Virus record (IMG/VR): IMGVR_UViG_3300029889_000001
Location: 1 to 64,000 of that record
Direction: 5' to 3' (one strand)
DNA: 64,000 bases
Source: a virus
Part shown: one piece after another, positions 1 to 64,000 of the stretch
Layout: every line of letters starts with the position of its first letter
Position numbering within the stretch: the stretch's first letter is position 1
Program-made: the position numbers and the translations under genes
The notes under the pieces: model-generated
Seen by the model: the letters and a program-made list of their open reading frames with translations, nothing else
What the model was told of the DNA's origin: nothing
The model's database searches: none

Positions 1-2265
1 GCACGGACCATAACCCCACCCAACTCCAGGGCATCCGCCGCCGCTTGCATAGCTCGTTTGCAAAGTCGCGCTGTGCTTGTAAAGCGTTCCTCCGCTCACT
101 ACACAGCCACCACTAGTCAGCGATCCAGAAGACGGCGTACAAGTGACCGTTCCGCCTGAGCCACCAGGATTGGCTGAGTAACTACCATCGTCGCTTACGT
201 CGTTAAGCATGTAGTACGGATAGGTCGCCAGCAGGTAGTTTCCGGCCGGGATGATGCAGGTTCCCCCAAGAGTCTTCGCTATTGCGTCGGCTGCACAGGC
301 ATTGAAGGCCGGTACATTGTCCGTGCCCCACTCAATGCTAAAGTTACCCGTGTTTGCGGCTGTCTTACTAAGTGTCACTTGCGTGGCTGAGATATAAGCC
401 GTGATCTCAGCTACGGCTGGCGTCGTAGCAAACGGCGTAAAAGCATCGAAGTAAGGCTGGAAAGTGACGTACTTCCCCACCGCTGCCGTAGTAAACGCGC
501 AGGTCGAGCAAGTCAGTGTCGTGCTACTGGCGGTCAAGCTCGCTACCAGATACCCGGATAGCGGCTGCTTGTCGGCTACTGCCCCGTAGTTGACCACGTT
601 GTAGTAGACTGCACAGCCTGTTCCGCCAGTTGTAACTTGCCCGCCCGTAGATGCGTTACTGATCTGCAAACAATCAGGACCGCCGCTGGAAGGAGCAATG
701 CCTGGTGCTGTAATGCTGGTAACGGCGCTATTGCCCAAGGTCACTTGATTGTTGGCGGTGATTGTAGCACCGTGACCCACGGCTGTGCTGTTTGTATAGC
801 CGTCCGCATTAGCCGTAGCGGCGGAACCGAGGTACGTGTTGTAAGTTCCCGTTTGTAGCGCAGGTGTTCCATTTCCGGCAATCGCTCCGATGGCGACGTT
901 ATAGGTTCCTGTAGTGTTAGCCACGAGAGCGCCGTTACCTACCGCCGTATTTTCACCACCGACGCTCGACCCGCCATACACACCATTGAGTGAGTTGTAC
1001 CCAACTGCCGTGTTTCCCGATGCTGTGGTTGGGTTTGTAAGCGCACTGTCACCTATGGCGACGTTGTAGCCTCCAGTCGTATTCCTGTACAGTGCTCCTT
1101 CACCCACGGCAGTGTTAAACCCGACGCCTGTGTCAAAAGTCAGAGTGAAAGCGCCAGCGGCAGTATCTTCCTGGCCAGTCACCATATTTTGCAAGGCTTC
1201 GTATCCAATTCCAGTGTTAGTGACACCCGTCGTATTAGCGTTGAGAGACTGATAGCCGAGGGCGGTGTTATAACTGCCGGTCGTATCTGCAATTAGAGCG
1301 GATTGTCCACTTGCGGTATTATAATTTCCTGTCGATGCTGTCGGCAGCGACCCACCGACATTTGCATTCCCCGATCCAAACCAGTTCACCCCAGTAGGGA
1401 TATTGAGCGCACCAGTAGGAGAGAGCGTTGCCGGACCGGGGTTGCCTGTGGTGGTAAGGGAGATGAGATTGCCGCAAAGCTGCATGGTCCCATCCCCAGC
1501 AAGACAATACTCCGCGTCCTTGATCCCGCTCCACAGAGCCAGAATGTCACCGTAAGTCGGAGTCCGCCATGCGTTATTCCCACTATTTCCCACACCTATA
1601 GTATTAGCTCCGGGATAGATCATGCCGCCACCGCCCGCTATCCAATCCGTAACAGTTAGTGGAGTTGTGTAAACAAGCGGATAAATACCACCCGACTTAA
1701 CAATGTCGTACCCTACTCCTGTCGCTGCAAAGAAAGTAATCTGCCCGTTTACAGTTGTTTGGTAAGGGTTTGTCAGCGGCGTGTTGGCTGCGTCTTTGTA
1801 TATCGTAGCCTTGATTGGAATTAACGAAGTAACAACCGTAGCTGTTCCTGAGCAAGTGGCAGTTCCGCTCGTAAGTGTAGCTGTGGTTGGTGCTGTCGGA
1901 TATATCCCTACTCCGGGAGGTGTAATAGAAAATGCTGTCCCTCCAGCTATTGTATTTATTCCAGTCAACGCAATCACTCCCGATCCGCTAGGACCGCCTC
2001 CAAGAAATGTTGCATTGCAAGTCTGACCAATATTTCCGGTAATTGTTCCTCCGCTCGTATAGGATGCACTGGAAACCTGACCCACACCGTCTAAGTACAC
2101 TGTCACAGTACAGTACGGAATAATCCCCTGTAGCTTATTCGTGCTATTCAATCCTGAAGTTGTAGCCGAAGTTGCCCCTTGGTCGCAAAATCCCGAATAC
2201 GCAGCGGTCTGTGTATGAGCCGCGATAGGAAACAAAAGCGCCAAAAGTAAGAGAAATCTTTTCAT
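1..2265 (-). CDS. Tail fibre/tailspike with YadA-like repeats and pectate-lyase-like beta-helix (partial)
   Basis: The frame is open from an ATG at 2265 to the left window edge (at least 755 residues), so the C-terminus is missing. A GAGGT ribosome site precedes the start. Residues 3-17 are hydrophobic and look like a signal peptide, which is odd for a virion protein made in the cytoplasm. About residues 310-510 are repeats of the YadA/Hep_Hag head type (N-T-A-x-G-x-x-A-L separated by NTTG). Near residue 555 comes NYGAVAD followed by a GGTCIIPAGNYLL stretch, the usual N-terminal signature of a pectate-lyase-3 right-handed beta-helix as found in receptor-binding tailspikes. It is the last gene visible in the leftward head/tail cassette. 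Receptor binding or polysaccharide degradation is inferred from domains only. Confidence 0.8.
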   Translation of the reverse strand, partial: MKRFLLLLALLFPIAAHTQTAAYSGFCDQGATSATTSGLNSTNKLQGIIPYCTVTVYLDGVGQVSSASYTSGGTITGNIGQTCNATFLGGGPSGSGVIALTGINTIAGGTAFSITPPGVGIYPTAPTTATLTSGTATCSGTATVVTSLIPIKATIYKDAANTPLTNPYQTTVNGQITFFAATGVGYDIVKSGGIYPLVYTTPLTVTDWIAGGGGMIYPGANTIGVGNSGNNAWRTPTYGDILALWSGIKDAEYCLAGDGTMQLCGNLISLTTTGNPGPATLSPTGALNIPTGVNWFGSGNANVGGSLPTASTGNYNTASGQSALIADTTGSYNTALGYQSLNANTTGVTNTGIGYEALQNMVTGQEDTAAGAFTLTFDTGVGFNTAVGEGALYRNTTGGYNVAIGDSALTNPTTASGNTAVGYNSLNGVYGGSSVGGENTAVGNGALVANTTGTYNVAIGAIAGNGTPALQTGTYNTYLGSAATANADGYTNSTAVGHGATITANNQVTLGNSAVTSITAPGIAPSSGGPDCLQISNASTGGQVTTGGTGCAVYYNVVNYGAVADKQPLSGYLVASLTASSTTLTCSTCAFTTAAVGKYVTFQPYFDAFTPFATTPAVAEITAYISATQVTLSKTAANTGNFSIEWGTDNVPAFNACAADAIAKTLGGTCIIPAGNYLLATYPYYMLNDVSDDGSYSANPGGSGGTVTCTPSSGSLTSGGCVVSGGTLYKHSATLQTSYASGGGCPGVGWGYGPC

Positions 2266-2269
2266 CCTT

Positions 2270-2665
2270 TTACCTCGAAATCTTCGCCGTCACTGGAACT
2301 GAGTTTCCTAGCGTGGTCATGTTCAAAGCAACGTATCTCGGATATAATGCTAACGATTCAAAACGCCCTACATACTGTCCCGCAACTGGGGCGGTAAATG
2401 TTTGGATTGACCCGATACTGATGTAATTGGCAGGGTTGTCCGTCTCCGCTCCCATAATGTCAACCTTAGTCGTGCCAGGATTCCCTGTAAACTGTACCTC
2501 CACAGCAAATCCCCACGGATAATAATTGCCATCCACCCGCTGCAACTGAAACGCGGTGCTTAACGATTGTGGGAAGGTCGTTCCTACTGTCTCCCCTGCC
2601 CAAAAGATTCCTTGCTTCGTGTAAGCCAAAGGTGCTGCTAGTCCCGGTCCCGGATAGCTCGGCAT
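2270..2665 (-). CDS. Putative virion protein, 131 aa
   Basis: No family was recognised. The protein is rich in aromatic, Gly and Thr residues, with predicted beta strands and no signal or membrane segment. It lies 4 nt upstream of the tail fibre start and 10 nt after the connector candidate, in the structural cassette. A minor virion or fibre-attachment role is inferred from position alone. Confidence 0.75.
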   Translation of the reverse strand: MPSYPGPGLAAPLAYTKQGIFWAGETVGTTFPQSLSTAFQLQRVDGNYYPWGFAVEVQFTGNPGTTKVDIMGAETDNPANYISIGSIQTFTAPVAGQYVGRFESLALYPRYVALNMTTLGNSVPVTAKISR

Positions 2666-2675
2666 GTTATTCTCC

Positions 2676-3911
2676 TTACCAACTGCCTACGTTGGCAGTT
2701 CCGTTAGTGTTTGTAAATGGTTCGCCTCCGTTAAATGGTGCGTTCATCTTCGCCTTTGTGAAGTATAGGTCAACAAGATGACGGTCCATAATCCTTGCTT
2801 GACGGAGCAAGTCTTTGTACTCTTCGTGATGAGCTTTTGCGAGAAACTGCCAATTTGCGCCCGATCCTCGTTCCATATCATTGCCCTTCTGTCCCTCTTT
2901 CCATAAACTTATTACCTCATAAGTTCTCTCTCTAACAATCTCATCTGTCAGAGGGAAAGGAAGCGTGTCGGTAGGGTTCATAAGTGCTGGCCAGTTACAC
3001 TGGCACATGAATGTATAGCTTAGTTGGCTAATTGGATGTGGCCATAATTCTACTAGCCATTGCCCATAGGTCGCGCTTCCTTGTCTTGTATCTGGTCCGA
3101 AAGGAACCACATACTCAGGTTGGTCGAATATCTCGCGCTGCGGGTCTTCTTCGGCTAAGTCGATCTGTGTCATATCCGAGAACTTCATTGCTTGATTGTT
3201 TTGTGTGTCGCGGACGTTGTACCACCTCTTGAAGTTAGCAGGTGCAGGGTAGTAAGCCTGATAAATCATGTAGCTAGACGCAACCTGCGGCGGCTCCGTC
3301 CAAAGTCTATCTATGGTGATTGTAGCAATTAGTGTCACCGAAAATGTCGCTGGAGTGCCACCCTCTGCAAAAGCGATGTATGGAGCGGTATAATTATTTC
3401 CTGCCGTCACTAGCACAGGTGGAAGAGTTACGGTGCCATTTGCATTTACCGTGATGGACACGGTTCCACCTGCGCCTGTCGCCGGATCAAGAACTGGAAC
3501 CGTATATTGTCCTGGGGTCTGACCAGAACCAGAAGTCAACAAGGTAGCATAAGCAACTGTTCCGTTATTTCCTAACGCGATAATAGAATATAGACCGTAT
3601 GAGGGTACACGAATCTGCTGCTGGGTCAACAGAGGGGGATAAGGAACGGCAGCCGTCCATGCAGCCGTCGCTATAGCATCACCTGTGATCGTGTTTGTGT
3701 AGGGTACTACAGTGATCGTTCCGGGGCTAAGGAATGAAGTATTAGGACCACCAAGCAGAGAGGGTGTTAACCACCCTCCAGTCACGCACTGAAAACTAAA
3801 TACATTCTCATTCTGAATCTTTTGGAATGCCTCGTTTATGCGCGATACCGCAAGTCCCCGGTTCATGCCAGGAATGCCGAGCACATCCTGAATCATGTTT
3901 TGCAGTGCCAC
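2676..3911 (-). CDS. Putative head-tail connector/tail accessory protein, 411 aa
   Basis: N- and C-terminal thirds are alpha/beta (MIQDVLGIPGMNRGLAVSRI at the start, a helical ERTYEVISLWKEGQK segment late), resembling head-completion or tail accessory proteins of podoviruses. Residues about 120-205 look like an inserted beta domain with GSGQTPGQYTV and GNNYTAPYIAF motifs. A related insert occurs in the 287-residue protein at 4960-5823. The gene sits downstream of capsid genes and upstream of the fibre. The connector call rests on position and general features, not on a family match. Confidence 0.6.
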   Translation of the reverse strand: MALQNMIQDVLGIPGMNRGLAVSRINEAFQKIQNENVFSFQCVTGGWLTPSLLGGPNTSFLSPGTITVVPYTNTITGDAIATAAWTAAVPYPPLLTQQQIRVPSYGLYSIIALGNNGTVAYATLLTSGSGQTPGQYTVPVLDPATGAGGTVSITVNANGTVTLPPVLVTAGNNYTAPYIAFAEGGTPATFSVTLIATITIDRLWTEPPQVASSYMIYQAYYPAPANFKRWYNVRDTQNNQAMKFSDMTQIDLAEEDPQREIFDQPEYVVPFGPDTRQGSATYGQWLVELWPHPISQLSYTFMCQCNWPALMNPTDTLPFPLTDEIVRERTYEVISLWKEGQKGNDMERGSGANWQFLAKAHHEEYKDLLRQARIMDRHLVDLYFTKAKMNAPFNGGEPFTNTNGTANVGSW

Positions 3912-3921
3912 GTATGAACAC

Positions 3922-4083
3922 TCACTTCCCCGCCCGTTTCCGCGCCACTCGCTTGCCGCCAGTCCGTCCGCTCCCGCTGACCTTCGTCATGTGGCCCATA
4001 GGGTACACAACATCCGGTCTGCCGTTGCTTTTGCTTCCCGCTCCGACTAGGTGTTTCCTAGAGCCTGCCTTTGGCTTTGCCAT
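3922..4083 (-). CDS. Small basic protein, 53 aa
   Basis: ATG at 4083 with stop TGA at 3922-3924. The product is strongly basic (Lys/Arg/Gly rich, ends R-A-G-K) and has few acidic residues. It is one of three consecutive tiny basic genes between the connector and the 115-aa protein. A role in DNA condensation or as a packaged nucleoid-like peptide is possible but inferred from composition only. Confidence 0.6.
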   Translation of the reverse strand: MAKPKAGSRKHLVGAGSKSNGRPDVVYPMGHMTKVSGSGRTGGKRVARKRAGK

Positions 4084-4090
4084 CAGCTAC

Positions 4091-4192
4091 CTACTTTCCA
4101 GCTACGCGCTTCCTGCCGCCCTTCTTCTTGTTGGACGGTATCTTTTCCGATAACAACGGATTTGTTTTCGATGCTACCTTCTTTTTAGCCAT
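4091..4192 (-). CDS. Tiny Lys/Arg-rich protein, 33 aa
   Basis: ATG at 4192, stop at 4091-4093. It starts M-A-K-K-K-V-A and ends K-R-V-A-G-K, with more than a third Lys or Arg. It lies 7 nt upstream of the 53-aa basic gene. The composition is shared with the 34-aa gene at 8560-8664 (start M-A-K, KKxGKKRRGGKR-like core). Function is unknown. Confidence 0.5.
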   Translation of the reverse strand: MAKKKVASKTNPLLSEKIPSNKKKGGRKRVAGK

Positions 4193-4237
4193 GACTGTTC
4201 CCTTCCGTCTGTTGAACTTTCGATTCGACATACCTCA

Positions 4238-4411
4238 TTACTTGAGGATCGTCTTGTGCGATGCTTTCTTCCCGCGTCCCTTGCCCTTGCCACCTTTGTG
4301 AACATGAATCGTGCTGTGACCCTTGACATGATGGTTTGCTGCTACCGTGTGCTTAGCGTTCCTTGGTGCGGAAGCCTTGTGAATTTTTGCTTTTCCTAAA
4401 CCTCTGTGCAT
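4238..4411 (-). CDS. Small His/Lys/Gly-rich basic protein, 57 aa
   Basis: ATG at 4411 (GGAG ribosome site upstream), stop TAA at 4238-4240. About half of the residues are Lys, Arg, His or Gly, with a KGGKGKGRGKKA core. It is the first gene after the hairpin terminator at 4455-4498, so the three basic genes may be expressed at a reduced level. It resembles histone-tail-like peptides only in composition. Confidence 0.55.
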   Translation of the reverse strand: MHRGLGKAKIHKASAPRNAKHTVAANHHVKGHSTIHVHKGGKGKGRGKKASHKTILK

Positions 4412-4454
4412 TTCAGTTCTCCTTTGTTTCTGATTTTTCTACCGCCCCTGACTT

Positions 4455-4498
4455 AAAACGCCCTCCATAGTTTACCCTTCCGGGGCTACAGAGGGCGT
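4455..4498 (-). terminator. Rho-independent terminator inside the structural cassette
   Basis: On the minus strand, ACGCCCTC and GAGGGCGT form a perfect 8-bp stem around a 25-nt loop that can itself pair (CCC/GGG), followed directly by TTTT. It lies between the 115-aa gene (stop 4552) and the small basic genes (start 4411). It should end or attenuate transcription before the basic proteins, connector and fibre. Confidence 0.7.
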
Positions 4499-4551
4499 CA
4501 ATTGTCTGCAATCACCGGGAGAGGGAAAGACAGACCTTGTGTTGAAACTCG

Positions 4552-4899
4552 TTAAGCCCCACCAATCACTGTCAACTGCACCGACTTCGTTGCGATACTG
4601 GCTCCGCTTCCTAATGGAACCCATTCTGGAGTGCTTGTGAGAGAGAACGTGTACCAGAAAATCGCCCATGTTGCCGCAGTTGCAACACCACCAACCGGAA
4701 CAGGAACGCCAATATAAGTTCCGTCTGTCGTCACGGCAAGTCCAAGCACAGCATCAATATTAAACGGAATAAAACTTACCGAAATAATATCGCCTGTGGT
4801 CTGGTTATAAGAAGCAGTAGGATTACCGTATCCCACAAAAACCTGACGGTTTCCAGTATGGATCGGGTACTTCACCGGGGTTAGCGTGTTGAGAATCAT
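4552..4899 (-). CDS. Putative virion protein, 115 aa
   Basis: No family was recognised. It is Gly/Thr/Val/Ile-rich with predicted beta strands and only a few charges. It follows the 287-aa protein and precedes a terminator. It could be a decoration or tail-related virion protein; this is position-based only. Confidence 0.7.
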   Translation of the reverse strand: MILNTLTPVKYPIHTGNRQVFVGYGNPTASYNQTTGDIISVSFIPFNIDAVLGLAVTTDGTYIGVPVPVGGVATAATWAIFWYTFSLTSTPEWVPLGSGASIATKSVQLTVIGGA

Positions 4900-4959
4900 T
4901 TCCGCTCCTTATTTCCGAGAACTGCGGGGTGGATATTCCTACCCACCCCGAATGCGCGA

Positions 4960-5823
4960 TTAGTCTTGGTAGATTGGCGAGTCCATTTGAATCTTAAACG
5001 GAGTTCCAGCAGGCGGCGTAGTTGGCAGTGGATCGAGAACGTTGCCGATTGCGAACGGTCCATAAGTTGCGCTCGATGGAGCCATCGTTCCGTTTGGCGA
5101 TGAACTCTGCACGATAGCAAACTGCTGTGCCGTTTGAGTGGCGCTTGTGTTTTGTACTATCACAGTCGCCACACCAGATTCCTGAACAAAGCCATAGTTT
5201 CCAGGAGTGATAGAATTCAAGAACACTACCGGATGGACTGGTCCTACTGCCGCTGCCGTGGCAGAACTGCTCAAGGCAACGTCTGCGCTGGTGAAAATAT
5301 TCTGGCTGATTCCCAACTGCGCCACAACCGTGCCTGGAGTTCCGCCAGTTGCTAATGTGAATGTTGGAGGCGAAACGTATCCCTGCCCACCATTGACCAC
5401 AGTAGCTGTTATCGCGTTCGCAGCCGTTACGATAACCTGAATGATTGCGCCCGATCCTCCGCCGCTGCCTACATTTGCCGCAACAGTATAGGTGCCGATA
5501 GTCTGACCGCTACCCTGGGTCAAAACCACCACACTCTTTACCGATGATCCTGAGCGGATAAAGCCAACGGTTCCCGTCTTCACGTTCGCCGCCGTCGCGC
5601 CTGAATCAACCTGCACATAACGGTAACGACCGCTATACAGAAGGCCGTTGGTCGGATAGGACGCACCAGCAGCTTCGTCATTCGTCAAGTCGAAGTAGTC
5701 GCCCTGATTCAACCCGCCAGCGTTGTACGGGAAGCCGGTATTGCTATCCCCCTGCCCCGACTGGTACGGGGAGTTTACGTCGTTGATGCAAAGCCAGGTA
5801 GGAAGTGCCTGTTGCTGTGGCAT
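4960..5823 (-). CDS. Putative capsid decoration/virion protein with Gly-rich beta domain, 287 aa
   Basis: It starts 57 nt after the major capsid gene. The N-terminus (residues 1-70) gives no match. Residues about 95-170 hold GSGQTIGTYTV and GGQGYVSPPTFTL, a Gly-rich beta pattern also present in the connector candidate at 2676-3911. The C-terminus is Ala/Ser/Thr-rich and beta-like. The place just downstream of the capsid gene fits a decoration or head-stabilising protein, but no named family was identified. Confidence 0.7.
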   Translation of the reverse strand: MPQQQALPTWLCINDVNSPYQSGQGDSNTGFPYNAGGLNQGDYFDLTNDEAAGASYPTNGLLYSGRYRYVQVDSGATAANVKTGTVGFIRSGSSVKSVVVLTQGSGQTIGTYTVAANVGSGGGSGAIIQVIVTAANAITATVVNGGQGYVSPPTFTLATGGTPGTVVAQLGISQNIFTSADVALSSSATAAAVGPVHPVVFLNSITPGNYGFVQESGVATVIVQNTSATQTAQQFAIVQSSSPNGTMAPSSATYGPFAIGNVLDPLPTTPPAGTPFKIQMDSPIYQD

Positions 5824-5879
5824 GATTAAATCTCCTTAAAACTACTTCGTTTTTTCCTGTTCCGTCACCCTAGTACGGA

Positions 5880-7157
5880 TTAACCGATTGACGTAAAGCC
5901 GAAAGCGTATGCGTTTTGACGAGGCTGCACACAGTACAGGTTCGTTGCCAAGCGCATGAAGATCGTGTCCACGCTAACGTTGTTCCATTGGCTCGTCCTG
6001 CGCACTCCGAAGTTCCATCCAGGCTTGTCCGTTGTACGCAACTTGAACGTCTCAGGCGTCAGGAAGTAAATCGCTTCCGAAGGCTGAATGTTCGCGTTCG
6101 ATGGCAAACCGGAGTTCGTTGGCGAAGTCGTAACCGATGCGCCTGACGAGTTGACAAACTGAGGAGTCGTATAGGTAATGGTTGTCGTGTTCGATCCAAC
6201 GCCGTCCACCAAGCTCGTGTTTCCAGATGCTCCACCTGTTGCAAGCGGAATGTAATACTGCGCAACTGCCGAAGGAGCCAGAGGATCGGAATAAATCTGC
6301 GTACCGTTGAAGTCCAGAGCATCCCACATGATGTCGTGCTTCGTGTTCGAGATGTCACGCCGATAAGCGTCAAGAGCAATCGCAATTGCCTTGAATCCGA
6401 ACACATTTGTGATGCCCAGCTTCGGTTTTCCACCCACCGCCTTGCACTGCGACCAGAGTTGCATCAGAGAACCAAAGTTGATTTGTCCCGGTCCTGACGT
6501 TGCAGGTGCGGCCACGGTTCCGGTCGTTACCTGTTGTCCAAGGTAAAGCGGTGTCACGTTGATTGCAGCACCTACCGCGCCGTTTCTGGCTTGCTGTCCG
6601 TAGCTCTTGTAGATATTGCCATAGAGCGAAGGATCAATGCCGTTATTCAACGCTTCGTCCAAGCCGTTCGATACTTTGTAACGGTTGTCCTGCACGGTTG
6701 AAGATGATTGCTGACCGTGACGGAACGAGTCCATTTCCAGCATCGTGTTGATCTGCATCACCAACGCTTCCATAAAGATCGCGTAGATGTCGCAAATCCG
6801 CGCAGGACCGGAGTTAATCACACCACCCTGTCCAGAGCCGTCATCCATCTGCCAATCGTCCATCGGGAACCATGAAGCGTAGCCCTTCTCATAGAACTTC
6901 AGCTTGTCGGTAATTTGCTGACGGGTCACAGTGATCGTCTGACCTGGATTCACGCCAGCGCCCTGCGGACGACCGTACAGGAAGACTTCCGTCATACCTG
7001 CGCCGCCAAGATACGGGTCAGCTACACCGGCACGGCGTAACTCTTCCAAGAAAGGAGTCCCGACGAAGAAGTTATTCCAGACCACCTCTTTGCGGACGCT
7101 CTCTAGGTTTGTGGAATCAATTTCGCCGAAGGTTGGATCGGTCGGTGTAATTGGCAT
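5880..7157 (-). CDS. Major capsid protein
   Basis: A 425-aa protein directly downstream of the scaffold-like gene, the canonical place for the coat protein. It has a short helical N-terminus, a central region with KFYEKGYASWFPMDDW (an E-loop-like strand region), and a C-terminal part resembling HK97-fold coat proteins of the P22/large-podovirus type. ATG at 7157 has a purine-rich upstream site. The assignment is by gene order, length and general similarity. Confidence 0.85.
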   Translation of the reverse strand: MPITPTDPTFGEIDSTNLESVRKEVVWNNFFVGTPFLEELRRAGVADPYLGGAGMTEVFLYGRPQGAGVNPGQTITVTRQQITDKLKFYEKGYASWFPMDDWQMDDGSGQGGVINSGPARICDIYAIFMEALVMQINTMLEMDSFRHGQQSSSTVQDNRYKVSNGLDEALNNGIDPSLYGNIYKSYGQQARNGAVGAAINVTPLYLGQQVTTGTVAAPATSGPGQINFGSLMQLWSQCKAVGGKPKLGITNVFGFKAIAIALDAYRRDISNTKHDIMWDALDFNGTQIYSDPLAPSAVAQYYIPLATGGASGNTSLVDGVGSNTTTITYTTPQFVNSSGASVTTSPTNSGLPSNANIQPSEAIYFLTPETFKLRTTDKPGWNFGVRRTSQWNNVSVDTIFMRLATNLYCVQPRQNAYAFGFTSIG

Positions 7158-7203
7158 TTTCGTTTCCTTTCAGCGATTTACGCTGTTTTTCTGAATCTTC
7201 CGC

Positions 7204-8199
7204 TTACGCTACAACTGCTTGTCTTTCTTCCAGAGCCTTGTGAATATTGTCGAGAGAAGTCTGTCTGCGTTCGGCTTGAGTCATCTTTGTCGGGTCTTTG
7301 CGCTCACCCGCCTTCGTTGCTCTCTGTAAATCGGAGAACTTCGATGATCCTGGAGGCAACTTCGTATCAGGATTGCTACCGGCCTGCTCCGCTCTTAAAC
7401 GTTCCTTAGCCGCAAATTCAGCCTTGAGCTTGTCGGTCTCTTCCTTGTACTTTGCTTCCCTCTCAGCTACAGCAGCGGCGGCTACGGCATCGTCATGGGC
7501 CTTCGCTGCTGCTAGACGCATCTCTTCTTTCTTCTCCGAGAACTTGAAAATCTGAGAGGCGTAGGTTGCAGGGTCTTTGAACTTGTTCGCCTCAGCCTGC
7601 CGTAGAAGTTCGGTAGGAGAGATCGGCATTGGCTTTCCGTAAAGCGTTTGGTACTCCCATTGGATATTGGCTACCGTTCCAAGAGAATTTCCTAGTTCGT
7701 TGCGAACTTCATCAATCGTAAATGTGGGAGTTCCGGGAGTCTTTGGAGCGGGAGGAACTACAACTGCGGCTGGAGGAGTGAATACCGGAGCGTCTTCCGG
7801 GTTGATGTTGAGCGTCCCCAAATAACTTTCTCTCTGCGCCTTGTAGAACGCTGCTTCCGCTGCGGCATCTGATGCTGCCTTCGCCAACTTTTGTCTTTCG
7901 GTTTCCCATGCGGCGATGCCAGGATTATAAACATTATCCCGCCAATCAGCCCATCCTCTTTCGGATGCTTCTGCTGCTTCCCGTGCAACTCTGGCAGCTT
8001 CGGCGGCTGCTTCCTGTGCTTTACGATCCGCTTCCGCCTTTGCTGCTAAATCTTTTGCCGCCTGTTCTTTCTGTGCCGCTGTCTGTTCGATATTGGAAAC
8101 GTAGCTGGTAAGCCCACTCATGGCTTTCGCGTCAAGAGCATCAATCTGCTCCTGGCTCCAGCCCGAATTCTTCAAAACTTCGGCTAATGTCATTTGCAC
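7204..8199 (-). CDS. Capsid scaffold-like protein
   Basis: 331 residues with long Ala/Glu/Lys/Arg-rich coiled-coil stretches (about residues 35-95 and 225-270), a Pro-rich linker near residues 150-165, and a basic, Lys/Arg-rich C-terminus. Phage scaffolding proteins have this make-up and sit between portal and coat genes, as here. The C-terminal basic segment would be the coat-binding part, by analogy with P22. Confidence 0.75.
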   Translation of the reverse strand: MQMTLAEVLKNSGWSQEQIDALDAKAMSGLTSYVSNIEQTAAQKEQAAKDLAAKAEADRKAQEAAAEAARVAREAAEASERGWADWRDNVYNPGIAAWETERQKLAKAASDAAAEAAFYKAQRESYLGTLNINPEDAPVFTPPAAVVVPPAPKTPGTPTFTIDEVRNELGNSLGTVANIQWEYQTLYGKPMPISPTELLRQAEANKFKDPATYASQIFKFSEKKEEMRLAAAKAHDDAVAAAAVAEREAKYKEETDKLKAEFAAKERLRAEQAGSNPDTKLPPGSSKFSDLQRATKAGERKDPTKMTQAERRQTSLDNIHKALEERQAVVA

Positions 8200-8221
8200 T
8201 ATTCTCCCGGATTTGTGTTCG

Positions 8222-8527
8222 TTAGCTTACTTGAGGTTGCTGCGAAATTGGAGTCGGCTGAGAAGGCGTAACCATTGCCGTCTGTGCCTCTCCTATCGCC
8301 TGTACGACCTTGTTCATCTGTGAAGCAATCTGAGGGTACGCAGATGCGATTTGCTGCGCTACCTGCGACCATTGGCCGAGCAATTGTTGGATTTGATTGG
8401 CTGGACCTTGCGATGGAGGCTGTGCGCCTCCTTGTGGTCCACTTTGAGGTGGAGAAGGAGGACCACCTGCTCCCGAAGGGGGCGATCCTCCTTGATCTGG
8501 CGTTGGTGGCATTGCTGGTGTAGCCAT
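8222..8527 (-). CDS. Pro/Gly/Gln-rich small protein, 101 aa
   Basis: Residues 1-45 are disordered (Pro, Gly, Ser, Gln repeats). Residues 46-85 form a predicted amphipathic helix (QIQQLLGQWSQVAQQIASAY). It is encoded between portal and scaffold, where many phages have small Pro-rich head proteins of unknown function. Confidence 0.7.
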   Translation of the reverse strand: MATPAMPPTPDQGGSPPSGAGGPPSPPQSGPQGGAQPPSQGPANQIQQLLGQWSQVAQQIASAYPQIASQMNKVVQAIGEAQTAMVTPSQPTPISQQPQVS

Positions 8528-8559
8528 TTCGTCTCCGTCTAACGGTTAGTGGCTACCAA

Positions 8560-8664
8560 CTACGCCTTGATTGCGCTCTTCTTGCTGTGACGCTTGCCGC
8601 CTCTGCGCTTCTTGCCGACTTTCTTCACGTGCGCCTTTTTTCCGCCTACACGATGCTTTGCCAT
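8560..8664 (-). CDS. Tiny Lys/Arg-rich protein, 34 aa
   Basis: ATG at 8664, stop TAG at 8560-8562. About half of the residues are Lys, Arg or His, with core K-K-V-G-K-K-R-R-G-G-K-R. Together with the three genes at 3922-4411 it forms a set of very small basic proteins embedded in the head operon. The function may be DNA binding during packaging, but that is inferred only from charge. Confidence 0.55.
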   Translation of the reverse strand: MAKHRVGGKKAHVKKVGKKRRGGKRHSKKSAIKA

Positions 8665-8705
8665 TGGGAATACTCCTTTTTTGTTTGAGGTTGACTGCAA
8701 AAGGA

Positions 8706-8741
8706 AATGGCCCATCAGGCCACTTCGCCTAATGAGCCATT
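8706..8741 (-). terminator. Imperfect hairpin, possible weak terminator
   Basis: AATGGC/GCCATT, CAT/ATG and AGGC/GCCT pair across a 6-nt loop with two mismatches. On the minus strand the hairpin is followed by TTTCCTTTT rather than a clean T-run. It stands between the 80-aa gene and the 34-aa basic gene. It could attenuate transcription or protect mRNA ends. Confidence 0.4.
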
Positions 8742-8838
8742 GCGTATTCCCTCTAAACTTCTGCGCGAGGGGCGCATGTATCTCGATGAATCTCTTTCAA
8801 AAACCTACAGCAATTCGTACCTGTTTGTCAAGCACTTT

Positions 8839-9081
8839 TTACAGAAATTTTGTATCCAAACCTAAAAGATCACGAATTTTCTGGTCAATCACCTCAGATG
8901 GAATCTTTTCTTTCTGCTCTACGTTAATTCCAAGCACGCTCCCATCATTATACAGAGTGACGCTTTTTCCTGTGGTTTGGATTGCCTTCAATGTGTCGTC
9001 GAGTTCACCAGCGTGAGCAGGTAATTCCAGATTAAATTCCGTGACGTAATATGATTTCTGTGTCTTGACCTTGATTGCCAT
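8839..9081 (-). CDS. Hypothetical protein, 80 aa
   Basis: A compact alpha/beta protein starting just after the portal gene (35 nt gap) with an AAGGAGAAGG-type ribosome site. No family was recognised. It is mixed charged, with no cysteine and no membrane segment. Confidence 0.65.
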   Translation of the reverse strand: MAIKVKTQKSYYVTEFNLELPAHAGELDDTLKAIQTTGKSVTLYNDGSVLGINVEQKEKIPSEVIDQKIRDLLGLDTKFL

Positions 9082-9116
9082 TCCTTCTCCTTATGTTGTT
9101 TGTTTTCTTACAGTTA

Positions 9117-11237
9117 TCAGGATTCCTTCACCACGGTTCTGGGCGTTCCACCTGCCGCACCTTTTTGCGATATGCGAGGCGGCTTGCTTCCCGAAGGGGG
9201 CCGTCCACCTGCGTGTAATCCTCCGCCTCCACCCTTGCCTCCACCGCCGCCCTTACCTCCACCTTCCTCTGGCGGTTGGATACCGAGCTTCTTCATTTCC
9301 TCCTGCGCCATTGCCATACCAATCAGTTTGGCTTTGGTGAGTTCCTGTTGCTCCTTGAAGTATTTCTTCATCTCGTCTTTTGGGTTGGCAATGTCCAACT
9401 TCTCCATTGTCGTTTCCCAGCTTACCGGGCAATCAGGCTGGCGCTTTAGTTGAAGCCACTTCATTTGCTCCTGGATTTGTGTGATCTTCAACAGTGTACT
9501 CGGCACGGAAATCAACCTTAGTTTCCGAACGAAATACTTTGCCCTCGTCAGTCTGTCGTACATCGACGGCGTGGTGGGGTACATATTTCCGTTTATGAAT
9601 TCATCAGGCAAATGGCTTGGAACCATGTCATCAGGATTGAGGTCGAACATCTCCTTTGCAATTCCGTCAGGTCCAACATACTCAATAAGCCTAGCAGCGT
9701 CAAACCATTGAGGAATAAGGTACTTCATCCTCTCGCCCAACTTCTTATTCGCCTTCTCAATCCTCATCGCAATCCCTCTGGCGATAGGACCGATAGCCCC
9801 TACTTCCTTATCTGCTGTGTCGTTGGCGATATTCAACTTCATATTGGCCAAGTTGCCAACATCGTTCAATCCTAATTGCGCTAGGAGTTTTTCAGAAAGG
9901 TATTTCAGCCAAGTGAAGTCTATATTATCGACTGTAACCGTATCAGGAAGCAGGGATTGAAATGCCTTTGTTGGCTCCTGACCGCCTGCTAGTCCTAGAC
10001 GAACATCTTCCTCAAATATATCGAAGTGCTCAATCTTCGCTCCTCCATTGGTATCCAGATCGTAGCCCATTGGAGGATTCTTTTTGGCCGTCATGGTCTG
10101 ATCGACCTTGCGCTCATGCTTCCTAATCGTTGTCTGGATTGACGCTACATCCCCTACTAACGATCTTCCTGAAGGCTCCCACGCTACATCGTCTACTGTG
10201 TATTGGATTATTGGAATTTCCGGGTCCCAGTCGAAAGAAGTACCGTCGTACATAACTTGGTCGAGTCCTGAAGACGTAATGATGAGCCGAAGGTTAGGGT
10301 AGATGCGGCAGTCCTCCACCATTGCAGGGCGATAGTAAGGTTGGCCATTCTTCATCCCTCCAAAGATTTCCTGTCCTAGCGCCGGTACTTTATAAAACCA
10401 GGACGTTCCCTCGTCTCCCATCTTCATTTCTAAACCAGATGTGTTGATTCGTATGTCCCTTACAAATGTGTATCTTATCTCTGTGTAGAGGTTTCCGAAG
10501 CTCCTGCTCTGCGTCTCCCCCACTTGCCCGTAACGCCACGTTGCAGCAAAGTCCTGCCGCTGCGCCTGAATCAGAGATTTGTAGTTATTGCGCCCGACTG
10601 TTTGAAATTTGCCTGCGAATAGAGGAAATCTTGCACACGCCTCCGCAATCGGCATATAGTCGTAAATCGTTACCGAATAGGCATCCTGAACATCATTTGT
10701 CTTTGACGGCACCTGCGTAGGCATTACGTCCAATAGTCCTAGCGCGTCAAATACTAATTCTCTTGGACCGAAATTATATTGAGAGCCACGGACCTTCGCC
10801 CAGAGGTATCCGACACCCATGACCGTCGCGTATTGCAGAGCCTTGAGAATTTGAAGGGGAAAGTCAGACTCTAAATAAACAGCCTTCGATACTCCAGTGA
10901 GCATCTCAGCCATTTTTTTGTAATTGGGTACATCGGAGCTAAATCCCGCGATTTCACGAACTTCCGCCATCGTCGTGCAAAATTTATTGACGGAATATCG
11001 TAATTCGTTTGTGACGAGACTTGACCGAGTTTTGTCTTTGAAAATCCCATCAAAGACACGTAGATTCTGATTTAGATTTTTATAGGACGGCTGACCCTCA
11101 AGCCAACCCTCGCTTTCGGAAACCTGCTCATCAACCCAAGCGATCTTCTCAGAGTCAGAGGCTTCCCAATTAGGAACACGCCAACGAATTGTCTCTGTCT
11201 GCTGAGGAGACGGAGTTTCTAGTCTAAGGTACGTCAC
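9117..11237 (-). CDS. Portal protein
   Basis: A 706-aa protein between the terminase gene group and the scaffold gene. It is mixed alpha/beta with a long helical clip/stem region (around residues 520-640) and a Gly-rich tail (GGGKGGGGGKGGGGG, about residues 670-690), typical for large portals. The frame opens with GTG at 11237 right after an in-frame TGA. The strong GGGAGG site instead lines up with an ATG at 11243 whose frame ends after five codons. Dropping one base there would join that ATG to the portal frame, so the true start or a base error needs attention. Confidence 0.8.
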   Translation of the reverse strand: MTYLRLETPSPQQTETIRWRVPNWEASDSEKIAWVDEQVSESEGWLEGQPSYKNLNQNLRVFDGIFKDKTRSSLVTNELRYSVNKFCTTMAEVREIAGFSSDVPNYKKMAEMLTGVSKAVYLESDFPLQILKALQYATVMGVGYLWAKVRGSQYNFGPRELVFDALGLLDVMPTQVPSKTNDVQDAYSVTIYDYMPIAEACARFPLFAGKFQTVGRNNYKSLIQAQRQDFAATWRYGQVGETQSRSFGNLYTEIRYTFVRDIRINTSGLEMKMGDEGTSWFYKVPALGQEIFGGMKNGQPYYRPAMVEDCRIYPNLRLIITSSGLDQVMYDGTSFDWDPEIPIIQYTVDDVAWEPSGRSLVGDVASIQTTIRKHERKVDQTMTAKKNPPMGYDLDTNGGAKIEHFDIFEEDVRLGLAGGQEPTKAFQSLLPDTVTVDNIDFTWLKYLSEKLLAQLGLNDVGNLANMKLNIANDTADKEVGAIGPIARGIAMRIEKANKKLGERMKYLIPQWFDAARLIEYVGPDGIAKEMFDLNPDDMVPSHLPDEFINGNMYPTTPSMYDRLTRAKYFVRKLRLISVPSTLLKITQIQEQMKWLQLKRQPDCPVSWETTMEKLDIANPKDEMKKYFKEQQELTKAKLIGMAMAQEEMKKLGIQPPEEGGGKGGGGGKGGGGGLHAGGRPPSGSKPPRISQKGAAGGTPRTVVKES

Positions 11238-11316
11238 TCATGGTCACTTTCCTCCCGGTACATGCCGCATCCTCAGACGTGGCTAAACGCATAGTAAACC
11301 AAATCTTGTCAACCGT

Positions 11317-12150
11317 CTAGTGCCCTTTTTCGTAGGCTTCTGCGTGGAGGTAGCTTTCCCTCTCATACGCTGTTGGGTTTTTCCTACCCTCGCTCATTTC
11401 CTCAGCCCTGCGCAGGAAATCCCTGTTTTTGTTATCTCTGGCATTTGCCATCAAAGTCCTACGGTCGCTCCTGATCTGGCCGATGAACTCGGCTTCAATC
11501 GCCCCTCTTTGTTCCTGCTGGCGTCGATGCTCAACCCTTTCCTGTCGCCTTTGAAGTTCCGACAACCTCTCCGCTTCATGTGCGGAATTGCAGATAATCT
11601 TTTCGTATCCTCGCGGCGCAGGAAGATTCTCAGGCATACCGCTCATAATCTTTCCTGATGCGTCCTTGTAAAATACCACTTTTTTATCTAGTTGAGCTTT
11701 TCCCATGCTCCACGATTTCGGCCTCATGTCGTGCGCCGTATCTGATACTCCTTGGGTAAACCTTCTCCATATATATACGATACGGTTGACTATTCCTGGT
11801 CCGTATGGGGGATACCAGCAATCTGCGGTACGCCAATGTTGATCCATCCAATGTGTGATTCCTTCAGTTGTCTCTTTTGCCCAAATATAACAATACGTTC
11901 CATCATCCTCGTACCATCTTTTATTTTCTTTATCGTAACATCCATGCTCTACGTGACCATTCCTCCAGATGAGAACAGCCGCCTTTATGCTGTCAATCCA
12001 GTCCCATGGATCATCATCCCCTGGCATTCTCTTTTTGACGCTCACCCACTTTTTCGATCTCTTGGCGGCAATAGCCTTTTCCTTGCGCTGCTGCTTAAGA
12101 GCGGCAAGTTCAGTTTGCAATACCTCTATTCTATTTTCCTGTGCGCTCAC
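11317..12150 (-). CDS. DUF551-like protein, 277 aa
   Basis: The GTG at 12150 forms a GTGA overlap with the upstream stop and has GGGAGG 4 nt before it; an in-frame ATG at 12180 would lengthen it by ten residues. A short coiled N-terminus is followed (residues about 30-110) by WVSVKKRMP, a YDKENKRWY segment and THWMDQ, the DUF551 pattern seen in many phage genes. The C-terminal 130 residues are Arg/Glu-rich helices with an RKNP motif also found in the 230-aa neighbour at 12632-13324. Function is unknown. It lies between terminase and portal. Confidence 0.7.
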   Translation of the reverse strand: MSAQENRIEVLQTELAALKQQRKEKAIAAKRSKKWVSVKKRMPGDDDPWDWIDSIKAAVLIWRNGHVEHGCYDKENKRWYEDDGTYCYIWAKETTEGITHWMDQHWRTADCWYPPYGPGIVNRIVYIWRRFTQGVSDTAHDMRPKSWSMGKAQLDKKVVFYKDASGKIMSGMPENLPAPRGYEKIICNSAHEAERLSELQRRQERVEHRRQQEQRGAIEAEFIGQIRSDRRTLMANARDNKNRDFLRRAEEMSEGRKNPTAYERESYLHAEAYEKGH

Positions 12151-12635
12151 ACATCCTCCCGGTTGTAGAACTCCTCGCACATCTCTTGCAGCTTAAGAAA
12201 CGATTCTCTCGCTTTTTCTTCCACGTCCTCACGGTCCCACTCAATAGAGATTCCGTCACCTTTTATTTCAATCGTTTGACCGTGGTGAACCTCTGACACT
12301 GATCCAAAAGGAACCCAAGTGGCAAAGTATTTTACCTCTCCAGTGTGTTTATTCTTTACTGCTTGGCGATAGAACACAATGTAGTCAATCTTGGAAAGGT
12401 TAAGATCGGAAGGAGCTAAGCCGTCTTCGATTTCATAAGCATTTACTCCCCCGATACGTGTGATCATCCTCGTTGCGCCATGTCTCCATCCCGGTCTATC
12501 ATCTACATTTGGAATGGTTTGATGAATAGATTTCGCTATCTCCACGAAAATCTCGATTGGCGGTGCGTTTTTTCTGGCGCGTTCTACCGCGTCGCGTTGC
12601 TCCGGTGTCATCAATTCAGTGTCTTTGGTAATCAT
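12147..12635 (-). CDS. Hypothetical protein, 162 aa
   Basis: No recognised domain. It is an alpha/beta protein with an acidic C-terminus (helix ending FYNREDV). It overlaps the upstream gene by ATGA and the downstream GTG start by 4 nt, implying translational coupling within the terminase-portal segment. Confidence 0.7.
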   Translation of the reverse strand: MITKDTELMTPEQRDAVERARKNAPPIEIFVEIAKSIHQTIPNVDDRPGWRHGATRMITRIGGVNAYEIEDGLAPSDLNLSKIDYIVFYRQAVKNKHTGEVKYFATWVPFGSVSEVHHGQTIEIKGDGISIEWDREDVEEKARESFLKLQEMCEEFYNREDV

Positions 12636-13324
12636 TTCCCATCCTCCAATTTCATCCTGTCCATTTGACCGCTAGAAACCTGCCTCAACTCCGCTCCGGG
12701 AACGTTTATTGTCCCGTATCCTTCGCCCGTCTCCGAACGCTTGAACCCTAGAATACCACCATTCGGAAGGCCGACAGGAACGTATTTCTGTTTGTCTTTA
12801 TCAAACCATTCCTGCGTCAAAAACTTTCCTGTATGCGTACCGTCGAAGTCAATATCCTCGACTACTTCCCCACGCTCCAATGCCAGTTTAGCGACAGGAG
12901 TGGTCATTAAATGCATAAAGTTGTCCGTAAATTTCATTTTCCTGACGGCTTCCATTGTGGCCTCATGCCGTTCTTTGTAATCCATGTCCGCAGGATTCTT
13001 CCTTTTTCCTAGCCTTACATCCTGTTCCTTGCGCTCATAATAATCTCTCTCATCTATCCTGCGCTTCCTGAGTTCGGCGTAACGAGGTTGAATCTTTGTC
13101 CACTGGAGCCTGTCGAACTTGGAACGTTCGCCTAGCTTCTCAATGTCCCTATTGCCCCAGTACAGAACCGGACCCCAAGCGCGATACTTTATCACCAACT
13201 CAAATTCATCAGTTCCACGGCACTGGATAGAGCCACGGTCCCAAATAACTGTAAACCACCTAGTCCATAAGCATACGCAGTTCTCGTGCTCGTTTAGGCG
13301 CTTGGTAAGTTTGAGAAACTTCAT
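12632..13324 (-). CDS. Hypothetical protein, 230 aa
   Basis: A highly charged protein (residues 75-130 very rich in Arg, Lys, Glu and Tyr) with RKNPADMDYKERHEA, echoing the RKNPTAYERE segment of the DUF551-like protein. It overlaps both neighbours by ATGA-type junctions. No family was recognised. Its position suggests a packaging or head-assembly accessory. Confidence 0.7.
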   Translation of the reverse strand: MKFLKLTKRLNEHENCVCLWTRWFTVIWDRGSIQCRGTDEFELVIKYRAWGPVLYWGNRDIEKLGERSKFDRLQWTKIQPRYAELRKRRIDERDYYERKEQDVRLGKRKNPADMDYKERHEATMEAVRKMKFTDNFMHLMTTPVAKLALERGEVVEDIDFDGTHTGKFLTQEWFDKDKQKYVPVGLPNGGILGFKRSETGEGYGTINVPGAELRQVSSGQMDRMKLEDGK

Positions 13325-13530
13325 TTCCAGTCCCTTAGAAATTCGTATATCGCGGTGGAAAGTTTGTATTTCGCTCGGTCCTGTGCGATCACATCGGCAA
13401 TATCGTGAATGTGAGGTTTAACGTTTATAACACCGCGAAAATGAAGCAGTGCTTGACGTGTTGTTTCAGATTCCTCTTCGCTTAGGTCAGAATCTAAGAC
13501 GACTATGAAGGCTTTTGCTCTATCACTCAT
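13321..13530 (-). CDS. Small conserved phage-type protein, 69 aa
   Basis: Starts with a beta strand (AFIVVLDSDLSEEE) followed by helix, LRGV-like and D-x-I-A-x-D-R segments. I know this layout from short proteins near terminase/portal genes of many phages (ferredoxin-like alpha/beta fold). The biochemical function is not known. It is ATGA-coupled to both neighbours. Confidence 0.7.
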   Translation of the reverse strand: MSDRAKAFIVVLDSDLSEEESETTRQALLHFRGVINVKPHIHDIADVIAQDRAKYKLSTAIYEFLRDWK

Positions 13531-13796
13531 CTCTTACCTCTCACCAGAGAGTTCAGTCCAGCCTTCGTTCCTTCATGCGCCCGATTAAAAGGCGTCAGGA
13601 GTTCGTGATCTGGAGCAAAACCGTCTCCTTCGATGCGCGGCCTGTTCGTTAGGTCTACAATTTTGCCGCCAGATGCAAAGTAGTTCTTTACGCGGTCAAA
13701 GTCGCTCAAAACAGGCTCAGGTTCAACCTTTGGAGCCTCCTGCGCCGCTTCCTCTGGCTTGTTCCACCTGTCGTTAAACCACTTGATTATGCCCAT
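13527..13796 (-). CDS. Hypothetical protein, 89 aa
   Basis: Starts at an ATG preceded by GGGGGAAA. An N-terminal amphipathic helix (IIKWFNDRWNK), then a Glu/Pro-rich linker and a basic C-terminus. No family was recognised. Confidence 0.65.
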   Translation of the reverse strand: MGIIKWFNDRWNKPEEAAQEAPKVEPEPVLSDFDRVKNYFASGGKIVDLTNRPRIEGDGFAPDHELLTPFNRAHEGTKAGLNSLVRGKR

Positions 13797-13808
13797 TTTC
13801 CCCTCCCG

Positions 13809-14075
13809 TTATTTTGTCATGAGTTCGATGTAGTCGTAAACCTGTTTTGCACACTTCTTCTTTTCTTCTTCCGGCTTATTGTCACGAAACGCCTCCAATA
13901 AGTTACGCCATAGGGTGATAGCATGAGGAAGTCTTGCCATAAGCAACCTTTCCCTGACCTCAAACCGATGCTCCCAATCTATTCCCTGTAGTCCTTTTCT
14001 ACTCCACCACATGATAACTAACAAAGGTGGGATCGTAACAAGCATAAAAACGGCCATCAATACGTCGTGGTTCAT
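13809..14075 (-). CDS. Single-pass membrane protein, 88 aa
   Basis: The chosen ATG at 14075 has GGGAGAGG upstream and begins 13 nt after the terminase stop; the longer frame to 14198 would overlap terminase by 110 nt. Residues 5-24 form a hydrophobic transmembrane segment ending MWWSRKG, followed by a charged helical tail (about 60 residues). The size and topology recall a holin or spanin component, but the position next to terminase and the absence of a lysin nearby make that uncertain. Confidence 0.65.
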   Translation of the reverse strand: MNHDVLMAVFMLVTIPPLLVIMWWSRKGLQGIDWEHRFEVRERLLMARLPHAITLWRNLLEAFRDNKPEEEKKKCAKQVYDYIELMTK

Positions 14076-14088
14076 TGCCCTCTCCCGT

Positions 14089-16239
14089 CTACCAATCTCC
14101 AACTGAGAATGTGTTCGACATACACCTACCCTTATTGGGGTCTGTTTTCTTCTTGCTTGGAACATTGTACCTCTTTTGCGACCGTGCGGATAGATCATCG
14201 TAAGTATGGCAGTTCAAATAGCTCTGTGCAGCAGCACGTATCCTGTCGTCATGCTTGTTCTTTTGGTGCGTCATAACGTCTCTTCCGCCGTCTTTCGTAT
14301 GGCGCTCAAGAGTCTTCAACTCCTCTATCAGCCACTTGGAGTAAGGAACGTACCAACCTCCATTTACAGCCTCAATAAATCGATCCATCAAAATAGGTAC
14401 AGTGACTTTGTTGGAATACCATCCTTCCCGATGCTTGTTTTCGTCCTTTACTTTCTTACCATCTAGCCTTCCTGGAGTATGGTGCCAGTTGAAACCCATA
14501 ATCTTTAATTGGTTCTGGCAGGTATCTCCTGGTCCTTCGACCTGTTCGATTGAGAACTTCACTCCCCTATAATGTCCAGATACTTGTCCGTACCACGTCG
14601 CCATAGCCGCTAGGAAAGGAACTGCTTGCGCGGGGCTGAATCTCAAAGATGTAAGCTCTGCGGCTTGAAAATCGCAACCCGATCCGCTTGAAACTCTTGT
14701 CATGGATGCGCAGAATCTATCCTCATCCTCGTGACCTAGACCGTGCGCAGTATCGACTCCACAGCTATACAAAGCTCCTCTTTGCGGAGGCTCATAAACA
14801 AGAAGCCTGTCGAATGTATAGCTTTCGGTTTCTTCGTCTATCGGAAGCAAAGGAACAAGTTCCCAATCGTATCGTTCATCTCGATTTGATTTATGGGTTA
14901 AGTGAATGACTTCTTTGCTGTAGTCTATTTGAGATTCACTTGGATCGAACTCTTCTAAAATGGAATGTCCTGTGATCGCATAGGCGTGGAATGGTTCTTT
15001 GCGGACCTTTTTCCCATCACTCTTAATCTCGTAAATATCGTCTTCCAGTTCCATGATTGTCTCTTGGTCAAAGACACTATCATGTACTCCGGTTAAAGCC
15101 TCAAAGTCATCGGCAGGTAAACGTGCAGCGTGCTGCTGTAATGAATGTCTTTCCTTTGCCTGAGCATACTCAATTTCCCACCAATACTGCTGTTCGATTG
15201 GAACACGATAATCCGAACCTACAACTTTGGCTAGATATGGGGTGTTTCTAATGTACGACTCGCAGCGTGTTATATGAGCCTTCGTTGCGTCTAGGCGTCT
15301 CTCATAGAATCCTGCCGGGACAGGGTGCTGCCTCATCCAATCAGCTTCAGGATAAAGATCGGTTGCTAGAGGCCACGATAGGAATATAGGGCACATTCTT
15401 CCTGTATTTAGAGGCCACTTTTCTTTCTGCGATCTCCAGAAATCAGCAAACCATCCAACGTTTCCCGATCCTGTACTCTCGAATACCATAAATAGGTTTT
15501 TCGTCGGGTGAGTAGCAGGTAGCAATCCTTCCTCAATAGTGTTGTGAGGATTAGGGATAAGAGAAAGCTCTGAGATGTGGATTAAGGTAGGACTCTTTCC
15601 TTGTGCAATACCTTTCGGCTGCATACCGGATTCAATATTGAGACGTGATCCGTTTGAAAATCCTCTCTTCGGAGTCCTTGGAGGAATCAACCAAAACGGA
15701 CACATGTCGTATGCTGTGTTTAGTTTTACCTCAATCTCTTCTGACTTTTCCTTTTGTACGGACGCCATAACAGCTAAGACGTTAGGTACAAAAAGCATCC
15801 TGTGCATGAAGTACAAAGCTACGAGAGACGTGATCCCGATTTGGCGGGCTTTCAGACATAAAATCTGTATACCCGCCTGTTTCTCTTCTAACTCAGCAAC
15901 AATCGAATCGAAAACGTCTTGCGATCTCCTATTTTTGAACTTCTTAATCTGCCCACCTTCGTCAACGCAATAAGCGTAATTATCACGCCAGTAGTGGTAA
16001 GAGAGAGAGCAGAGTACCTGCTCATTCAATATCCAGCGTCGTATCTCCGCACGTCTCTTGTCGGTGAGGGGAGCTACCTTATCGATCCATGCGCCTTTGG
16101 AATTGCTTGCTAGGGTGGTTATAGACTTAATGTAATTCGTGAACTCTACAACTTCATTGAAGGTGTGATGGGTCGGCATCCACCCTTCTTTTGCGGCAAA
16201 AAAGTTTAGATTTTGTTCGATGATCTTTGGGCTATACAT
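14089..16239 (-). CDS. terL: Terminase large subunit
   Basis: A 716-aa packaging motor. The ATPase shows a deviant Walker A (CLKARQIGITS, residues 128-138) and a Walker B-like LIHISE (219-224). The C-terminal RNase H-like nuclease starts with SCGVDTAHG (Asp at about 496) and has a late acidic pair in KHDDRIRAA (about 678). It would cut concatemers and translocate DNA through the portal at 9117-11237. It follows the TTG-started 81-aa gene and the candidate small terminase. Confidence 0.9.
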   Translation of the reverse strand: MYSPKIIEQNLNFFAAKEGWMPTHHTFNEVVEFTNYIKSITTLASNSKGAWIDKVAPLTDKRRAEIRRWILNEQVLCSLSYHYWRDNYAYCVDEGGQIKKFKNRRSQDVFDSIVAELEEKQAGIQILCLKARQIGITSLVALYFMHRMLFVPNVLAVMASVQKEKSEEIEVKLNTAYDMCPFWLIPPRTPKRGFSNGSRLNIESGMQPKGIAQGKSPTLIHISELSLIPNPHNTIEEGLLPATHPTKNLFMVFESTGSGNVGWFADFWRSQKEKWPLNTGRMCPIFLSWPLATDLYPEADWMRQHPVPAGFYERRLDATKAHITRCESYIRNTPYLAKVVGSDYRVPIEQQYWWEIEYAQAKERHSLQQHAARLPADDFEALTGVHDSVFDQETIMELEDDIYEIKSDGKKVRKEPFHAYAITGHSILEEFDPSESQIDYSKEVIHLTHKSNRDERYDWELVPLLPIDEETESYTFDRLLVYEPPQRGALYSCGVDTAHGLGHEDEDRFCASMTRVSSGSGCDFQAAELTSLRFSPAQAVPFLAAMATWYGQVSGHYRGVKFSIEQVEGPGDTCQNQLKIMGFNWHHTPGRLDGKKVKDENKHREGWYSNKVTVPILMDRFIEAVNGGWYVPYSKWLIEELKTLERHTKDGGRDVMTHQKNKHDDRIRAAAQSYLNCHTYDDLSARSQKRYNVPSKKKTDPNKGRCMSNTFSVGDW

Positions 16240-16243
16240 AAGT

Positions 16244-16489
16244 CTACCTAACCATCGTCCCGTTAGCCTTCGGAACCCACTCAGGAAGAACGCTCAAGAC
16301 CTTTTTCATGTAAGATTGGTCGTTGTCGTCCATATTTTCGAGTAAATCTTTTTGGCTATCAAAGACCTGTTGACCACCAAAGCATAGGAATGAAGCCTGT
16401 AGTGTGTCATATAACGCGAACTCTCGCGGCCAGTCAGGATCGTCCTTGTCCTGCGCTATCTGTTTGCCAAGGTCTATAAATCGGATCAA
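16244..16489 (-). CDS. Hypothetical protein, 81 aa (TTG start)
   Basis: The start is a TTG right after the stop of the upstream gene, with GGAGGGG 4-5 nt before it. The product is acidic, alpha-helical and has a VLPEWVPK end. It lies between the candidate small and large terminase genes, so it may be a packaging accessory. No family was recognised. Confidence 0.65.
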   Translation of the reverse strand: MIRFIDLGKQIAQDKDDPDWPREFALYDTLQASFLCFGGQQVFDSQKDLLENMDDNDQSYMKKVLSVLPEWVPKANGTMVR

Positions 16490-17383
16490 TTACCCCTCCA
16501 ATAGTCTCTGTCTGATCGGAATTAGCTTATCTTGAATATCGGTTGGAGGTGGGAAGAGGTCGTCAAAATCATTGTTGGTTGTATACTCCGCATCGACTGT
16601 CTTCCCATCGTCCTCATCTTTAGCTTTACCTTGCCCACCACCACGAAACACGGCTACCTGCTGCGTGCCAATGAATGTCGGTCCCTTCGGAGATTGCATG
16701 ATTCCTAGCGCAATATCCAACGCTGTCCTGTCCTTCTCCCCTCCAGCCATCTTCGCATATTTTACTCTTGATTTCGTTACGTCGGGATGGTTGGATACCG
16801 CAATAAACCTGCTCCGGTTCCAGCAGTGGGTCTGTACAGCCAACTGGATTGCTCCTAGAAGATGCTTTATGTTTACCTTTGCGGCTATGGACATCGCTTC
16901 CCATGACAAACATTCCCTGTCGCCTATAGGAACCTTATCGTAAACCTTTAAGAACGCCTTAATCTCTGTATCATCCGTCGCAAAACGCATCGCGTCAAGA
17001 GCAGCCTTTAAGCCACCCTTGACGGTCGTTTTCAACATCGGAGTGAGTGGGGGAGACGCTATGAGAGATTCAGGCTTTACTTTTAGTCTTTTTAGGGCTT
17101 GGAGAGTCCTGCTTTCCAGATTCTTCGGCACCGGCATCAACGACTTTGACTTCCTTGCTTTCTTTGGGGTGATCTCGCAACCATTGTGCTGTGCGCTCTC
17201 CAATATAGGATTCGGATTCGGGGTCTCCAATGTCGAGCCACTCGTTAATTGAGATTGACTCGTCTGCGAGTCCAAGGTTTTTCTTTGCTCTATCCTCTTC
17301 GGTTTCAACCCGCGTGAGGACGGACTCTCTTTGCTGTCCTGGTTCGGGCCAATATCGTTTTCCTGCTTTTCTGACTTCTTCAT
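16490..17383 (-). CDS. Candidate terminase small subunit with overprinted disordered N-terminus
   Basis: 297 aa from an ATG at 17383 (GAGGG 6 nt upstream). Residues about 120-250 form the conserved part: SWEAMSIAAKVNIKHLLGAI, then a SNHPDVTKSRVKYAKM helix, DRTALDIALGI and PKGPTFI. I recognise this pattern from proteins annotated as small terminase-like just upstream of phage large terminases. The first ~105 residues are low-complexity Ser/Gln/Lys/Pro and overlap the 136-aa gene in another frame for 314 nt. A shorter start (ATG at 17137 or 17038) would avoid most or all of that but has no good ribosome site. Confidence 0.65.
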   Translation of the reverse strand: MKKSEKQENDIGPNQDSKESPSSRGLKPKRIEQRKTLDSQTSQSQLTSGSTLETPNPNPILESAQHNGCEITPKKARKSKSLMPVPKNLESRTLQALKRLKVKPESLIASPPLTPMLKTTVKGGLKAALDAMRFATDDTEIKAFLKVYDKVPIGDRECLSWEAMSIAAKVNIKHLLGAIQLAVQTHCWNRSRFIAVSNHPDVTKSRVKYAKMAGGEKDRTALDIALGIMQSPKGPTFIGTQQVAVFRGGGQGKAKDEDDGKTVDAEYTTNNDFDDLFPPPTDIQDKLIPIRQRLLEG

Positions 17384-17480
17384 GCAGACCCTCTAAAGAC
17401 TTTGCAATCAACTCCCATGCTACCACAAGACGGTCGTTTTGCTCTTTGGTCATACATAGACCCTTTTCTTCGTTAGCCAT
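17070..17480 (-). CDS. Hypothetical acidic protein, 136 aa
   Basis: ATG at 17480 with GAGGG 5 nt upstream. It is a helical N-terminus (LVVAWELIAKSLEGLHEEV) plus a Lys-rich tail. The folded-looking sequence here suggests this is the ancestral frame and the neighbouring terminase-like N-terminus the overprinted one. The first 31 nt also overlap the 56-aa gene. Confidence 0.65.
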   Translation of the reverse strand: MANEEKGLCMTKEQNDRLVVAWELIAKSLEGLHEEVRKAGKRYWPEPGQQRESVLTRVETEEDRAKKNLGLADESISINEWLDIGDPESESYIGERTAQWLRDHPKESKEVKVVDAGAEESGKQDSPSPKKTKSKA

Positions 17481-17620
17481 AAATCCCTCAGAATCGGACA
17501 GGTATCGGCAGCGTCCAAGTCCAGAGATTTTGTCTCATGTAGCCCCTCTTTGCGTGATTTCTCGCTAAAATAAGGTCCGCAGATGCGATCACATTCTTTT
17601 TTCTTGTCCTCTGGCGTCAT
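17450..17620 (-). CDS. Hypothetical small protein, 56 aa
   Basis: The start at ATG 17620 is preferred because GGAGAGGG precedes it; the longer frame to 17680 lacks one. A charged helix with two cysteines (residues 10 and 14 region, DRICGPYF) and a third near position 42. No family was recognised. Confidence 0.55.
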   Translation of the reverse strand: MTPEDKKKECDRICGPYFSEKSRKEGLHETKSLDLDAADTCPILRDLWLTKKRVYV

Positions 17621-17705
17621 GTTCCCTCTCCTCAACAGATATACCACAAACACACCCGCCCTCAACAGGTAAATTGTCAAGGGCGGTCGTCATGCGAGAA
17701 ACAGG

Positions 17706-18233
17706 TTATGGGGTTGGAGTTGTGAACTGGACAGCGATGCTCTGCGTCAACTGCGCTGGAGGCGGAGGCGTCACCGCAAGCGTGGTCACTGTGAAAGCCT
17801 GAGAGAACGTGAAGACTGCCTGATCGGTATCCGTCACCGTGGCAGTCGCCGTGCCGGTCACTGCGCCCACGGATGGAGCTACGCCGGTCACGGTAGCGGT
17901 CAAGCCATCCGCGTTTAGAACTACCGTTGCCGAAGGATCGGCAAACACATACGAGACAGCAGAGAGTGTGCCGCCCGAAGGAGTAACGCCATCGGCCAAA
18001 AGCGGCAAGATGGACGCCTGAGAAGTTTGTCCTACGTTCAAAGTCAATGCATTGTTCGGCATGGAAGATTCTCCTGAGAATTGGACTGCGATGGAAGCGG
18101 TGAGGGGTTGAGGGTGTGGGCGCACTTCGCGCTCAATCTTTCTAATGATTTCGAGAATACGGGCAATCTCCTCAGAGTTCTCTTTGGACTCCCGCAACAG
18201 GCGTTTCAAAATCTCTTTTTCTTCGTGGCTCAT
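17706..18233 (-). CDS. Coiled-coil plus Ig-like (Big_2-type) protein, 175 aa
   Basis: Residues 1-40 are a charged coiled coil (EEKEILKRLLRESKENSEE). The rest is Thr/Ala/Val-rich with an Ig-like domain: SIAVQF, GGTLSAVSYVFADPSATVV, a VTGVAPSVGAVTGTATATV core and a repeat of SIAVQF near the end. Ig-like add-ons on phages often face outward on capsids or tails and bind cell-surface sugars; this role is inferred. It lies upstream of the terminase genes. Confidence 0.7.
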   Translation of the reverse strand: MSHEEKEILKRLLRESKENSEEIARILEIIRKIEREVRPHPQPLTASIAVQFSGESSMPNNALTLNVGQTSQASILPLLADGVTPSGGTLSAVSYVFADPSATVVLNADGLTATVTGVAPSVGAVTGTATATVTDTDQAVFTFSQAFTVTTLAVTPPPPAQLTQSIAVQFTTPTP

Positions 18234-18304
18234 GAGCGCCTCGATTCAAAGTCTACATCAGTTCTGTGAATCTGTGGTGAGCAAAAAGAAACAATATTTA
18301 TTCC

Positions 18305-19063
18305 TTACGCCCAGCCGCCGCCCATGTTCGGCAAACCTGGACCTGCGTCCTCATCAACAGGCGTGTAACCAAGGTCTATTGCCCCTCCTAAAGGCTTGTT
18401 GAGAACTACAGGGGCATTCGCTATTGCAGGGGATAGTCCAGGTAACGGGTTGGAGTTTGTTGCGTAGAGCGCGGGGTCAATAGGGTTAACGTCTTGGGAT
18501 GGAATAGTTTGAGGCTGCTGATATTGGGGAGGTTGGTAAAAATTCATGTTCTGTGCAGTGGATGCACCGTCGAGAGATCTTATATCAACCGCTCTCATAG
18601 CCTGTGGGTCTACCGTACCTCCAAGCGACTTGATTACATTCACGTACATCGGAATGTCTTCATTGCAGGCAATGATTATCTTGACGGCATCTGAGCGTTT
18701 CTTGAGAGCCTCTTCTAGCAGCTTTTCAGCGCGAGAATATGCCTGCCCAAACTCCTTTACCATAGGCTTCCTGCGCTTCTGGACGGCCTTGGGAGGGTCT
18801 GGAGGGGGAGGAATGTAGATAGGCGTAGGTTGAGGTACTGGAGCGGCTTGTGGGGCGATTTGAGCGGCTGCTGAAACTAATACTTCTTTCAATCCATCCG
18901 AGATTTGGGCAATGCCAACCTTTAGCTCTTGCTCTGTTATTTCTCTTGGCTTTGCCCATCGCTTTTTTGCCGCCATTACCGCTATCGCGCTGCGCTGCTC
19001 TTTCGTCAGCTTTGCGGCTCTAGCAACCCCGCCGTTTGACCCTCGTGCAGATGGTTCACTCAT
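18305..19063 (-). CDS. Hypothetical protein with basic N-terminal motif, 252 aa
   Basis: Residues 10-38 read A-R-A-A-K-L-T-K-E-Q-R-S-A-I and end KKRWAK, a short basic helical motif common in bacterial and phage DNA/RNA-associated proteins. Then follow a Pro-rich linker, a helical middle (RAEKLLEEALKKRSDAVKII) and a Pro/Gln/Asn-rich C-terminus. No enzymatic motif. The function is unknown. Confidence 0.65.
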   Translation of the reverse strand: MSEPSARGSNGGVARAAKLTKEQRSAIAVMAAKKRWAKPREITEQELKVGIAQISDGLKEVLVSAAAQIAPQAAPVPQPTPIYIPPPPDPPKAVQKRRKPMVKEFGQAYSRAEKLLEEALKKRSDAVKIIIACNEDIPMYVNVIKSLGGTVDPQAMRAVDIRSLDGASTAQNMNFYQPPQYQQPQTIPSQDVNPIDPALYATNSNPLPGLSPAIANAPVVLNKPLGGAIDLGYTPVDEDAGPGLPNMGGGWA

Positions 19064-19090
19064 ACTTCCGTTCCCTCTCCCGATGAATCA

Positions 19091-19267
19091 CTACTTTGCG
19101 GTTCCATCAAGTATTGCGTAGAACTGAATGACTTCACGAAGTGTAGGAATACCCAAAACTACCGCTTCAATTCCCGCCTCTTTGAGTTTTTCCGCAACAC
19201 CGTCAGGACCAACTACGTCTTGGTCAACCAAAACCAAATACTTCACGCCTACATTCAACGCTTCCAT
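19091..19267 (-). CDS. Hypothetical protein, 58 aa
   Basis: ATG at 19267 with GGGAGGGAAC upstream, stop at 19091-19093. A small alpha/beta protein with VKYLVLVDQDVVGPDGVAE and IEAVVLGIPTLREVI, a possible swapped-strand fold. No family was recognised. Confidence 0.6.
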   Translation of the reverse strand: MEALNVGVKYLVLVDQDVVGPDGVAEKLKEAGIEAVVLGIPTLREVIQFYAILDGTAK

Positions 19268-19391
19268 TGTTCCCTCCCGATGAATCTTTATCCTGCCGCT
19301 TGCCCGATTGCGCCAGCGAGTCGCCGAAGGCTTGCAAACTGGGAGTCGAGCTTACACCTTAACGGAGCGGCAGAGTTTCTAGCTACCTGCG

Positions 19392-19856
19392 CTAGAATGC
19401 TTCGTCTAGGCTTACCGCTCCGCCAGCAGCAGTCATCTCAAGGCTTGGAACACCTGTGCGCTTGGTGTACTTTCTCTTGAGTCTTTGCGGCATCCTGTTT
19501 TCCTCTTCTTCGCTTACGGGTGGCAGCGGTGCAGGCTCATGGAGGCGCTCACGAACAGCCTCAAGGTCCAATTCCTGCTCGATTGTGATGCTTTCTTGGA
19601 TTTCCAGCGGCGTTACGATGGTCGTCTCAGTCGAGACTGGCGGCAACTCTTTCGGCTTAATATCGACCGTGAATTCGGCAGGAAGAGCATCCATTCCGTA
19701 CAGTTTCAGGCTGATTTTTATCTCGCCTGAGTATCCTTGACCATACGAATCAGCCTCTCGCAAATCGCATGAAGTCTGTAGTTTGCGCTTGATTTGCGCT
19801 AAAATGTCTTCGATCACTTCGCTGCCGCTCAAACCCTCAATCATTACATCTGCCAT
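19392..19856 (-). CDS. Hypothetical protein, 154 aa
   Basis: N-terminal alpha/beta part with a short VIEDILAQIKRKL helix, a Glu/Pro-rich middle and a basic RLKRKYTKR segment near residue 128. No family recognised. It is directly coupled to the XRE regulator gene (shared base at 19856). Confidence 0.65.
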   Translation of the reverse strand: MADVMIEGLSGSEVIEDILAQIKRKLQTSCDLREADSYGQGYSGEIKISLKLYGMDALPAEFTVDIKPKELPPVSTETTIVTPLEIQESITIEQELDLEAVRERLHEPAPLPPVSEEEENRMPQRLKRKYTKRTGVPSLEMTAAGGAVSLDEAF

Positions 19857-20140
19857 TAGAACTCTCCTTCGTCATGGTGATTTTTCTTCGTTTTACGTTT
19901 GCCGGTTTTCTTTCCTTCGCGCTCGTACCGTGCTTGCAAAGCCGCAAAAGCATCCAAAACCCTCTGATGCGGTGAGCACTCCTGCGCCGCCTCGATGTTC
20001 TGAATTGTTCGTCTGGAGATTTCTATTACCTCACTTAACCTCTTTTGACTCAACAGATTATCTGTCCGAAAGCGTCTCCACTCCGCCGCTCTCTGCTTCA
20101 TTTCGATTGTAGGCGTAGGGTCTTTTTTATGCCGTCCCAT
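19856..20140 (-). CDS. XRE/Cro-type helix-turn-helix regulator, 94 aa
   Basis: Residues about 20-55 hold WRRFRTDNLLSQKRLSEVI and S-R-R-T-I-Q-N-I-E, the Cro/C1-type HTH with its typical Q-x-x-L-A/S core. A Lys/Arg-rich C-terminal tail follows. A single HTH domain of this size would repress or tune phage promoters. No repressor-integrase pair was seen with it, so lysogeny cannot be claimed from this gene. Confidence 0.75.
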   Translation of the reverse strand: MGRHKKDPTPTIEMKQRAAEWRRFRTDNLLSQKRLSEVIEISRRTIQNIEAAQECSPHQRVLDAFAALQARYEREGKKTGKRKTKKNHHDEGEF

Positions 20141-20157
20141 GCTTGCATCCTTTCTCT

Positions 20158-20376
20158 TTAGTATGCGCTTTTCGATGCTTTGTCAAGTTCTTTCTCATGC
20201 GCCCTGTGTTCTCTTCCCAGTTTCCGTCTCGACTCCAAACAGTCTATGCAAAGCGTTTTATCTTCAAACGGGGGCCGATTACCGCAGTCTTGGCATAGGT
20301 TTATGCTCTTTAGCCTTATTTTCCTGCGGCGTAGACAGTCGGCTACGGTCGCTCGGCGTTCATCTGGAGTCTTCAT
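20158..20376 (-). CDS. Small zinc-ribbon-like protein, 72 aa
   Basis: Cysteine pairs C-x-x-C at NLCQDCG and TLCIDCLES, flanked by Arg/Lys-rich helices, suggest a treble-clef or zinc ribbon, possibly nucleic-acid binding. It overlaps the next gene by ATGA. Confidence 0.65.
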   Translation of the reverse strand: MKTPDERRATVADCLRRRKIRLKSINLCQDCGNRPPFEDKTLCIDCLESRRKLGREHRAHEKELDKASKSAY

Positions 20377-20705
20377 TTTTTACTGGATTCCTTACCGCGC
20401 CGGTAGGCTTCGATTGTACGTCTCTTTGTATCTGGGGTAGGGCTTGCATCCCACAAATCTTGGATCGCCTCTGGCACTTCCGGCTCCGGCGCAAGAAACA
20501 TGCGGCGCACATCTTGAATGGCCGCCTTATACGCTTCCGGTTTGGCTTGCTTGTGGGAAACGGTTTCTTTGAGTTTTTGAAGTTCTTCATCCATCCAGCG
20601 AAGAGCCGCTTCGACGCCTATATTTACGGTCTGAGCATCGTATCCGTGAGTCGCCTCACGAACCGCATTCGACATTCCTTCAGGTACTTCGATTTTTTTG
20701 CTCAT
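20373..20705 (-). CDS. Hypothetical protein, 110 aa
   Basis: An alpha-helical protein (VEAALRWMDEELQKLKETV) with a basic tail ending SSKK. It overlaps both neighbours by 4 nt. No family recognised. Confidence 0.65.
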   Translation of the reverse strand: MSKKIEVPEGMSNAVREATHGYDAQTVNIGVEAALRWMDEELQKLKETVSHKQAKPEAYKAAIQDVRRMFLAPEPEVPEAIQDLWDASPTPDTKRRTIEAYRRGKESSKK

Positions 20706-21127
20706 CTCGTTATCCCCCTCCTAGCGCGTACCAGAGCCTCAGCAATAGCGTCAAGAGATACCTCATAGAGACTATTAGCAAGCTCTTCTTCAATAATTTC
20801 GGCGATTTCGGTGGTGTACCACCTGCTATTCCGGGCGTGTATAAGTTCATGGACAAGTATAACTTCGTAATCTGCGTTAAAATGCCGAAGTCCTGCCATT
20901 GTTCGGTGTTCTGGATGTCTGATGCCGATAGAATATAGCTGCGCTAAAGATAAATCGTCAAAATATCCTAGTTTCTCGTGACGCTCATCCCTGTTAAGCC
21001 AACGGATTTCAATATCAACATCATCTAAGCGCAACTCTCTCTGCCAGTGCTTGAGATCGGCCTGTAGTTGCTCCATGATCTGCTCTGGAGTCTTTGGTTG
21101 AATGGTTTCCTTTGGTTTACTCTTCAC
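20702..21127 (-). CDS. Small zincin-like metalloprotease candidate, 141 aa
   Basis: GTG start in a GTGA overlap. It has HELIH (residues 93-97) in VILVHELIHARN, the zinc-binding helix of zincins, followed by a Glu-rich helix (IEEELANSLYE) that could provide the third ligand. The size and layout recall SprT-like or phage WLM-like peptidases, but only the HExxH motif is certain. Target and role unknown. Confidence 0.6.
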   Translation of the reverse strand: MKSKPKETIQPKTPEQIMEQLQADLKHWQRELRLDDVDIEIRWLNRDERHEKLGYFDDLSLAQLYSIGIRHPEHRTMAGLRHFNADYEVILVHELIHARNSRWYTTEIAEIIEEELANSLYEVSLDAIAEALVRARRGITR

Positions 21128-21444
21128 ATTTTCTCCTGTCCCGCTGCTTTTTCTGCCTCAATCTCCAACCTCTGCATCGCTTCCCACTCCTTTTCCGCTT
21201 CCTGAGCCTTCTGGTTAAATTCCTCTGCGCTCAGAGCGCCAGGAAAGTTTGGATCGAAATGATTCCATAGCGGCCATCCGCCGTTACCGTGAGATAGAAA
21301 CGGATTGCACTGGCAGTTCTCGCTCAACTCATGGGAATCGGTCATCATCCACTCGCCTTTGCTCAGGACTACAGGCATTACGTGGTAGGCGATGAACCTT
21401 CCGTCTTCGTCACGAACGTCGATCACGCCCCATTTTTCAGTCAT
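21124..21444 (-). CDS. Hypothetical protein, 106 aa
   Basis: Beta-rich N-terminus (WGVIDVRDEDGRFIAYHV) and a helical C-terminus with AEKEWEAMQRLEIEAEKA. It contains a CQC pair. Coupled to both neighbours by overlaps. No family recognised. Confidence 0.6.
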   Translation of the reverse strand: MTEKWGVIDVRDEDGRFIAYHVMPVVLSKGEWMMTDSHELSENCQCNPFLSHGNGGWPLWNHFDPNFPGALSAEEFNQKAQEAEKEWEAMQRLEIEAEKAAGQEKM

Positions 21445-21673
21445 TATCCTTAGCCTTAAGCAAACCGTATGCTCCAGCTTGCAGCCAGAACTTGAACGCC
21501 TCTACCAACCACAGAGAATCCCTCAATTCAAGATCGTTGTCGAGAGAGCCATGCGTTGCATCCTCTACTCCCTCCTTAAGCCGATAGATGACCAGCACTT
21601 GATCTATATCATCGGCTTTTGAGGCTAGAGTTGCGGCGAGGTCTACGATCTTTTCGATCTTCTCACTTTGCAT
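21437..21673 (-). CDS. Hypothetical protein, 78 aa
   Basis: A helical acidic small protein (EKIVDLAATLASKADDIDQV). It overlaps the next gene by 8 nt and the previous one by 11 nt. No family recognised. Confidence 0.6.
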   Translation of the reverse strand: MQSEKIEKIVDLAATLASKADDIDQVLVIYRLKEGVEDATHGSLDNDLELRDSLWLVEAFKFWLQAGAYGLLKAKDND

Positions 21674-22280
21674 TTTCCGCTTCTTTCGCTAAATCCGCCT
21701 TCAACTCGGCCCACAAAGGCTCCATGTTTATCCTCTGCTTGCCGGGATACCAGCACGATGGTCCCTGCGCCTTGAGGACGGCGTTAAGAGCGTCTACAGC
21801 GGCTCCTACTTCGTCTGAAAGTTCTCCTTCATCGGCAAGATCATCTGACCATGTTTCGCAATCAATAGGATGCAGGTAACGAGGTTCGCAGAGGACTAGA
21901 CGTGATTCAGGTTCATAGCCGTTCTTTTGTGCATCCTCCCAAACGTCGAAGAGATGTTCAAGAACGTCCTCACGATCCCAAAAGTAATTGTCGCTCTTGT
22001 AGTCACAGACTGGCGTTACTTCGTCCCAATCGGCCACAGGGAGCGCGTAATACTTATCGCAGTCTATTTTCGCTTGGCAGGAATTGCAACGCACACGACC
22101 ATGCTCAAATATGTTCCCGCACTCGCATTTTTGGTGCGTACAGCCTGACCACCTAGCGCCATGCTCGCTGCTTGCGTGGTTTCCAGGATAGAAGTGTCCC
22201 AAGCGCGATAACCACCCCGGCATATCTACACGAGTAGCCGCTTCAGGGCTGTCATACATCACTATCTTTTCGTCTGTCAT
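21663..22280 (-). CDS. Zinc-finger hypothetical protein, 205 aa
   Basis: Cysteines and histidine in CTHQKCECGNIFEHG and RCNSCQAKIDC form a zinc-ribbon-like cluster at residues 47-70. The rest is acidic alpha/beta with a Tyr/Trp-rich middle. No enzymatic motif was recognised. It overlaps the next gene start by 29 nt. Confidence 0.65.
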   Translation of the reverse strand: MTDEKIVMYDSPEAATRVDMPGWLSRLGHFYPGNHASSEHGARWSGCTHQKCECGNIFEHGRVRCNSCQAKIDCDKYYALPVADWDEVTPVCDYKSDNYFWDREDVLEHLFDVWEDAQKNGYEPESRLVLCEPRYLHPIDCETWSDDLADEGELSDEVGAAVDALNAVLKAQGPSCWYPGKQRINMEPLWAELKADLAKEAENAK

Positions 22281-22509
22281 CTGGTCCTCTCCCTTTCTTG
22301 AGATTCTCCACAGTCTTTTCTACGGCCTCATTTACCGCGTCATAGCAATTGCCGCATACGTTTTCTTGATAATACCCATCATCTTCCATATAGGTAAATG
22401 ACAAAGTTGCAGATTTTGGAATCCATCCTGCGCGACGACTACGCTCCATCGGAACCTCAAACGTTTCCCCGCAGATACCGCACTTCTCTCTTGTGAATGG
22501 ATCGCTCAT
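22252..22509 (-). CDS. Small zinc-binding protein, 85 aa
   Basis: ATG at 22509 is chosen because GGAGG lies 5 nt upstream and it forms an ATGA overlap with the 58-aa gene; a longer frame to 22560 is less likely. Cysteines at EKCGICGETF and NVCGNCYDAV form two C-x-x-C knuckles. Function unknown. Confidence 0.6.
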   Translation of the reverse strand: MSDPFTREKCGICGETFEVPMERSRRAGWIPKSATLSFTYMEDDGYYQENVCGNCYDAVNEAVEKTVENLKKGRGPDDRRKDSDV

Positions 22510-22682
22510 TTTTCCTCCACTACTGCTTTGTATTCCGTTATCCTGTACATCCATCGCCAACCTTTGTAGGTTTCAAGACGCTTTTCACCTGATTCCTTGC
22601 GCTTGTAGACTTGGTAAGGACTACTCACTCGCCACGTCTTCCCGCCGTCAAGAGACTCCTCTAGTATCCAAATAGGAGGCAT
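22506..22682 (-). CDS. Small basic protein, 58 aa
   Basis: ATG at 22682 overlaps the upstream stop (TGATG), and the stop overlaps the next start (ATGA). It reads WILEESLDGGKTWRVSS then a Lys/Arg-rich strand pattern and WRWMYRI. The layout resembles a small beta-barrel, but no family was recognised. Confidence 0.6.
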   Translation of the reverse strand: MPPIWILEESLDGGKTWRVSSPYQVYKRKESGEKRLETYKGWRWMYRITEYKAVVEEK

Positions 22683-23068
22683 CATATACCATCAAAGATT
22701 GAAGGAAGTGGCTTGCCATCCTTCATACGCTTATACCACTCCGTCTTTTGCACTTGAAGGAACTCTTTGAACGTGCAGTCCCATGCATCGGCAAAGGCTC
22801 TATAGTCAATCATTCTCTGCTGGCTCCGCGTTATCTTCGGCGGCTTAGGACTCTCTAAACGCATAGCTTGCTTTCCTATTATCGTGACGGTAAACAGAGG
22901 ATCGCCGCCTGTTATCTCACTGGTTTTGTGCTCTGTCATGTAGCCCATCTCTACTAATGGACGACATTCCTCAGCGCCGCCAACGTAGTGATTGCGATAC
23001 TGCTCACCAAGGCCATATTTATCCACGCCTAGCGAGTGCTGGAGGATACTTAGTTGCTCTGGAGTCAT
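22682..23068 (-). CDS. Hypothetical protein, 128 aa
   Basis: N-terminus reads LSILQHSLGVDKYGLGEQYR, followed by a winged-helix-like stretch (LVEMGYMTEH, TVTIIGKQAMR). That pattern is common in small phage proteins with an HTH-like fold. A Lys/Trp-rich C-terminus follows. The name is unsupported beyond a possible HTH. Confidence 0.6.
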   Translation of the reverse strand: MTPEQLSILQHSLGVDKYGLGEQYRNHYVGGAEECRPLVEMGYMTEHKTSEITGGDPLFTVTIIGKQAMRLESPKPPKITRSQQRMIDYRAFADAWDCTFKEFLQVQKTEWYKRMKDGKPLPSIFDGI

Positions 23069-23178
23069 TAGAACGGCACCTCAAGCACCTTTTCCGGCAT
23101 CGGATTCCCGCAGTATACGCAATAAAATCCTTTGCGAACAGGATCATACTCGTACTTATGCAAACAAATCTTTTCCAT
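23068..23178 (-). CDS. Tiny zinc-knuckle protein, 36 aa
   Basis: ATG at 23178 follows GAGAGGGAG; its stop TAATG overlaps the next start. Residues C5, H7, C20, C23 (ICLHKY and YCVYCGNP) give a minimal zinc knuckle. No function assigned. Confidence 0.55.
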   Translation of the reverse strand: MEKICLHKYEYDPVRKGFYCVYCGNPMPEKVLEVPF

Positions 23179-23382
23179 TTACTCCCTCTCTTTCCAATTC
23201 CCAACTATCGTCTCCGCACTCAGAGGTTTGCTTGTTACACTTATTGAAGATTTATGGACTCGGCATCCTAGACTACGGAATATAACCATCTGGCCCTCAA
23301 GTAAGACAGGTTTTCCGTTGCCTGTGCAGCAGCATATAGGCTCTCGCGTCCACACGTAATCTTTCAGTTCGTCCGCGTCCAT
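23179..23382 (-). CDS. Hypothetical protein, 67 aa
   Basis: A small beta-rich protein with a CCC run (PICCCTGNGKP) and another Cys later. It directly abuts the 36-aa gene. No family recognised. Confidence 0.55.
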   Translation of the reverse strand: MDADELKDYVWTREPICCCTGNGKPVLLEGQMVIFRSLGCRVHKSSISVTSKPLSAETIVGNWKERE

Positions 23383-23385
23383 TGG

Positions 23386-23814
23386 TTAATCCTTTTTTTG
23401 TCCGCTATGCTCGTACATCCATACGATGTGAGGATACCGATCTTCTTTGATGTTGATGTGTGGGCAGACGAAATGCTTGTGAATGTTCCTGTTGACTACT
23501 GTCGTCTTATACTTCACTGGGTACCGTTCAAGGAACCATTTCGGAGCATATTCCTGTTTCACAAAATCCCATGGCGTTGCAGGAAAGTCAATCGACTCAG
23601 GCTCAATTCTGTCTATCTTATGGCCGTCAAGAATCCACGTATTCACCGTCATCGCAACTTCATCGACAGAGTACGATAGCTCTTGGATGCGTAACTTTGC
23701 GTTCTCTCCTATCGGCGGGTAATTCTGCTTGATTGTGGTCCAAAAAGCAAGTTGTAGCTGCTCAAGAATAGCTTTGTTTGGGTTAAACGCATCGTTGGTT
23801 ACAGGGTACGCCAT
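23386..23814 (-). CDS. Hypothetical protein, 142 aa
   Basis: An alpha/beta protein with KLRIQELSYSVDEVAMTVNT, a His/Cys-containing C-terminal segment (HKHFVCPHINI) and an acidic start. It may be a small metal-binding virion or regulatory protein; not recognised. Confidence 0.6.
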   Translation of the reverse strand: MAYPVTNDAFNPNKAILEQLQLAFWTTIKQNYPPIGENAKLRIQELSYSVDEVAMTVNTWILDGHKIDRIEPESIDFPATPWDFVKQEYAPKWFLERYPVKYKTTVVNRNIHKHFVCPHINIKEDRYPHIVWMYEHSGQKKD

Positions 23815-23822
23815 TCTGCCTC

Positions 23823-24665
23823 CTACAGCAAATCCTTCATCACCTTTTTCGGAAGATCGTCAATCTCAATCTGTGGAACGTCTGGAGCAAACACAAGACG
23901 CTTCACATATGTTCCTTTGACGTAGGCGTTCCACGACATGACTGTGTAATAGTAAGTCGCAGAGTTGGTCAATCGTGTCGATACTTCCTTTTGTGCAGCA
24001 ATAAGCCTATTGCGAAGAATATAGACTGGATTATCCTCTGTCAACTCTAGTCCAGATTGAAACCGATTGAAAAACTCATCCGCTTTCTTTTCGTCTACAA
24101 GAGAGAAAAGATAATGCAATCCAATCGCCATACCTGCGCTAATCAATAAGCCGCCAGGACGATTCTTAAGTAAACCGTAGAACTTGACCGAACTCCTGAT
24201 TTTAGGATTCTTATCAAGAGTTGCCTGCAAGAGTTGTTTCGTGCATACCTGTCCTCTTCTCAAGTCCTTATGCTCGATCTCGCCCCTAACATAGAGCCAG
24301 AGGAATCGCAATCCTGCCGAAAGAAGATTAGGGTTGGCTTCTCCCCTGATGTGCAGTACATCGGCCATTGAGCGGGTGTTACAATCATCAATGGTGTCGA
24401 AATACTCGTCAGGTACACCCCATGTGATCGTTGTCTCAAATGACTTATTAGAGCGGACACATGCGGTCAAACGGTGTTGACCATCCAAAAGCTGTCCACT
24501 CTTCCCGAACACTAACCCTTTTCCGTTGTCCACCCATTTCCCGTCCCGCATCATTTGGCTGTATTTAAGCACAGCATTTTCAGAAATTGGACGATTCTTA
24601 CTGCGCTTGGTGTCTAGCCATAGACGCGCTTCTTCTGGTGTTACTGTCGTGTGTTTGGTGTACAT
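23823..24665 (-). CDS. ParB-like DGQHRL-family phage protein, 280 aa
   Basis: The N-terminal 120 residues carry TPEEARLWLDTK, the NRPISENAVLKYSQMMRDGKW stretch and GQLLDGQHRLTAC, a ParB-N/sulfiredoxin-like fold (G-x-x-x-D-G-x-H-R) frequent in phages and integrated elements. The C-terminal half is helical. ParB-type folds here may bind or hydrolyse nucleotides or DNA. The real role is unknown. ATG at 24665 follows GGGAGAGGG. Confidence 0.75.
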   Translation of the reverse strand: MYTKHTTVTPEEARLWLDTKRSKNRPISENAVLKYSQMMRDGKWVDNGKGLVFGKSGQLLDGQHRLTACVRSNKSFETTITWGVPDEYFDTIDDCNTRSMADVLHIRGEANPNLLSAGLRFLWLYVRGEIEHKDLRRGQVCTKQLLQATLDKNPKIRSSVKFYGLLKNRPGGLLISAGMAIGLHYLFSLVDEKKADEFFNRFQSGLELTEDNPVYILRNRLIAAQKEVSTRLTNSATYYYTVMSWNAYVKGTYVKRLVFAPDVPQIEIDDLPKKVMKDLL

Positions 24666-24684
24666 ATTTCCCTCTCCCTGTGTT

Positions 24685-25245
24685 TCAGTTTCCTATCCTT
24701 CCCGGTGGATAGGTTTTTGCCAAGTATTGATTGAATCGTTTCCTTGACATTTTGACTGCTTTTGCGTATTCTTCTTGTTGATCCTGTGTGACCATAATTT
24801 TTCCATCGTTACCGCGAGGCACATGTTGCATATAGAATTTTGTTCCTCCCTCGTGCGCGTTTCTAACTCCAGGTTGATGAACATAAACCTTGTAACTCTT
24901 GTCGCTAGGCTCAATCTCCACGGTAGAACTGTAATCCGCATCCTCTGGCGCTTCAGCGGACTCATGGACGAGTCGAAGCATGTCTTCCCAATGCAGCGAC
25001 CCGCAATAAGAGCAAACGCGATCCCCGTTTGATTTGAATTTATTCCAGTGATCTGGTCCGGGAAAGGAAGCACCGACAAAACTCTCATCACGGCGACGGC
25101 AGTAGAATGGCTCAGGAAGCGTGTCTACGAGCGTATGGAAGGCTGGCTGTTCTTCTATGATGCCATCGCATCCTTCGGTCCTACAGGGCGCTCCTAGCAC
25201 GTCCTCTGAACGACTGGTGAGGCATTTCTTACAGTGTAGGTACAT
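24685..25245 (-). CDS. Zinc-ribbon protein, 186 aa
   Basis: Cysteines at LHCKKC, APCRTEGC and VCSYCGSLHWED (residues about 5, 8, 20, 25, 78, 81) form at least two zinc ribbons. The C-terminal part is basic with KMSRKRFNQYLAK. This layout suggests a small DNA or RNA binding regulator. It overlaps the next gene by 17 nt. Confidence 0.65.
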   Translation of the reverse strand: MYLHCKKCLTSRSEDVLGAPCRTEGCDGIIEEQPAFHTLVDTLPEPFYCRRRDESFVGASFPGPDHWNKFKSNGDRVCSYCGSLHWEDMLRLVHESAEAPEDADYSSTVEIEPSDKSYKVYVHQPGVRNAHEGGTKFYMQHVPRGNDGKIMVTQDQQEEYAKAVKMSRKRFNQYLAKTYPPGRIGN

Positions 25246-25426
25246 TGTTTGACTCCTTGAACTTTCTTCCTGCGGCCTCTACCAGTTCATCCACTTGCCG
25301 CTCTCGTTCTATGCGCTCTTCTTCTGTTTCAGGGTGCAAACCTAAACGTGTCGGGATATTAAGACGAGCTTCAATGGCCTCCAAGCGCCTGATTACCATC
25401 ATTTGAAAATCTTCTGTTCCGTACAT
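25229..25426 (-). CDS. Hypothetical protein, 65 aa
   Basis: The ATG at 25426 shares a TGATG junction with the methyltransferase stop, with GGGAGG 5 nt upstream; the 4-codon-longer start is ruled out by spacing. A helical protein with an RLEAIEARL core. No function assigned. Confidence 0.6.
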   Translation of the reverse strand: MYGTEDFQMMVIRRLEAIEARLNIPTRLGLHPETEEERIERERQVDELVEAAGRKFKESNNVPTL

Positions 25427-26070
25427 CACGCCTCCCAATCAAAGCATTCCTGTTGCAACCTGTGAACCGCATCGGCGCAATACTTCTCTTCGCGCTCCAC
25501 GCAAATACAACTAAGTCCTACAGCCTTGCAGCACACCGCTGTAGTACCAACTCCAGCGTAAGGATCAAGAACGCTCCTAACGTCACTGGGAACTTGCGTG
25601 AGACACCATGAAAACAAATTTCGCGGCTTCTGAGTCGGATGCATTCGATACTCTGGATTCTCTTTCAGCATTCCGTTCCACATGTAGTGGAAAATCCTCA
25701 CCGCTTTGTCCAGATTCGTCCATGCCAACTCACAGTCTGCAAAATCATTTGCCCCGTTCACCTTATCCCAAACCAGCCAGCACTTTGAAGGCGGAAGGAC
25801 AAAATAGTTACCGCCAAAGATGATTTGGTACTTCGTCAAGTCCCTCAAGCGAATCAGATCAAAGTCCGATGGTGGTTCATCATCCCAATCACTCGTTCCG
25901 TAATCCTTGGCGACCGCTAGTTTTGTTCGGCTCTTGTTCTTTCCCTTCGCCTCTCCGATCCCGTACGGGCAATCGGTTAAAAGCAAATCCGCTTTCAGTA
26001 GTTCAATTGGAACATCTCTCCAATCCGCGTGATATATTAAAATTCCCTTTTCGCTGTAGTATGGCTTCAC
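25426..26070 (-). CDS. N6-adenine DNA methyltransferase (Dam-like), 214 aa
   Basis: Catalytic motif IV reads TDCPYG (residues 32-37) and SAM-binding motif I reads DPYAGVGTT (169-177). The order (IV before I) marks the beta-type arrangement of single-chain phage N6/N4 adenine methyltransferases. GTG start at 26070. It may protect the phage genome from host restriction or regulate packaging. A second, unrelated adenine methyltransferase lies at 42760-43506. No cognate nuclease was seen beside it. Confidence 0.85.
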   Translation of the reverse strand: MKPYYSEKGILIYHADWRDVPIELLKADLLLTDCPYGIGEAKGKNKSRTKLAVAKDYGTSDWDDEPPSDFDLIRLRDLTKYQIIFGGNYFVLPPSKCWLVWDKVNGANDFADCELAWTNLDKAVRIFHYMWNGMLKENPEYRMHPTQKPRNLFSWCLTQVPSDVRSVLDPYAGVGTTAVCCKAVGLSCICVEREEKYCADAVHRLQQECFDWEA

Positions 26071-26108
26071 ACAGAGACTCTCTCATACGGCGCAGGAATA
26101 TGTCAAGT

Positions 26109-26477
26109 TTATTCTGCGCTTTCCTTTGCCTCCGCAGCCCGCTGCTCGGCTGCTACCGCGTCCAGGTTAGCCGCGCTGGGCAGGACTGCGGCCTTCATCA
26201 TGCGGTCATTGTCTGCCGCAAGCCGGTCGCAGAAGTCAGGGTCTTCGTCTGCGACCTCCTGCATCAGGTCTGTCAGAGAGTCCAGTACTTTGTCCATCTT
26301 GGCCAGCACCTCGGCCTTGTGCGCACGGTGCCATGCGCGGGCTTCTTTCGCTGTTGCTGGTTCATCCATATTCTGACCGCAGCGGCAACCATAGCGGGCA
26401 GTATAAGGGTAGAACGAATCGCCACTGGGAACCCAGTCATATTTCAGCGCGTGCCCTTTGAGTCTGCTACTTTTCAT
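26109..26477 (-). CDS. Hypothetical protein, 122 aa
   Basis: Sequence shows a beta N-terminus with CRCGQN, then long acidic helices (TAKEARAWHRAHKAEVLAKM) and an Ala/Glu-rich tail. A repeat box, AAGAAAGGGAGCCATGA, spans its start. No family recognised. Confidence 0.6.
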   Translation of the reverse strand: MKSSRLKGHALKYDWVPSGDSFYPYTARYGCRCGQNMDEPATAKEARAWHRAHKAEVLAKMDKVLDSLTDLMQEVADEDPDFCDRLAADNDRMMKAAVLPSAANLDAVAAEQRAAEAKESAE

Positions 26478-26490
26478 GGCTCCCTTTCTT
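26474..26490 (-). repeat. Junction repeat box A, copy 1
   Basis: AAGAAAGGGAGCCATGA (minus strand) contains the ribosome site and start of the 122-aa gene and the end of the 58-aa gene. An identical copy is at 26647-26663. Confidence 0.7.
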
Positions 26491-26650
26491 GTTTCGGGCT
26501 ATGCCAGCAATCGCCGCCCGCTTGAGGGCAGTACCATCCGCCGGGAGATTCGGCCTTCCACGCAAAGCGGGGAAATCCCTGTGGTGTCCTCTGGCGAGTG
26601 ATCTTCTGATCGCAGTAAGCGCAAATCTCTACTTTAGGCTTTTTGCTCAT
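26474..26650 (-). CDS. Small zinc-knuckle protein, 58 aa
   Basis: ATG at 26650 with GGGAG 2 nt upstream, inside a duplicated junction box; a longer frame to 26686 has no such site. Cysteines in ICAYCDQKI and WYCPQAGGDC, with a C-terminal KQEREP end overlapping the next start as ATGA. A small zinc ribbon, no further assignment. Confidence 0.6.
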   Translation of the reverse strand: MSKKPKVEICAYCDQKITRQRTPQGFPRFAWKAESPGGWYCPQAGGDCWHSPKQEREP

Positions 26651-27134
26651 GGCTCCCTTTCTTCGCTGCGATTTGCCATTTCTCAATTACCTTGTCCCAG
26701 TCGATCTGCTCCGCTCTCAACTCTGAGCAGCCGATCTCTAGTATGCGAGCGAACTGTCTCTGAATATGCGCCAACCTCAACCCTTGAGGGTCGAAATTGA
26801 GTGGCAAAGAAAAAACTATTCCTTGGTCGCCGTCCGCTTGGAAGAAGTTGCAGACTACACAGGGAGCGCAGAAGCCCTGACGCGCACGTTTGAATGGGCG
26901 AGCGGAGAGCTTAGTGCTATCAGATGCCTCGCATTCATCTCCACATCTTTGGCACTTAGTTCTCATTGCCTTGCCCTTTCTTCTCGGCCTCGATGCGCCG
27001 CGCCAGCGGGAACAATCTTGCGTAGTAACCGACCAATAGCTGTTCGCCATCCCGCAGTTGTTATACTCGATGGTCACACCCATCCACTTGCTCTCGACGT
27101 ACTCCCGCTCCTGCGCTGCTGTCAGTTCACTCAT
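26634..27134 (-). CDS. Zinc-ribbon protein, 166-codon frame with uncertain start
   Basis: The C-terminal 110 residues from ATG 26966 start MRTKCQRCGDEC and contain C-x-x-C at APCVVCNFF, a clear two-ribbon protein with a helical C-terminus. The first 56 codons (27134-26967) begin MSELTAAQE, similar to the MPELTAQEA start of the neighbouring 69-aa gene. After about 25 codons the protein-like text continues better in the -1 frame (LLVGYYARLFPLARRIEAEK, stop at 26956-26958). So this may be two genes, the upstream one carrying a frameshift, with the ribbon protein starting at 26966. Confidence 0.5.
   Translation of the reverse strand: MSELTAAQEREYVESKWMGVTIEYNNCGMANSYWSVTTQDCSRWRGASRPRRKGKAMRTKCQRCGDECEASDSTKLSARPFKRARQGFCAPCVVCNFFQADGDQGIVFSLPLNFDPQGLRLAHIQRQFARILEIGCSELRAEQIDWDKVIEKWQIAAKKGSHEQKA
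26647..26663 (-). repeat. Junction repeat box A, copy 2
   Basis: Identical to the copy at 26474-26490 (AAGAAAGGGAGCCATGA). It spans the SD and start of the 58-aa gene and the end of the upstream 166-codon frame. Confidence 0.7.
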
Positions 27135-27336
27135 GGGGTGCCTCCGATTTCATTTCTACATACTGCTCCGCGTTTGCGATTGCGCTTTCGTAGGATAAGC
27201 CTTGCCCAATGACACATCCACGCCAATCCTCAATCACATAGCGGGGAAAGCGGTTCGCCTTTTCGAGCGCATAGGTTCCCGCACCAAACTTTTCCTGCGC
27301 CAATTCGATTGCTTCCTGCGCTGTCAACTCAGGCAT
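27127..27336 (-). CDS. Hypothetical protein, 69 aa
   Basis: Starts MPELTAQEA and has a small alpha/beta fold with WRGCVIGQGLSYESAIANAE. Its start region and upstream junction resemble those of the neighbour starting at 27134, suggesting a tandem duplication followed by divergence. Function unknown. Confidence 0.6.
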   Translation of the reverse strand: MPELTAQEAIELAQEKFGAGTYALEKANRFPRYVIEDWRGCVIGQGLSYESAIANAEQYVEMKSEAPHE

Positions 27337-27766
27337 GGGGCGCCTCCGGTTTCTTTTGCGCGGGAACTACTGTTTCAAGCGCAATCCGAAGCGATTCGAT
27401 CTTGCGGTTGGCGTAACGAATATCTTGTTCCGCGTCTGCCACGCGCTTTAATTCTTTGGTTAAGGATGCGCGGAGCAGAAGGACGGGATCGGTAATCGCT
27501 GTCAGTTCTTTCTCTGACCACCAAAAAGAACCGCCGCCGCCAAGATGAAACGGCTCAGCGCATGGCTCCATCTTTGTTCCGCCCGTGTAATAGATGTGGT
27601 ATCGGAAGCAGGTCAATTCCTCTACCCAGATGCCCTCTTCGACACATACCAGCATATCTCCGTGGAAACAGAAATCCCCTTTTTTGAAGAGAGGTTCCGC
27701 GCTCACCTTCTCTGCTACTTTAGGGATTATTGCCCCATCCTTCGCTTTCGTTTTCTTAACTGCCAT
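27329..27766 (-). CDS. Hypothetical protein, 145 aa
   Basis: ATG at 27766 lies in a TGATG junction after GGGGGAG; the longer frame to 27952 is rejected because it would overlap the upstream gene deeply. An N-terminal basic segment, a beta-barrel-like middle with FKKGDFCFHGDMLVCVEEG, and a helical C-terminus (TKELKRVADAEQDI). No family recognised. Confidence 0.6.
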   Translation of the reverse strand: MAVKKTKAKDGAIIPKVAEKVSAEPLFKKGDFCFHGDMLVCVEEGIWVEELTCFRYHIYYTGGTKMEPCAEPFHLGGGGSFWWSEKELTAITDPVLLLRASLTKELKRVADAEQDIRYANRKIESLRIALETVVPAQKKPEAPHA

Positions 27767-27780
27767 CACTCCCCCTTTTC
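27764..27780 (-). repeat. Junction repeat box B, copy 1
   Basis: GAAAAGGGGGAGTGATG (minus strand) holds the last codons, stop, ribosome site and start of the flanking genes. The same 17 bases occur at 28198-28214. Confidence 0.7.
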
Positions 27781-28200
27781 TCCTGCCCCTAGCGCCAATT
27801 GATTGCTCTTGAAATGCTGGAAAAATGTCTCTCCATTCGGCGCAACCGCATACGGCAGGAACACTTCGGCGATCTCGGCCTGTTGAGCTTCCACAAGGGC
27901 CATCTGCGCCTCTACCCAGTCCTTGACGATGCGCCATGCAATACGTTCGCATTGAGGAATATCCCGCCAGATTCCGCTTCTCTGACTGCCTTTCTTGAGT
28001 GCGGCGCTCACACCCTGCACGTTGCAGGGAAGCCGGAAGTGGACGGTGTTCTTGCCGATATTCAGGCCGAATATGACCGCTGTCGCCTTGCCGCTCTGAT
28101 AATCAACTGAAACATGGCAAGCACCTTTAGCCCCAAGAATCTCTTGAATCTGCGAGACTGTTTTGGCGCTTGCTACCTTGGTTGTGTAATTAAGAAGCAT
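27766..28200 (-). CDS. Hypothetical protein, 144 aa
   Basis: ATG at 28200 in a TGATG junction with GGGGGAG before it. It ends in G-E-K-G-E, the same end as the upstream 97-aa protein, because both carry junction box B. Sequence shows a beta/alpha N-terminus (GACHVSVDYQSGKATAVIFG) and a helical part WRIVKDWVEAQMALVEAQQ. No family recognised. Confidence 0.6.
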   Translation of the reverse strand: MLLNYTTKVASAKTVSQIQEILGAKGACHVSVDYQSGKATAVIFGLNIGKNTVHFRLPCNVQGVSAALKKGSQRSGIWRDIPQCERIAWRIVKDWVEAQMALVEAQQAEIAEVFLPYAVAPNGETFFQHFKSNQLALGAGEKGE

Positions 28201-28214
28201 CACTCCCCCTTTTC
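28198..28214 (-). repeat. Junction repeat box B, copy 2
   Basis: GAAAAGGGGGAGTGATG, identical over 17 bases to 27764-27780; encodes the G-E-K-G-E end of the 97-aa gene and the start of the 144-aa gene. Confidence 0.7.
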
Positions 28215-28493
28215 CCCCGGTCCCGGCTGGCACTGCTTGCCATACTCCGGTTTGTCGTACCCATCCATCTTGTAGTCCACAATCACCTTTACCTGAGTTC
28301 CGATAGGAAGGTAACTAAGATTATATTTCTCACGAATCTCCATCGCCGCTGCATCAGCACCGTCAGTGCGAGGAATACCGTCTAGTTGCGTCCTAGCCTC
28401 ATCCCAAGCCATTTCAGTAAGATGATTGCCGATGATCGTGTGTAGATCGTGGAATACCTGTGGACTGACACGCCATGTTACTTCGTCTGGCAT
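28200..28493 (-). CDS. Hypothetical protein, 97 aa
   Basis: The start at 28493 (MPDEVTW) has a GGGAGCAGGA site; a 4-residue-longer start exists but lacks one. Helical N-terminus and a beta hairpin region (TQVKVIVDYKMDGY). No family recognised. Confidence 0.6.
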   Translation of the reverse strand: MPDEVTWRVSPQVFHDLHTIIGNHLTEMAWDEARTQLDGIPRTDGADAAAMEIREKYNLSYLPIGTQVKVIVDYKMDGYDKPEYGKQCQPGPGEKGE

Positions 28494-28873
28494 TCCTGCT
28501 CCCATTTACCAGTTTCCTTATCGCGCCGAAGGATGGAAATCAATTCATCAGGTTCCCCATCTTCTCCTATTCTCATCAAAGCCGCTACTGTCTCATCCGA
28601 TGCCTGTCCGTAGTCCGCTCCTATGCAATAGCGACCTGCTTTTGGAACAGTGAATATCATCGGCGTCTCTTGCAATACAAGGTTAGGTGGTTCTGGTTCC
28701 ATGCGCTTATACTCTACGGGGCGGCGCTGGTATGCAGATTCGTCGTTAGTTGCGGTGAAAGGCTTCGATGGATAGGCGGTAGTGGTCTGTCCTGTTCGCA
28801 TCTCTTCCCACGGCCCCCAAGGATCATTTGGATTTCTTCGTCTTGCTTCAATAATCCAGATAGATTTGCTCAT
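28478..28873 (-). CDS. Hypothetical protein, 131 aa
   Basis: ATG at 28873 in ATGA overlap after GGGAGGGG. It has beta-rich segments (WIIEARRRNPNDPWGPWEEM, a VPKAGRYCIGADYGQA middle), like a small Ig- or jelly-roll type domain. No family recognised. Confidence 0.55.
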   Translation of the reverse strand: MSKSIWIIEARRRNPNDPWGPWEEMRTGQTTTAYPSKPFTATNDESAYQRRPVEYKRMEPEPPNLVLQETPMIFTVPKAGRYCIGADYGQASDETVAALMRIGEDGEPDELISILRRDKETGKWEQECQTK

Positions 28874-29277
28874 TTCCCCTCCCTCGCCCTTCGTCTCCGC
28901 TCCTGAGCGCAACCCGGACAGCCAGTAATCGGATCGCATAAGCCGTCAGGAGTATTGTGAGCCATCATATAGCATCCCTCTTCTAATTCCTCGCCCGTCT
29001 CAGGATTGTATTCAGGCTCCTTCGGCGCTCCATAATCCTTGCTGTCCAAATCGCACCTTTCCCAACCCGCTTTGATGTCCATCCGCTGCCTATAATCAGT
29101 AGGCATAAATCGCGGACTCCCGAAAACATCCCATTCAAGAATAGTCCCTGTTTCTTTCGCAATCTTTTTCGCCACTTCCACACGATTCCCGATAGCGTCA
29201 ATATCGGGCGGATACATCGTCCATCCCGGATACTTTTTGACGTGAGCAATCATATCCTCTAGCGTTTTAGGATTCAT
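28870..29277 (-). CDS. Hypothetical protein, 135 aa
   Basis: ATG at 29277, ATGA-coupled; the longer frame to 29373 is rejected. It has a VAKKIAKETGTILEWDVFG stretch and a basic C-terminus with a C-x-x-C (TGCPGCAQERRRR). Unknown. Confidence 0.55.
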   Translation of the reverse strand: MNPKTLEDMIAHVKKYPGWTMYPPDIDAIGNRVEVAKKIAKETGTILEWDVFGSPRFMPTDYRQRMDIKAGWERCDLDSKDYGAPKEPEYNPETGEELEEGCYMMAHNTPDGLCDPITGCPGCAQERRRRAREGK

Positions 29278-29642
29278 TTCATACCCCTCTTTAATTCCGC
29301 CAGCGCCGCCTGTAAACGTCCAACCGTGCGAGCTACGACAGCGCAAAGTCCACATTCGTCGCCATGCTGACAAAATTCTCCTTGCGTCGAAATCTCTTCT
29401 TCAAGAAGCCGAATTTCTTCAATCCTCCCCCGCGTAAATTCCGCCGCTAATTTCCATACTACCTTCTCTTTCCCAAAATCCATTTGCCATCTCTTGAAAG
29501 GATTGTCGCACCACTTCGCATCTTTTTCGTTGAGGAATAAGGCGACATTAAATTGGTCAGTCCCATAGGAATCAAGGTCGCGTACCCACGACCTCACATG
29601 CTCCCAATTCTCCCGAACAAACTTCTCGTCAGCGCCCATCAT
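29274..29642 (-). CDS. Hypothetical protein, 122 aa
   Basis: Helical, with a Trp-rich start (ENWEHVRSWVRDL) and a cysteine pair (CQHGDECGLC) near residue 95 that could bind zinc. Coupled by overlaps on both sides. No family recognised. Confidence 0.6.
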   Translation of the reverse strand: MMGADEKFVRENWEHVRSWVRDLDSYGTDQFNVALFLNEKDAKWCDNPFKRWQMDFGKEKVVWKLAAEFTRGRIEEIRLLEEEISTQGEFCQHGDECGLCAVVARTVGRLQAALAELKRGMK

Positions 29643-29875
29643 TGGAACCTCTCTCGATAGGCTGCAAGCGCCTTATCAGCATCTTCCAAAGCCTTCGACA
29701 GAGACCACTCCTGCCCGATTCTGGCTTGCAGTGTCTCATTCCAAACGCCTCTCTCTTGGTCCAAGTCGTCACGGCGAAATTGCTCCACTCGCTGACGATC
29801 TTCCTGTTGACGATAGCGTTCGTTGTCAGCATTATCTTTTTCCTGTGCATCTTTTGAAACGAATATCACTCGCAT
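29639..29875 (-). CDS. Hypothetical helical protein, 78 aa
   Basis: A single long charged helix (QQEDRQRVEQFRRDDLDQER and KALEDADKALAAYRER). No domain recognised. Coupled to the 76-aa gene. Confidence 0.55.
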   Translation of the reverse strand: MRVIFVSKDAQEKDNADNERYRQQEDRQRVEQFRRDDLDQERGVWNETLQARIGQEWSLSKALEDADKALAAYRERFQ

Positions 29876-30105
29876 CAGATTCCTCTCCTATCTTTCCCAC
29901 AGACGCGGCAGATGCCATCTTCGTTTAATCGCTCATGCTGGCACTCCCTACGCCCTCCTACGCGCCCACAGCCCTCGCATGGATGCGTAACGTGCTTCAG
30001 GCACCCCGGATGGCTACAAGGCACCCCATCGCGCAATAGCTGTCGGCGCTGTATATTGATTTCGTTCCCCGGAAAGTCTGGTGGAAAAATTATCCTATCC
30101 ATCAT
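29875..30105 (-). CDS. Zinc-finger protein, 76 aa
   Basis: ATG at 30105 gives an ATGA overlap with the upstream gene. Six cysteines and two histidines (PCSHPGC, HPCEGCGRVG, ECQHERL, GICRVCGKD) form two zinc ribbons. Small zinc ribbon protein, no further assignment. Confidence 0.6.
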   Translation of the reverse strand: MMDRIIFPPDFPGNEINIQRRQLLRDGVPCSHPGCLKHVTHPCEGCGRVGGRRECQHERLNEDGICRVCGKDRRGI

Positions 30106-30293
30106 ACGCACCCCACGGGAACCGGCAAATCAGCCAACGTTATCCTCTGACATTCCAAGGCAACTCTCATAGCCGTTTTAAGGCTGCAAGTTCCCGCTTT
30201 CTCGAAAATCGCAGCATCAGAAAGCAATGAACATATTTCATCGTCCTGCGCCTTGAATCTAAGGCCATCGTATTCAAAAATAGTTCCGCGCAT
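30102..30293 (-). CDS. Hypothetical protein, 63 aa
   Basis: ATG at 30293 in a TAATG junction with GGGAGAAA upstream. A compact alpha/beta protein with LRFKAQDDEICSLLSDA. Unknown. Confidence 0.55.
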   Translation of the reverse strand: MRGTIFEYDGLRFKAQDDEICSLLSDAAIFEKAGTCSLKTAMRVALECQRITLADLPVPVGCV

Positions 30294-30544
30294 TATTTTC
30301 TCCCGCCGCACCACCACTCACCCATCGTGCTGCAATCTATCGCCCCACATGCACGGCATTGGCGATCTCTATTTCCGGTGTCCACGAAGTCATGCTCGTT
30401 GAACTGCCCTGTACCGCCGCACCTATGGCAATGAACCTTTCCCATGCCACCTAATGCTAATGTCGAAATTCCCACCGAACGAGCCTTGAGCACAATCGTT
30501 ACTTGCCCAGTCCCATCGCAACTCTCGCACTTCACTGTGCTCAT
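30293..30544 (-). CDS. DnaJ-type Cys-rich (CxxCxGxG) protein, 83 aa
   Basis: ATG at 30544 gives ATGA coupling. Two C-x-x-C-x-G-T-G repeats (KCESCDGTGQ, HCHRCGGTGQ) plus QCRACGAIDC match the cysteine-rich domain of DnaJ, but no J-domain is present here. A zinc-binding chaperone-like or regulatory role is possible. Confidence 0.7.
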   Translation of the reverse strand: MSTVKCESCDGTGQVTIVLKARSVGISTLALGGMGKVHCHRCGGTGQFNEHDFVDTGNRDRQCRACGAIDCSTMGEWWCGGRK

Positions 30545-30864
30545 CCCTTGACTCCTAAAATCGTCTGACAATAATGAATATCAACTTTATCCAGTTGCCG
30601 GTAAATATCCATCACATCCATTTCCGGGTAGGCGAAGGTGTGAATTAACCTCACAATTTCAGGAATCGCCTCCGAAACGTGGCCTGTGATTGTATTGCGG
30701 TACGACCAATTTTCCGGCGACAAATAAAACAGCGTCTCCCCCGGCGTAATAACCCCGCCCGCACATCTCCACCCACCCAAAGGCGGCAGGACGTAAATCT
30801 TCCGCGCAGCCTCAGCCGCCAAAGCGCCGCCCAATAATCCGAAAAATCCGCGCCGTGAAATCAT
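30541..30864 (-). CDS. Protein with Tat-like signal peptide, 107 aa
   Basis: Residues 3-18 read SRRGFFGLLGGALAAE, a twin-arginine (S-R-R-x-F-x) signal followed by a hydrophobic core. The mature part has PPLGGWRCAGG, a motif I have seen in other phage proteins. Helices near the C-terminus. If exported, it would be an unusual phage-encoded Tat substrate; the motif could also be coincidental. Confidence 0.6.
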   Translation of the reverse strand: MISRRGFFGLLGGALAAEAARKIYVLPPLGGWRCAGGVITPGETLFYLSPENWSYRNTITGHVSEAIPEIVRLIHTFAYPEMDVMDIYRQLDKVDIHYCQTILGVKG

Positions 30865-31118
30865 ATATTCCTCTGTAGAACGAAAATCCCTTCATACCCA
30901 TCCATAGCTTTAATAGTTCCGCACTCGCCAAGCACTCTACGCACTATCTCTTGATCCACAAATACGCCAGCTACAGACGCTAAAGACTGGCTTCGCAGCT
31001 TTGTACTCACTATGTAATCTTCCAGTGGTTCCACCCAGTACAGCACATCGCCAACAGAACAATAATCCAGTTCGCCGCGCCAGATATTTGCGGTGATATA
31101 TTGATTAGCGACGCTCAT
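30861..31118 (-). CDS. Hypothetical protein, 85 aa
   Basis: The ATG at 31118 (MSVANQYITAN) is taken; the longer frame to 31325 would run through the membrane gene. Alpha/beta with VGDVLYWVEPLEDYIV. It is ATGA-coupled to the Tat-like gene. Confidence 0.55.
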   Translation of the reverse strand: MSVANQYITANIWRGELDYCSVGDVLYWVEPLEDYIVSTKLRSQSLASVAGVFVDQEIVRRVLGECGTIKAMDGYEGIFVLQRNI

Positions 31119-31129
31119 TTCATCTCCCT

Positions 31130-31306
31130 TCAAAGTGAATTTAGCGACATGAAAAACATAACAAACCAGAAAATAACGAAAAGCACTCCAACTGCGCAAA
31201 GCACGATCACTCCTGCGGCTACTATTATTGCTTGCGCCAACTCCCCAAACACCCCACAAGCAGCCAAGATTATAGCCAAGACTGCTATTAACGCAAAGAA
31301 TTTCAT
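31130..31306 (-). CDS. Two-segment membrane protein, 58 aa
   Basis: ATG at 31306 with GAGGGG upstream. Two hydrophobic stretches (residues 3-15 and 22-50) separated by GELAQ. The first contains LAACG, but no lipobox is convincing. It may be a small holin-like or antiholin protein; nothing else supports this. Unknown. Confidence 0.6.
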   Translation of the reverse strand: MKFFALIAVLAIILAACGVFGELAQAIIVAAGVIVLCAVGVLFVIFWFVMFFMSLNSL

Positions 31307-31308
31307 CT

Positions 31309-31932
31309 CTATACCCCTCTCCCACAACTAAAGCAGACCAATTCCTTCCCCTTCATCCGCTTCCCCGTAGACCCGCACACGCATCTCCACTCCGGCGCAG
31401 GATGCCCCGCCATCGGCCTAGAAACCGTCACCTTGCACCCCGTAGTTCCTACCGCGTCCGTCTCTATCGGATTCTCCAAAGGCCGCGCAGGAACCCGCTT
31501 GTTTAATTCCCATCCTTGCGCTTTACGCTCTTCCGTCAATTCCGGTGCGCGAACAAACTCTACCGCTTCACCGCCAGCATCCCGTATCTTCCCTCTTTCA
31601 AGGGCGGCTTTATCAGCTTTAATATCGCCTTTCCCGTTTCCTCTGCCTGCTCTCGGTGCTCCGTCCCTACCACCCAGCAATTCCCCGCCAACCTTGCCGC
31701 CGCCCGAATTCCCCGGTTCCACCCGTCCCGCCGAATTTCCAGCTTCAACGCCGCCATTTGCTCCTGATATACTTTCAATTCCCGGTTTGCCATTTATTTC
31801 CCCTCCCATTAAATTCCACTTCCGACTCCGACATTTACTCGACGCGCACTGAACCGGATTTATTCCCTCCGTCCTCAGCCACTCAAATCCGCAAACATCG
31901 CAATGCCACGATTTCCGTTCAACTACACTCAT
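31309..31932 (-). CDS. Zinc-ribbon protein with Gly-rich linker, 207 aa
   Basis: The first gene of the leftward operon, with an ATG at 31932 and no SD, just after the promoter. N-terminal ribbon: C-D-V-C-G-x-x-W, later C-A-S-S-K-C-R-S-R-K-W. A Gly/Ala-rich linker (about residues 45-120) is overprinted by the 77-aa gene. The C-terminal part has WRCVCGSTGKRM and VCFSCGRG, a second ribbon. Related ribbons occur at 47358-47672 and 48551-48781. Confidence 0.65.
   Translation of the reverse strand: MSVVERKSWHCDVCGFEWLRTEGINPVQCASSKCRSRKWNLMGGEINGKPGIESISGANGGVEAGNSAGRVEPGNSGGGKVGGELLGGRDGAPRAGRGNGKGDIKADKAALERGKIRDAGGEAVEFVRAPELTEERKAQGWELNKRVPARPLENPIETDAVGTTGCKVTVSRPMAGHPAPEWRCVCGSTGKRMKGKELVCFSCGRGV
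31560..31793 (-). CDS. Nested gene, 77 aa, fully inside the zinc-ribbon gene
   Basis: Different frame, same strand. An excellent ribosome site (GGGAGGGG, 6 nt before ATG 31793) and a folded-looking sequence (VYQEQMAALKLEIRRDGWNR, then an E-H-R-E-Q-A-E-E-T-G helix, MLAVKR end). The host frame is low-complexity Gly-rich exactly over this span. This suggests real dual coding. No family recognised. Confidence 0.55.
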   Translation of the reverse strand: MANRELKVYQEQMAALKLEIRRDGWNRGIRAAARLAGNCWVVGTEHREQAEETGKAILKLIKPPLKEGRYGMLAVKR

Positions 31933-31941
31933 AATGATGCA

Positions 31942-31971
31942 ACTATACTCACACCGCATTTCCGTTGTCAA
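31942..31971 (-). promoter_or_regulatory. Candidate sigma-70-like promoter for leftward operon
   Basis: TTGACA (31971-31966), 18-nt spacer, TATAGT (31947-31942) on the minus strand. A start of transcription about 6-7 nt downstream would fall within a few bases of the ATG at 31932, so the first message may be leaderless. There is no SD before that ATG. Confidence 0.7.
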
Positions 31972-32167
31972 TAGCAAAACCAAAATTATTTTCTTGCGCT
32001 CCCCTTTTTTCTTTTTCCAAATTTCCTATTTTTTTATTTCATTTTCCTGCGCCTACCGATTTTCCTTGTTTTAACCACAACCCTCCAAGCCGTAAGTCGT
32101 CTTCGAGCCGTGCGCTATCGTGGACAACTCCTAGCCTAGCAAGTGGACTGCCATACAGGTACAACTA

Positions 32168-32317
32168 GCCTATTATCCCGCGAATAATGCCATTACCGGC
32201 AGTGGTTACCTGCCTATAATCCCCATTGCGTAGATTAAGCAAGGCGCTAGATCGGCGCTATATCTCCATCCTGCCCATAATCCCCTATAAATGCCTGTAT
32301 TTGCCCATTATCCCCCG
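32168..32317 (+). repeat. Iteron-like repeat array (4 copies)
   Basis: Copies of GCCYATWATCCC start at 32168, 32212, 32273 and 32303 (GCCTATTATCCC, GCCTATAATCCC, GCCCATAATCCC, GCCCATTATCCC). Nearby, CGGTCCCTG occurs twice. Spacing is irregular (44, 61, 30 bp). This could be an origin iteron set or operators for a phage regulator such as the XRE protein at 19856-20140. Confidence 0.6.
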
Positions 32318-32566
32318 TTTACGGTCCCTGTAGGCCGTCTATCGGTCCCTGCGCGTCCATTGCCGCGTGTACGTCCGTTTATATGCGCCTTGATTCTTTG
32401 ATAGCGCTTAGACGAATGGCGAGCGAGCTAAAAGGCGTCACTCCATCGGGAATAATCGAACGGTGGAACTGCGTACAAACGTCAAGGCGAGCGGTAATGA
32501 TTATTTGCTTTGCCGGTCCCTTGACGCTGTGAGCGGTGAGCAAGGGGTGAGCGTACCCCGCAAAGC

Positions 32567-32583
32567 GCAGGGGTATCCCCTGC
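32567..32583. promoter_or_regulatory. Perfect GC-rich palindrome, TAT centre
   Basis: GCAGGGGTATCCCCTGC reads the same on both strands apart from the central base. Candidate operator or cruciform. Confidence 0.55.
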
Positions 32584-32653
32584 CGTGCTCCACCGTGTAC
32601 CGTGTACTAATCTGAGAGTCTGTATTATCCTTGCGCGTTATGGGTTTTCAGGG

Positions 32654-32670
32654 ATACCCCCATAGGGTAT
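32654..32670. promoter_or_regulatory. Inverted repeat ATACCC/GGGTAT
   Basis: ATACCC-CCATA-GGGTAT, part of a cluster of GGGATACCC-like elements here (also at 32685). Candidate binding site. Confidence 0.45.
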
Positions 32671-33014
32671 AAACCGATACCCCCGCCCCCTATGGCATAG
32701 TTAAACCGTTTAGAATCAATACTCCTATTGCTTAAATGGTAACCTTTTAAGATTCCAAACAAATATCCTGTAAGTTACTGTATTTATTGCCTTTAGATAC
32801 CTGTTTTCAAGTGTCATTGTTACCATATAGTACATACCCCGCGCTGCGATTTGCTGCCGTTTTAAGGCGTTCGGCGTGAAAAGTGACACTCCCCTATCAT
32901 CCGGGCGTTAAACGTTCGCTCTAGGGCAAATGTGCAATTTTCGCCTTTTCAACTCCCCTATTGACTAATGAGTAATATTCGCTTTGATTCCTGTTGCCTA
33001 TATGGTAACGGTCC

Positions 33015-33029
33015 CCCGCGTATCGCGGG
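33015..33029. promoter_or_regulatory. Perfect palindrome CCCGCG-TAT-CGCGGG
   Basis: Six-base arms with a TAT centre, followed immediately by GGGATAGTCCCC. Shares the GC-arm/TAT-centre design with the palindrome at 32567. Located about 240 nt upstream of the rightward operon. Confidence 0.55.
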
Positions 33030-33187
33030 ATAGTCCCCGCTGATACTCCGCTATATATAATGATGCGTCACTCTTGATTGTCTTTAATCCTTGCGCGATA
33101 TAGGCGAGTGTGGCAAGTGTACAGCGTGCATCTAAACGTATGATACTAAAGATGTAGATAAATAATCCTATTCCATTCATTTTATTC

Positions 33188-33231
33188 TTGACAATGGAAT
33201 AGTAACGGGTGTAAACGTGTATATGTAAGAT
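33188..33231 (+). promoter_or_regulatory. Candidate promoter for the rightward operon
   Basis: Perfect TTGACA at 33188-33193. Spacing of 17-18 gives only weak -10 matches (GTAAAC/TAAACG). A TATATGTAAGAT stretch lies further down. Other block-2 promoters may share the TTGACAA core (37930, 40426, 45491). Confidence 0.45.
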
Positions 33232-33256
33232 TGAATTCAATACGAAAGGGGATTAC

Positions 33257-34291
33257 ATGAGCGTTAACCCGTCACAATTGCAAGCCATTCTCACCGCAGC
33301 TATTCCTGCCCGTTTGCCTTTACTCATTACAGGGATGCCCGGTATCGGCAAGACTGATACCGTTGAATCCGTCACCGCGTCACTGTCCAATGACCTCATC
33401 TTGGAACACCCGGCAGTGGGTGACCCTACAGACTTTAAAGGTCTCCCATGGGGTAATCAAGGTGCAACGGAAGCAACTTTCCTGCCGTTCGGGAACTTTG
33501 CCCGTGCATTGAAAGCAACCAAACCCACTGTCTGGTTTTTCGATGACTTGGGGCAAGCTCCCCCGTCTGTGCAGGCCGCATGTATGCAACTATTCCTTGC
33601 CCGCCGGGTCAACGGCCATGTACTCCCGGACTGCGTTACTTTCCTTGCGGCCACTAATCGGCGCATTGACCGCGCGGGAGTATCGGGCATTCTAGAGCCG
33701 GTAAAATCCCGTTTCGTGTCCATTGTCGAATTGGAACCCGATATTGACTCGTGGTGCAACTGGGCATTCTCGCACGGTATCCCCGCTACCCTGATAGCTT
33801 TCCTACGTTTCAGGCCGGAATTGCTTTGCAAGTTTGAAGCGACGGCAGACCTTACAAACTCTCCAGTTCCCCGTACATGGGCGCATCTTGCTAAGATTGA
33901 GTCTCTTTCCTTGCCCGCTGTGATTGAATCCGCCGTGATGGCGGGGAGTGTAGGGGAAGGAGCAGCGCTTGAATACCTTGCTTTCCGGTCAATGGTGAAG
34001 AGTCTGGTAAACCTTGACGCCATTCTCATGAATCCCGATAAGGCTACAATTCCGAGCAAGCCCAGTGAATTGTACGCGGTCTCAGTTGGACTCGCTGCCC
34101 GCGCTAACGATCAGAATTTTGCCCGCATTGTGACCTATGCGAATAGGCTCTACACTGAAGCGGGCAAGGGCGAATTCGCCGTTCTCCTCATCCGTGACGC
34201 AATTCGCCGTGACGAAAAGATTCAATACACTGATTCCTTTGTTCGCTTGAATTCTGGTCCCTTGGGCCAGCTTATTTCAGGCCGTTCATAG
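33257..34291 (+). CDS. MoxR-like AAA+ ATPase, 344 aa
   Basis: Walker A GMPGIGKT (26-33), Walker B VWFFDDLGQA (92-101, DD catalytic), and a sensor-1 AATNR near 133. The layout matches MoxR/phage AAA+ proteins that pair with vWA proteins. It starts the rightward operon with AAGGGGATTACATGA, the same 15 bases that precede the zincin-vWA gene. With the next two genes it makes a MoxR-DUF3150-vWA set that should remodel or load a protein target. The substrate is not known. Confidence 0.85.
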   Translation: MSVNPSQLQAILTAAIPARLPLLITGMPGIGKTDTVESVTASLSNDLILEHPAVGDPTDFKGLPWGNQGATEATFLPFGNFARALKATKPTVWFFDDLGQAPPSVQAACMQLFLARRVNGHVLPDCVTFLAATNRRIDRAGVSGILEPVKSRFVSIVELEPDIDSWCNWAFSHGIPATLIAFLRFRPELLCKFEATADLTNSPVPRTWAHLAKIESLSLPAVIESAVMAGSVGEGAALEYLAFRSMVKSLVNLDAILMNPDKATIPSKPSELYAVSVGLAARANDQNFARIVTYANRLYTEAGKGEFAVLLIRDAIRRDEKIQYTDSFVRLNSGPLGQLISGRS

Positions 34292-34344
34292 TCCTATCGC
34301 CGTTACCGGACCGTATGCCGGAATTCACTTGGGAGAGTGAGAAA

Positions 34345-35211
34345 ATGACCGCTTCAGATTTGCATACAAGGGCAATGCTAGTCTCTCTGAGAATCAGCGC
34401 ATGGAGTGCTCGCAAGTATGACCGCAAGGTTTCACAAGAGACCGCTGCGGCACACAATACCACTCTTGACGCTGGACGCTACAATAAACACCTATTGCCG
34501 GGTGATTGTCCAGCGTACAAGGCGTTAACGGGTCACATTGCGGATTTGAGAGTCAAGCATTACGCGCAAACTCTTGCATGGTCCGATGACGGATGGAGAT
34601 TACTCCCCGTCAAGAATTATCAGGCATATACCGATATGGTGCGCAAAATGTTCCATGATGCCGATTCTTTGCTCGCCGATTTTATCGCCGATTACCCGGC
34701 TTATCGTGAGCAAGCAAGGGAAGTCTTGAATGGCATGTTTCAAGAGACCGATTATCCCTCAGACATCGCTGGACGTTACTCTTGGGGAGTGGAATACAAT
34801 CCCGTTCCCGCAGGGACCGACTTTCGAGTGACTATTGCGGCGGAGGAGATTAACGCTATCGCGGCACGGACTGAACAGCGGGTCACGGAAGCATTCAAAG
34901 ACGCTCAGCAGGATGCCGTCAGACGTTTGGCCGATTGTCTCTCACGGATTCACGAACGTTTGGCGCAGCCAGAAGCTATCTTCCGTGATTCGCTAATAGG
35001 TAACGCACGGGAATTGTGCGATGTGTTGACCCGCTTGAATCTCACGGATGACTCGACACTTGAATCCTTGCGCAGGCAGACTGAGATACTTGCGGCAAGT
35101 GATCCTCAAACGTTGCGCGATAATCCCGATGTGCGCGTTAGCACGGCGAATGAGGCGCAGGCAATTCTTGACGCGATGACGGCCACTTATGGCAAGGGCA
35201 TTTTTGCCTAG
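34345..35211 (+). CDS. DUF3150-like protein, 288 aa
   Basis: The ATG at 34345 (GGGAGAGTGAGAAA upstream) is preferred over 34315. A helical protein with N-terminal SLRISAWSARKYDRKVSQE, consistent with the DUF3150 family that sits between MoxR-like ATPase and vWA genes in phages. The name rests mainly on this context and on the N-terminal motif. Confidence 0.65.
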   Translation: MTASDLHTRAMLVSLRISAWSARKYDRKVSQETAAAHNTTLDAGRYNKHLLPGDCPAYKALTGHIADLRVKHYAQTLAWSDDGWRLLPVKNYQAYTDMVRKMFHDADSLLADFIADYPAYREQAREVLNGMFQETDYPSDIAGRYSWGVEYNPVPAGTDFRVTIAAEEINAIAARTEQRVTEAFKDAQQDAVRRLADCLSRIHERLAQPEAIFRDSLIGNARELCDVLTRLNLTDDSTLESLRRQTEILAASDPQTLRDNPDVRVSTANEAQAILDAMTATYGKGIFA

Positions 35212-35293
35212 TAACCCTGCCCATGGGCTCATGGGCAAACGGGGAAGGGTATCAGGCACTAATCGTGCTGGCGAGATACCGGAAGGGGATTAC

Positions 35294-36445
35294 ATGAATG
35301 CACAGAGCAAAATGACCGCAGCGCGCACTAGCCTAGTACTAGAGCAGCCATTTTTTGGTACGCTCGCCTTATCGCTTAAAATGCAAGCGGATGACACTTG
35401 CGAGACCGCATGGGTCAATGGCCGTACACTGGGGTACAATCCTACATTCATTGAATCCTTGCCGCATGAGCAGATTACCGCTCTAGTTGCGCATGAGGTG
35501 ATGCATTGCGCAATGGGTCATCCGTTTAGACGTGATGGACGTGAGCCTAAACCGTGGAACGTTGCCTGCGATAAGGCTATCAATTCAGAACTGAGAGAAT
35601 CCGGCTTCACTTTGCCCGAAGGTGCTTTGTATCCTTCGGACTCTGAAAAGGGCAAGTCTGCGGAATGGCATTACTCGCACGCGCAACAGGATGATAACCC
35701 GGACCCGAACGGGCAGGGCAATGGGCAAGGGAATACAGCGGGTCAAGGTCCAAGTGTCCCGGACCCATTAGGGGAAGTTCGGGATGCCCCTACGGGTCCC
35801 GATAGTGACGGGGAACCCGCTCCAACTGAGCAGGAATGGAAACAAAGAGCAGCCAGCGCTTTACAGCAGGCAAAGATGCAAGGCACATTGCCCGCTGGCC
35901 TTGCGCGTCAAGTGTCGCAAGCATTACGGCCTAAGTTGGACGTTAGGTCTCTGTTACTCCGATTTTTCTCCGAGCGTAGCACGGGCGATTATTCATGGAC
36001 TCGCCCAAACTCGCGGTATCTTTCACAAGGTCTCTATCTTCCCGCGCTGGAATCTAAAGCCCTGGGCGAGATCGCAATCATGGTAGACACTTCGGGCAGT
36101 GTGGATGAGGTAAGTTTATCCTATGCGCGGTCTATCGTTGAATCGGTAATCGATGAGTGCAATCCCGCTGCGGTCACGGTCTATTACTTTGATTCCGAGA
36201 TTGCAAGTATTGACCGATTTGAGCGCGGGGATTCTTTGACGTGGAAACCTCAAGGCGGAGGTGGAACGTCTTTTATCCCCGCTCTTGAGGCGATAGAGTT
36301 AGACGGGCAAGCGGTCTGCGCGGTCTGTATCAGTGACCTTGACGGTACTTTCCCCGATATTCCCCCGTCTATTCCTGTTCTATGGCTTTCAACTGTTGAA
36401 GACGCAACTGCCCCGTTTGGTGAGGTGGTTTACGTTGACCGATGA
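35294..36445 (+). CDS. DUF2201-like metallopeptidase/vWA protein, 383 aa
   Basis: The ATG at 35294 has the same AAGGGGATTACATGA context as the ATPase. Residues 66-76 read A-HEVMH-CAMGH, a zincin helix, followed by WNVACDKAINSEL (DUF2201 N-terminal domain). Then a Gln/Gly/Asp-rich linker (about 130-180) and a vWA-like domain: AIMVDTSGSVDE (MIDAS DxSxS, 265-269) with a late GGGGTSFIPALEAI and VCISDLDGTFPDIPPS. Together with MoxR and DUF3150 it likely forms a metal-dependent, ATPase-remodelled complex. Confidence 0.8.
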   Translation: MNAQSKMTAARTSLVLEQPFFGTLALSLKMQADDTCETAWVNGRTLGYNPTFIESLPHEQITALVAHEVMHCAMGHPFRRDGREPKPWNVACDKAINSELRESGFTLPEGALYPSDSEKGKSAEWHYSHAQQDDNPDPNGQGNGQGNTAGQGPSVPDPLGEVRDAPTGPDSDGEPAPTEQEWKQRAASALQQAKMQGTLPAGLARQVSQALRPKLDVRSLLLRFFSERSTGDYSWTRPNSRYLSQGLYLPALESKALGEIAIMVDTSGSVDEVSLSYARSIVESVIDECNPAAVTVYYFDSEIASIDRFERGDSLTWKPQGGGGTSFIPALEAIELDGQAVCAVCISDLDGTFPDIPPSIPVLWLSTVEDATAPFGEVVYVDR

Positions 36446-36514
36446 CACTTCGGGGGATGGTTAGGTATCACATCCCCCTTAACAATCGTTCCTGGGGCAT
36501 CCTACGGGGCAGGA

Positions 36515-36763
36515 ATGAGCGATTTAACGCAAGCATACGCAAGCATGGAAGGCGGGAGTATGAAATACGGCCACACACTAACCTGCATCTGCCGCGATTG
36601 CACTACAGAAAGACTCAACCGCTGCGTGCGTATCATGCTTTCTTCGATTGACAATGCTGTCCATGCTACGCGCAGGGTATCGGATGAGGCAATCGGTGCA
36701 ACAGTTAAACCGCGTGTTCGATTAGCCGCACACTACGCACTAAAACTGTTATCGAAGTCTTGA
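36515..36763 (+). CDS. Small Cys-containing basic protein, 82 aa
   Basis: GGGGCAGGA upstream of ATG 36515. Residues CICRDCTTERLNRC give a zinc-binding-like cysteine group, then a basic helical end. An alternative frame starting at 36442 is not supported. Confidence 0.55.
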   Translation: MSDLTQAYASMEGGSMKYGHTLTCICRDCTTERLNRCVRIMLSSIDNAVHATRRVSDEAIGATVKPRVRLAAHYALKLLSKS

Positions 36764-36771
36764 CGCGGCAA

Positions 36772-36787
36772 TTGATAGGAACCCAAA
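36772..36787 (+). repeat. TTGATAGG intergenic box, copy 1
   Basis: TTGATAGGAACCCAAA. First of about twelve copies of consensus TTGATAGGNNACCAAA between block-2 genes (others listed separately). Contains the in-frame stops TGA-TAG and, in some copies, an SD (TAGGAG). Confidence 0.7.
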
Positions 36788-36809
36788 CCAAACACGGAGG
36801 AATAGCTTT

Positions 36810-37013
36810 ATGGAATACGGAATTTTGGTAGTTGAGAGCGAGTCCGGCGAGTACCAGATTATCGGTCCCGTTGACTCTGTGGCCGAAGCGAAAGAGATCG
36901 CACAGAATTACACGGTACACGGTCCCGATTCTGACTGCTTAGCTCCTGATCGCTTTGTCATTGTCCGGCGCGGGGAATGGGGCTATTACACGCGCAGAGA
37001 ACTCTTGTACTAA
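36810..37013 (+). CDS. Hypothetical protein, 67 aa
   Basis: Small alpha/beta protein (ILVVESESGEYQIIGPVDSV), like the short FIST/DUF-type phage proteins. Preceded by an A-rich GGAGGAATAGC ribosome site. Not recognised. Confidence 0.6.
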   Translation: MEYGILVVESESGEYQIIGPVDSVAEAKEIAQNYTVHGPDSDCLAPDRFVIVRRGEWGYYTRRELLY

Positions 37014-37032
37014 TCCTTGCGCTCACCGGCAA

Positions 37033-37048
37033 TTGATAGGCAACCAAA
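37033..37048 (+). repeat. TTGATAGG intergenic box, copy 2
   Basis: TTGATAGGCAACCAAA between the 67-aa and 112-aa genes. Confidence 0.65.
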
Positions 37049-37069
37049 CACGTTTATGGGAGATTGAAA

Positions 37070-37408
37070 ATGGCGACAATGACACGCGGATTTGACGTTA
37101 TGGGAGATCGGTACAGATACGACTTCCGAAAATGCACGTCTAGGGATGGATGGGCGCAACTGGACACGCGGCAGGATGCGTCTTACTTTGGCAACTGGAT
37201 TAACCCGCTCACGCTCAAGCTAATGAGTTATTGCGAAGGCGATACAACCTTGACCGATTGCACAGACGAAGCCGATTTTATCGCCACTGTGCGCGAGTGC
37301 ATCCGCTGGCATAGTGAGGCCGGTTATTTCATCGGGATAGATGGGATGTGTGAACCGGAAATTATCGAAGCATTCACGCGCATGGGCCTGTCAGAATTCT
37401 TGCATTGA
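37070..37408 (+). CDS. Hypothetical protein, 112 aa
   Basis: ATG at 37070 (a TTG two codons before is possible; GGGAGATTG upstream). Alpha/beta with two cysteines (TDCTDEADFIATVRECIRWH). Its stop TGA lies inside a degenerate TTGATAG box at 37405. No family recognised. Confidence 0.6.
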   Translation: MATMTRGFDVMGDRYRYDFRKCTSRDGWAQLDTRQDASYFGNWINPLTLKLMSYCEGDTTLTDCTDEADFIATVRECIRWHSEAGYFIGIDGMCEPEIIEAFTRMGLSEFLH

Positions 37409-37420
37409 TAGCGGTATAAC
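37405..37420 (+). repeat. TTGATAG intergenic box, diverged copy
   Basis: TTGATAGCGGTATAAC; the TGA is the stop codon of the 112-aa gene. Confidence 0.5.
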
Positions 37421-37442
37421 GAATTGAGAGGAGAAACGGAAA

Positions 37443-37853
37443 ATGATTCACGGCAAGCTGTACAAAACACGATTCACTGAAATAGGTTTCACGTTGAATT
37501 CGCCTGGAGACTGGCGATTCGTTGACCTGTCCGACGCGCAGGATGGAAACAAAGATAACATGCACTGTATCGGCGCGTCCTATCCGACACGGGAGCAACT
37601 ACTCCTAAACGTGGAACGGTACGCGGCGGAGTATGGCTGTGAAGGCGCAAGTAAGCCGAACGTGCAAACTCCACCGGACGCGCTGCTTCACCAGATCGCA
37701 CGGGATTACCTGGGAATCAAAACGCTTGACATGCGGAATTCAGACTCGCTCGACTTCTACAGTATCGCCGTGTGGAACCTGAAGACGGCGCTAGAGGCTG
37801 CATGGAAAGCTGGAGTGAGCACGGGATTCAAAGCGGGCAAGGAAAGCAACTAA
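37443..37853 (+). CDS. DUF6900-like protein, 136 aa
   Basis: The C-terminal 45 residues read IARDYLGIKTLDMRNSDSLD then FYSIAVWNLKTALEAAWKAG, matching the DUF6900 motif known from plasmid and phage proteins. An alpha/beta N-terminus (IGASYPTREQLLLNVERYAA). Function unknown. Confidence 0.65.
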   Translation: MIHGKLYKTRFTEIGFTLNSPGDWRFVDLSDAQDGNKDNMHCIGASYPTREQLLLNVERYAAEYGCEGASKPNVQTPPDALLHQIARDYLGIKTLDMRNSDSLDFYSIAVWNLKTALEAAWKAGVSTGFKAGKESN

Positions 37854-37859
37854 CCGGCT

Positions 37860-37875
37860 TTGATAGCGGTCCAAC
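37860..37875 (+). repeat. TTGATAG intergenic box, copy
   Basis: TTGATAGCGGTCCAAC directly after the DUF6900 gene; a second copy starts at 37887. Confidence 0.55.
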
Positions 37876-37886
37876 TCTTGTACTAA

Positions 37887-37903
37887 TTGATAGGGGATCA
37901 AAA
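37887..37903 (+). repeat. TTGATAGG intergenic box, copy
   Basis: TTGATAGGGGATCAAAA, 12 nt after the previous copy. Confidence 0.6.
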
Positions 37904-37923
37904 TAATCCTTGCGCGTTACATT

Positions 37924-37943
37924 TTCCACTTGACAAGCGTTTG
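37924..37943 (+). promoter_or_regulatory. CCnCTTGACAAnCnTTTG motif, copy 1
   Basis: TTCCACTTGACAAGCGTTTG lies upstream of the 129-aa gene. TTGACA is at 37930-37935. The -10 at 17-18 nt is not canonical. Similar motifs: 40420-40439 and 45485-45504. Confidence 0.5.
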
Positions 37944-37999
37944 ATAGACGTGCAAGGATTAGCAAGCATCAAGCAAGCAACACCGGGAGGATGTAAGCA

Positions 38000-38389
38000 A
38001 TGATCGAATTGAACGGCAAGCATTACTCAAAGAATCTGGCAGAGTCCAAGAGGCTTGTACGAGAGGGTGGAGAGGCTTTTCTAGCAACTCACACTCACGG
38101 CGGATTCTACCGGACGCATACGAACGGGGTCCTATTGCTTGACAGGGACCGTGAACCGTTCGCCTATGCCGTGATCGACTCGCAGACCGGCACATGCTTT
38201 TTCGTGACCGCGCATAAGACAGAGCAGGGCATACGGTATATGTACTCTACGTGTGAGCACACGGAAAAGGCGCTGGGCATCCACGGCATGAAGTGTTCCG
38301 AGATTCACAGCATTGCCAAAGAGGTTATCAGGCAGAGCGGTATCCCGATGTACAGCAGATTCTATCGCACGGATGAGGTGGCGGCATGA
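38000..38389 (+). CDS. Hypothetical protein, 129 aa
   Basis: ATG at 38000 with GGGAGGATGTAAGC upstream. Beta-rich with FAYAVIDSQTGTCFFVTAHK and a helical end (IHSIAKEVIRQSG). No family recognised. Confidence 0.6.
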   Translation: MIELNGKHYSKNLAESKRLVREGGEAFLATHTHGGFYRTHTNGVLLLDRDREPFAYAVIDSQTGTCFFVTAHKTEQGIRYMYSTCEHTEKALGIHGMKCSEIHSIAKEVIRQSGIPMYSRFYRTDEVAA

Positions 38390-38652
38390 TTACCTACGTT
38401 TCTACTATTCCTGCGGGCGCTGTGGTTCGCCAGATCGACGGCAACCTGTACGCTCACACGAATTTGAAGCTAGACGTGCAACCGGGCCGCGTGACCGTCA
38501 AGGGCGGCATTGAAACCCGTATGATGCGCGTCCATGAGGTACATCCGACTAACGGCACAGCTACGGTGATTATCGGGCGGGCGGGAGATGCAATCGCAAA
38601 TACAGTTAACCTGCCGTTCTCAGTAACCGCTTTACATGAGGTGGATGCGTGA
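38386..38652 (+). CDS. Hypothetical beta-rich protein, 88 aa
   Basis: ATGA overlap with the previous gene. Nearly all beta strands (VVRQIDGNLYAHTNLKLDVQ, ATVIIGRAGDAIANTV). Small beta-barrel, not identified. Confidence 0.55.
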   Translation: MITYVSTIPAGAVVRQIDGNLYAHTNLKLDVQPGRVTVKGGIETRMMRVHEVHPTNGTATVIIGRAGDAIANTVNLPFSVTALHEVDA

Positions 38653-38915
38653 TGGGCAAGCATTACTCCACACACGATTATTGCCGTATCCTGCTCGCTC
38701 AAGTCATGGCGGATGTGCGAAAGAAGTACACGCCCGAAGAGATCAAGGCAGCATGGGCCTGGGAAACAAGCGGGGGAGTACGGCACACCTATGAATTCCA
38801 CGGGCCGCATGGCGAGTACAGGCATAACCTGGGCAGCGCTTGCTGTATGTGGAGCGCAAGGGCTGAAGGATGGTCACAGATCATTCACGCTGGCGAAACT
38901 CTTGTACAGGAGTAA
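38652..38915 (+). CDS. Hypothetical protein, 87 aa
   Basis: The ATG at 38652 overlaps the upstream stop (TGATG); GAGGTG is the ribosome site. It has helical and His/Trp-rich segments (VRKKYTPEEIKAAWAWE). Unknown. Confidence 0.55.
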   Translation: MGKHYSTHDYCRILLAQVMADVRKKYTPEEIKAAWAWETSGGVRHTYEFHGPHGEYRHNLGSACCMWSARAEGWSQIIHAGETLVQE

Positions 38916-38917
38916 CA

Positions 38918-39190
38918 ATGCTCCACCATCCCGATAACGACCACTGGAACGAATGGCGAGAGGCCGTCAAGCGCACAGGATACACGCCGCAACTGGCTCA
39001 CGCTGCTCATGCTTTGTTGGAAATGGAAAATTGGACTCCGCAAGAACTTGAGTCTTATTTCTTTAATCCTTGCCGCTGTTCGGCTAGTACGAATATCGCA
39101 GATGAGATTAACTACGGGACCGGAAGCCTCGACTTTAATGGATTCTGGGAATTCCCTTGCACTCACCGGGAACACACTGAAACCATTTGA
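38918..39190 (+). CDS. Hypothetical protein, 90 aa
   Basis: ATG at 38918 (CAGGAG upstream). Helical start (DHWNEWREAVKRTGYTPQLA), Cys pair at NPCRCSAS. Its stop TGA is the TGA of a TTGATAGG box. Confidence 0.55.
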   Translation: MLHHPDNDHWNEWREAVKRTGYTPQLAHAAHALLEMENWTPQELESYFFNPCRCSASTNIADEINYGTGSLDFNGFWEFPCTHREHTETI

Positions 39191-39201
39191 TAGGAGACAA
39201 A
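39187..39201 (+). repeat. TTGATAGGAG box (stop plus SD)
   Basis: TTGATAGGAGACAAA: TGA is the stop of the 90-aa gene and TAGGAG the SD of the 217-aa gene. Confidence 0.7.
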
Positions 39202-39205
39202 CGAA

Positions 39206-39859
39206 ATGAAAAGCGAACTCGAAGGGCGCTTGCAATTTGATGCTATTCAAGCCGCCGAAGACTTGACTGGGCTTGACTCGCATAAAACAGACCTTCCCGT
39301 ATGGCTCGCCATAGGAATGATGCAGGCAAACGGCAAACGCAAGTCAGAACTCTTGACCGCTCAACTCGACAGCACGTTTTCTAGCAAACTCGATTATTAC
39401 GAGAGAGTCCTAGCGGCTGAAGGATTCTCGAAGGTTTTCGAGATGGAGATTCCGAACGACCCAACACACGAAAAGGATTATCAGGATAAGTATTTCATTT
39501 ACTGGCATCCTGACGGTCTGCTGCTCTCGTTTGATTCCTACTTTGGCGATTCCGTGAACGGCGGACACATCTACTTCAATTTCAAGCCGAACGACTGGAA
39601 ACAGTTTTGCACGTTGAATATTCCGCTGAGCGGCGGCGGTGGAGTCTATGAGTCCCTCGATTGCCGTGAGGCTATCCGGTACTACCTTGGGAAAATGAGA
39701 GAGACCGGAACATTCCTGCCAGTATGGGAGAATCGGCCTTTCCTGTGGCTCTTGCACTACATGGACACCAAAGAAGAGGGCTACGACTACAAGGCGATTA
39801 CCGCGTCACGGATCGCACAACTGCCGGAACACGTTCGCAACTCTATCACTCCCGCGTGA
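39206..39859 (+). CDS. Hypothetical protein, 217 aa
   Basis: No family recognised. Alpha/beta with a Tyr/Phe-rich mid part (KYFIYWHPDGLLLSFDSYFG) and a C-terminal helical end. Cytoplasmic by composition. Its SD is inside the TTGATAGGAG box. Confidence 0.6.
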   Translation: MKSELEGRLQFDAIQAAEDLTGLDSHKTDLPVWLAIGMMQANGKRKSELLTAQLDSTFSSKLDYYERVLAAEGFSKVFEMEIPNDPTHEKDYQDKYFIYWHPDGLLLSFDSYFGDSVNGGHIYFNFKPNDWKQFCTLNIPLSGGGGVYESLDCREAIRYYLGKMRETGTFLPVWENRPFLWLLHYMDTKEEGYDYKAITASRIAQLPEHVRNSITPA

Positions 39860-39867
39860 GGATCGCA

Positions 39868-40053
39868 ATGAAAGTGTTTATAGTACGAGAGTTTCATCGT
39901 CCTTTCCTTGGCGGCAACCTCAATATGAGGCAACTGCTAAACCCGATTTTCTTCAGCCGGGAAGTGAAGCATCCCGACCGTAAGAGGCAACGCACTACCA
40001 GAATGCGCGACCTGATGCTATGGGGAGCGCGGAAACTCAAGAGGGCGATATGA
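39868..40053 (+). CDS. Small basic protein, 61 aa
   Basis: ATG at 39868 after GAGG. Arg/Lys-rich, with a helical end (TRMRDLMLWGARKLKRAI) that could bind nucleic acid. Three 61-codon genes follow each other here (39868-40404). Confidence 0.5.
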   Translation: MKVFIVREFHRPFLGGNLNMRQLLNPIFFSREVKHPDRKRQRTTRMRDLMLWGARKLKRAI

Positions 40054-40235
40054 CGTGTCCACTGTGCAATGGAGATACATTCCTACGGCGCTTGCAGCCT
40101 CATCCTGGCGTCAAGGGCTGTATGGTGACCGTGACTAAGCCCTGCCCAAAATGCAAAGCGACAGGAAAAGTACCGGACTCAGGCAACCTATTTGCAACAC
40201 TCGAAAAGGAGTTTACCAATGTTCATCAATCGTGA
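40050..40235 (+). CDS. Small zinc-ribbon protein, 61 aa
   Basis: ATGA overlap with the previous gene. CPLCNG and CPKCKATGK form a CxxC...CxxC ribbon like a DnaJ/TFIIS-type knuckle. Function unknown. Confidence 0.6.
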   Translation: MTCPLCNGDTFLRRLQPHPGVKGCMVTVTKPCPKCKATGKVPDSGNLFATLEKEFTNVHQS

Positions 40236-40404
40236 CTGGCAAAGATCGGAAGAGGATGATTTTAAACTGAATGTCCTACCGCGTTTGGATTCCGGTACTG
40301 AGGCCGTGCCGTGTTTGTGTATTATCGACAAAACCGTTCGGAGTGAATCTGGCCAACCGATACTCAGCATTACTGGCTGGCACATTCAACCAAGAGGCGA
40401 ATGA
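40219..40404 (+). CDS. Hypothetical protein, 61 aa
   Basis: ATG at 40219 with AAGGAG 8 nt upstream; overlaps the previous gene by 17 nt. A Cys pair (VPCLCIIDK) and beta strands. Unknown. Confidence 0.5.
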   Translation: MFINRDWQRSEEDDFKLNVLPRLDSGTEAVPCLCIIDKTVRSESGQPILSITGWHIQPRGE

Positions 40405-40419
40405 AAAAGATTTATCATT

Positions 40420-40439
40420 TTCCTCTTGACAATCATTTG
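40420..40439 (+). promoter_or_regulatory. CCnCTTGACAAnCnTTTG motif, copy 2
   Basis: TTCCTCTTGACAATCATTTG, in the 147-nt gap before the ParB gene. TTGACA at 40426-40431. The -10 is unclear. A new promoter here would separate ParB from upstream genes. Confidence 0.5.
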
Positions 40440-40551
40440 TGAGATGTGAAAGTGTTGTATCAACGCTTGGGAGAGCGTTAAACCGAACTCAGAGAATTCT
40501 ACAAATCTCCAGAGGATCGGAGAGCGTAGCGAAAAGGGAGAGGGAAAGATC

Positions 40552-41502
40552 ATGGCAGTTGAATTTGCAAACGAAACAACGAAGCGGGCCTGTGCGCTCT
40601 ACAGCGATTGGCCTGAGAACATCCTTATCGTGCCGGAACTGAATGGTCGGCATGAGCATACGGATGTGGAAACACTGGCAGCCGACATTGCCAAGAACGG
40701 GCAGCTTGTCCCGGTTATCTGCCGGAAAAACGATCAAGGCTTGCCGGTCCTCGTAGCTGGACATCGCCGCTACAGGGCTATATGCCTGTTGAACGAGCGC
40801 AACCCCGAACAGCCTATGCGCGTGAAGTTTGAATACGCGGCTGTCACTGAGGTTGAGGCTTTCAGCATGGCAATCCGGGAAAACCGCAACCGGAAAGACG
40901 TTTCCCCGATTGACGATTGCGCCAACATTATCACCCTGCGCAAGCGTTTCCAGTTCACCGATGAAGACATTGCGACCATCTATTTTCCCGAAGCAAAGAC
41001 GGATGAGGAAAAGGCTGAGGCTCTGCGTTACGTCAAACAGCGTGCCTCACTTGTGGAACTCGCTCCCGAAGCCGCCGATGCCGTAAGGGAAGGGCGCGTT
41101 AAGCTCACCGCCGCTGTGGGTCTTGCCAAACTCACCAAGGATCAGCAGAGGGAAAAGGTGTCCAGACCTGGACGGGTCAAGGTCAGTGACGTGGCGAAGA
41201 AGTCAAAGGCAAAGCCGCAACCCGCTGAGGCTCCGGCTCCGATTGAAACCGCTCCTGCTCCGGCTCCTGCTCCGCAACCCGCCAACGGCAAGGGCAACGG
41301 AAAGCACGTTGACAAGGATTCCGATGCCCACAAGCTGCGGACATTTTCTTTGAGCCTGAACGATTTGCTCAAGGATGTTGAGCCTGCGGACCTTACCAAT
41401 CCCGATGTGGAATGGGTGTCCGTGTCCGCTCTGAAACTCCTGGCGCTCTCACATCTTGTCAACAAGGCAACCAGCGCGAATAACGGGGATGTCAAGTTCT
41501 AA
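40552..41502 (+). CDS. ParB/RepB-like partition protein, 316 aa
   Basis: Motifs of the ParB N-domain: GRHEHTDVETLAADIAKNGQ, VLVAGHRRYRAICLL and IRENRNRKDVSPIDDC. Then an HTH-like middle and a long Ala/Pro-rich linker (PAEAPAPIETAPAPAPAPQ) followed by a helical end. No ParA is seen in the window. Phages use such ParB proteins for replicon maintenance or gene control. Strong SD (GGGAGAGGG) upstream. Confidence 0.8.
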   Translation: MAVEFANETTKRACALYSDWPENILIVPELNGRHEHTDVETLAADIAKNGQLVPVICRKNDQGLPVLVAGHRRYRAICLLNERNPEQPMRVKFEYAAVTEVEAFSMAIRENRNRKDVSPIDDCANIITLRKRFQFTDEDIATIYFPEAKTDEEKAEALRYVKQRASLVELAPEAADAVREGRVKLTAAVGLAKLTKDQQREKVSRPGRVKVSDVAKKSKAKPQPAEAPAPIETAPAPAPAPQPANGKGNGKHVDKDSDAHKLRTFSLSLNDLLKDVEPADLTNPDVEWVSVSALKLLALSHLVNKATSANNGDVKF

Positions 41503-41516
41503 GGGAGAGGGCTGTC

Positions 41517-42527
41517 ATGGAACACTTGAACTCTGTGCGGGCGGCGCTGAGAGGCTCCGCCCCTGTAGTCGCAATTCCTGTGCCCGGTCATGCGCCCGTC
41601 TGTATCCGAGCAAAACTGCTCAAGGGCGCATTGAAGGGCGTCACGATTGATTCTGTGGAGTTGACAGAGACTCGTTGGCTTAAAATCAAAGGCCATGCGG
41701 GAAACGTCCACACATCTTGCTCTCTCACTCCTATCTCTCGCTATGACGCGCTGAAAGCTATCAGTGAGTGGTCCTACCGCGAACGGCAGAAGCGGAAGGT
41801 TATCGCTTTGAAGGGTGTCCTATCCGCCGCAGAGCAACGGGCGCTCAAGTTAAAACAAGCGGAGCAAGCCGGTATCGCTGAATTGATAGAGGCGCGGAAA
41901 GTTGAGGCTGAAATCCTGTCCAGAGCAACCGTCTGCCCCGTCCTAACGCCTGTAAACCCGGAAAGGCGTCAAGACATCATCGAATTCTATGCGGCCTTTA
42001 GGCGTCAACGTGACATCAGGAAACGCGCCTCTGTGATTCGCTGGACACTGGCAAAGCTGAGGAAAGAGAAAGCCGCGATGGTCAAGAACCAATGCGAGTA
42101 CGAAGTAACTTACGGCTATGGTCGCCGCCGCAAGCATCTCAAGAGCAAGAAACTCGTACTCCGCAACCCAAAGAACGCGGTGAAGTATGCGGCTCTCATC
42201 TACCAGATCGGGGAACTCGAAAAGCAATATGAGAGTCTTTCGCTCCGCGAGTGGGTTAGTTATTCCTGGCAATGTGAAGACGGCGAGAGAAAAGGCTACT
42301 GGCGCGATTCTTGGATTACCAAACACCCAAAGGAACAAACATACACCGTATCGCGTTCCTGGCGCAATTGTTACATTCCAGAGCCGGAGCAAGTTGATGA
42401 AAATGGCGAAGTGTATCTGACTGGAATCAAATTGCTGGCATGGCGGCTCAAGAACGCACGGGCTGACATACGGGCTTTGACTCCACCGGAAGATGAGGAA
42501 ACCACTCAGGAACAGATCGCTGCTTGA
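41517..42527 (+). CDS. Hypothetical basic helical protein, 336 aa
   Basis: Central Lys/Arg-rich helices (SYRERQKRKVIALKG and ERRQDIIEFYAAFRRQRDI) and a Tyr/Trp-rich C-terminus. A DNA-associated function seems likely from charge and its position after ParB, but no family was recognised. The stop TGA is inside a TTGATAGGAG box. Confidence 0.6.
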   Translation: MEHLNSVRAALRGSAPVVAIPVPGHAPVCIRAKLLKGALKGVTIDSVELTETRWLKIKGHAGNVHTSCSLTPISRYDALKAISEWSYRERQKRKVIALKGVLSAAEQRALKLKQAEQAGIAELIEARKVEAEILSRATVCPVLTPVNPERRQDIIEFYAAFRRQRDIRKRASVIRWTLAKLRKEKAAMVKNQCEYEVTYGYGRRRKHLKSKKLVLRNPKNAVKYAALIYQIGELEKQYESLSLREWVSYSWQCEDGERKGYWRDSWITKHPKEQTYTVSRSWRNCYIPEPEQVDENGEVYLTGIKLLAWRLKNARADIRALTPPEDEETTQEQIAA

Positions 42528-42538
42528 TAGGAGAACAA
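42524..42538 (+). repeat. TTGATAGGAG box (stop plus SD)
   Basis: TTGATAGGAGAACAA. TGA ends the 336-aa gene, TAGGAG serves the 74-aa gene. Confidence 0.7.
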
Positions 42539-42763
42539 ATGGGCGGCAATCGCAAACATGGATTCCTGCGAGGAGCGCATCACGTTCACAATTGGTGGGA
42601 GAAACCATTCTTCTGTGACGGATGCAAGAGACAACATGGACCGAAGATTGACCGCTTCGGTATGCTTGACGGGCGCATGTTATGTTCGCGCCAGTATTAC
42701 AAAGAAGTGGACAAACAGCGAAAGCAATTTCTAGCAAAAAGTTTTGGGGAGATAACGGCATGA
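42539..42763 (+). CDS. Small zinc-binding protein, 74 aa
   Basis: ATG at 42539 (SD inside the preceding repeat box). FFCDGCKRQHG and a CSRQYYKEVDKQRKQF stretch. A zinc-binding and basic peptide. It is ATGA-coupled to the methyltransferase. Confidence 0.55.
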   Translation: MGGNRKHGFLRGAHHVHNWWEKPFFCDGCKRQHGPKIDRFGMLDGRMLCSRQYYKEVDKQRKQFLAKSFGEITA

Positions 42764-43506
42764 ACATCGACAGCGCAGTTCTTGACGTGTTGAGCAATGC
42801 CACCATGAGCGGAAACAGCCTGAAGTTGACCGGGCAGCTTAACAGGCCGCTCTACGTCATAACCAACAAAGTCCTTGAGGCCGCAGGCGGCAAGTGGAAC
42901 CGCAAGGCTCAGGCCCATGTATTCGACGGTGACGCAGCCGAGATCATGGATCAGATTATCCTGACCGGAAAAGTCTTAAACAAAAAACAGGAACTCGGAT
43001 ACTTCCCTACTCCACCCGCTGTAGTCAAAAGGCTCTTGGAATTAGCACAGATCGAACCTGGGATGCGCGTGTTGGAGCCTAGCGCCGGAACAGGAAACAT
43101 TCTTAAAGCTATTATTCCTAGCGCCGATAAGGTCGCTGTGGAAGTCAATCCTGAATTCATTCCTAAGTTGGCGCTCTGCGGCTCTGGGATATTAGTTGTC
43201 GAGGGTGATTTTCTTGCGATACCTAATGCCAGATTGCGACCGTTTGATAGGGTGGTAATGAATCCTCCCTTTGCTCCGCGTCAAGCTGACATCCGGCATG
43301 TTAACCATGCACTCACCTTTCTAAAGCCTGGGGGCCGTCTGGTAAGCGTTATGTCTTCTAGCGTGACGTTCCGTACCAATGCGCTGACTGACTCCTTCCG
43401 CTTCCGTCTCCCTGGCTTCAAAGGCACCATCGAAGCTCTGCCTGAGAATGCCTTTGCCGAATCAGGAACCAACGTCAACACCGTGATAGTCACAATGCAG
43501 AATTGA
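42760..43506 (+). CDS. N6-adenine DNA methyltransferase (NPPF type), 248 aa
   Basis: The N-terminal 70 residues form an extra domain often fused in phages. SAM motif EPSAGTGN (106-113) precedes NPPF (168-171), the gamma-like order, unlike the Dam-like enzyme at 25426-26070. It may protect DNA from restriction or mark replicated DNA. No cognate endonuclease was seen. Confidence 0.85.
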   Translation: MNIDSAVLDVLSNATMSGNSLKLTGQLNRPLYVITNKVLEAAGGKWNRKAQAHVFDGDAAEIMDQIILTGKVLNKKQELGYFPTPPAVVKRLLELAQIEPGMRVLEPSAGTGNILKAIIPSADKVAVEVNPEFIPKLALCGSGILVVEGDFLAIPNARLRPFDRVVMNPPFAPRQADIRHVNHALTFLKPGGRLVSVMSSSVTFRTNALTDSFRFRLPGFKGTIEALPENAFAESGTNVNTVIVTMQN

Positions 43507-43514
43507 GGATCACT

Positions 43515-43922
43515 ATGAAACTTGTCCTATCGCTTTTCGTCTTCGCCTGTGTACCAGCATGGTCTCAGGCCGTTAAGCCAGCACTGCAACCCGTCCACTA
43601 CGCCCTCACGCAAGGACAGCATGGCACCGTCCGCGTAGTTCCTCTGGCCTTAGCTGGCGAATATGATGGCAAGCTAGGTCCGCTGCACATCCGGCTCCAC
43701 CTGCGCGTCACTGACCAAGGGGAATTGGAAGGCTCACTCGACGGCAACGGCGCAACCGGAATCAAACTGGCACGTATCCAAACCGATTACCGCAAGCTGT
43801 CTTTCATTGTCCCTGCGCTCACAGCCGCTTGGGAAGGCTCAGTCAACCCCGATGGCTCCTTGACCGGCACATGGCATCAGGCTGGCGCAGAGGACCAACC
43901 GCTCAATTTGTCTAAAAGGTAA
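43515..43922 (+). CDS. Secreted beta-domain protein, acidobacterial-type, 135 aa
   Basis: ATG at 43515 (after GAGG). Signal peptide MKLVLSLFVFACVPAWSQA. The mature part matches the pattern A-G-E-Y-x-G-x-L-G-P-L-x-I-R-L-H-L, D-G-E-L-x-G-S-L and G-T-W-x-Q-x-G that I know as the N-terminal domain of secreted hydrolases in Acidobacteriota and Bacteroidota. Here it is alone, with no hydrolase. It was probably acquired from a host and gives a host clue. Confidence 0.65.
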   Translation: MKLVLSLFVFACVPAWSQAVKPALQPVHYALTQGQHGTVRVVPLALAGEYDGKLGPLHIRLHLRVTDQGELEGSLDGNGATGIKLARIQTDYRKLSFIVPALTAAWEGSVNPDGSLTGTWHQAGAEDQPLNLSKR

Positions 43923-43932
43923 GCGAACCGTT

Positions 43933-43948
43933 TTGATAGGAAACCAAA
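43933..43948 (+). repeat. TTGATAGG intergenic box, copy
   Basis: TTGATAGGAAACCAAA between the secreted protein and the 99-aa gene, the best match to the consensus. Confidence 0.7.
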
Positions 43949-43964
43949 AACGAAAGGAAATCCG

Positions 43965-44264
43965 ATGACTAATAAAACATGGATCGCTTCTTTCATTGGA
44001 ATGGTTATTCTCTTTGCATGTCTTCTGTGCATAGCGTCTCAACCATCCGCCGTTACCCTCTACCTGCCCAACGCAGAGCAAGGCTCTATGCCGCTCTGCA
44101 TCTCCAATCGGGGACACTCCAACGTCAACATTCCTAGCGGACCCGTCCTACGGCCCGGAGAGAGCGTTACAGCAGCCGTGGTCGCCGACTTCAACTGGGG
44201 GTTTACTACTCCTACGCCAACCAATGAACGTGTGGACGTTGACTGCATCGTGATTGCAGAGTAA
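43965..44264 (+). CDS. Secreted/membrane-anchored protein, 99 aa
   Basis: Residues 5-27 are hydrophobic (ASFIGMVILFACLLCIA), a signal anchor. The exported part has beta strands and two Cys (MPLCISNRG, VDVDCIVIAE) that may form a disulphide. Two adjacent exported proteins (43515 and this) suggest an envelope-directed function. Confidence 0.6.
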   Translation: MTNKTWIASFIGMVILFACLLCIASQPSAVTLYLPNAEQGSMPLCISNRGHSNVNIPSGPVLRPGESVTAAVVADFNWGFTTPTPTNERVDVDCIVIAE

Positions 44265-44321
44265 GGGATTAACGCAACCGCACCCCTGAGCGTTACAGGA
44301 AAGCCTGGGAGGGCTAGGACA

Positions 44322-44897
44322 GTGGAGATCACAACCAAAACATTTCAGGAATTCATTGCCGACCAGAAAGACAATTTCAGCATCGTCGTTCTAGGCGCTG
44401 GCGCTCCGCTCGAAGAGTGGGTCAACGGGATCAACGGGGAGTTGAAAGAATCCTCCATCACCTCAGCGGAGAATTGCTTTACCAGAGCCTACACGCTCTC
44501 AGATAACGTGCTAGGAGACAAGGGCCGCTGTGACTTGGTACTCGTATTCGATCCTGACGCTAAGCCGAACATGGGCAAGATGGCTCTCTGGCGGATCGGG
44601 TGGAACGGCTGCATCGGCTGGACAGACGACTTCATTGCCAATCACGGCGCTGACTATGGCTATGCCACTGCCGAAGAAGACGACATTGAAGAGGACGAAT
44701 CGAAAACCACGTCCAAACCGTTTGTACAGTTAAGCGGAGAGGATGGCAATGCTTTCTTCATCATCGGGCGCTGTGGTAAAGCCTTGAAGAACGCAGGACA
44801 GGCTGACAAGGCCAAGGAATTCACAACCAAAGCGTTCGGCGCTGGCAGCTACGATGAAGTCCTGCGGCTGGCAATGGAGTATTGTGACGTTGCCTAA
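44322..44897 (+). CDS. Conserved phage/plasmid-type protein, 191 aa
   Basis: GTG start at 44322 with GGGAGG upstream. The C-terminal ~60 residues (GNAFFIIGRCGKALKNAGQA then a SYDEVLRLAMEYCDV end) match a domain I know from phage and plasmid proteins of unknown function. The N-terminus is alpha/beta. Confidence 0.65.
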   Translation: MEITTKTFQEFIADQKDNFSIVVLGAGAPLEEWVNGINGELKESSITSAENCFTRAYTLSDNVLGDKGRCDLVLVFDPDAKPNMGKMALWRIGWNGCIGWTDDFIANHGADYGYATAEEDDIEEDESKTTSKPFVQLSGEDGNAFFIIGRCGKALKNAGQADKAKEFTTKAFGAGSYDEVLRLAMEYCDVA

Positions 44898-44901
44898 CTG
44901 T

Positions 44902-44918
44902 TTGATAGCGAACTAAAC
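44902..44918 (+). repeat. TTGATAG intergenic box, copy
   Basis: TTGATAGCGAACTAAAC just after the 191-aa gene. Confidence 0.55.
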
Positions 44919-44939
44919 CATTCACCGGGAGGAATGACA

Positions 44940-45227
44940 ATGATTAACTGGAATATCAGCAATGCCGATTTCAAACTCATTGTCCAGATCGCAGAGCGCA
45001 TCGAGTCAGATATTCCAAATTATCCTGACGACCGCCGCACAATGATTATGGACCTCAACGGTTGCCACTCAAACGGATGCCCACTGCAATTGGAAGAACT
45101 GCTCACGGCAGATAGCTCTGACTTCACCCACGACATATACGGCATCCGTCGCCACATCGACCGCACGACAGGCAAGTTGCAAGAGTGCTTTGTTCCTCGC
45201 CACGCACAGCCAGAGGTGACGGCATGA
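44940..45227 (+). CDS. Hypothetical protein, 95 aa
   Basis: The second ATG (44940) is favoured since GGGAGGA is 7 nt upstream; the first at 44934 is too close. A helical/acidic small protein with CHSNGCPL. ATGA-coupled to the next gene. Unknown. Confidence 0.55.
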   Translation: MINWNISNADFKLIVQIAERIESDIPNYPDDRRTMIMDLNGCHSNGCPLQLEELLTADSSDFTHDIYGIRRHIDRTTGKLQECFVPRHAQPEVTA

Positions 45228-45469
45228 CAGGATCAACCATCATCAAAGGTCACAGCTTGCTTCCAGTTAACCAACAAGAGCCGTACAAGGCTCAATGCTC
45301 CTGCGGTGCATGGGAGAAACTCATACTCGTACCATCTAGTACAGGCCGAGCTAAGGCACGGCGCAACTGGCATGACGAACACAAGCGTAATGTCTGGCGG
45401 CGTAAACACCCCGAAGACTTTCGAGAGGACCGCCCGATTGTTGACGATCCTGAAGCCTTCAGGTATTGA
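45224..45469 (+). CDS. Hypothetical Cys-containing basic protein, 81 aa
   Basis: QCSCGAWEKL followed by a basic helix (GRAKARRNWHDEHKRNVWRR), with the H-x-x-x-K pattern of a zinc/HTH-like mini-domain. Unknown. Confidence 0.55.
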   Translation: MTGSTIIKGHSLLPVNQQEPYKAQCSCGAWEKLILVPSSTGRAKARRNWHDEHKRNVWRRKHPEDFREDRPIVDDPEAFRY

Positions 45470-45481
45470 CAGGAACCCAAA
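45466..45481 (+). repeat. TTGACAGG box, diverged copy
   Basis: TTGACAGGAACCCAAA. Just before promoter motif copy 3; shows one change in the core (TTGATA to TTGACA). Confidence 0.55.
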
Positions 45482-45484
45482 GTT

Positions 45485-45504
45485 TTCCTCTTGACAACCG
45501 TTTG
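45485..45504 (+). promoter_or_regulatory. CCnCTTGACAAnCnTTTG motif, copy 3
   Basis: TTCCTCTTGACAACCGTTTG with TTGACA at 45491-45496, before the 64-aa gene. Confidence 0.5.
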
Positions 45505-45550
45505 CGCTAGGCGCAGGATAACGGTAACTAACTCCAAAGGAGAAACAAGA

Positions 45551-45745
45551 ATGAACGCATTTGAAGCAACAAAACTCTTAGACCGCTCCAACATTGCCGA
45601 GTGGCCTAATCCTAAGCCGCTCTCAACCGAGCGCGTGAAAGTCTCGATCTGCAAAGGCGAAGGATCAGACTCAGCGTTCCCATCAACAGAAGGATTTATC
45701 CGTAATGCTAAGTTGCATCCTGACGCGCATACGGGAAGGGGGTAG
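45551..45745 (+). CDS. Hypothetical protein, 64 aa
   Basis: AAAGGAGAAACAAG precedes ATG 45551. A short alpha/beta protein with LDRSNIAEWPNPKPL. Unknown. Confidence 0.55.
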   Translation: MNAFEATKLLDRSNIAEWPNPKPLSTERVKVSICKGEGSDSAFPSTEGFIRNAKLHPDAHTGRG

Positions 45746-45749
45746 GAGG

Positions 45750-45980
45750 ATGGCGAAGTGTGGGATAACACTAATTGAGGGCGTGAAGCATGAGGATGAT
45801 TTTGGTTTCCCGGAAAGCCGCGTCCACTGTGCGTGTGGGTGGAAGTCCAAGCCATATAGTTCTGACAGTGCTAATCGGCCCTCAGTTATCGGCAAAGCTA
45901 TCGCTCAATACGTTGACCATCGGATGGACGTGCTGACGGCCCGTTTTGAATGTCATACGCACTATGAAGGGAACCAGTGA
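45750..45980 (+). CDS. Hypothetical Cys-containing protein, 76 aa
   Basis: ATG at 45750 after GGGGGTAGGAGG. HCACGWKSKPY resembles the QCSCGAW segment of the protein at 45224. A helical end with FECHTHYEGNQ. May be a zinc-binding miniprotein. Confidence 0.55.
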   Translation: MAKCGITLIEGVKHEDDFGFPESRVHCACGWKSKPYSSDSANRPSVIGKAIAQYVDHRMDVLTARFECHTHYEGNQ

Positions 45981-46114
45981 CCTATCTCATGGACCGCGAC
46001 GAACTGATTCAACTCCTAGCCAATGCCTCATGGTTTGCAGGATGCTATGTGAGATGGAAGAAGATCGGTCCTCAACGATTCCGAGTTAACACGAACTATC
46101 AATGGGAGAGGTGA
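45977..46114 (+). CDS. Small protein, 45 aa (GTG start)
   Basis: GTG at 45977 overlaps the upstream stop (GTGA). It has a helical LIQLLANASWF then VRWKKIGPQRFRV. It lacks a recognised family. Confidence 0.45.
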   Translation: MTYLMDRDELIQLLANASWFAGCYVRWKKIGPQRFRVNTNYQWER

Positions 46115-46117
46115 TTT

Positions 46118-46381
46118 ATGGGATACACAGCAGCAGGACAGAGAGGGCTAGAGAACCGCATCCGTACACTAGAAACGACTCTCAAACAAATCGCTACACT
46201 CTGGCCCGATCCTAGCATGTGCGCCGAATTAGTTCCTGAGTGGGTAGGTCCGAACGATGGCCGGATGAGGGCTGAATTGCTTTTCTATGCCGTTACCCAT
46301 GCGCGTAAGGCGCTAGGACTACCTACCCATCCTGAGCCGGAATACTGGCATAAGAAGAAGACTGAGCGCGAGGAGGAGTAG
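46118..46381 (+). CDS. Hypothetical helical protein, 87 aa
   Basis: Starts 3 nt after the previous stop with GGGAGAGG upstream. A helical protein (ENRIRTLETTLKQIATLWPD). Unknown. Confidence 0.55.
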   Translation: MGYTAAGQRGLENRIRTLETTLKQIATLWPDPSMCAELVPEWVGPNDGRMRAELLFYAVTHARKALGLPTHPEPEYWHKKKTEREEE

Positions 46382-46383
46382 TC

Positions 46384-46551
46384 ATGGGTGAAAAGTACAT
46401 TTGGGAAGCATGGGAAGGAAAGCGCATCGTCAGAATGGTTACCCTTGACGACGGGAACACACAGATCGAGATTGAAGACGGACGCATAATTCTCGTTACT
46501 GTTCTCGGATTCGCAAAGATGAAGAGAGAGCCGGAGATAACAAAGCCGTGA
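46384..46551 (+). CDS. Small acidic/basic beta protein, 55 aa
   Basis: ATG at 46384 right after the upstream stop. WEAWEGKRIVRMVTLDDGNT then a beta hairpin (GRIILVTVLGFAK). SH3-like tiny barrel possible. Stop overlaps the next GTG start (GTGA). Confidence 0.5.
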   Translation: MGEKYIWEAWEGKRIVRMVTLDDGNTQIEIEDGRIILVTVLGFAKMKREPEITKP

Positions 46552-46805
46552 AGCCGCAAGTAAAGCCTCCTATGCCCTTCACCAGGGCGCTACGCATCCT
46601 GCCTTCCTTTGTAGCTCATTGCGGGAATGGGATAAGTGATTTATCTATCCTGCGGGCGCGAGTCCAAGGGGAGTTGAAGAACCTTTCTCACCTTTTGCTG
46701 GAGCAACTAGGACAGACAAATACCGGCTCTTTCTACACCAACGAGATTAACGCAACCGACCGCAAGATCACGCAACTCAAGAACTTTCTGGAGGATACGA
46801 AATGA
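46548..46805 (+). CDS. Hypothetical protein, 85 aa (GTG start)
   Basis: GTG at 46548 in GTGA overlap. A helical protein with LKNLSHLLLEQLGQTNTGSF and ITQLKNFLED. Unknown. Confidence 0.5.
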   Translation: MKPQVKPPMPFTRALRILPSFVAHCGNGISDLSILRARVQGELKNLSHLLLEQLGQTNTGSFYTNEINATDRKITQLKNFLEDTK

Positions 46806-46984
46806 GCCTCGCCGGAAACATCTACAGAGAACTTGTAGGGCACGACGATCCTGACTCCTACGCGCCACCTCTGATCGCCTGTATAGTCGTTGCCCTGTGT
46901 TACTGGGTTCCCTGGGGCCGAGTCTTTCGCGTCTTCCGCCTTACGGTCCTGATCGTCTGCGGGATCATCCTGCTAGTGTTTTGA
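46802..46984 (+). CDS. Two-segment membrane protein, 60 aa
   Basis: Two transmembrane stretches (about residues 24-37 LIACIVVALCYWVP, and 45-60 VFRLTVLIVCGIILLVF) with a short basic loop. ATGA-coupled; stop overlaps a TTGATAGGAG box. It could be holin-like, but no lysin gene is seen nearby. Confidence 0.6.
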   Translation: MSLAGNIYRELVGHDDPDSYAPPLIACIVVALCYWVPWGRVFRVFRLTVLIVCGIILLVF

Positions 46985-46995
46985 TAGGAGACCAA
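46981..46995 (+). repeat. TTGATAGGAG box (stop plus SD)
   Basis: TTGATAGGAGACCAA. TGA ends the membrane gene; TAGGAG is the SD of the next gene. Confidence 0.7.
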
Positions 46996-46996
46996 C

Positions 46997-47365
46997 GTGA
47001 ACCAGAATAAAACAATACGTCTCCCTAGTGGGTTAGCCGGTTCCCTTCCGGTATCGCTGTTCGTTGAGGAGGAGACTGCGAACCTGACCCCACAGGAAAG
47101 TCGTGTTCGGGAACCGGAGGATTCAATTCCGATTCAAACTCTTGAGACCGTCACCGTCTCAGAAAGTCCGCAGTGTACCGCAACTGCAATTCCTGGGCAA
47201 AAGGAAAATCCGCTCATCCTGAATGCGTTGCCCTCTGGCGGGATGAAGTCACCATGCACCAGCACACCGTCAGTATATCAGAATCGGGAAACGGCGCAAG
47301 AGCGGGAAGATTGGCTTGATGCGATTGCCAGAGATGATCGGCGCGATAGGAGATTAAATGGTTAA
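46997..47365 (+). CDS. Hypothetical protein, 122 aa (GTG start)
   Basis: GTG at 46997 right after the TTGATAGGAGACCAA box. Ser/Thr/Pro/Glu-rich and likely disordered, with a helical, charged end (AQEREDWLDAIARDDRRDRR). Its end overlaps the next gene by 8 nt. Unknown. Confidence 0.5.
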   Translation: MNQNKTIRLPSGLAGSLPVSLFVEEETANLTPQESRVREPEDSIPIQTLETVTVSESPQCTATAIPGQKENPLILNALPSGGMKSPCTSTPSVYQNRETAQEREDWLDAIARDDRRDRRLNG

Positions 47366-47672
47366 GAAGAAAACCAAGACGACTTGGCTCTGCACCTGTG
47401 AGCTACCCAACTGCGGTAAGTCCTGGGAGTCGCAGGGCGAAGAGATTCCCAAGCAGTGCCGATGGTGCTTTAGCCGAAGGTGGAATGGCGTAGACAACAG
47501 TCCTAAGCCGCGTATGATAACAGTCAACGGCAAAACTAAGCGCCTTTCCGAATGGGCCACTGAAACAGGAATCAGTAAGCAGACTATTCGTTACCGACTT
47601 ACTAGCGGGTGGACTCCTGATGAGGCTCTGGGATTTACAAAGCATCAAGTCCGAAGGGAGAGAAAGCCGTGA
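47358..47672 (+). CDS. Zinc ribbon plus HTH-like protein, 104 aa
   Basis: N-terminal ribbon CTCELPNCGKSWE and CRWCFSRRW. The C-terminal half ITVNGKTKRLSEWA plus TGISKQTIRYRLTSGWTPDE resembles the small HTH of homing-endonuclease-like (NUMOD) modules. A DNA-binding mini-protein without a nuclease domain. Confidence 0.6.
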   Translation: MVKKKTKTTWLCTCELPNCGKSWESQGEEIPKQCRWCFSRRWNGVDNSPKPRMITVNGKTKRLSEWATETGISKQTIRYRLTSGWTPDEALGFTKHQVRRERKP

Positions 47673-47977
47673 ACCACGTTCAAGAGGTCGCAAAGAGCAT
47701 CGTGAAAGCGATGGATGATCCTCTGCCTGACTTCGCACCGGCAAGCGACAGGATGATCGTCGCCGATACCTACAAGAAGTTTGCCATCATGGACTATGCC
47801 AATGCCTTGCGCTTTTCAGGAGAGCGAACAGAGGAACACAACCAACGCTGCATAGAAGAAGCATACGTTCACTACTACAAAGCAATCTCTCTGGGCATAC
47901 CGGAAGAGAGACTGGAAGCTGTCTTTGCTGGCTTACGGTCCTACTGGAGTAATAAACTGGCGGGGGTGAAACAATGA
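47669..47977 (+). CDS. Hypothetical helical protein, 102 aa
   Basis: GTG start in a GTGA overlap with the previous stop. Helices EVAKSIVKAMDDPL, MIVADTYKKFAIMDYANAL and a TPR-like EEAYVHYYKAISLGIPEERL. Unknown. Confidence 0.55.
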   Translation: MNHVQEVAKSIVKAMDDPLPDFAPASDRMIVADTYKKFAIMDYANALRFSGERTEEHNQRCIEEAYVHYYKAISLGIPEERLEAVFAGLRSYWSNKLAGVKQ

Positions 47978-48180
47978 CAAAGGAAGAACTCGCACAGCTA
48001 GAATCCGACCAAAGATATTGGCAGGAATTAGCCACTCTTCTTGGTTGGCAGTTGCATGGTTTTACCAACAAATCCCATGCGTCTTTCATTACAAAGAAAT
48101 CAATGGGACAGTGGGTTACCCTTCCACTCTCAGGGGCGCAGCGTGACGACATTGTGAACGCTATCAGAGGAGCACAATAA
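47974..48180 (+). CDS. Hypothetical protein, 68 aa
   Basis: ATGA-coupled. Helical N-terminus (DQRYWQELATLLGWQLHGF) and a beta end. No family recognised. Confidence 0.5.
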   Translation: MTKEELAQLESDQRYWQELATLLGWQLHGFTNKSHASFITKKSMGQWVTLPLSGAQRDDIVNAIRGAQ

Positions 48181-48554
48181 TGACCTACTTTGAGGATCAG
48201 GAAGACGCTTGGTATGCAAACGATTGTAAAGGAAACATCGAAGACTATGATCCTTTCGATGCTGATTCCTGGCCTACCGCGCAACAGCACACTGTAGGCA
48301 ACCGCTCTCGCAACCTGCTGGCCCTTACGAAGCTCGTAGACTTCGCGGCATGGGCTGTCTGTCAAGGATACCGCGTAGAGCCTACGAAGGGCACCTACGA
48401 GGTTCTAAGGCTGAGGTTTGTGGATGCTCAGTCTCCTATTCTCTTTTTCAAGCGCAACAGAGGAGAACACGCCACTTCCTACGGCGAAGGGACGGCTCTC
48501 GTTAAACAGTGGATCAACACGCGCAAGCATGAAAAGAAAGGCTTGCAAGCATGA
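48180..48554 (+). CDS. Hypothetical protein, 124 aa
   Basis: Shares the A of the upstream TAA (TAATG). Aromatic/acidic N-terminus (YFEDQEDAWYANDCKGN) and a helical-basic C-terminus. Unknown. Confidence 0.55.
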   Translation: MTYFEDQEDAWYANDCKGNIEDYDPFDADSWPTAQQHTVGNRSRNLLALTKLVDFAAWAVCQGYRVEPTKGTYEVLRLRFVDAQSPILFFKRNRGEHATSYGEGTALVKQWINTRKHEKKGLQA

Positions 48555-48781
48555 TCCTTGCAGATGTACAATTGCTTGCAAAGCATTACCAGTGCGACCT
48601 GTGCGGATGGGACTGGTACAGCATTGGGACACGGAAACCTGAGTGCTGTCCTAACCGTGACTGTCGAAGCCGAGAATGGGATGGCAAGAAGAAGAAACGT
48701 AAACCGGCTCCGAAACCGAAGATCGAACTTCCGAAGCCGCACAGGATGAAGGAAATTTATGACACCGACACCGAGTTCTAA
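48551..48781 (+). CDS. Zinc-ribbon protein, 76 aa
   Basis: ATGA-coupled. CDLCGWDWYSIG plus C-C-P-N-R-D-C-R-S-R-E-W, the same ribbon pattern as the 207-aa gene at 31309 and the 104-aa gene at 47358. A Lys/Pro-rich tail follows. Confidence 0.6.
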   Translation: MILADVQLLAKHYQCDLCGWDWYSIGTRKPECCPNRDCRSREWDGKKKKRKPAPKPKIELPKPHRMKEIYDTDTEF

Positions 48782-48854
48782 ATTCTCATGGTGGGAAGTC
48801 CTGCTGATGATCCTGGGCGTTGGGATAATCGTGTGGATGGAGAGGATGCTATGA
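48759..48854 (+). CDS. Small single-pass membrane peptide, 31 aa
   Basis: ATG at 48759 inside the end of the ribbon gene. A hydrophobic core (EVLLMILGVGIIVWMERM) of one membrane span. Overlapping start with the next frame at 48851. Possible holin/antiholin-type peptide; no lysin gene seen. Confidence 0.45.
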   Translation: MTPTPSSKFSWWEVLLMILGVGIIVWMERML

Positions 48855-49127
48855 GCGAAGATTTTCAATCAAAGGTGATTTTTCTTGCAACACAGACTAT
48901 TACCAAACGCTAAAGTGACATTTTGCGTAAGCTCTTAGCAGGTGAATCGTTGGCTTTGGAGCACGGAAACGCTTGGATCGGCGATGAACGTACTTCTCAA
49001 CGGACTATTGACGCTTTGCTGAGATTCTGTGCGATCTCTACCGATTGGTCTGGGGCGCGGGTGTGAATACTACATCATAAACGGGACAGGAAAAGAAATT
49101 CTCAGGAGACTGGAGAAAGCACAATGA
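48851..49127 (+). pseudogene. Decayed small gene upstream of the recombinase
   Basis: ATG at 48851 reads MSEDFQSKVIFLATQTITKR then an in-frame TAA (48911-48913). It continues SDILRKLLAGESLALEHGNA and then WIGDERTSQRTIDALLRFCA. After a stop at 49064 protein-like text resumes in the +1 frame as CEYYIINGTGKEILRRLEKA up to TGA 49125-49127. So one nonsense and one frameshift would be needed. The parts together look like one conserved small phage protein (TIDALLR...YYIINGTGKEIL). Confidence 0.5.
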
Positions 49128-49861
49128 CCGATTCTTACGGCTACGTCAGATGTTCTGGATTAGGCCAGATGGACGGGGAAGGTCCAGACCGCCAGCAGGA
49201 AACGATTGGAATATTTGCGGCTGGACACGACTTCAATATAGCCGACTGGTACATTGAATCTCATACCGGAAGTGATTTAGAAGGCCGTCCGCAATTCAGC
49301 GCCATGCGTGCCGCAATGGTCTCAAACGGCGTCCATTGCGTCATTGTGGAGAAGTTGGATAGGCTTGCAAGATCGGTTCTAGTTCAGGAAACAATCATTG
49401 CCGACTTCAAAGAGAACGGGATTCTCCTTGTTTCCGCCACTCCAGGGGAAGAGGATTTATGCGGTGACGATCCTACCCGCGTCGTCATTCGCCAGATTCT
49501 TGCAGCGTTCTTTGAATATGAACGCAAAATGATTGTGAGCAAATTGAAGGACGCCCGCGACAGGATCAAACGAGAGGGCCGGAAACCGGGACAAAAGAAC
49601 TATTCACCTGATCCGATTAGGAATCATAGGGCAGAAGGCAGGAAGCCTTACGGAGAACATCCCGATTACCCCGAAGAGAAGGCTGTAGTGGCCCGAATGA
49701 TTGTCCTACGCGCCGAAGGAAACCGGCCAGATCAGATTGCGCAAATCCTTAATTCTGAGGGAGTTGAGACGCGGGGAACAAAGAACGGAAAGAAGCCCTG
49801 GCATGGTTCAACGGTGGCAAAGATTCTAAAACGCCAGTCCTGCCGCGAAACTTCTCCATAA
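49124..49861 (+). CDS. Serine recombinase (resolvase/invertase family), 245 aa
   Basis: Residues 6-11 YVRCSG carry the catalytic Ser11, and EKLDRLARS and the conserved RQILAAFFEYERKMI E-helix region follow. The C-terminus holds an HTH-type part. At 245 residues it is a small resolvase-type enzyme rather than a large serine integrase. It ends the functional run of the plus-strand block. It may resolve dimers, invert a segment or be a transferred gene; no target repeat was identified. Confidence 0.8.
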   Translation: MTDSYGYVRCSGLGQMDGEGPDRQQETIGIFAAGHDFNIADWYIESHTGSDLEGRPQFSAMRAAMVSNGVHCVIVEKLDRLARSVLVQETIIADFKENGILLVSATPGEEDLCGDDPTRVVIRQILAAFFEYERKMIVSKLKDARDRIKREGRKPGQKNYSPDPIRNHRAEGRKPYGEHPDYPEEKAVVARMIVLRAEGNRPDQIAQILNSEGVETRGTKNGKKPWHGSTVAKILKRQSCRETSP

Positions 49862-49958
49862 TCCTGCGCACTTTTACTTGTTTTTCCACTTGTTTTCAAT
49901 TGTTTGGAAAGTTGTAACGCTAACATTTTCAAAGCAATGCAATTTGTAAGGCGAGAGG

Positions 49959-50147
49959 ATGTCTGGAATGAAACGTCCGTGGGAACCAAAGATCGAGGAT
50001 CACTTTGATGGACAGATGAATTTAGGTGATAACGTAAGCCACCACACCTTTCCGTGGGGTATGTGGGCGTGGATTGCTTTAGGTGTCCTATGCGTCGTCA
50101 CGCTGGCGGGCCTGTGGATATACGGGTACTACCACTTGGCGCAGTAA
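49959..50147 (+). CDS. Single-pass membrane protein, 62 aa
   Basis: An acidic, hydrophilic N-terminus, then a single transmembrane stretch (about residues 34-55, WIALGVLCVVTLAGLWIYGY). The last gene of the plus-strand block. It has a poor fit to a holin. Confidence 0.55.
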   Translation: MSGMKRPWEPKIEDHFDGQMNLGDNVSHHTFPWGMWAWIALGVLCVVTLAGLWIYGYYHLAQ

Positions 50148-50148
50148 A

Positions 50149-50178
50149 AAGGGGGCCGAATCTCTCCGGTTCCCCCTT
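50149..50178. terminator. Convergent terminator between blocks 2 and 3
   Basis: AAGGGGG/CCCCCTT stem with an inner CCG/CGG part. On the minus strand it is followed by TTTTTACTG, a proper T-run, so it is a strong terminator for the leftward block; on the plus strand the T-run is weak. Confidence 0.7.
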
Positions 50179-50186
50179 CCCTCCAC

Positions 50187-50203
50187 TTGATAGGAAATCA
50201 AAA
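50187..50203 (+). repeat. TTGATAGG intergenic box at convergence
   Basis: TTGATAGGAAATCAAAA overlaps the stop end of the 260-aa gene of the opposite strand. Last copy of the family found in the window. Confidence 0.55.
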
Positions 50204-50980
50204 TTCAGGCTGATTCAAAGGCTTCGTGAATCCTAGCGGAACCTTCCGTGGCCTGCCGCGCTTTCTCTTTACCTCCCCTTCGACTACCTGCTCGTGGAAA
50301 GCCGCCAAATCCTTTGGGCCACTTTTGGTTTTTACCAGAGCCGGTCCAGACTCATATTCCAGTTCCTCTGGCGTATCCAACTCAGGGTTGAATCCTTCCT
50401 CTTGATGATCTTGGTCAAGATCGCCCTGATCTGCTTCGTCCTCGTCTTCCTGTTCGTTCTCGCCGTCGTCAAGTAGGGTTCCGTCCTCACTCTCAACAAA
50501 GGCTGTTCCTGCCTCACCTGGGATAAACTTGGCCCACACATCCTCTCCGACGTACTGCCCAAGGTAGTTCCATTTTTTGCCGCTGAACGGCATACGTAGC
50601 GTGAAGCTGAGTACCACGTCTGGCGTTTCCTCGTCCCCGAACTCTGCAATCTCAAACCCGCGCATGATGCAGTTGGCTGATTTGATGTCGTCCCCAAAGA
50701 GATTTTCCGTGCTGAGGTCGATGGAGTAGCCCTTGAATTCAATGTCTGGGGTGATTTTGTCTCCACCATGACTAGCTACGTATCGGTACGCCTCGTCTAG
50801 CCATGCTGGAGCACCCATTGTTCCAGTCCCAATGCCTCCGGTCGATAGCGGCATACGGACCTTGATGCTAATTCTCTTCTCTTTGGTTGGGGGCTTCGAG
50901 ACCAGTGATCCTACGCTTAGAATCCTAATCTGACGCTCGTTATGCCTATTCTCTGTGCTGAAAAACGTGTGATCTGCCAT
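50198..50980 (-). CDS. Hypothetical protein with AT-hook-like tail, 260 aa
   Basis: N-terminal ~170 residues alpha/beta, then a very acidic stretch (Asp/Glu-rich, about 170-205) and a tail with KRKRGRPRK (AT-hook-like) near residues 237-245. It is the last gene before the convergent terminator. An SSB-like or DNA-binding role is possible. Confidence 0.6.
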   Translation of the reverse strand: MADHTFFSTENRHNERQIRILSVGSLVSKPPTKEKRISIKVRMPLSTGGIGTGTMGAPAWLDEAYRYVASHGGDKITPDIEFKGYSIDLSTENLFGDDIKSANCIMRGFEIAEFGDEETPDVVLSFTLRMPFSGKKWNYLGQYVGEDVWAKFIPGEAGTAFVESEDGTLLDDGENEQEDEDEADQGDLDQDHQEEGFNPELDTPEELEYESGPALVKTKSGPKDLAAFHEQVVEGEVKRKRGRPRKVPLGFTKPLNQPEF

Positions 50981-51001
50981 GCTTGTTTCTCCTCTCCCCG
51001 G

Positions 51002-51451
51002 TTACTCCCAAACGATTAGTTCATCTGGTACGTTAAAGAATCCTTGCCGTCCTGTCACCGCTGGCCGTTTGAGCGCAGGAATCAATCGAACATTTTCCAG
51101 TTTGAATGCATACCTGTCCTTGCCGTCGTCTCCTTTGTCTCGGAAGTCTCCCCAAAACTCACAGTCCCCTATCCTGCCCCTCAGCTTGCCTGTAGGAACG
51201 CAATCAACTAGATCGACTACACAGAGTACCTTTCCGTAGTCCAGAGCGTACAGAGGAAAATCGATCTGCTTAAATCTCCTACCCACTTCCTGATAATAGT
51301 CGAGAAGATAGTCTTTGTAATTGAAAAGTTTCTTTGCCGCGTGGATCGCCAGAGGACCACGATAGTCAGTTTTCCAGCCTCTCGTTTCGTAAGGCTTCAA
51401 CTTCAATCCTATCGCTTGAGCGTGGGGTTGCCAGAGAGATAATGCTTTCAC
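51002..51451 (-). CDS. ASCH-domain protein, 149 aa
   Basis: GTG at 51451 gives a GTGA overlap; the longer frame from 51535 is rejected. VKALSLWQPHAQAIGLKLKP followed by an ETRGWKTDYRGPLAIHAAKK segment matches the ASCH (PUA-like) fold used in RNA-binding or nucleoside-modifying proteins. A C-terminal GFFNVPDELIVWE end. Enzyme activity unknown. Confidence 0.75.
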   Translation of the reverse strand: MKALSLWQPHAQAIGLKLKPYETRGWKTDYRGPLAIHAAKKLFNYKDYLLDYYQEVGRRFKQIDFPLYALDYGKVLCVVDLVDCVPTGKLRGRIGDCEFWGDFRDKGDDGKDRYAFKLENVRLIPALKRPAVTGRQGFFNVPDELIVWE

Positions 51452-51711
51452 TCGGTATCTCCATCCAACTCCGCCGCTAGTCTGCGGTCCTCTTCTTCCT
51501 CTTCCGGCGTTATATCGTGCCGACAGGCTTGACATAACTCAGCGTCTTCATAGTAGCCTGAATTGCACATATTACATATCCTGCGGTCGCAACCTACACA
51601 GATATTGTCGGCTATTTCGTTTCCACACAGTTCGCAGGAATCCAACCCTCTGATATAGTCCTTGAATCCTGAGAACCAACCAAAAAACTCACGCTTGAGA
51701 TACTTCCACAT
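51448..51711 (-). CDS. RING/B-box-like zinc-binding protein, 87 aa
   Basis: Cys/His pattern: SCELCGNE, ICVGCDRRICNMCNS and LCQACRHDI; eight Cys in C-x2-C pairs. This matches a small double-zinc module (B-box or RING-like). Adjacent ASCH and RusA genes. Ligase activity cannot be claimed. Confidence 0.65.
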   Translation of the reverse strand: MWKYLKREFFGWFSGFKDYIRGLDSCELCGNEIADNICVGCDRRICNMCNSGYYEDAELCQACRHDITPEEEEEDRRLAAELDGDTE

Positions 51712-51722
51712 AATTCCTCTCC

Positions 51723-52211
51723 CTAGAATGGATGATACCCACTCTCAAACAACATACGCGGCGTCTCTGTGCTCTCCAGATTAGTTACGACAATCTCCGC
51801 CCTCTCTGGTATTCCATAGTGCTTTGAGGCTATCAATTGAATGATTTGCGCGTCGTCTGCCCATAACACTCCAGTCATGGCATCTATGCTGCTGCGACAG
51901 ATTTTATCTATATCTGGTTTTACAGAGATGTGCTGGCGCTTCTTAGATATAGATGGAGGCTTTTCAAAGTAGAACTTCATTTCTACTCCTACCGCCACTT
52001 GCTTCTCTGCAAATAAACCAGCGTATCCTGCCTTTGCACGGGCGTCCAGAGCGGCCCATCCTACCTGCTGACGGTAGGGCTTCATCTTTGTGTTGTCGCT
52101 CGTTAGAATGGCTCGTGGCTTCTTGCCATCTTTACCCGGCAAGACGAATCCCTTCATTGAGCCTTGGGGCTGTGGGCGTCCAAGAACGGTAAAGGATATG
52201 CGGTCAGGCAT
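51723..52211 (-). CDS. RusA-like Holliday junction resolvase, 162 aa
   Basis: ATG at 52211. The N-terminus ISFTVLGRPQPQGSMK and the KPDIDKICRSSIDAMTGVLW segment match RusA, with acidic residues at D-I-D and WADDAQI for metal binding. It would cut junctions before packaging. Fits the recombination module (exonuclease-like, Rad50-like). Confidence 0.8.
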   Translation of the reverse strand: MPDRISFTVLGRPQPQGSMKGFVLPGKDGKKPRAILTSDNTKMKPYRQQVGWAALDARAKAGYAGLFAEKQVAVGVEMKFYFEKPPSISKKRQHISVKPDIDKICRSSIDAMTGVLWADDAQIIQLIASKHYGIPERAEIVVTNLESTETPRMLFESGYHPF

Positions 52212-52212
52212 G

Positions 52213-52419
52213 TCAGTCCACCACAACTACGTTTGCGGCCTGCGGCTTTCCTTTTGGCCCCTGTTCTATTTCAAATTGGACTTTCTGTCCCTGTTCGAGC
52301 TTCTTGTATCCTTCGCATTGGATGGCACTGAAATGCGTGAACACATCGGCACTTCCGTCGTCAGGCTTCAAAAACCCGAAGCCCTTGCTGTTATTGAACC
52401 AGATTACAACGCCTTTCAT
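52213..52419 (-). CDS. Cold-shock-domain protein, 68 aa
   Basis: ATG 52419 with GGAAAGA upstream. [20 protein letters not shown] and a DVFTHFSAI motif are the RNP1/RNP2 signatures of CspA. A nucleic acid chaperone gene in a phage replication block. It lies just upstream (in transcription) of RusA. Confidence 0.85.
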
Positions 52420-52433
52420 GTCTTTCCTTTCTC

Positions 52434-52919
52434 TTACGGGTTTGCAATCCATTCTCCAAAAAGATCGTTTGGTGGAAACTCAGGATAGTAGAGGGTGTGA
52501 CTTAGCCAAGCCAAGAGGATTTTACCAACTCGCCCGTTGCCATCTACAAATGCGTGTATCCCCTCGAAAGCCTTGTAAAACTCTAGCGGTTCCAGTTCTC
52601 TCTTGTTCTCTGGACACTGGTTAAATAATATATCCAAAAGCCGAGGAACTTCCTGCCATTCTGGAAATCTTTTTATCCCTGTCCTTGTCCGCACATAAAC
52701 CCCGCAGGTTCGCAGTCCTTGCTTGTTCTTTTTCCGTTCAACCAATTTTCCAAGAGCAATCACATCTTTGACCGTCGGTTTCCTGTCTGAAATAGAAGTC
52801 TTCCTAAGCGCGTAGCTCCACGCATCCAGCATCCACCCTACACGCTCTATGCCGTCAAGAGACTCTACATCGTGTCCTTGGCGCGTTACCTCTTCGCGTA
52901 CATAGTCGATGACGTTCAT
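52434..52919 (-). CDS. Fic-domain protein, 161 aa
   Basis: [13 protein letters not shown] (121-133) is the Fic core (HxFxDGNGRxGR) with the last Arg replaced by Lys. Helical frame with [12 protein letters not shown]. Fic proteins transfer AMP or other phosphates onto proteins. The inhibitory (S/T)xxxE(G/N) motif was not found. The phage family of this size is typical; the target is unknown. Confidence 0.75.
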
Positions 52920-52927
52920 TGGCTCTC

Positions 52928-53302
52928 CTAAAATGGGTACTCACAGTCCTTGCAAACAGAGCTTTCGTCTCCTGTTGGCGTGTTGCAGTGGACACATATT
53001 CCGGGCGTGGATGCTGGAGGCTCCGTACTGATGAGTCCTTTCGCTTTAAGTTTTTCTACCTCTTCATCGGTCCAGAGATGCCTAAACACCGGCTCTTGCG
53101 GAACTGGAGTATTTGCCGTTGGATCGCCGATAGGATGATCGACTTCTTCCCACCAATAACGCCATTCCCTGCGGTTTCCACGTCCATCTGGTACAAATGT
53201 GTAAGATGATTTCTTGACTAATAAACGACCAGATTCGCTGAGGGCGTAAAGAGATTCATTTCCCTCTGCGTCAACAGCGACTGCGATCTGTTTGAAGTTC
53301 AC
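52928..53302 (-). CDS. Zinc-ribbon-tailed protein, 124 aa
   Basis: C-terminal CVHCNTPTGDESSVCKDC is a zinc ribbon. The N-terminal 80 residues are mixed beta. It overlaps the Rad50-like gene by 4 nt. Function unknown. Confidence 0.6.
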   Translation of the reverse strand: MNFKQIAVAVDAEGNESLYALSESGRLLVKKSSYTFVPDGRGNRREWRYWWEEVDHPIGDPTANTPVPQEPVFRHLWTDEEVEKLKAKGLISTEPPASTPGICVHCNTPTGDESSVCKDCEYPF

Positions 53303-55203
53303 TTCAACTCCTCCACTGTTCCATTCTCAACGAAGAACCACTTCGTACCTTCCGCTCTCTTTTCCTTTGGAGGCAAAGTCTTATCCAAACTAAAACCGAT
53401 AAGGATAGCCTGATCCAACTGACCACGCTTAATCAAGTCTAGGACAGAACCGTACAAGAAGGGACGAATATCCTCACCAAGCTCCTGCATTTCGTCAATG
53501 ACTACCAACCTGATTCCTGCGGCGATAGATACAGCGCACTGGAAAGCCGCCTTGAAGATATGTTCCTCCGCGCCTGAGATTTCCTTGACCGGGCCAACGT
53601 ATCCGCGTGCGGTTTTAACCTCAAAGCGAAGGTCTTCCGACAAAGAGGATTCGTACCCAAAGGCGCTCATAACCTCACAGAGCTTCGATTCAAAACCACC
53701 GATATATTCCTCAATCAAGGTTTTCTTCACGCCGTCTTTGTCGAAATACTTGACTAGGGAATCCAGCGTTGCCGCTTTCTTTTGCAGCTTCGTCAACTGC
53801 TCTGTCAGTCGTGTCCTTTCCGCCGCTCTCTCCTCAGCCGCAATGACAGGACGTAGCTGCTCGTTAACCTTATCTTCCTCAGCCTGTAGGGTAGCCAGAG
53901 GGTCGTTGAACGGGAGCGTGGCGTTGACTGCCTCTGGTAGTGCCTCCAGTTCGGCCTTGGTTGCCTTACCCGCCTTGACCGTCTCTGTCAAAGACGCTTC
54001 AAGTGTGATCTTTTCCTTGACCGCCGCTTCATGCTTTCTGAGTGATTCCTTTGCTGCTCCGATGTCTCCTATCGCCTCGATCTGTTTGTCTACATATTGA
54101 ATCTCTCGATCTGAATCGGCAACCTCTTTTTGAAGATCGCTAATCATGGCTTCTAGTTTGGTAGCGTCTATGTCCTGTTCGCACATAGGGCACTTGGCTT
54201 GATCGCCTAATAATCCTTTGAGTTTTTCTATCTGCTCATTGGATACTTGGATACCACCAAGCCAACTAGCGTGATTTTTGTTGAGTTCGGCTAATTCTTG
54301 AGCCTTTGCAGCGGTCGCAGTAAATCCTTTTACCTGTTCCGCGCTGAGGATTTCCGTCTCTAGCTGCTCTAGTCTCGCCTTTCCCTTACCTAGCTCCGCT
54401 CTCAGACCCTCGATCTTGGTCTGTAATTTGCCGCGCTTGACCTCGATATTGTTAGCCGTTGCAACCGCTGTATCCCGCTCCAGTTGCAGGTTGTGGCGCT
54501 TTGCTTTAATCTCAGTCAACTTGGTTTGGAGAGATTCTGAGTCTACTCCTCTCGGCGTAGGTAAGGCGTCAGGAATTACGAAGTCCTTTACCTGTCGATT
54601 GGTCGTTTCACGCTCCTTGTGGAGCAACTTATACGCACCTGTAATCACAGTGAAAGGCTCTGCGTCGAAGTCAACCTTTCCTTCGCCTAACATCTCCTCC
54701 ACGGCATCCGTCTTGTCCTTTGGAAAGTCGTAGTGCGGCGGAAGAACCAGCTTGGCTAATAGGTCTGTCTGAGCCTTTTCATCTAGACGTGAGAAGTAGT
54801 CTGTCGCCGTGGCAATCAACATCGCTGCTTTCCTGTCGGCAAGGAAGTTCTTGAATCCATTCACAATTTTGCTATTATCGGGATCATCCAAGCACTCAGT
54901 ATTCACGGTGCGACCGCTCGAATTAGTATTGAGCGTTACAATATTTCGCAACAGATGTGTGCCCTGAATCTCCGCTGTGATTATTGCCTTGCTCTCGCCT
55001 TGCCGAATCTTCTTTTGGAATCCTTTACCATCACTGGAAAGGGATACAGTTGTCTGCGCAAGATTCATCGACAAAGCTTCCGCGAAACTCGTCTTGCCGC
55101 TCATGTTCTTACCGCGAAGGATTACGAAAGAGGCGTCTCCGCAGTCGAGCGTGGAGTTTTCATGAATCCTATAGTCCTTGAGTGTCAGTTTCTTCAGACG
55201 CAT
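53299..55203 (-). CDS. Rad50/SbcC-like ATPase with zinc hook, 634 aa
   Basis: Walker A GKNMSGKTS (31-39). The long coiled coil is interrupted by CPMC (338-341), the zinc hook. The C-terminal head has SGAEE (543-547) and Walker B LVVIDE (566-571). This is a compact SMC-family recombination ATPase. It pairs with the neighbouring PD-(D/E)XK nuclease candidate and RecT-like protein for end processing. Its start overlaps the 65-aa gene by 35 nt. Confidence 0.85.
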   Translation of the reverse strand: MRLKKLTLKDYRIHENSTLDCGDASFVILRGKNMSGKTSFAEALSMNLAQTTVSLSSDGKGFQKKIRQGESKAIITAEIQGTHLLRNIVTLNTNSSGRTVNTECLDDPDNSKIVNGFKNFLADRKAAMLIATATDYFSRLDEKAQTDLLAKLVLPPHYDFPKDKTDAVEEMLGEGKVDFDAEPFTVITGAYKLLHKERETTNRQVKDFVIPDALPTPRGVDSESLQTKLTEIKAKRHNLQLERDTAVATANNIEVKRGKLQTKIEGLRAELGKGKARLEQLETEILSAEQVKGFTATAAKAQELAELNKNHASWLGGIQVSNEQIEKLKGLLGDQAKCPMCEQDIDATKLEAMISDLQKEVADSDREIQYVDKQIEAIGDIGAAKESLRKHEAAVKEKITLEASLTETVKAGKATKAELEALPEAVNATLPFNDPLATLQAEEDKVNEQLRPVIAAEERAAERTRLTEQLTKLQKKAATLDSLVKYFDKDGVKKTLIEEYIGGFESKLCEVMSAFGYESSLSEDLRFEVKTARGYVGPVKEISGAEEHIFKAAFQCAVSIAAGIRLVVIDEMQELGEDIRPFLYGSVLDLIKRGQLDQAILIGFSLDKTLPPKEKRAEGTKWFFVENGTVEELK

Positions 55204-55366
55204 CTTCTCTCTCCCATCCGCAAGTGTTACAGGTTAAAACCACGTCCATGCACGATCCGCACGGCGCACTCTTAAAGCATGTGCAGTTCTCCGATGGAGG
55301 ATAGATCATCCTTCCTTCGCATCCATCTATAGGGCACGGATCGCCTTCGTCTACCTCAGAACTCAT
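55169..55366 (-). CDS. Small zinc-finger protein, 65 aa
   Basis: ATG 55366 with GGGGAG 6 nt upstream. Cysteines in PCPIDGCEG, ENCTCFKSAPCGSC and TCNTCGWER, so two ribbons. It overlaps the Rad50-like start by 35 nt and the nuclease by 11 nt. Accessory to the recombination pair. Confidence 0.6.
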   Translation of the reverse strand: MSSEVDEGDPCPIDGCEGRMIYPPSENCTCFKSAPCGSCMDVVLTCNTCGWEREDASEETDTQGL

Positions 55367-56741
55367 CTTCATCTCCCCATCCTTCCCCTTCGCTGTCCTC
55401 TTCCTGCTCCTCGTCAGGAACCGCGTCCAAAGGCTTGCTCACCTTGAGCGTTGCCTTCGTTACCTTGTCTGCGGTGTCCTGACAGGCTTGGTCAAGAAAC
55501 GCCCTCTTTTTTGTTCCCAAATAGCTATTGAGCTTGGTTGAAGAGATAACCAGTTTTCCCATCCATGCCGTATCGCCTGTATTACCGAAAGCGTAATCTT
55601 CTACGATCAAATCCGCAATCGGCATTATCGGCCTGACTCTTCCTTCCTTACATTTTGGGCATAGTCCATTTTCAGGAACATAGTCGAATTGTTTTCCGCA
55701 GTCACACCTAGTTGCGATACTTTCTCCTGTTGTCCTGAAAAGAGGATACACGCTAGATTCACTCTCGACGGGTCCGAAGACGTAAGCCTTCCCGTTGTAG
55801 TCTTTGAGAACTACTCTCTTTCCTGTCCCGTTAACATAATCGCGCAGCGTCTTGCTGTTGACCTTTGAAAAAGCACTGTACCAAAGCAGATAGCGGAGCC
55901 TATCAACTGGCTCTAGTTGCATTTGAGGGTTCCATTGGCTAATGGGGCACTCACGGTTGGAAAGAAGAGGGCAGTAGACACATTGAGCGCCTGAGATTGC
56001 TTCAATTTCCTTGCCGCCGTCGAAACTCACATGGATGGTTTTCTGGCGCTCTCTCGCAGCCTTCGCTTCCTCAATCAACTTAGGAACGTCTTGGCGCGTG
56101 TATTCCACCGTCCTAGTCATATTTTTGTAACGGACGAAAGTCAAACGGAATACAACAGTCTCCACCCATGTAAAGTGTTGATAAATAAAAAGCGCGTACA
56201 TCTTAGCCTGCATTGTTTCGCTTGGCTCAAAAGCGCGAGCGTGTGATTTGAAGTCATCCACTAGAATCTTGTTTTCTGTGCGGAAGACGTACACGCCGTC
56301 AAGTGTTCCCTGATAGCATGGAGGCAACCCACTGTCTCCGCTTATCCCTTCTACCTCCGTTGCCACATCGGTAGGCTGAAAATGCTCATCAAGAGCCATG
56401 CCTAGTTCTGTAGCAAATAAATGTTCGTGGTCAACTACAAATCCATCGCGGAGTCCTGATAGAATCCTAGCCGCTTGTGGCCCTGCGCCATGACTGAAAG
56501 ATTCAAAGGCATCCAAGTCCATCCCTACCGATTTACGGGCGCAGTGGGAGAGATAAAGCGCCATTGTCTTGTGGATTTCAGTTCCACGCGCCGCCTCAAG
56601 TCCTCCCGGTGGTTTATTTCCTTTAATGAATACTTCCGTATAGAAACGAGGACAGGCCATCGTTTCCTGAGTGGACTGCCTGAGTGGTGGGATAGGACTC
56701 TTCTGAATTTGAACCAACTCGGTAGATTTTCTCTTAGGCAT
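55356..56741 (-). CDS. PD-(D/E)XK nuclease with Cas4/AddB-type Cys set, 461 aa
   Basis: RecB/Cas4-family motifs: RGTEIH (52-57), Glu112, GTLDGVY (Asp148), ILVDDFKSHA (Asp162/163-Lys165) and Q178-x3-Y182. Cysteines 30, 254, 257 and 265 give a 1+3 Cys iron-sulphur arrangement. A second Cys-rich region lies C-terminal (CDCGKQF, CPKCKEG). Exonuclease for 5' end resection with the Rad50-like ATPase is likely. Acidic C-terminus. Confidence 0.8.
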   Translation of the reverse strand: MPKRKSTELVQIQKSPIPPLRQSTQETMACPRFYTEVFIKGNKPPGGLEAARGTEIHKTMALYLSHCARKSVGMDLDAFESFSHGAGPQAARILSGLRDGFVVDHEHLFATELGMALDEHFQPTDVATEVEGISGDSGLPPCYQGTLDGVYVFRTENKILVDDFKSHARAFEPSETMQAKMYALFIYQHFTWVETVVFRLTFVRYKNMTRTVEYTRQDVPKLIEEAKAARERQKTIHVSFDGGKEIEAISGAQCVYCPLLSNRECPISQWNPQMQLEPVDRLRYLLWYSAFSKVNSKTLRDYVNGTGKRVVLKDYNGKAYVFGPVESESSVYPLFRTTGESIATRCDCGKQFDYVPENGLCPKCKEGRVRPIMPIADLIVEDYAFGNTGDTAWMGKLVISSTKLNSYLGTKKRAFLDQACQDTADKVTKATLKVSKPLDAVPDEEQEEDSEGEGWGDEDEF

Positions 56742-57291
56742 TCAGTCCTTTCTGTGTGCAGTCAAAAACCATTAACCTGTCGATGTAACTCTTTGCCGCG
56801 TCGTATCCGTGAGCATGAATTACATGGTCGTACTGCGTTGTCTCGTATCCCGGCCACGCTTCTTCCTTCGGAAAGATTTCAGATGCATCAGCTTTTATTT
56901 CGGAATCCGTCCACTCAAGATGGATGACACTCTTTCTCCATCCAATCTTAATCCTTCCCTTCGGAGTTGCCACGATAAACCAAGGGTAAAAAGCGCAGCA
57001 TCCACGACTACAATAGCCGTTAGGAATCTCTTCCATATATAGAGCGTGACGACCAAAACATTCAAGAATCTTCGCCTTGTCGCAAGCGGCTTTCTCGTGC
57101 GTCTTTGGGTTGGCTCCTGTCTCTCCCTTCAGGAGAGCGTCGTCAATCGAATCTCGCGCTCTATCAATCGCAAACTTTTCATCTTCGGTAAACTCCCGCT
57201 CTATGCCTTGTATCTGAATACGAATCGCATAGCCGCCCATGTGCTGCACACTAGTTACGTTTTTGAATTCCTGCTCGACTGCTATAGTCAC
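56734..57291 (-). CDS. Hypothetical protein, 185 aa
   Basis: Alpha/beta with a beta-rich N-terminus (YAIRIQIQGIEREF) and a Cys-rich middle (YCSRGCCAFYP). It overlaps the nuclease by 8 nt and the next gene by 4 nt. No family recognised. Confidence 0.6.
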   Translation of the reverse strand: MTIAVEQEFKNVTSVQHMGGYAIRIQIQGIEREFTEDEKFAIDRARDSIDDALLKGETGANPKTHEKAACDKAKILECFGRHALYMEEIPNGYCSRGCCAFYPWFIVATPKGRIKIGWRKSVIHLEWTDSEIKADASEIFPKEEAWPGYETTQYDHVIHAHGYDAAKSYIDRLMVFDCTQKGLNA

Positions 57292-57503
57292 GCAACCCTC
57301 CTAATCTTCTTTATCTCGCCCCATGAAATCGTAGCCAGTCTCCGGTCCTTGTGCGACACGGAAAACGCATCCACACGCTCACGTATGTTTCCATAGGTGC
57401 GTGACGTGCAGAGCAATTCCTCTCCAGCCCATAGGCTCTTGAGCGCAAGAGTTAGTATATCCTTCGGCTTACGAAATGTACGCCGCTTCTTTACGAATAC
57501 CAT
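57288..57503 (-). CDS. Small basic protein, 71 aa
   Basis: Lys/Arg-rich, with a central ILTLALKSLWAGEELL helix and beta parts. It may bind nucleic acid. No family recognised. Confidence 0.55.
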   Translation of the reverse strand: MVFVKKRRTFRKPKDILTLALKSLWAGEELLCTSRTYGNIRERVDAFSVSHKDRRLATISWGEIKKIRRVA

Positions 57504-57514
57504 GCTGGTACCTC

Positions 57515-57706
57515 CTAAAATAGTCCTAATCTGGCAAACTCACGTCGGGTAAATTCCGCCGTCTTCGGGTCCAACTTCGCCATCAACTTGTGACGGTTGT
57601 TCGATTGCTCTATCTTTTCGTTAAGGATACGTGCCTCACCTATCCTTCTCAAGTCTTCAACCGTTTTGATGGCACCGCTCTTGCCTTTATTCTTTCCTCT
57701 CTTCAT
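57515..57706 (-). CDS. Small basic helical protein, 63 aa
   Basis: ATG 57706; ATGA-coupled to the PurA-like gene. A Lys/Arg-rich helix (RRIGEARILNEKIEQSNNRH). Unknown. Confidence 0.55.
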   Translation of the reverse strand: MKRGKNKGKSGAIKTVEDLRRIGEARILNEKIEQSNNRHKLMAKLDPKTAEFTRREFARLGLF

Positions 57707-58824
57707 GCCGTTACCTCCATATTGATTGTCCTGTGCGCCGCTGTCGGGCCTCTCCCTTGCATAACAACAGGAGCGAGTTCACTGACCCGATCAATAAACA
57801 CTCGTTCCTGCCATCCTAAGCGGGGTAGGTAGTCGAGATGACTCAAAGCCAATACATCCACCCCGCCAACAATGCTTAGTGCTTGTTTAGCCAAAGTGAA
57901 GTCAAAGCGTCCTACGCGGAACTTACCTTGGAATCCGTCGTTTCCATTGTGCGGCTCAGGAAGATCAAGAGTGTTATCTTCGGTCGGAAATGGTCCTACT
58001 CCGTGACGAGTGTAGTACGTTCTCAGGCATCCAATCCTCATTCTGTCCGTACAACCGATCTCGTCAAGCAGCGTATCGGCGTTCTCAAAGGTAGTGTTCG
58101 TCCATGTGTTGTGCGGAGCAGTACCGTGCTTTTCGTCCAGCATTACTCCCTGCGCTCCCTCGAAAACCATGCACCTCGATTCGCCAATGATTGAACTGTC
58201 CTCCGGTACTAAACGAACAAATGCCTTCCAGCGATCATACCCAACCTTTATATCTTCAATATTTAGATCAGAGGTAGCCTCTACTCCCATTTCTTTTTGA
58301 ACAAGGTTTTTCTGAAATTTCAATTTCTCTCGCAGGTCCACCCAATCGTAAATATCCTCCGCGCAGAGCACATTATCGCGCCCGTATTTCAATTCAAACT
58401 CTCGCGCCACCCCAACTCCCATCCCACAACTTCCATGCCGTCCCGTACCACGCGCCGTCTCTCTAAGCCGGTTGAGACGCTTGTGAAAAGGTGTAATAAC
58501 AACACATCTGGCGGATATGGTCAATCTTCTCCACCAGCCAGGAGTTTTCTTGGCTAACTCATCCGCCTCGTTCAACATGGTAATTGGATCGATAAGCATA
58601 AAACGTGATAAATGCGTCCTAACTTGATCGTTCGCCATCATTCCAGAGCCGAACTGGGAAAAGGTATGATGTACGCCTTCGGGGGTAATCACGTTATGAG
58701 CGCATTGCGATCCACCCCCATGCCGCACGATTAAGTCCACTGGAAGGCTACGGCAGAGTGCATCCACCGTAGCCCCTTTGGACTCGTCGCCGAAACCTAA
58801 CCCGGCTACAGAGATTGCTCTCAC
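57703..58824 (-). CDS. Adenylosuccinate-synthetase-like enzyme (PurA/PurZ superfamily), 373 aa
   Basis: P-loop-like GFGDESKG (10-17) keeps the catalytic Asp of PurA (GDEGKG) but has Ser for Gly. RHGGGSQCAHN (34-44), RHGSCGMGVG, FEGAQGVMLDEKHGTAP and TYYTRHGVGPFPTE correspond to PurA motifs, and the end FRVGRFDF resembles RRCGWFD. PurA joins IMP with Asp; PurZ of Z-genome phages uses dGMP. PurZ of Vibrio phage phiVC8 reads GSTGKG at this loop, so this one keeps a PurA-like Asp. It belongs to a divergent, phage- and actinobacterial-like clade by my recollection. Substrate unknown. ATGA-coupled to the vWA gene. Confidence 0.75.
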   Translation of the reverse strand: MRAISVAGLGFGDESKGATVDALCRSLPVDLIVRHGGGSQCAHNVITPEGVHHTFSQFGSGMMANDQVRTHLSRFMLIDPITMLNEADELAKKTPGWWRRLTISARCVVITPFHKRLNRLRETARGTGRHGSCGMGVGVAREFELKYGRDNVLCAEDIYDWVDLREKLKFQKNLVQKEMGVEATSDLNIEDIKVGYDRWKAFVRLVPEDSSIIGESRCMVFEGAQGVMLDEKHGTAPHNTWTNTTFENADTLLDEIGCTDRMRIGCLRTYYTRHGVGPFPTEDNTLDLPEPHNGNDGFQGKFRVGRFDFTLAKQALSIVGGVDVLALSHLDYLPRLGWQERVFIDRVSELAPVVMQGRGPTAAHRTINMEVTA

Positions 58825-59765
58825 AGCCTTGCCGCCTTCCCCGCTCCAGACGTAGCCAGTGAGTCAGTGGTAACATGCTTCATTGACTTGACTAGAGCCT
58901 TGGCTTCGCTATCTCCTACGCCGATAGCCACAAGGTCAGTGACCACCGACGCCGGAGTTGCCTTGGACTCATACAGGCCAATAGTCGAAGCAATCAACTC
59001 GCAAAGCAGATTTGGATGCTGGCTGGTTAGCACAGATTCCTCGCCAAACAGTCTGACGTACTGCTCACGAGCATGACGGTATCCACCATCCGGCCAGATC
59101 ACGAAGATATTGAAGTTCCTGCGGGCCTCTTCGATGATCTCCGCGATAGGAATATCTTTTTCGATGGTATCGCCGAAGATCGCCTTCACTTCCTTCGCTT
59201 GAACATGGGTGAAGATTGGCTCATCGGCATACAGGAACATATAGCCCTTTTTCCCACGTTTCTCGACAGAATCAAGCACCATCTTCCGCGCTGCCGCGTA
59301 GAGCAGCAGATCGTAAGACTCACCATCATTGCCGCCTCCAAGACAGACCAGATAGATGTTGCGAATGTGATCGTCTACGCGGTTGTCACTCTCGAAGTCT
59401 GAAAGCTGAACACAGTTGGACCCCGCATAGTTGTAGTCATCATTCGCCGCAACCGCAACTTGCGGATCAGTCAGGTACTTGTTGAGCAGTTCCATCAGGT
59501 TAGGCAAACGCTTCTGCGCGTCCACTGCTCGCTCATAGTTCGAGCCTGTCACGTCAAAGCAAACTAGTACAGGGTTGGATTGTGGATGCTCTGTCGAGTC
59601 ACGCGCTTCGAGTTTTCCGAAAGGCTTGCTATTGATCCTCAGCGGGTCAAGGTTCGTGTGAACTGACGTTGCTGTTTTGGTATAGGCAAAATCGGCTACG
59701 CCGGTTGCCTTACGAGTGGTTGCTGACGAATGATATGCACCGCTATCCCAGGCTCCCCCGCCCAT
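58821..59765 (-). CDS. vWA-domain protein, 314 aa
   Basis: VLVCFDVTGSNYE (residues 66-78) is a MIDAS-like D-x-T-G-S, followed by VAANDDYNY and IYLVCLGGGNDGESYDLLL, which complete a von Willebrand A domain. The N-terminus is Gly/Ser/Thr-rich. The C-terminus is helical. It sits between the J-domain-pseudokinase and PurA-like genes, all coupled in a leftward unit. Confidence 0.8.
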   Translation of the reverse strand: MGGGAWDSGAYHSSATTRKATGVADFAYTKTATSVHTNLDPLRINSKPFGKLEARDSTEHPQSNPVLVCFDVTGSNYERAVDAQKRLPNLMELLNKYLTDPQVAVAANDDYNYAGSNCVQLSDFESDNRVDDHIRNIYLVCLGGGNDGESYDLLLYAAARKMVLDSVEKRGKKGYMFLYADEPIFTHVQAKEVKAIFGDTIEKDIPIAEIIEEARRNFNIFVIWPDGGYRHAREQYVRLFGEESVLTSQHPNLLCELIASTIGLYESKATPASVVTDLVAIGVGDSEAKALVKSMKHVTTDSLATSGAGKAARL

Positions 59766-59782
59766 CGTTTGTCTCCTTTTCT

Positions 59783-60832
59783 TTACGGCAAGTTAAATTC
59801 AACCCACTTAGGGGAGCCGTACCCCTTAGCAGCAGCTTGCTTCCAATCCTCAAGAACATCACCGGCTTTCTGGTAACGCTTATCTGGATTTTCATCAAGA
59901 CACTTCGATAGAACTTTTCCTAACTCCGGCAGCCACAAGGTTCCGCACAGATATGTCATTAACCGCGCTGCCATGTAGATGTCGGATGGTGGCCCAATGT
60001 ACTTCTTTGAAAGCAATTCTGGAGCATAGTGATCTTGCCACGCAGGAACCCACGAAGAAAGTCTCGTCCTCTGGGTATAGTCAACACTATAGCACCAATC
60101 CACGAGCCTGATCGAATGTTTTCTTGAGTCTTTTGTTATCGTGTTTCCGTCATTGTCTGGATAAAATAAAACGTGAGGCGGAAGGATGGCTCCATGAATG
60201 ATCTTGAAATGATGAACCCAGGTAAGAAGAGTTAGGATTCTCTTAAACATCCACACTCCAGTCTTCTTCTCTACTGTGTTGTCTCCAAACTTTGCATGAA
60301 CTTCCTGAGCCGTCACGAACCCAGGGAAGCGAGTAATAACATTCGCCTCTCGCTTCCACAGTCCCTCTACCCAAAAGTTGCCTACCAACTCAGGAACACC
60401 GTCTCGGACAGGACCATCAATCTTTGCCAGAATCTTGAGCGCATTGACTTCTGCGCGTAGAAGATCATTGTCGTCGTGAGAGCGAGCAACCTTTACCAGA
60501 ATCTTTCCGCCTTCAACCGTGTAAAGGTCTGCTATGTCTCCTATATGCGGATGAGGCTTGGCTTTGTACTTGCCGATCTCCAGAGGGACACAGTGAGGTA
60601 AAGGTACTCTCTTGCCCCATATTCCTTTCCTCACTCTCTCATCGGCTATTTGCTTGAGTTCGTTGAGTTTTTGAAAAGCCTTCTTTGCGATAGGCTCCGT
60701 AGGATTGTGATCTGGATGGCAAGCACGAGCAAGTTTACGAAAGACTATTGCTGGATCGTCGCCAGAACCAAACACATCCTCTGGGCAGCAGGCTCCGTCT
60801 AGCTTGTCGTAGATGAGTTGTAGTTCGCTCAC
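59783..60832 (-). CDS. J-domain plus pseudokinase protein, 349 aa
   Basis: Residues 25-70 hold a DnaJ-like J-domain with HPD (39-41, ACHPDHNP). Residues 100-330 form a protein-kinase-like fold: ILVKVA (Lys114) and AEVNALK (Glu128). The catalytic loop reads HGAILPPHVL, so the HRD Asp is Ala215, the Lys is Leu and the Asn is His. Asp245 stands in the DFG position as DWC. APE (270-272), SDIY and NPDKRY are kept. It is therefore probably an inactive kinase. The fusion suggests recruiting Hsp70 to a client. Coupled to the 100-aa gene. Confidence 0.8.
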   Translation of the reverse strand: MSELQLIYDKLDGACCPEDVFGSGDDPAIVFRKLARACHPDHNPTEPIAKKAFQKLNELKQIADERVRKGIWGKRVPLPHCVPLEIGKYKAKPHPHIGDIADLYTVEGGKILVKVARSHDDNDLLRAEVNALKILAKIDGPVRDGVPELVGNFWVEGLWKREANVITRFPGFVTAQEVHAKFGDNTVEKKTGVWMFKRILTLLTWVHHFKIIHGAILPPHVLFYPDNDGNTITKDSRKHSIRLVDWCYSVDYTQRTRLSSWVPAWQDHYAPELLSKKYIGPPSDIYMAARLMTYLCGTLWLPELGKVLSKCLDENPDKRYQKAGDVLEDWKQAAAKGYGSPKWVEFNLP

Positions 60833-61131
60833 TCAGAAGTCTCCGTTCCCTCTACCTTCGGTTCCTCAATCAAAGGCTCAATCATGTCGAGTCCTACCAG
60901 AATAGCCTTGAGCGTGGCACGAAGACTCTCAACCTCACTCTTACGTTGGTTATTGCGGTGAATCTGATCGAAGGCTTTGACGATATTGAAGGTCGTTCCG
61001 GTTTGAATCTTACGGTCGCTTGAGTAGTACCCTTGCTGTGAACCTACTGTTCGACCTGCTAGGTAGTCAATCTCTCGAAAAGTCGCCTCAACGAGAAAAT
61101 TCCCGTCTCCTATAGTTCCGATGATTTTCAT
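60829..61131 (-). CDS. Hypothetical protein, 100 aa
   Basis: First gene of the J/vWA/PurA unit: a beta/alpha start (KIIGTIGDGNFLVEATFREI) and an acidic tail (PLIEEPKVEGTE). ATGA overlap with the pseudokinase gene. No family recognised. Confidence 0.6.
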   Translation of the reverse strand: MKIIGTIGDGNFLVEATFREIDYLAGRTVGSQQGYYSSDRKIQTGTTFNIVKAFDQIHRNNQRKSEVESLRATLKAILVGLDMIEPLIEEPKVEGTETSE

Positions 61132-61254
61132 TGTCCCTCTCCCAATGTGTTGATGCGCGGCGCTCGGATGCTGAGACTTCGCCCGGACGCGACCCGATGT
61201 GCCTTAGAGGGACACGCCGCGCACTCTCGACAACTCCCCTAGCTGCCGAAAGGT
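61132..61254. other. Structured intergenic element
   Basis: No gene. Inverted repeat GCGCGGCG (61155-61162) and CGCCGCGC (61215-61222) enclose a 52-nt loop that can form secondary structure. It lies between the conserved 393-aa gene and the J-domain unit and could act in mRNA processing or termination. Confidence 0.4.
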
Positions 61255-62436
61255 CTAAAATTCCAAGTTCAACGTCTTCGGTCGCCCTGGTTCCGCTTGC
61301 TGTGCCGGTTTCTCGTCCTGCGCGGGCTTGGTTTCTTGTGTTTCCTGTTGCGGCTCAGGCTTCTCCTCTGGCGCTGAGTCGATCTTCTTTGGCCGTCCAC
61401 GACCGCGCTTCACTTCCGTTTCCTGCGGCGTCTCGGTCTTTGCTTGCTCAGTCTTGACCTCTGCTTGCGATGCTTGCTGTGTTGCTTGCTCCGCTGGCTT
61501 CTCAGTTGCCTTCGTTTCCGTCTTGGCTACTGTCTGTCCTGTCGGCGCTAGGCGTCCACGTAGGTACTCAAGCAACTCCTTCGCCCGTCCCATGTATGAG
61601 TTCTTGAGAAGACGCTTCTCTGTCTCGTTCTTGCCGAGTTGAGTAAACAGAGATTCAATCTCCTTGTCAAATGGAGAACCGAATACCTCTTCAATCGTCC
61701 TGACGCCCTTCTTAATCTCCTCACAGAGAGCTTTCAGGGTGACAAGGTGGTCGATCTCCAGTTCCTTTGGCGAAGTGACTCCTACCGCGTTCATGATCTG
61801 CCACTCGCTCACGCCCAGCTTCGTCAGGTACTCCATAGCCGCGTCGATGCGCTGTGAATGGCTTACAGCTTGTCCTACGGCGGTCAGCTTCGCTTGTTGG
61901 TAGGCTGGGTCCCAAAGAGCCATCGGAACGCCGCCTTTGAGAACTGCATCGCGGTAAGCAATGCTCAACGCAGCCTTTCCGGTCGTTAGGATCATATCGG
62001 CATTGAACTTCCGGCCTTCTTTGTCTGTGATCCGGCGAGGAACCTCTTTGGCGTTCTTGTTATTAAACTCGTAGTCAAGAAACACGCCTTGCGCGGTAAT
62101 AGTGTCGTCTGTGCTTCCAAAAATCCTTGTTGCTGTGGACGTGTTTCTCCATGTTGGAGCCACAATCTCAGCAAAGCGAACTCCTGGTCCGACAATCTGC
62201 TTTCCTGCGCGGGGAAGCGTATAAAACATGCTCAGTGCAACAGGCTGAGAATGGGTTGCGTAGGACATGAGTTGCTTTTGAAAAGTGGTAATGTTTCTCC
62301 TGTTCGCTGGAAGGTTTGCTGTGGCAACCATGGCCGCATATTCCGACTGTGTGATAATCGCTAATGTCGAAGGAGATGAGTCAATAATCTCCAAATTTGA
62401 TTCATTCTCTGGTGGAAGGTATTCCTCGTTCGCCAT
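61255..62436 (-). CDS. Conserved phage recombination-type protein (RecT-like candidate), 393 aa
   Basis: ATG 62436 with AAGGAG upstream. Core: GPGVRFAEIVAPTWRNTSTA, then VPRRITDKEGRKFNADMILTTG, and a GKAALSIAYRDAVLKG helix. I know this layout from phage proteins with annotated or suspected single-strand annealing function. The C-terminus is a Glu/Gln/Lys-rich disordered tail with KRGRGRPKK (AT-hook-like). Strong coupling to recombination genes downstream. Function tentative. Confidence 0.65.
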   Translation of the reverse strand: MANEEYLPPENESNLEIIDSSPSTLAIITQSEYAAMVATANLPANRRNITTFQKQLMSYATHSQPVALSMFYTLPRAGKQIVGPGVRFAEIVAPTWRNTSTATRIFGSTDDTITAQGVFLDYEFNNKNAKEVPRRITDKEGRKFNADMILTTGKAALSIAYRDAVLKGGVPMALWDPAYQQAKLTAVGQAVSHSQRIDAAMEYLTKLGVSEWQIMNAVGVTSPKELEIDHLVTLKALCEEIKKGVRTIEEVFGSPFDKEIESLFTQLGKNETEKRLLKNSYMGRAKELLEYLRGRLAPTGQTVAKTETKATEKPAEQATQQASQAEVKTEQAKTETPQETEVKRGRGRPKKIDSAPEEKPEPQQETQETKPAQDEKPAQQAEPGRPKTLNLEF

Positions 62437-62481
62437 GCTGCTCCTTTTCCGGTTCTCCCGGTGTGGTTTCAAAATGTTCCA

Positions 62482-62751
62482 CTACTCCTGCTCTAATTGC
62501 CTTAATTTCTCACTTGCGGCCCATCCTCTTGGATTGCCGGGTTTGTCTTCCCGAATAGTCGATGGACCGCCTAAAGGCATATCAATAATCGCCGTTCTCG
62601 TACACCGCTTTCTCCCAAAATATAGGTAAACGGCTACGCTTGCGTCATCATCCATCCCCATAGGCCCAAAGATTTTGAAATCCCAAGGTGCTCTGTCAAA
62701 CTGCTTCATCAGATTGGGATGTTGGAACCTCAAGTGATCTAATAGTGTCAT
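62482..62751 (-). CDS. Hypothetical protein, 89 aa
   Basis: Small alpha/beta with VAVYLYFGRKRCTRTAIID. Overlaps the 123-aa gene by 56 nt, which is more than the usual coupling, so one of the two starts may be different. Unknown. Confidence 0.5.
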   Translation of the reverse strand: MTLLDHLRFQHPNLMKQFDRAPWDFKIFGPMGMDDDASVAVYLYFGRKRCTRTAIIDMPLGGPSTIREDKPGNPRGWAASEKLRQLEQE

Positions 62752-63067
62752 TCTCTTTCTCTCCCGTCGTTTCCTGTTCCTTGGCTGCTGGTACGGTCCC
62801 TTCCCTAGTCAGCGGCGGCTTTAATTCCAAAGTCGATTCCCGATTTGCCACGGTTGTGTCAGGCGTCATCAGGTTGCTCACCGTCTGCATCATGTGTCCT
62901 ATCCCGCATAAATGCTTTCCCTCTTTCATTGCCTTTTGAGGACACTCATCCCAGTGGTACACATGAACGCCAGAGGATTCAGGAAGGACTACATACCAAT
63001 TATTTACCTCTCGGCGCTGGGCTGTGCAACCGGGGAAATCACACGTAGGTGCTGATCCTAATCCCAT
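62696..63067 (-). CDS. Cys-containing protein, 123 aa
   Basis: N-terminal CDFPGC and C-x-x-x-x-x-x-x-H pairs (VYHWDECPQK, HLCGIGH) suggest zinc binding, followed by a long Thr/Glu/Pro-rich disordered tail. Unknown. Confidence 0.5.
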   Translation of the reverse strand: MGLGSAPTCDFPGCTAQRREVNNWYVVLPESSGVHVYHWDECPQKAMKEGKHLCGIGHMMQTVSNLMTPDTTVANRESTLELKPPLTREGTVPAAKEQETTGEKENDTIRSLEVPTSQSDEAV

Positions 63068-63071
63068 GCAG

Positions 63072-63377
63072 TTATTTTACCTCTCCTCGCGCTTTAGCCA
63101 ACGCTTTTATTGCCATGGCTACGCCGCAAGGATTTCCAAGGTTATGCGCTTGACAGTTTCCATGGTGATCGTACTGGCATGGTTCGTCGTCAATTAACTG
63201 CTCAAGAGCAACGTACATATCCGGTCCTGCGGCGATAAGGTGAGCGTTGGCTTCATCGTTGCCTTGAGATGTGATAGCGATAAAATGGAACCTCTCGCCA
63301 GCGACAGATATTTCCCATTGGCAACCGTTGTGATCTTTTGCCACCCACGGCCCTTGTGTGAACTTAGGTTCGCTCAT
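63072..63377 (-). CDS. Conserved phage-type protein with FTQGPW motif, 101 aa
   Basis: ATG 63377, ATGA-coupled. KFTQGPWVAK and an ANAHLIAAGPDMYVALEQLI segment match a widespread family of small phage proteins of unknown function (FTxGPW...LIAAAPDLLxAL). A beta N-terminus and helical C-terminus. Confidence 0.7.
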   Translation of the reverse strand: MSEPKFTQGPWVAKDHNGCQWEISVAGERFHFIAITSQGNDEANAHLIAAGPDMYVALEQLIDDEPCQYDHHGNCQAHNLGNPCGVAMAIKALAKARGEVK

Positions 63378-63712
63378 GCCGTCACCGCCTCCCAAAATCC
63401 CTCACCGTAGACCACAGCGCCGTTCACTGAATGGAATACCAGCATATCCCCGCCGTCGCAGACTTTCACTTCGAGTCCTTTGGCTATATAAGCATCAGAA
63501 CGCCGTTTAGCTTCGGACAGTGTGATTTCCTCGTCAGGATATTTCATCGGTCCTTTGCGAAACCACATGCCTCCGCTGTGATAACCGTCACGTTGGTAAC
63601 AGTAGATTTTCCACGGTCCTTCACCGATCTCCGCGTACTGGAGTTCGGTAAGCGTGTGAACTTCCGCTAATCCTGCCGCCTCTTGGCTCTTTGCCCACTC
63701 TCCGAAATTCAT
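63374..63712 (-). CDS. Hypothetical protein, 112 aa
   Basis: ATG 63712 with GGAGG 8 nt upstream; an earlier GTG at 63733 is less likely. Trp/Tyr-rich alpha/beta (KIYCYQRDGYHSGGMWFRKG). Unknown. Confidence 0.55.
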   Translation of the reverse strand: MNFGEWAKSQEAAGLAEVHTLTELQYAEIGEGPWKIYCYQRDGYHSGGMWFRKGPMKYPDEEITLSEAKRRSDAYIAKGLEVKVCDGGDMLVFHSVNGAVVYGEGFWEAVTA

Positions 63713-63726
63713 GCCGTCAACCTCCG

Positions 63727-64000
63727 TCACCACGAAATCGTGAATACCTGTTTGCCTTTGTTTGCTTCCAAGAACGGGAGTACGTCTTTTTCCGCTGCTA
63801 CGCCGTAATGCTCATGCTCCTTTGCTGCTGCATAAATCGCACGAACCTTGTCCAGAAAATCATCGTCGATGACTGGCAAATCCTCACCGATTAGTTCGTT
63901 GATTTTCCCTACTACGTCAGGAATAAATGATTCATTGTCTCCTGTTAGTTTTGCCTTGAGCCAGCTAACCTCTCCTACCCAAACGTTAGGAGTATCAGTG
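63727..64000 (-). CDS. Hypothetical protein, partial (N-terminus beyond window)
   Basis: Open to the right edge (at least 90 residues); stop at 63727-63729. Alpha/beta with VVGKINELIGEDLPVIDDDF and KEHEHYGVAAEKDVLPFLEA. No family recognised. Confidence 0.6.
   Translation of the reverse strand, partial: TDTPNVWVGEVSWLKAKLTGDNESFIPDVVGKINELIGEDLPVIDDDFLDKVRAIYAAAKEHEHYGVAAEKDVLPFLEANKGKQVFTISW

Follow-up and report, generated by a model that had tools for sequence, protein, structure and literature searches.

The phage and its likely host

To our knowledge, only a few acidobacterial phages have been described, and these are almost unstudied. Among the closest described systems are Tunturi_1 and Tunturi_2 (PP887698, PP885685), two phages of Tunturiibacter psychrotolerans (Acidobacteriota) that are 63 kb in size and are reported to lack tRNA genes (PMC11924767). 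Here, we analyzed a window of 64 kb, the whole stretch of DNA under study, which is part of a 73,458-base virus record. This record is a piece of the IMG/VR contig IMGVR_UViG_3300035490_000050 (hereafter G001; 136,454 bases), with 100% and 99.997% identity across two long blocks. The ends of G001 overlap by about 64 bases, which points to a closed or permuted genome with a length of about 136.3 kb. In contrast to the Tunturi phages, this phage has a genome of about 136 kb and carries 31 tRNA genes, which lie outside the window at about 89.7-102 kb of G001 and one of which was called tRNA-SeC by ARAGORN. Also outside the window, at 79-84 kb of G001, there is a row of ORFs that by eye look like glycosyltransferases, together with a UDP-galactopyranose mutase look-alike.

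The best cultured relatives of the TerL protein were those of Tunturi_1 and Tunturi_2 (7e-69, 27% over 97%), while the next record was matched at 1e-8. Ten of the 222 ORFs of the phage matched Tunturi_1, eight of them in collinear order, and the shared terminase-portal-capsid-tail module showed 25-55% identity. When TerL was searched in 396 Acidobacteriota genomes, a single weak and partial match was obtained (27%, 3.6e-12) and no close provirus was found, so the host assignment draws no support from a close provirus. Judged from these sequence comparisons, this is a large soil phage whose host is likely a member of the Acidobacteriota. The exported protein P0001 described below, which the original prediction had offered as a clue to the host, proved a fair one that was confirmed independently by the relatedness of the structural module to that of Tunturi_1, and it ties this 136-kb soil phage to a host in a concrete way.

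A 1,581-aa protein of the structural module (window 1-2265, minus strand; G001 40471-45216) starts with a signal peptide, MKRFLLLLALLFPIAAHTQTAAY. Export would be unusual for a virion-module protein. The conserved start of about 60 residues is common to ORF12 of Tunturi_1 (55% over residues 1-60), the rest of ORF12 being unaligned, and it also occurs in G404, G408, G400 and G412 (42-86%).

Two exported-type genes in a variable slot

The early-type block of the phage (33257-50147, plus strand) holds a ParB-like gene, a DNA methyltransferase gene, a serine recombinase gene and two small adjacent genes on the plus strand, P0001 (43515-43922) and P0002 (43965-44264). P0001 encodes an exported-type protein of 135 aa whose single barrel is homologous to the one that comes first in acidobacterial serine hydrolases, and P0002 encodes an orphan protein of 99 aa with an N-terminal hydrophobic helix at residues 3-24. 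Both ORFs were found where the original prediction had placed them, each with a ribosome-binding site, GAGGA for P0001 and AAGGAA upstream of P0002. The P0001 site shares bases with the stop codon of the preceding methyltransferase gene, which groups P0001 with the methyltransferase and not with lysis genes. P0001 has the highest GC content among the 22 early genes (0.571), and its stop codon follows directly on the barrel. A consensus scan turned up neither a promoter nor a terminator in the vicinity of P0001 and gave fewer sites than shuffles did. The only other copy of P0001 that we found was identical and belonged to the same phage.

Read by eye, the N-terminus of P0001, MKLVLSLFVFACVPAWSQA, shows the classic n, h and c regions of a signal peptide (residues 1-19, 43515-43571, plus strand), with S-Q-A ahead of the likely cut. 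Among 222 ORFs chosen mechanically from the whole phage, P0002 ranked second and P0001 sixth in N-terminal hydrophobicity. Of the two signals originally predicted, that of P0001 reads as a classic one, and the hydrophobic segment of P0002 may be either a signal or an anchor. Elsewhere in the window, a 107-aa ORF on the minus strand (30541-30864) begins MISRRGFFGLLGGALAAEAA, which resembles a twin-arginine signal. An exported protein of a phage might be a virion or tail component that serves adhesion, and the 1,581-aa structural-module protein of the same phage, which starts with a signal peptide, speaks for such a role. However, P0001 is part of the early block, which runs on the opposite strand and also holds the methyltransferase and the ParB-like gene, and not of the structural module, and we regard a virion role as the least probable of the readings weighed here.

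The slot that holds P0001 and P0002 is bordered on the left by the gene of an N6-type DNA methyltransferase (42763-43506, plus strand; Pfam N6_Mtase, 3.5e-7) and on the right by an early gene (44322-44897, plus strand) whose product matches phrog_1933 at its C-terminus (5.6e-17). In the related phages G404 (134 kb) and G412, both the methyltransferase (64-65%) and the conserved gene before it, at 41517-42527 (52-53%), are retained and are followed by different ORFs, and G412 also retains the right-hand border gene (68% over residues 127-191). In G409, the gene at 41517-42527 is kept (54%) and no methyltransferase match was found. Neither P0001 nor P0002 was detected at E 1 in any of 15 related viral records, many of which are fragments that possibly fall short of the slot. 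Given that three relatives carry other genes at the slot, the pair represents cargo that is either recent or variable. As is typical of a moron, the pair is an addition between genes that are conserved in relatives lacking it, in this case G404 and G412.

Relatives of P0001

A tblastn search of 72,556 plasmid records gave the best match of P0001 in Acidisarcina polymorpha (Acidobacteriota; 46.7%, residues 46-134, E 3e-16), which is far beyond chance, and the hydrolase-associated beta domain named in the original prediction is therefore real. The matched protein is annotated as a 'serine hydrolase domain-containing protein' (WP_161557720.1) and carries two barrels ahead of the enzyme. The next plasmid matches, on two Caballeronia (Pseudomonadota) plasmids (38%, 4e-8), showed the same tandem-barrel architecture. 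A scan of genome contigs with P0001 alone as the query returned no relatives, while the scan with a three-sequence alignment returned two (L017 and L018), both from Acidobacteriaceae MAGs and 45-48% identical to P0001, whose enzyme parts are PF00144 at 3.4e-56 and 5.6e-58. Thus, the best matches of 43515-43922 were acidobacterial in plasmids and genome contigs alike, and not in unrelated phyla, a cross-phylum statement that covers the plasmid collection and the one genome-contig scan with hits. A plasmid-borne alpha/beta hydrolase of Bacteroides matched the Acidisarcina domain only (35.8%). Of the 'acidobacterial/bacteroidetal' type assigned earlier, the acidobacterial half is borne out by the best matches and the Bacteroidota half is not; on these alignments the latter label reflects distant kinship only.

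At a threshold of 1e-5, P0001 alone matched six of the 396 Acidobacteriota genomes, and a five-sequence profile did better in the acidobacterial family to which G002 belongs, where 62 of the 200 genomes searched carried the barrel domain, with 108 matches by hand count. This secreted domain occurs either on its own or joined to hydrolases of at least two kinds. No Pfam model for it was found when P0001 and 25 domain relatives were scanned. DUF6287 gave the best Pfam score among the 25 relatives, in four of them (0.0022); FTR_C and T2SSN scored weakly and under their cut-offs and were rejected. P0001 itself matched nothing above chance in Pfam, PHROGs, NCBIfam, PADLOC or the PDB sequences, and no significant match was found in any phage record searched. 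With no Pfam family at gathering score and an end directly after one barrel, P0001 also agrees with the earlier statement that the hydrolase is missing.

Phylogeny of the barrel domain

We then placed P0001 in a domain tree of 73 rows, which are domains of the fetched loci and not all 108 matches. With a support of 95/92, P0001 stood beside ten first barrels, each from a serine hydrolase of the tandem-barrel type; the enzyme labels of the tree (SH, ABH) were taken from short motifs, with a Pfam check for L017 and L018 only. P0001 and the tandem-barrel PF00144 serine hydrolases (beta-lactamase/esterase type) of Acidobacteriaceae share an exported N-terminus (by eye) and the first barrel, and these barrels fall in the same clade. 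In contrast to these hydrolases, P0001 has neither the second barrel nor the PF00144 catalytic domain, but it carries a 25-residue linker before the barrel and a shortened conserved loop. Having neither of these two parts, P0001 is not a member of the hydrolase family but only a derived domain.

Acidobacteriaceae also encode stand-alone secreted barrels (frames of 134-198 aa), which like P0001 consist of a signal peptide, one barrel and little else, but which belong to a different clade. Eleven single-barrel host frames were fetched, and a twelfth (G213) was left out for an internal stop. Grouping P0001 with ten host single-barrel rows was rejected (p-AU 0.006); the ten included L112, which runs to a contig end so that its stand-alone status is unproven, and L120, a long branch, was excluded from the test. 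The branch of P0001 is itself long (1.03 changes per site), which makes its exact place in the tree unsure. The simplest reading of these sequence data is that the phage likely, though not certainly, acquired the beginning of a gene for a tandem-barrel hydrolase rather than a stand-alone barrel of the host. A host-derived gene had been proposed; the tree upholds this for P0001, and a host origin is not supported for P0002, for which no relative was found. Taken together, P0001 appears to be a clear example of an accessory domain captured by a phage. In the same tree, a plasmid hydrolase of Caballeronia sp. SBC2 (L005) falls within the acidobacterial clade, a placement that suggests transfer between soil bacteria of different phyla.

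Predicted fold and altered loop

The AlphaFold2 model of P0001, built from five sequences, had a mean pLDDT of 80. Most of residues 45-135 (43647-43919, plus strand), predicted as an 8-stranded beta-barrel, scored above 90, and residues 11-40 scored about 50. The linker (residues 20-44, 43572-43646, plus strand), which is absent from the aligned host homologues, was modeled as a low-confidence hairpin. Foldseek returned no match to the model at E 0.001 in PDB or among viral models. With VIA-align 2, the top match was the cyclic-dinucleotide receptor Cap15 of Yersinia (Z 11.7, 2.8 A over 95 residues), followed by the streptavidin monomer (Z 11.2, 2.4 A over 91 residues) and many avidins at Z about 10-11; a designed barrel and a dehydrogenase domain came within 1 of the Cap15 and avidin values. 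Cap15 and the avidin family thus have an 8-stranded barrel similar to the modeled one, but only 14-18% identity, and P0001 had no significant sequence match among PDB chains. We read the predicted fold as avidin-like in the sense of a shared barrel type, not of function. The avidin Pfam model was absent among the matches up to E 1 for P0001 and the 25 domain relatives.

The structural matches to Cap15 and streptavidin raise the idea that P0001 scavenges a small ligand, for example a cyclic dinucleotide or biotin. However, this is a likeness of fold only, at 14% identity and with Z values near those of the designed barrel and the dehydrogenase domain, and an hhalign comparison of the P0001 profile with an approximate streptavidin sequence aligned only 32 columns with 18.7% probability. 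Moreover, Cap15 is a CBASS effector, and no PADLOC defence model matched P0001 or P0002; of three neighbours scanned, only the methyltransferase gave matches, mostly to methyltransferase models. A cytoplasmic second messenger would also be out of reach for an exported protein. Ligand scavenging therefore seems to us very unlikely.

In the alignment of 25 domains, strands 3 and 4 are joined by a conserved loop, which for most of the sequences is D-S-x-D-Q-G-A. The aligned loop of P0001 (43740-43754, plus strand) reads D-G-N-G-A instead; it is two residues shorter and has N in the near-invariant Gln column, while the core fold residues are preserved. The loop change may mean that the partner of the family is no longer bound.

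Possible functions of P0001

We know of no ligand of the barrel in the host enzymes. The barrel precedes secreted enzymes, from which we infer that it binds something in the envelope, and an envelope function of P0001, as originally proposed, is plausible. We propose that P0001 is a moron in which the phage would have acquired the signal peptide and first barrel of a secreted acidobacterial tandem-barrel serine hydrolase, leaving out the second barrel and the enzyme, and would carry the captured gene as cargo among its early genes. Once exported, the protein would take up its fold periplasmically or extracellularly and act as a binding module devoid of catalysis. It would most likely occupy the partner of the host enzyme's first barrel, which may be a ligand on the cell surface or in the cell wall or else the host enzyme, and would thereby compete with the host enzyme or alter the envelope of the infected cell, for example by hindering superinfection. 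As a whole, this proposal stands, in our estimate, an even chance of being right. In more general terms, P0001 would be an envelope binding module, most likely an antagonist or an exclusion factor. Stand-alone barrels also occur in hosts, so that being a single barrel does not by itself point to an antagonist. A narrower version holds that P0001 is a free exported decoy against its source enzyme, with the changed loop between strands 3 and 4 as an adapted contact site, and this we consider rather unlikely. Such a decoy would represent a counter-use of a host accessory domain, and it would reveal the binding target of the host domain. Our literature search found no work tying an avidin-like barrel to a phage and a serine hydrolase, which does not prove that none exists.

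The main rival to any function is that P0001 is a passenger, a recombined fragment of a host hydrolase gene that is translated but does nothing for the phage. The loss of the enzyme and the second barrel, the alteration of the most conserved loop of the family and the absence of P0001 from every relative phage examined all fit a passenger. However, the frame is still open even though its nearest relatives are no more than 40-47% identical, and it is complete with a signal peptide, a ribosome-binding site and a stop at the barrel end, and 135 unconstrained codons would stay open with a probability of about 0.0015; the intact core fold residues also argue against a useless fragment. We therefore hold the passenger reading to be unlikely and favor the exported binding module.

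P0002 and its leader motif

AlphaFold, run on the single sequence of P0002, gave a helix at residues 3-24 and nothing reliable beyond it (pLDDT 52). This helix may anchor the protein in the membrane or may serve as a signal, either an ordinary cleaved one or one of the lipoprotein type (I-L-F-A-C). Apart from the same phage, no relative of P0002 was found in viral contigs at E 0.001 or better, and there was no significant match in plasmids or phages. In the 200 genomes of the family of G002, four matches were obtained at E 0.0017-0.0098. One of these (L109) is an antisense frame of a gene that by eye resembles a glutamine amidotransferase and was dismissed as chance, and two of the other three weak matches contain an internal stop. 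P0002 appears, from sequence, to be a second and independent exported protein in the same cargo slot.

The juxtaposition of two exported-type proteins in an early cargo slot raises the alternative that P0001 and P0002 jointly block the entry of other phages at the envelope, and genes of this kind are known to serve as periplasmic and lipoprotein exclusion factors. However, P0002 has its own leader with the motif TTGATAGGNNNYCAA, no history shared with P0001 could be demonstrated, and P0002 showed no similarity to PHROG or PADLOC families, as was the case for P0001. A joint exclusion pair is thus doubtful, though of the alternatives to the proposed binding module it is the one we would least readily dismiss. 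The presence of a separate leader and motif also means that co-regulation of P0002 with P0001 is not necessary.

The motif lies upstream of P0002 (43933-43947, plus strand) and is partly palindromic. We found six copies of it in the 136-kb G001, all on one strand, compared with two hits in total in 20 Markov controls. Among the relatives, G404 has five copies and G412 and G409 have seven each, while three others have 0-1. On the basis of its distribution and form, the motif may be an early promoter element or an operator.
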